From Candidatus Fermentibacterales bacterium (GTDB lineage: Bacteria > Fermentibacterota > Fermentibacteria > Fermentibacterales > JAFGKQ01): DNA of 9,518 nt. Positions 1 to 9,518 of this stretch are shown one piece after another. Where the stretch lies: positions 1 to 9,518 of the forward strand of contig JAFGKQ010000021.1 of assembly GCA_016928495.1 (NCBI GenBank). The letters are read 5' to 3'. The position numbers were made by a program, and so were the translations under genes. The notes under the pieces were generated by a model. The model was not told the DNA's origin. It saw only the letters and a program-made list of their open reading frames with translations, and searched no databases. Position 1 is the first letter of the stretch. Each line of letters starts with the position of its first letter.

Positions 1-54
1 CACTCCTGCTTGACGGAGCTTCCCGCTGGCGGTTATACGGATCAGCGGGAGGTA

Positions 55-714
55 ATGGCATTGGCGCCTGTTCAGCTCCTGTTTGCGGCCCTGTTCCTCG
101 TCTCCGGCTATGCCGCCATCCGGCTCGACCAGCTTCCACCCGCGGGCACGGACCTCGAGTTCCAGTACGATGACGGAGTCCCCTACTGGATCGCCTGGAC
201 CGGCACCTACCGCGGCACCTGGTTCGACATCAACGACTTCTATCCAGGATTGCACCACTGGTGTCTCTCCGAGAGCGAACTCTGGTTCTACCACCATCCG
301 CTGTTCCCCTGGGACACGGCCTCCTTCTACTGCGAGCTATGGGAAGGAGGCGTGGGCGCTCCCCTCAGCCAACTGGACCAGACCTCCGTCCAGGCGCAGC
401 ATGCCGTGCCCTGCTTCGCGGACTACGGATGCGGAATCACTGTCTTCTCGCAGTTCTGGCTCATAGTCAACACGGAGATGTCAGCCGGAGGGTGGCCCTC
501 CCTGCTTGCCGACAACACCATCGGAGGGATCTCCGGCTCGAGCCACAGTTTCTGGTCAAATGACTTCTATGTGTGGACCTACTGGGTCCCATTCGAGCAG
601 ACCGCGACCCAGGCTCCGATCTACTCGATGGACTTCCTCATTCGCACTGGGATGTACGACGACGCCGGCCTGGCCCCGGAGAGCTGGGGCGCCATAAAGG
701 CCATCTACAGGTAG
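55..714 (+). CDS. Trp-rich secreted protein of unknown family
   Basis: I do not recognise the family. With the ATG at 55 the product has 219 residues. It opens with a hydrophobic stretch (LLFAALFLVSGYAA) that reads as a signal peptide, so it is probably exported. The mature part is very aromatic: 13 Trp in about 200 residues, plus many Tyr and Phe, and four Cys (about residues 70, 93, 120, 126) that could form disulfides. Its Gly/Asp/aromatic texture suggests an all-beta secreted domain. No catalytic motif is visible, and no T9SS-type C-terminal domain like that of the peptidase at 3055-5022. The start is ambiguous. GGAGG at 48-52 is only 2 nt from ATG 55 but 8 nt from an in-frame TTG at 61. 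The frame is open to the window edge, but the signal peptide argues against a longer protein. It converges on the gene ending at 722, with 7 nt between. Confidence 0.75.
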   Translation: MALAPVQLLFAALFLVSGYAAIRLDQLPPAGTDLEFQYDDGVPYWIAWTGTYRGTWFDINDFYPGLHHWCLSESELWFYHHPLFPWDTASFYCELWEGGVGAPLSQLDQTSVQAQHAVPCFADYGCGITVFSQFWLIVNTEMSAGGWPSLLADNTIGGISGSSHSFWSNDFYVWTYWVPFEQTATQAPIYSMDFLIRTGMYDDAGLAPESWGAIKAIYR

Positions 715-721
715 GCCCGGG

Positions 722-1054
722 CTACTCCTCCCACTTCTCCCTGGGAGTTATGACCCGTCCGAGGAGCCATGCAATGGGCATCCAGATGAAGAAGGCGCCG
801 ATGAAGAAGAGCCAGCCGCTGTTGATGCCGAGCTCGCCGCTGTGCAGCGCCACGACGCCGGCAGCGCCCCAGCCCAGCAGCATCATGCCGAAGACGACGT
901 GCGCCCTCTCGGAGATGCCCCGCAGAAGAGAGATAAGGCCTATCAGAGAGAAGAAGGCCGGCCACCACTTGCCGATTCCCACGCCGAAGGCGGGCAGCAG
1001 GAACAGCAGCCCGATGACGATCATGACACCGGCGAAGATCATCAGAGCTCTCAT
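722..1054 (-). CDS. Small four-helix integral membrane protein
   Basis: This 110-residue protein has four predicted membrane helices, at about residues 3-23, 29-46, 51-70 and 78-99, and a short charged C-terminus. The second helix opens with KWWPAFF, resembling the WWP motif of small DUF5668/LiaF-N-like membrane proteins of unknown function. That likeness is weak and is not a firm family call. The ATG at 1054 is preceded by AAGGAAGG (1065-1072 on the plus strand) with a 10-nt spacer, which fixes the start. It is the last gene of a leftward set: the lipoprotein gene ends 65 nt upstream and DUF1015 lies beyond. It ends 7 nt from the convergent gene that stops at 714, leaving no room for an intergenic terminator. 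Function unknown. Confidence 0.75.
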   Translation of the reverse strand: MRALMIFAGVMIVIGLLFLLPAFGVGIGKWWPAFFSLIGLISLLRGISERAHVVFGMMLLGWGAAGVVALHSGELGINSGWLFFIGAFFIWMPIAWLLGRVITPREKWEE

Positions 1055-1119
1055 CTGGTCTTGTCCTTCCTTCGAATGGCCCCTGTCGAGAAGCGGATTG
1101 TCCGTCTAGCCTGCAATCT

Positions 1120-1620
1120 TCACTCTCCGGGCGCTTCCTGCAAGGGGGGCTCCAGTGTGGAGAGGTCCACAAGCCAGCCCTGCCCGTCCGCGGCCCTCCT
1201 GGCCTCCACCTCCTGCAGGCCGTCCCCGGTTCGCAGCACCACAACGGCCAGGCCGCTGTCGGGGTAGCTCACCGACTTCACGCTGGTGCTGAGCTCGAAG
1301 CTCTGTGGAGCGGCGGAAACGGTCGCCTCGAAGAGCATGAAGCCGTCGAGCTGTCCGAACATCTGCTCCGTGATCGAGGGAGCAGCGCCGGCCAGAACCG
1401 GTCCGGCCTCGATCCAGCCGAACTCGAGAAGCACATCGGCGGCGGCCTCGTAGCGCTCCTGGCTGGCGGGAGTCAGCAGCTCCCATGCGGTGACGTAGTC
1501 CGAGTCGGCAAGGGCCTCGGCGAAGGACACGACGGCGGCCGAGGCCTCGCTCCTGCTCCCGCAGGAGCAGGCGGCCACCGAGAGCGAGATGACCAGACAG
1601 GCTGATATACGGGTGCTCAT
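1120..1620 (-). CDS. Lipoprotein with probable NTF2-like (DUF4878-type) domain
   Basis: The 166-residue product has a short N-terminal signal with a lipobox, V15-A16-A17-C18. Cys18 would be lipidated after signal peptidase II cleavage. The +2 residue is Ser, which favours the outer membrane over inner-membrane retention. The following segment (AEALADSDYVTAWELLTPAS, about residues 35-54) has the look of NTF2-like/DUF4878 proteins, where a helix carrying 'D.. AW.LL.p..' precedes a curved beta sheet. This is pattern recognition, not a profile match. No catalytic function is implied. The ATG at 1620 lies 3 nt after the DUF1015 stop codon and has no clear Shine-Dalgarno, so translation probably depends on coupling to the upstream gene. 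It is the second gene of a leftward operon. Confidence 0.75.
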   Translation of the reverse strand: MSTRISACLVISLSVAACSCGSRSEASAAVVSFAEALADSDYVTAWELLTPASQERYEAAADVLLEFGWIEAGPVLAGAAPSITEQMFGQLDGFMLFEATVSAAPQSFELSTSVKSVSYPDSGLAVVVLRTGDGLQEVEARRAADGQGWLVDLSTLEPPLQEAPGE

Positions 1621-1623
1621 CGG

Positions 1624-2862
1624 CTAGTCCAGGAGATGGATGACCAGGCCGCTTCGCAGCTTGGGCTCGAACCATGTGGACTTGGGAGGCATCACCTGGC
1701 CGCTGTCCGCGACCGACATGAGCTGATCCACGGTCGCGGGATGGAGAGAGAAGGCAACGGCGCACTTTCCCGAATCGACCAGCCTCTCCAGCTCAGCAGT
1801 GCCACGTATCCCTCCGATGAAGCGGATGCGCTGGTCGGTGCGAGGGTCGCCAATGCCCAGCACGGGCCCGAGCAGGTTCTGCTGAAGGATGCTCGAGTCT
1901 ATGCTCCGCACCGGGTCGTCCGCAGGGAAGCTGCTCTCTCTCGCCCGAAGGCCTATCCACTTTCCCTCGAGGTACATCGAGAAGGAATGCGGCTCTGAAG
2001 GGCTCTTCGGCGGGTCATCGAGGAGCTCGAACTTCTCGCCGGCCCTCTTCAGGAACTCCTCCACGCCCTGGCCAGCCAGGTCCTCCACCGCTCTGTTGTA
2101 GGGAAGGATCTGCATGTGGCTCTTGGGGAACAGAACCGCCAGGAAGAAGTTGTACTCCTCGTCACCCCTGTGGGCGGGGTTGGCCGCACGCCTGCGCTGT
2201 CCAACGATGGTCCCCGAGGCGCTCCTGTGGTGGCCGTCGGCAACGTAGAGCCAGGGCTGAAGCGCGAAGAGGGTCTGGACGAGCATGATGTCGGCGTCGC
2301 TCTCCACGAGCCACAGCGTGTGCCGGACCCCGTCGGGGGCAGTGAAGTCGTACTCGGGGTCGCCCCCGGAGATCCTGGCCTGGAGCTCGTTCAGCTCGGG
2401 CACATCGTTGTAGGTCAGGAAGACGGGGCCGCAGTGGGCGTTCTGCGCGGTTATGTGCCTTATGCGATCCTCTTCCTTCTCCTTCCTGGTGAACTCGTGC
2501 TTCCTTATAACGTCGTTCTCGTAGTCATCTACCGACACGCATGCGACCAAGCCGACCTGTGAGTGCCGACCCATGATCTGCCGGTAGAAGTAGAACATGG
2601 GCTTGGCGTCCTGGCTGAACGCGCCCTCCGAGATCATCCTGCGGAGGTTCTCGGCGCCCCTCGCGTAGACCCGGTCATCGTAGAGGCTCAGGCCCGGGTC
2701 GAGGTCTATCTCCGGCTTCACGACATGCAGGAAGCTCAGAGGGTTGTCCCTGGCCATCTCCCTGGCCTCGTCAGAGTCGAGGACGTCGTAGGGAGGGGAT
2801 GCGATCCTCTCGGCCAGATCACGTCTGGGCCTGAGCCCCCTGAAAGGTCTTACGATGGCCAT
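1624..2862 (-). CDS. DUF1015 family protein
   Basis: This 412-residue protein has the full length and signature motifs of the DUF1015 family. An N-terminal RPFRGLRP is followed by ASPPYDV (residues 21-27), then KHEFTRKEKEEDR (121-133), the hallmark ADGHHR (208-213), and a C-terminal PPKSTWFEPKLRSGL (392-406). The family is widespread, soluble and of unproven biochemical role. In some genomes it sits beside serine biosynthesis genes (serA/serC), but no such gene is present here. The ADGHHR histidines look like a metal or nucleotide site by inference only. The start is the ATG at 2862, with GGAGGG on the minus strand (2871-2876) and an 8-nt spacer. It is first in a leftward operon, with the lipoprotein gene 3 nt downstream. 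No frameshift or missing motif is seen. Confidence 0.93.
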   Translation of the reverse strand: MAIVRPFRGLRPRRDLAERIASPPYDVLDSDEAREMARDNPLSFLHVVKPEIDLDPGLSLYDDRVYARGAENLRRMISEGAFSQDAKPMFYFYRQIMGRHSQVGLVACVSVDDYENDVIRKHEFTRKEKEEDRIRHITAQNAHCGPVFLTYNDVPELNELQARISGGDPEYDFTAPDGVRHTLWLVESDADIMLVQTLFALQPWLYVADGHHRSASGTIVGQRRRAANPAHRGDEEYNFFLAVLFPKSHMQILPYNRAVEDLAGQGVEEFLKRAGEKFELLDDPPKSPSEPHSFSMYLEGKWIGLRARESSFPADDPVRSIDSSILQQNLLGPVLGIGDPRTDQRIRFIGGIRGTAELERLVDSGKCAVAFSLHPATVDQLMSVADSGQVMPPKSTWFEPKLRSGLVIHLLD

Positions 2863-2954
2863 CTACAGGTCCCTCCAGCCGTTCCAGGTCGAAGCAGGCG
2901 GCGCACCGCCCGGCTCCGGCCGAGCTTGTGATAGTCCGGTCACATTTGGTGGCT

Positions 2955-2960
2955 AGTATA
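2955..2960 (-). promoter_or_regulatory. Candidate -10 box for the DUF1015 operon
   Basis: On the minus strand the hexamer TATACT (5 of 6 to the sigma-70 consensus) sits about 93 nt upstream of the DUF1015 start. The best -35-like element, TTGTTT, is 20 nt away, which is longer than ideal, so the -35 is weak. It lies in the only AT-rich patch of the 192-nt gap between the operon and the C25 peptidase gene, and the same TATACT hexamer occurs before the peptidase gene. Confidence 0.4.
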
Positions 2961-3005
2961 CAAAGCCCGGTCGGGTTCCGAAACAACCCCGCCCTCATGA
3001 CGCAG

Positions 3006-3029
3006 GGGGCCGGGGAAGACCCCGGCCCC
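3006..3029 (-). terminator. Perfect GC-rich hairpin after the C25 peptidase gene
   Basis: A 10-bp perfect inverted repeat (GGGGCCGGGG / CCCCGGCCCC) with a 4-nt loop starts 25 nt after the peptidase stop codon, reading leftward. No U-run follows directly; the next T-rich stretch (TTGTTT) is about 20 nt further on. It would be a very stable RNA hairpin and is well placed as a terminator or 3'-end stabiliser, but it is not a classic rho-independent terminator. Confidence 0.5.
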
Positions 3030-3054
3030 GCATCGGTCGCTCGGCCGGCTTCCG

Positions 3055-5022
3055 CTACCTCAGAACCGTGACCCTGGCCGAGGCCATCGAGGTCTCGGAG
3101 GTCAGCCTGAGGAAGTAGACGCCTGGCGTCAGCCTGGAGACATCCCAGGCAAAGGTCTGGGTCCCCGAGATCTCTCCCTCGAACGGGGTCTCGACCAGCC
3201 GGCCGCTGATGTCGAAGACCGAAAGCTGGACGCTGCCCTGGCCGGCGAGCCCGAGCACTGCGCTGGAGACCACCGGGTTGGCCGAGAGCACGGCCACGGC
3301 CAGAGGCGAGCCGTCGGGCGCCCAGGGCTCGTCATCCTCGATCCCGGTCAGGCCCCAGATCCTCATGGCCAGGGACGGGTCGCCCATCAGGTTGTAGCCC
3401 TCGTAGTAGTACTTCGTGCTGCCGCCGCCGCCGTAGTACTCGTAGACGGCCAGCTTGCCGCCGTTGAGGAAGCCCATCGGCCAGTAGACCAGCGAGCCCC
3501 AGAACCACGCGAACTCGCCCTTCTGCTGGATGTCGTCCTCGTCCCAGTAGGTGGACGGGTCAGATCCCCAGAACCAGATGGCGCCCTTGCCGGGGGTTCT
3601 GGTCCAGGTCTCGCACCATCCGGTGTCCGTGTTGTAGCTGCCGGTAAGACAGGCGTGCGACAGCACGCCGGGCAGCATGTCGTCGTTGTTGAGCTGCGCG
3701 AAGTTGCCCGAGCTGAAGGGCATGTCGCCCCACGACGTCTCCGAGCCGTGACCCGAGAAGGTCAGCATCGAGAGGCCCGCGTTGACAGAGGCTACCACAT
3801 CCGAGGCGTCGGCCCCGTAGGTGTGCCTGTAGAGCTTGTCGGCATCGTAGCCCAGCGGGTCGCCGAAATTGCTGATGCAGTAGTTGTGGGTGCCCTCGGA
3901 GATTTGCCAGTTGTCCTCGCTGGCTATCCAGCCGCTGCCCTGGATCCAGGGAGCGCTGGCGCTGACCTGCTCGTACCAGATCACCCTGTCGCACATCAGC
4001 TCGAGTTGGGAGCCGATCTGTACGCTGAACCTGCCCAGGAAGGCATCGGGCTGGTAGCCACCGTCGTCCAGGCACACGTAGTAGAGGTCCGTGACACCGC
4101 TGTAGGTGGTCGGAGAATAGCCCGGCAGGTAGCCCGTGTCGCCCACCAGGAGCACGTAGACCGGGGGATCGGGCCAGTTCGCGATGGCGTCGATGATGTA
4201 GTCCCTGATCTGGGTGGCCGAGCTTCCGGTCTCGGTGAGGTCCACCAGAGTCACGTCGAAGCCCTGGCTCTCCTTCCAGGTTATGAAGCCGTCGAGCATG
4301 GTCGACGCGAAATCCTGATGGGAGACTATGAGGTAGGGCGCGGGCGGGGTATCCCAGCCCGGGTCCTCGAACGTGCCGTAGTTGGCAAGCAGCTCGGAGA
4401 GCATGGTCTCGAAGCCTGCCGCCATCAGGCGCCCGGCCTGGTAGTAGGTCTCGCCGAGGTCTCCGCCCACGAACCGCACATCGATGCTGGCGCTGTTCAG
4501 AATCTGCATCGAACCGTCGGACGGATTCCATCTGACCGACATCACCTCGACGAGGATCAGGTTCCTTCCCCTCATCATGCCTGCCTCGACGGCGCGGACC
4601 CAGGCCCGGGGATAGGCCTGCCCCTGCTCGTACACCGCAGGGTCGAAACCCATGGTGTACTCGGACCTGGGGCGGTCCTTGGTTGCGGACTGGATGCCGG
4701 GCTCCACTGCGTACGGCACCGTGTTGCCGGGTAGGCAGGTCATCCTGTTGACGGTGACGTCGAACTCGACACTTGCGCCGATGGGGGCCTCCAGCCAGAC
4801 CCTGTAGACGGGCAGCCTGGGCAGGGAGAACTCGGCCAGGTTCTCGACGCCCGGAATGCTGACCCGGGAGTAGATCTCTCCCTTGTGCCAGACCTCGGTG
4901 ACGTCGGGGTTGGGGGAGCTCAGCTCGAGCCTCACGCCAGCCTGGTCGGAGGAGACCATCCCCAGGCCCGAAGCCAGCGCCAGACCGGCAAGCCCCAGGA
5001 CAAGAAACGCGCATGTCCTCAC
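3055..5022 (-). CDS. Secreted C25 (gingipain-like) cysteine peptidase with T9SS sorting domain
   Basis: The 655-residue product begins with a signal peptide (MRTCAFLVLGLAGLALAS). A propeptide-like region follows to about 220, containing FSLPRLPVYRVWLEAP, then a C25 caspase-fold peptidase domain at about 228-556. The likely catalytic pair is visible: His425 in SGHGSETSWG and Cys458 in SHACLTGSYN. The domain closes with NLMGDPSLAMRIW (544-556), typical of the family. The last about 80 residues (NP...FDISGRLVETPF...W DVSRLTPGVYFLRL) match the pattern of a T9SS type A sorting domain, implying export across the outer membrane and surface anchoring or release. The start is GTG at 5022: GGAGG at 5030-5034 gives a 7-nt spacer and the signal peptide follows at once. 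A longer reading to 5118 would put the promoter inside the gene. It is monocistronic. Substrate unknown. Confidence 0.9.
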   Translation of the reverse strand: MRTCAFLVLGLAGLALASGLGMVSSDQAGVRLELSSPNPDVTEVWHKGEIYSRVSIPGVENLAEFSLPRLPVYRVWLEAPIGASVEFDVTVNRMTCLPGNTVPYAVEPGIQSATKDRPRSEYTMGFDPAVYEQGQAYPRAWVRAVEAGMMRGRNLILVEVMSVRWNPSDGSMQILNSASIDVRFVGGDLGETYYQAGRLMAAGFETMLSELLANYGTFEDPGWDTPPAPYLIVSHQDFASTMLDGFITWKESQGFDVTLVDLTETGSSATQIRDYIIDAIANWPDPPVYVLLVGDTGYLPGYSPTTYSGVTDLYYVCLDDGGYQPDAFLGRFSVQIGSQLELMCDRVIWYEQVSASAPWIQGSGWIASEDNWQISEGTHNYCISNFGDPLGYDADKLYRHTYGADASDVVASVNAGLSMLTFSGHGSETSWGDMPFSSGNFAQLNNDDMLPGVLSHACLTGSYNTDTGWCETWTRTPGKGAIWFWGSDPSTYWDEDDIQQKGEFAWFWGSLVYWPMGFLNGGKLAVYEYYGGGGSTKYYYEGYNLMGDPSLAMRIWGLTGIEDDEPWAPDGSPLAVAVLSANPVVSSAVLGLAGQGSVQLSVFDISGRLVETPFEGEISGTQTFAWDVSRLTPGVYFLRLTSETSMASARVTVLR

Positions 5023-5071
5023 TACGGCACCTCCAGACGGAATGCACCTTTGGCTGCTATCATACGAATTC

Positions 5072-5100
5072 AGTATAAGAACAATGCCCTTCCGGCACAA
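5072..5100 (-). promoter_or_regulatory. Sigma-70-like promoter of the C25 peptidase gene
   Basis: On the minus strand a -35-like TTGTGC (5095-5100) and a -10 TATACT (5072-5077) are separated by exactly 17 nt. Transcription would begin near 5065, giving a leader of about 43 nt with GGAGG before the GTG at 5022. This supports the short start over one at 5118. Confidence 0.55.
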
Positions 5101-5309
5101 TGTCCCGGGCGGAGCCAACCGCGCCGGCTGCTTGCCTCCCTGCGCCGCACACAGGAAGCCCGGCGAGGCTTCCCCGGTTCCCCTCCCCGCACCGGACCGG
5201 ACTCACCTGAGTTGCCTCGAGCGGGCGCCAGGACACATCCTTCCGGTGTCTACCCGCAGGCGTGAGCCCTCTCGAACAACCTGCCCGGCTTCAAGCACGG
5301 GCATGACCA
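5101..5309. other. Divergent intergenic region, no gene seen
   Basis: The gap between the divergent peptidase and UPF0016 genes is 300 nt (5023-5322). Its left part holds the peptidase leader and promoter. The rest is GC-rich with no coding signal I trust: short open frames here lack a ribosome binding site and have proline/arginine-rich, non-protein-like composition. No clear promoter for the rightward gene was found. A small hairpin lies at 5283-5302. Confidence 0.5.
5283..5302 (+). repeat. Hairpin in the leader of the UPF0016 gene
   Basis: GCCCGGCT and AGC(A)CGGGC can form an 8-bp stem with one bulged A and a 3-nt loop (TCA). It ends 7 nt before the GGGAG ribosome binding site of the gene starting at 5323. 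It could affect access to that site or mark a processed 5' end, but no known riboswitch shape is recognised. Confidence 0.35.
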
Positions 5310-5322
5310 GGGAGTATCGTCC

Positions 5323-5595
5323 ATGAACCTGAGAGCCCTACTACTGGTCTTCGGCACCATCTTCCTGGCCGAGCTGGGCGACAAGACCCAGCTCGCAACG
5401 TTCCTGTTCGCGTCCGACAGGCAGATCAGCAAGCTCTCGCTCTTCATCGGGGCCTCGCTGGCGCTGATAGCGACGTCCGCCATCGGCGTTCTCCTGGGAG
5501 ACGCCATCTCCAGGCTGGTGAGCGAGAAGCTCCTCAGGACGGTAGCCGGTGCCGGCTTCGTGGGAATCGGCATCTGGACGATCGTCCGGGCATGA
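5323..5595 (+). CDS. One-domain UPF0016/GDT1 (TMEM165-like) cation exporter subunit
   Basis: This 90-residue membrane protein carries the family signature E-L-G-D-K-T-Q at residues 17-23, inside the first of three predicted helices (about 4-24, 37-59, 69-88). Family members (yeast Gdt1, human TMEM165, cyanobacterial Mnx, Vibrio MneA) export Mn2+ or Ca2+, usually in exchange for protons, with the acidic residues of two such motifs lining the ion path. The typical protein has two copies of the domain; this one has a single copy, so it must pair with itself or with another half. No second half is encoded next to it. The ATG at 5323 has GGGAG (5310-5314) with an 8-nt spacer. The gene is divergent from the peptidase gene and 125 nt upstream of gmd. 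Ion specificity cannot be read from sequence. Confidence 0.85.
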   Translation: MNLRALLLVFGTIFLAELGDKTQLATFLFASDRQISKLSLFIGASLALIATSAIGVLLGDAISRLVSEKLLRTVAGAGFVGIGIWTIVRA

Positions 5596-5634
5596 TGCCG
5601 TAGCCGCCCGACTCCGCCTCAGGAAGCGTCGCAG

Positions 5635-5658
5635 AGCCCGCCACCGGAAGGACGGGCT
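5635..5658 (+). repeat. Weak inverted repeat between the UPF0016 gene and gmd
   Basis: AGCCCG (5635-5640) and CGGGCT (5653-5658) form a 6-bp perfect arm pair around a 12-nt loop, 40 nt after the UPF0016 stop. No T-run follows, so a terminator role is only possible. The stem is short enough to arise by chance in GC-rich DNA. Confidence 0.25.
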
Positions 5659-5720
5659 TCACTCCCACGCGGCCAGGTTTGTGTGTATATCCACCTCCAC
5701 GAACGGGGGTACACTCGACG

Positions 5721-6716
5721 ATGGCAGCCAAGAAAGCACTCATCACGGGCATAACGGGGCAGGACGGCTCCTATCTCACCGAGCTCCTTCTGGACGAGGG
5801 CTATGAAGTCCACGGCATAGTAAGGCGATCCAGCACCTTCAACCGCGGAAGGCTGGAGCATCTCAGGCAGGATTCCAGCGTCTACGGCCAGCAGCTCTTC
5901 CTTCACTACGGGGACCTGTCCGACTCGAGCTGCCTCAACAGGATCCTGGAGAAGACGGGGCCCGACGAGATCTACAACCTGGCCGCCCAGAGCCATGTCC
6001 GCATCTCGTTCGACATCCCGGAGTACACGGGCGACGTCAACGCCCTGGGGGTGACCAGGATCCTCGACGCGATAAGGGAGGTCGGCCTGACCAAGGAGTG
6101 CCGCTTCTACCAGGCATCCACCAGCGAGATGTTCGGCGCCTCCCCCCCGCCGCAGAACGAGGAGACCCCCTTCATGCCCCGCAGCCCCTACGCCGCGGCC
6201 AAGCTCTACGCTCACTGGATGGTCGTGAACTACAGGACCGGATACGGCCTGCACGCCTCCAGCGGGATACTCTTCAACCACGAGTCCCCCAGGAGGGGAG
6301 AGAACTTCGTAACCCGCAAGATCGCGATGGCCGCAGCCCGCATCAAGCTGGGCCTGCAGAAGAAGCTGGCCCTGGGCAACCTCGACGCGAAGAGGGACTG
6401 GGGGCATGCCAGGGACTTCGTGAGGGCCATGTACCTGATGCTCCAGCAGCCCGAGGGCGATGACTACGTGGTCGCAACGGGGCAGACCCATTCCGTTCAG
6501 GAGTTCCTCGAGCAGGCCTTCGGCCACGTCGGCCTGGACTGGCACGACCACGTGGAGACGGACCTGCGCTATCTCAGGCCCACCGAGGTGCACGCGCTCT
6601 GCGGTGACTACTCCAAGGCACGCAGGAAGCTGGGCTGGGAGCCGACCGTCTCCTTCGAAGAGCTGGTCGGCGAGATGGTCGAGGCCGAGATGGAGAGCCA
6701 GGGCAGAATCTCCTGA
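5721..6716 (+). CDS. gmd: GDP-mannose 4,6-dehydratase
   Basis: The enzyme converts GDP-D-mannose to GDP-4-keto-6-deoxy-D-mannose, the branch point to GDP-fucose, GDP-rhamnose and GDP-perosamine for surface glycans; it is cytoplasmic and NADP-dependent. The 331-residue product is a short-chain dehydrogenase of normal or slightly short length. Visible are the Rossmann loop [10 protein letters not shown] (10-19), YNLAAQSHV (85-93), the catalytic Thr134 and Glu136 in STSEMFG, the Tyr157-x3-Lys161 pair in SPYAAAK, the substrate-binding [15 protein letters not shown] (186-200), [16 protein letters not shown], and [15 protein letters not shown] near the C-terminus. The start is ATG 5721, directly before the Rossmann strand. 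An upstream TTG at 5679 would add an atypical extension. GGGGGT lies 10 nt before the ATG. No partner reductase or epimerase (fcl, rmd) is in the window. Confidence 0.95.
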
Positions 6717-6748
6717 GCCCTCGCGGCCCTTCAGCCCTTCCATTACCC

Positions 6749-6777
6749 TTGTATATGACGGCTTTTTGCGGTAAAAT
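6749..6777 (+). promoter_or_regulatory. Candidate promoter of the S23-family gene
   Basis: TTGTAT (6749-6754) and TAAAAT (6772-6777) are 17 nt apart in the one AT-rich patch between gmd and the next gene. The -10 matches consensus at 5 of 6 positions, the -35 at 3. It suggests the downstream gene is transcribed independently of gmd, starting near 6784. Confidence 0.45.
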
Positions 6778-6819
6778 GTCCTGCCGCCGGATCTGCCACT
6801 GCTGCAGAAGGAGGATCCC

Positions 6820-7221
6820 TTGAGAGGCTACCAGAAGCTGCTCGTCTGGAAGGAAGCCATGGCCATGGCGAGGACGATGTACATCCTCGTCAGGGCGTTT
6901 CCGAAGGACGAGCAGAGCGCTCTCGGGCAGGAGCTCCGCCACGCGGCGCTGATGGTCCCCTACAACATCGCCAGGGGGCATCAGCGCAGAAGGGCGGGAG
7001 ACCTCCTCAGATGCGTCATCGCCGCCCTGGACTCGGCGGCGGAGATAGAGACGCTGCTGATCCTGAGCAGCGAGCTGGGCTACATCTCTGTGCCCGAGCT
7101 CAAGGACGCCCAGACCGCCCTGGACGAGGTCGTCCAGAACCTCGAGGGCATGCGCGCCGCCCTGAGCGCCAAAGCCAATGATCCGAAGAGGGAGAGGCGC
7201 ACGGGGCAGGCCGAGGTCTAG
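6820..7221 (+). CDS. S23/four-helix-bundle protein (23S rRNA intervening-sequence protein family)
   Basis: The 133-residue product begins YQKLLVWKEAMAMARTMYIL, the signature opening of the four-helix-bundle (S23, intervening-sequence protein) family. It continues with FPKDEQSALGQELRHAALMVPYNIARG and a helix around residues 60-85 (DLLRCVIAALDSAAEIETLL). The family takes its name from proteins encoded inside intervening sequences of 23S rRNA in spirochaetes and others, but many genomes carry stand-alone copies whose role is unknown. No rRNA sequence flanks it here. The TTG start at 6820 is supported by AAGGAGG (6808-6814) with a 5-nt spacer. The last about 15 residues are basic and slightly longer than usual. 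Its stop overlaps the stop of the convergent gene at 7218. Confidence 0.88.
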   Translation: MRGYQKLLVWKEAMAMARTMYILVRAFPKDEQSALGQELRHAALMVPYNIARGHQRRRAGDLLRCVIAALDSAAEIETLLILSSELGYISVPELKDAQTALDEVVQNLEGMRAALSAKANDPKRERRTGQAEV

Positions 7222-8132
7222 TCGCGGAGCCTCTCCTCGAGGTCCCTCATGGTCTCCTCGATCTCCCTGCGGTACTGCTCGATCTGCTCGAGAGTCCGGA
7301 GCTGCTCCTCCGTCCTCTCGAAGCCCCCGCTTCTCGGCCTGTAGAGCGGGCCCAGGACGAACTCCAGCCCGACCGTGAACTTCACGTGCCGCATCACGTC
7401 CGTCGAATCGTAGTCCTCGCTCGAGGAGGCCATCAGCTCCTCGATCTCGGCTACAGCCGCCTGGACCCTCACGTGATCGCCGAACTGGTACTGGGCCCCG
7501 AGGTTGAGGTCCCTGCTGTCGTACTCCAGATACGCCTCGGCAGGGCCGAAGGACCAGGACATCGAGCCGAACAGGCCGGTCGCGGGATTCGTCGCTGCTT
7601 CAGGGTCCTCCTGCTCGTCCTCCCAGAAGCGGCCGATCCCGTAGCCCAGGCTGACCGAGACGGGCTGCCCGGTGAGGTAGCCCACGTTCTTGGTGAGGAC
7701 CAGGTAGGCCGAGAAGGTCTGGTTCCTTCCGTTGCTGTATAGCCTGTCCTCGGGCCCCCCACGGAAGAACTCGTAGTCCTCCTCGGTCGTGATGTTCTGA
7801 ACCCCTATGGCGATGCCGGGCCTCGCGTAGGTCTCGCTCAACGGCAACAGCCTGAGGTGAGCCGAGAGCCCCGCCTCGCCCAGGTAGCAGAGCCCGGCCT
7901 GGGCCCACCCGAAGAGCCCGCAGTCGAGATGGCCCGCCAGGGCGAAGTCGTCCTCGGTCGACCCGTCCGGGTTGGAGTAGGAGAACATCGTGAAGCAGGT
8001 CCCGAACATCAGCTCGGTATGCTCGAGCACGGTCGCGGTTGGTGTGTCTATCAGGCCGTCCCTGGCGAACGGCAGAGACCCGGCGTGCAGGGCGACTGCG
8101 ACAAGCAGCAGGACCAGAGGGAGGGGTCTCAT
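7218..8132 (-). CDS. Predicted outer-membrane beta-barrel protein with helical tail, paralogue B
   Basis: The 304-residue product has a signal peptide (cleavage near LHA-GSLPF) followed by alternating, aromatic-rich short strands typical of an outer-membrane barrel. The mature start (GLIDTPTATVLEHTE, 26-40) recalls the opening of YjbH-like barrels, but I cannot assign the family. Conserved with its neighbour are NIT-x-EEDYEFFR (113-124), SLGYGIGRF (161-169), RDLNLG (207-212) and TDVM...VKF. The last strand-like segment ends at about GPLY (261-264). Residues about 274-304 form a charged heptad-like helix (ERTEEQLRTLEQIEQYRREI), probably a coiled coil. The ATG at 8132 has no good Shine-Dalgarno and lies 13 nt after the stop of paralogue A, so the two are probably co-transcribed and perhaps coupled. 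Function unknown. Confidence 0.72.
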   Translation of the reverse strand: MRPLPLVLLLVAVALHAGSLPFARDGLIDTPTATVLEHTELMFGTCFTMFSYSNPDGSTEDDFALAGHLDCGLFGWAQAGLCYLGEAGLSAHLRLLPLSETYARPGIAIGVQNITTEEDYEFFRGGPEDRLYSNGRNQTFSAYLVLTKNVGYLTGQPVSVSLGYGIGRFWEDEQEDPEAATNPATGLFGSMSWSFGPAEAYLEYDSRDLNLGAQYQFGDHVRVQAAVAEIEELMASSSEDYDSTDVMRHVKFTVGLEFVLGPLYRPRSGGFERTEEQLRTLEQIEQYRREIEETMRDLEERLRD

Positions 8133-8145
8133 CGCCGGGCCATGC

Positions 8146-9081
8146 CTAGTCCATCATGTCTTCCAGCTCTTCGATCTCCCGCTGGGCGTTGCGCCTGTAC
8201 TCCTCCAGCTGCCGGAGGGCCTCCTCGTCCCCCCTCCGCGGGGTCAGCCTCTCGGTCGGGTCGAGATGGGTGGTCCCGAAGAAGGGCCCTATCGTCACCT
8301 CGACGCCCAGGCCGAACTTCACGTTCTGCATCACGTCCGTGGCGTCGTGCATGTCGCTTGCAGCGGACCTGATCATCTGCTCGAGCTCGGCAACGGCGAA
8401 CATGGCTGACACGTACCTGCTGAACTCGTACTCCACGCCCAGGTTCAGGTCGCGCCCGTCCCACTCGGCCAGCACGTCGATGTCCTGCCCCGGCCGGAAA
8501 TCCACCGAGAGGAACAGCCCGCTCAGGGGGTTAGAGAACCCGTCGCTCTCGGCATCGCTGGCCTGCCGGAAGCGGCCGATCCCGTAGCCCAGGCTGACAG
8601 AGGCGGGAATGCTGCAGAGGTAGAACAGGTCCTTGCTGACCACGACGTAGGCCGACCAGTTCTGGGCCTCGCCGTACACGTACAGGGAGTCTTCGTCATC
8701 CCTGAAGAACTCGTAGTCCTCCTCGGGGGTGATGTTCTCCATGCCCACGGATATGCCGGGGCGCTTTACGCTCTCGCGGAGCACCAGGACCCTGGCGCTG
8801 CCGGAGATGCCCCCGCTGTTGAGGTAGGTGACGCCCAGCTGGACCCTGTTGAACAGGCCGAAGTCGACGTGCCCGCCCACGGCGAAGTCGGTCTCGCTCG
8901 AGCTGCTCGCGCTGTCCCCGACCTCGTAGGAGAAGACCGTGAACGAGCCCCCTGCCTTGATCTCGGTGTGCTCGAGAACGTCCGCGACCGGGGCATCTAT
9001 GAGCCCCTCGCGGCAGTAAGGCAGGGACCCGGCCATGGCCAGACCGGCGACAAGCCCTAGAAGCAGCCCGACGATCCTCAA
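8146..9081 (-). CDS. Predicted outer-membrane beta-barrel protein with helical tail, paralogue A
   Basis: The 311-residue product resembles the downstream gene along its whole length, at roughly 40-50% identity by eye. It has a signal peptide (cleavage near AMA-GSLPY), then GLIDAPVADVLEHTE (26-40), NITPEEDYEFFR (116-127), SVSLGYGIGRF (161-171), WDGRDLNLG (207-215) and a last strand-like segment ending near GPFF (265-268). A charged helical tail (about 285-311, EEALRQLEEYRRNAQREIEE) follows. The start is TTG at 9079-9081, with GGAGGG (9088-9093) and a 6-nt spacer. It is first of the leftward pair and divergent from the oxidoreductase at 9233. A good -35-like TTGACC lies at 9143-9148 on the minus strand, but no convincing -10 follows. 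Probable outer-membrane location; role unknown. Confidence 0.74.
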   Translation of the reverse strand: MRIVGLLLGLVAGLAMAGSLPYCREGLIDAPVADVLEHTEIKAGGSFTVFSYEVGDSASSSSETDFAVGGHVDFGLFNRVQLGVTYLNSGGISGSARVLVLRESVKRPGISVGMENITPEEDYEFFRDDEDSLYVYGEAQNWSAYVVVSKDLFYLCSIPASVSLGYGIGRFRQASDAESDGFSNPLSGLFLSVDFRPGQDIDVLAEWDGRDLNLGVEYEFSRYVSAMFAVAELEQMIRSAASDMHDATDVMQNVKFGLGVEVTIGPFFGTTHLDPTERLTPRRGDEEALRQLEEYRRNAQREIEELEDMMD

Positions 9082-9174
9082 GATGCGCCCTCCAGACCGG
9101 GTGACGACACTGGTTAGCTACATTTCTCTATTGCTCTCCACCGGTCAAGAGAGCCCCGGGGACAGGGCCCCGTT

Positions 9175-9202
9175 TTGCACTTCGCCTCCATGAAGGTACA
9201 TT
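9175..9202 (+). promoter_or_regulatory. Weak candidate promoter of the oxidoreductase gene
   Basis: TTGCAC (9175-9180) and TACATT (9197-9202) are 16 nt apart, in the 151-nt divergent gap. Matches to consensus are modest (3 and 4 of 6). Transcription would start near 9209, just ahead of GGAGG at 9223-9227. Confidence 0.3.
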
Positions 9203-9232
9203 TGGCAGAACCTTCTCCTTCCGGAGGACGTC

Positions 9233-9518
9233 GTGAGAATACTAACTCAGCGCATGAGGGATGGTTCCGTGACCGTCACGGAGGCCCCCTCGCCCTCGCT
9301 GGAGCCCGGCTCAGTCAGAGTGCGGACCATCCACTCTGCCGTCAGCCCCGGGACGGAGGGCGGCAAGATCGTGGTCGGCAGGAAGTCGCTGCTCGGCAAG
9401 GCCAGGGCCAAGCCCCAGCAGGTCAGGCAGACCCTGGACATGGTGAGGAGCCTGGGGCTGGTCGCCACCATCCGCAAGGTCAGGTCCAAGCTCGAGGGTG
9501 CGGAACCTCTTGGCTACA
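9233..9518 (+). CDS. Bi-domain oxidoreductase (Zn-ADH-like plus Gfo/Idh/MocA), N-terminal part
   Basis: The gene runs off the window; 95 residues are visible. They match the opening of the bi-domain oxidoreductase family: a GroES-like alcohol-dehydrogenase start with EPGSVRVRTIHSAVSPGTE (24-42), then the family's distinctive insert KSLLGKARAKPQQVRQTLD (51-69), LGLVATIRKVRSKLE and PLGY (92-95). The full protein would be about 700 residues, with a Gfo/Idh/MocA NAD(P)-binding half after the ADH half. Members commonly lie in polysaccharide gene clusters beside heparinase-like or glycosyltransferase genes, but the reaction is not established. The GTG at 9233 has GGAGG (9223-9227) with a 5-nt spacer. 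The downstream half cannot be checked here. Confidence 0.85.
   Translation, partial: MRILTQRMRDGSVTVTEAPSPSLEPGSVRVRTIHSAVSPGTEGGKIVVGRKSLLGKARAKPQQVRQTLDMVRSLGLVATIRKVRSKLEGAEPLGY

Follow-up and report, generated by a model that had tools for sequence, protein, structure and literature searches.

What does a tandem pair of secreted barrel proteins do when its genes lie among unrelated neighbors, and to which family do the proteins belong? The pair is found in the window, the whole stretch of DNA analyzed here, which is an entire 9518-base contig (G000:C57) of a 2.3-Mb draft genome that is about 81% complete. The initial annotation had described two adjacent genes 13 nt apart within positions 7218-9081, and both open reading frames are present there on the minus strand. 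Gene A (8146-9081, minus strand), the first of the pair, encodes a secreted protein of 311 aa and begins at a TTG codon, with a GGAGGG motif about 6 nt upstream. Gene B (7218-8132, minus strand) encodes a secreted protein of 304 aa from an ATG start and is a fast-evolving paralogue of A. The 13-nt spacer (8133-8145, minus strand), read directly from the sequence, is consistent with co-transcription; no terminator-like sites were found in 7000-9518, and a promoter scan was likewise empty. At its 3' end, gene B overlaps a convergent 23S-rRNA-IVP-like gene by 4 bp (window 7218-7221). The other genes of the contig encode this 23S-rRNA-IVP-like four-helix protein, a GDP-mannose 4,6-dehydratase (gmd), a GDT1-like transporter, a C25 peptidase, and a DUF1015 protein, and the gene divergent from A is truncated by the contig end. 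The C25 (gingipain-type) peptidase at window 3055-5118 carries a type IX secretion (T9SS) sorting tail, which suggests a T9SS in the host genome.

The likeness of A and B is beyond chance, since BLASTP aligns them over 302 aa with 46% identity and 64% positives (246 bits, E 2e-85), and the blocks VLEHTE, EEDYEFFR, SLGYGIGRF, and RDLNLG are identical between the two; they are paralogues, as the initial annotation had proposed. Its assignment of both proteins to the outer-membrane barrels agrees with the predicted structures. AlphaFold2 models built from a 54-sequence alignment give each protein a barrel of 12 strands and, after it, a C-terminal helix (gene A: pLDDT 80.4, pTM 0.74; gene B: pLDDT 83.0, pTM 0.75). 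By DSSP on these models, the 12 predicted strands span residues 41-264 of A (8290-8961, minus strand) and residues 41-260 of B (7353-8012, minus strand), and hydrophobic and polar positions alternate in most strands. Ahead of strand 1 is the most conserved part of the family, residues 18-40 of A (GSLPYCREGLIDAPVADVLEHTE; 8962-9030, minus strand), the counterpart of the YjbH segment "GLLQTPTAR"; the equivalent pre-barrel segment of B is residues 18-40 (8013-8081, minus strand). Past the last strand, the predicted C-terminal helix comprises residues 284-310 of A (8152-8232, minus strand) and residues 270-303 of B (7224-7325, minus strand). The helix of A would face the periplasm, given a periplasmic N-terminus, and the same assumption, together with strand order rather than a membrane calculation, sets the outer and inner sides of the loops. 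In the models, VLEHTE precedes the barrel and EEDYEFFR is within a long outer loop, so that the shared blocks are not simply barrel strands.

The closest solved structures are KdgM, the COG4313 channel, and FapF (Z 15-17), with NanC also among the best matches (Z 14-17 overall); this ranking is that of VIA-align, and Foldseek TM-scores are low (0.2-0.4). Three of these matches (KdgM, the COG4313 channel, and NanC), together with the single polar face of most strands, are what A and B would present as general diffusion or substrate-specific porins of the KdgM/NanC or COG4313 kind, with the tandem duplication yielding two substrate ranges. Yet the fold shared with KdgM, COG4313, and FapF carries no functional proof, similarity of this sort being common ground among 12-stranded barrels. 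The extra C-terminal helix and the conserved N-terminal segment are atypical of simple porins, no uptake genes or carbohydrate-use operon adjoin the pair, and the outer loops are not unusually variable. A porin function is considered unlikely.

The constraint on the loops bears on a further claim of the initial annotation, in which strands were held in place while surface loops drifted. Identity between A and B falls from 74% ahead of strand 1 to 51% in the strands, 41-44% in the outer loops, 33% in the inner turns, and 26% in the C-terminal region; the difference between strands and outer loops is not significant (permutation p 0.19). Family-wide entropy is low in the pre-strand-1 segment and equal in strands and outer loops (1.36 in each). 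The dN/dS values from 14 pairs of close orthologues are 0.042 in the pre-barrel segment, 0.098 in the strands, 0.090 in the outer loops, 0.116 in the turns, and 0.088 in the C-terminal region. All parts of the protein are under purifying selection, the loops are no freer than the strands, and the picture of conserved strands with drifting loops is rejected on all three measures. The truly divergent region between A and B is the C-terminal linker and helix.

The initial annotation could not name the family, and a name can now be given: sequence profiles identify the A/B proteins as homologues of the N-terminal barrel of YjbH and GfcD. Gene B passes the cut-off of the Pfam YjbH model PF06082 (25.6 bits; cut-off 24), A has no match, and the other members shown individually score under the cut-off; the model matches 28 of 37 family members at E ≤1 (best 1.4e-8). 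No NCBIfam model matches at E 10. When hhalign compares the family profile with E. coli YjbH and GfcD aligned with six relatives, the match has E 4.6e-13 (probability 97.9) and is confined to YjbH residues 37-261, the N-terminal barrel. A B-first alignment gives 4.2e-13 against YjbH/GfcD. In control reruns, the N-half alone scored 4.9e-13 and the C-half 0.21, whereas 30 column-shuffled N-halves reached 0.013 or worse and the reversed N-half 0.034. The identity claim rests on the YjbH/GfcD alignment because single sequences score weaker against the family (GfcD alone, E 0.0072; YjbH alone, 8.4e-5). The match ends at A residue 230, leaving the C-terminal helix of A outside it. In YjbH proper, one chain of about 700 residues holds two barrels as well as a periplasmic domain (PMC9603273, PMC11494523); A and B are stand-alone YjbH-N-type barrels and not the two-barrel YjbH proper.

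Relatives of the pair were not found by single-sequence patterns; an alignment-based search recovered 59 loci. The nearest named relatives are in Candidatus Fermentibacteria (Aegiribacteria, Sabulitectum, Hyd24-12). The host is thus an uncultured relative within or near this group, and the window genome is the sole member of its family (f1) in the searched set. Most genomes of the order have a class A gene, orthologous to gene A (44-55% identity to A), and a class C gene, a third paralogue with about 40% identity to A; the two are on separate contigs or far apart. The neighbors of class A genes differ by genus (e.g., a DHH phosphoesterase and an NAD-epimerase are downstream in Sabulitectum-type genomes, and other genes elsewhere). 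Gene B is an addition found in the window genome, and its own orthologue was not found in other genomes. A search for the tandem pair, as the initial annotation had suggested, found no second genome with two full-length adjacent copies in the searched set, which rules out a tandem conserved across the order; fragments in G015, G024, G031, and G041 resemble genes that are broken or run off a contig edge.

The duplication appears old rather than recent, as had been supposed: the end branch of B is 0.94 substitutions per column, twice that of A. The trees are compatible both with an ancient origin and with one inside the window lineage. In the maximum-likelihood tree, B falls outside the class A clade (support 97-100) on this long branch, but the AU test does not reject a sister pairing of A and B (p-AU 0.378). 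Two runs of identical codons are shared by A and B, one encoding VSLGYGIGRF (10 codons) and one EDYEFFR (7 codons). Both exceed the length expected from shuffling codon identity across the identical residues, with p 0.013 for the longest run and p 0.0015 for both together. The runs may reflect local gene conversion, but as a post hoc observation this is only a hint. In the window they pair 7626-7655 with 8569-8598 and 7761-7781 with 8701-8721.

Homology to YjbH-N would fit plain polysaccharide-export or capsule-handling barrels that, like YjbH and GfcD, serve an OPX/Wzz pathway and involve no motor. In the distant homologue L204 (L204:8400-11865), genes of the OPX (Poly_export, SLBB) and Wzz/tyrosine-kinase-like kinds stand immediately before that for a single YjbH-type barrel, and the gene ends overlap; this run is counted in favor of a polymer link for the family, and in L203 a weakly Wzz-like ATPase is encoded a few genes from the barrel. 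The gmd gene in the window and a polysaccharide sugar-nucleotide enzyme gene (by-eye reading) preceding the class A gene of L087 point the same way. However, the homologous half is the N-barrel, and the literature assigns polymer export to the C-barrel (PMC9603273, PMC11494523). The host OPX genes are on other contigs (C15 and C248), with no family member beside them; A and B show no linkage to yjbEFG/gfcABC or OPX genes, their neighbors being other genes; and class C is tied to a motor operon instead. Export or capsule handling of this plain kind is regarded as doubtful.

The motor operon is defined by class C. In every class C locus with a readable next gene (31 of 31), that gene encodes a giant TPR protein and is nearly always within 20 bp; L120, one further locus in the class C count, is class A by its neighbors. 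Past the TPR gene, where the contig is long enough, are genes for a small secreted protein, an ExbB (PF01618, E 1.6e-26), two ExbD proteins, and a protein with a TonB_C/AgmX-PglI-type tail. The tail match is below NCBIfam's own cut-off, and the N-terminal part of this TonB-like protein is FHA-like by eye, although Pfam reported no FHA domain. In the window genome, the class C operon, which is conserved throughout the order, is at L033:727-10474 on contig C78, with genes nearly touching or overlapping; the ExbB genes of the host are on contigs C61, C53, and C78. The full gene order is repeated in family f33 (L040, L208), where the barrel of a further locus, L209, was located by genome search at G218:C127:32104-33021. 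The order also occurs in family f143 (L200, L201), whose giant TPR protein is a different one (about 1950 residues), and in more distant lineages the barrel adjoins TPR genes in L196-L199 and L203. The combination of TPR protein and ExbB-ExbD-ExbD-TonB motor is beside the class C paralogue only and is absent beside the window pair, whose contig has neither motor nor OPX genes.

Architectures with more than one domain also occur among the distant relatives. Two barrel copies are fused in a single 513-aa chain in L206:758-2299 (residues 54-217 and 320-483). In TA06 and WOR-3 homologues (L143:1800-3428, L144:7821-9458), a YjbH-N-like barrel domain is within longer proteins, and that of L143 continues into carboxypeptidase-regulatory-like and TPR domains.

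The class C TPR protein matches YbgF/CpoB and BamD models, which, with the charged C-terminal helix and the near-universal presence of the family in the order, would suit proteins with a structural or assembly role in the outer membrane, anchoring TPR or BAM-like complexes and transporting nothing. Pfam scans of A and B, however, show no peptidoglycan-binding or other anchoring domain, and a role of this purely structural kind is quite unlikely.

For A and B themselves, sequence comparison and structure prediction point to a secretion signal, a 12-stranded barrel, YjbH-N homology, an old duplication, and purifying selection. The reading favored here, held tentatively, is that these YjbH/GfcD-N-type barrels are outer-membrane outlets or anchors of envelope-spanning complexes that handle surface polymer. 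Three known features of Myxococcus xanthus enter into this preference. The Agl-Glt/Nfs core combines TPR proteins with AglR (ExbB), AglQ and AglS (ExbD), and GltG, in which FHA and TonB domains are present (PMC3169522); the adjacent paralogues GltA and GltB, both outer-membrane barrels, stabilize one another and also bind GltC, a TPR protein (PMC4488436); and Agl-Nfs moves glycan across the spore surface or spore coat (PMC3858216). The outlet or anchor reading is favored because the class C operon has the core parts of Agl-Glt/Nfs, GltA/GltB bind GltC, and Agl-Nfs moves glycan. Against it, A and B adjoin neither a motor nor an OPX gene, and class A neighbors vary between genera.

In the favored outlet or anchor arrangement, each barrel would be in the outer membrane with the conserved N-terminal segment in or under it, and the C-terminal helix would project into the periplasm and dock an envelope-spanning partner. 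The barrel, as outlet or anchor for a surface polymer, would hand force or polymer between periplasm and surface. The class C barrel probably has as its partner the giant TPR protein whose gene is directly downstream, a pairing that would connect the barrel to the ExbB-ExbD-ExbD-TonB-like proton motor in the manner of Agl-Glt/Nfs. Any link between the motor and the window pair would be carried over, by analogy, from the class C paralogue only; A and B may be motor-unlinked versions that serve as alternative barrels for the class C machine or work alone. Alternatively, A and B may form a two-barrel unit, as within one YjbH or GfcD chain; by analogy, YjbH/GfcD and the fused L206 protein suggest that two barrels of this type can work as one unit. 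It may also be that A and B are simply channels for polymers or solutes.

The window pair alone is an ordinary result, and greater interest attaches to the motor operon of its paralogue, outside the window. The pair, formerly unnamed, now represents single-barrel relatives of one YjbH/GfcD half, a simpler handle on the role of the N-terminal barrel in capsule proteins. The class C paralogue ties YjbH-type barrels to proton-motor/TPR operons in several lineages, and the widespread Agl-Glt core complex, present also where no gliding is known, gains a testable outer-membrane component.

Three known systems provide the closest comparisons. FapF, the Pseudomonas functional amyloid exporter, to which the YjbH/GfcD N-half has been linked earlier (PMC9603273), shares the 12-stranded barrel with A and B (Z 15-17 over about 190 residues), and its sequence match is not significant (phmmer E 0.4, single-sequence query). 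In contrast to FapF, the helix of A and B is C-terminal, no helical plug domain is seen before strand 1, and no fap genes are seen. The N-barrel of YjbH/GfcD (E. coli GfcD residues 19-278) is homologous across nearly the whole barrel, has 12 strands and a signal peptide, and has the same G-L-x-(D/Q)-x-P-T-A segment ahead of the barrel. The differences are that A and B are single barrels of 304-311 aa rather than two barrels with a periplasmic domain, have an extra C-terminal helix, and are without GfcABC or OPX genes alongside. Like GltA/GltB and NfsA/NfsB, A and B are adjacent paralogous outer-membrane barrels, a likeness of arrangement; M. xanthus GltA/B, in contrast, are described with an OmpA-like domain (PMC4488436), and the window pair is outside a motor operon. 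It is the class C operon that resembles the Myxococcus Agl-Glt/Nfs core, through its TPR protein, ExbB, two ExbD proteins, and protein with a TonB/AgmX-PglI tail. A broader proposal, somewhat doubtful at present, is that the family supplies the outer-membrane subunit, a barrel of YjbH type, to a proton-driven surface machine resembling Agl-Glt/Nfs in several uncultured lineages, and that the window duplication gives this machine, or a motor-free offshoot, a barrel pair like GltA/GltB.
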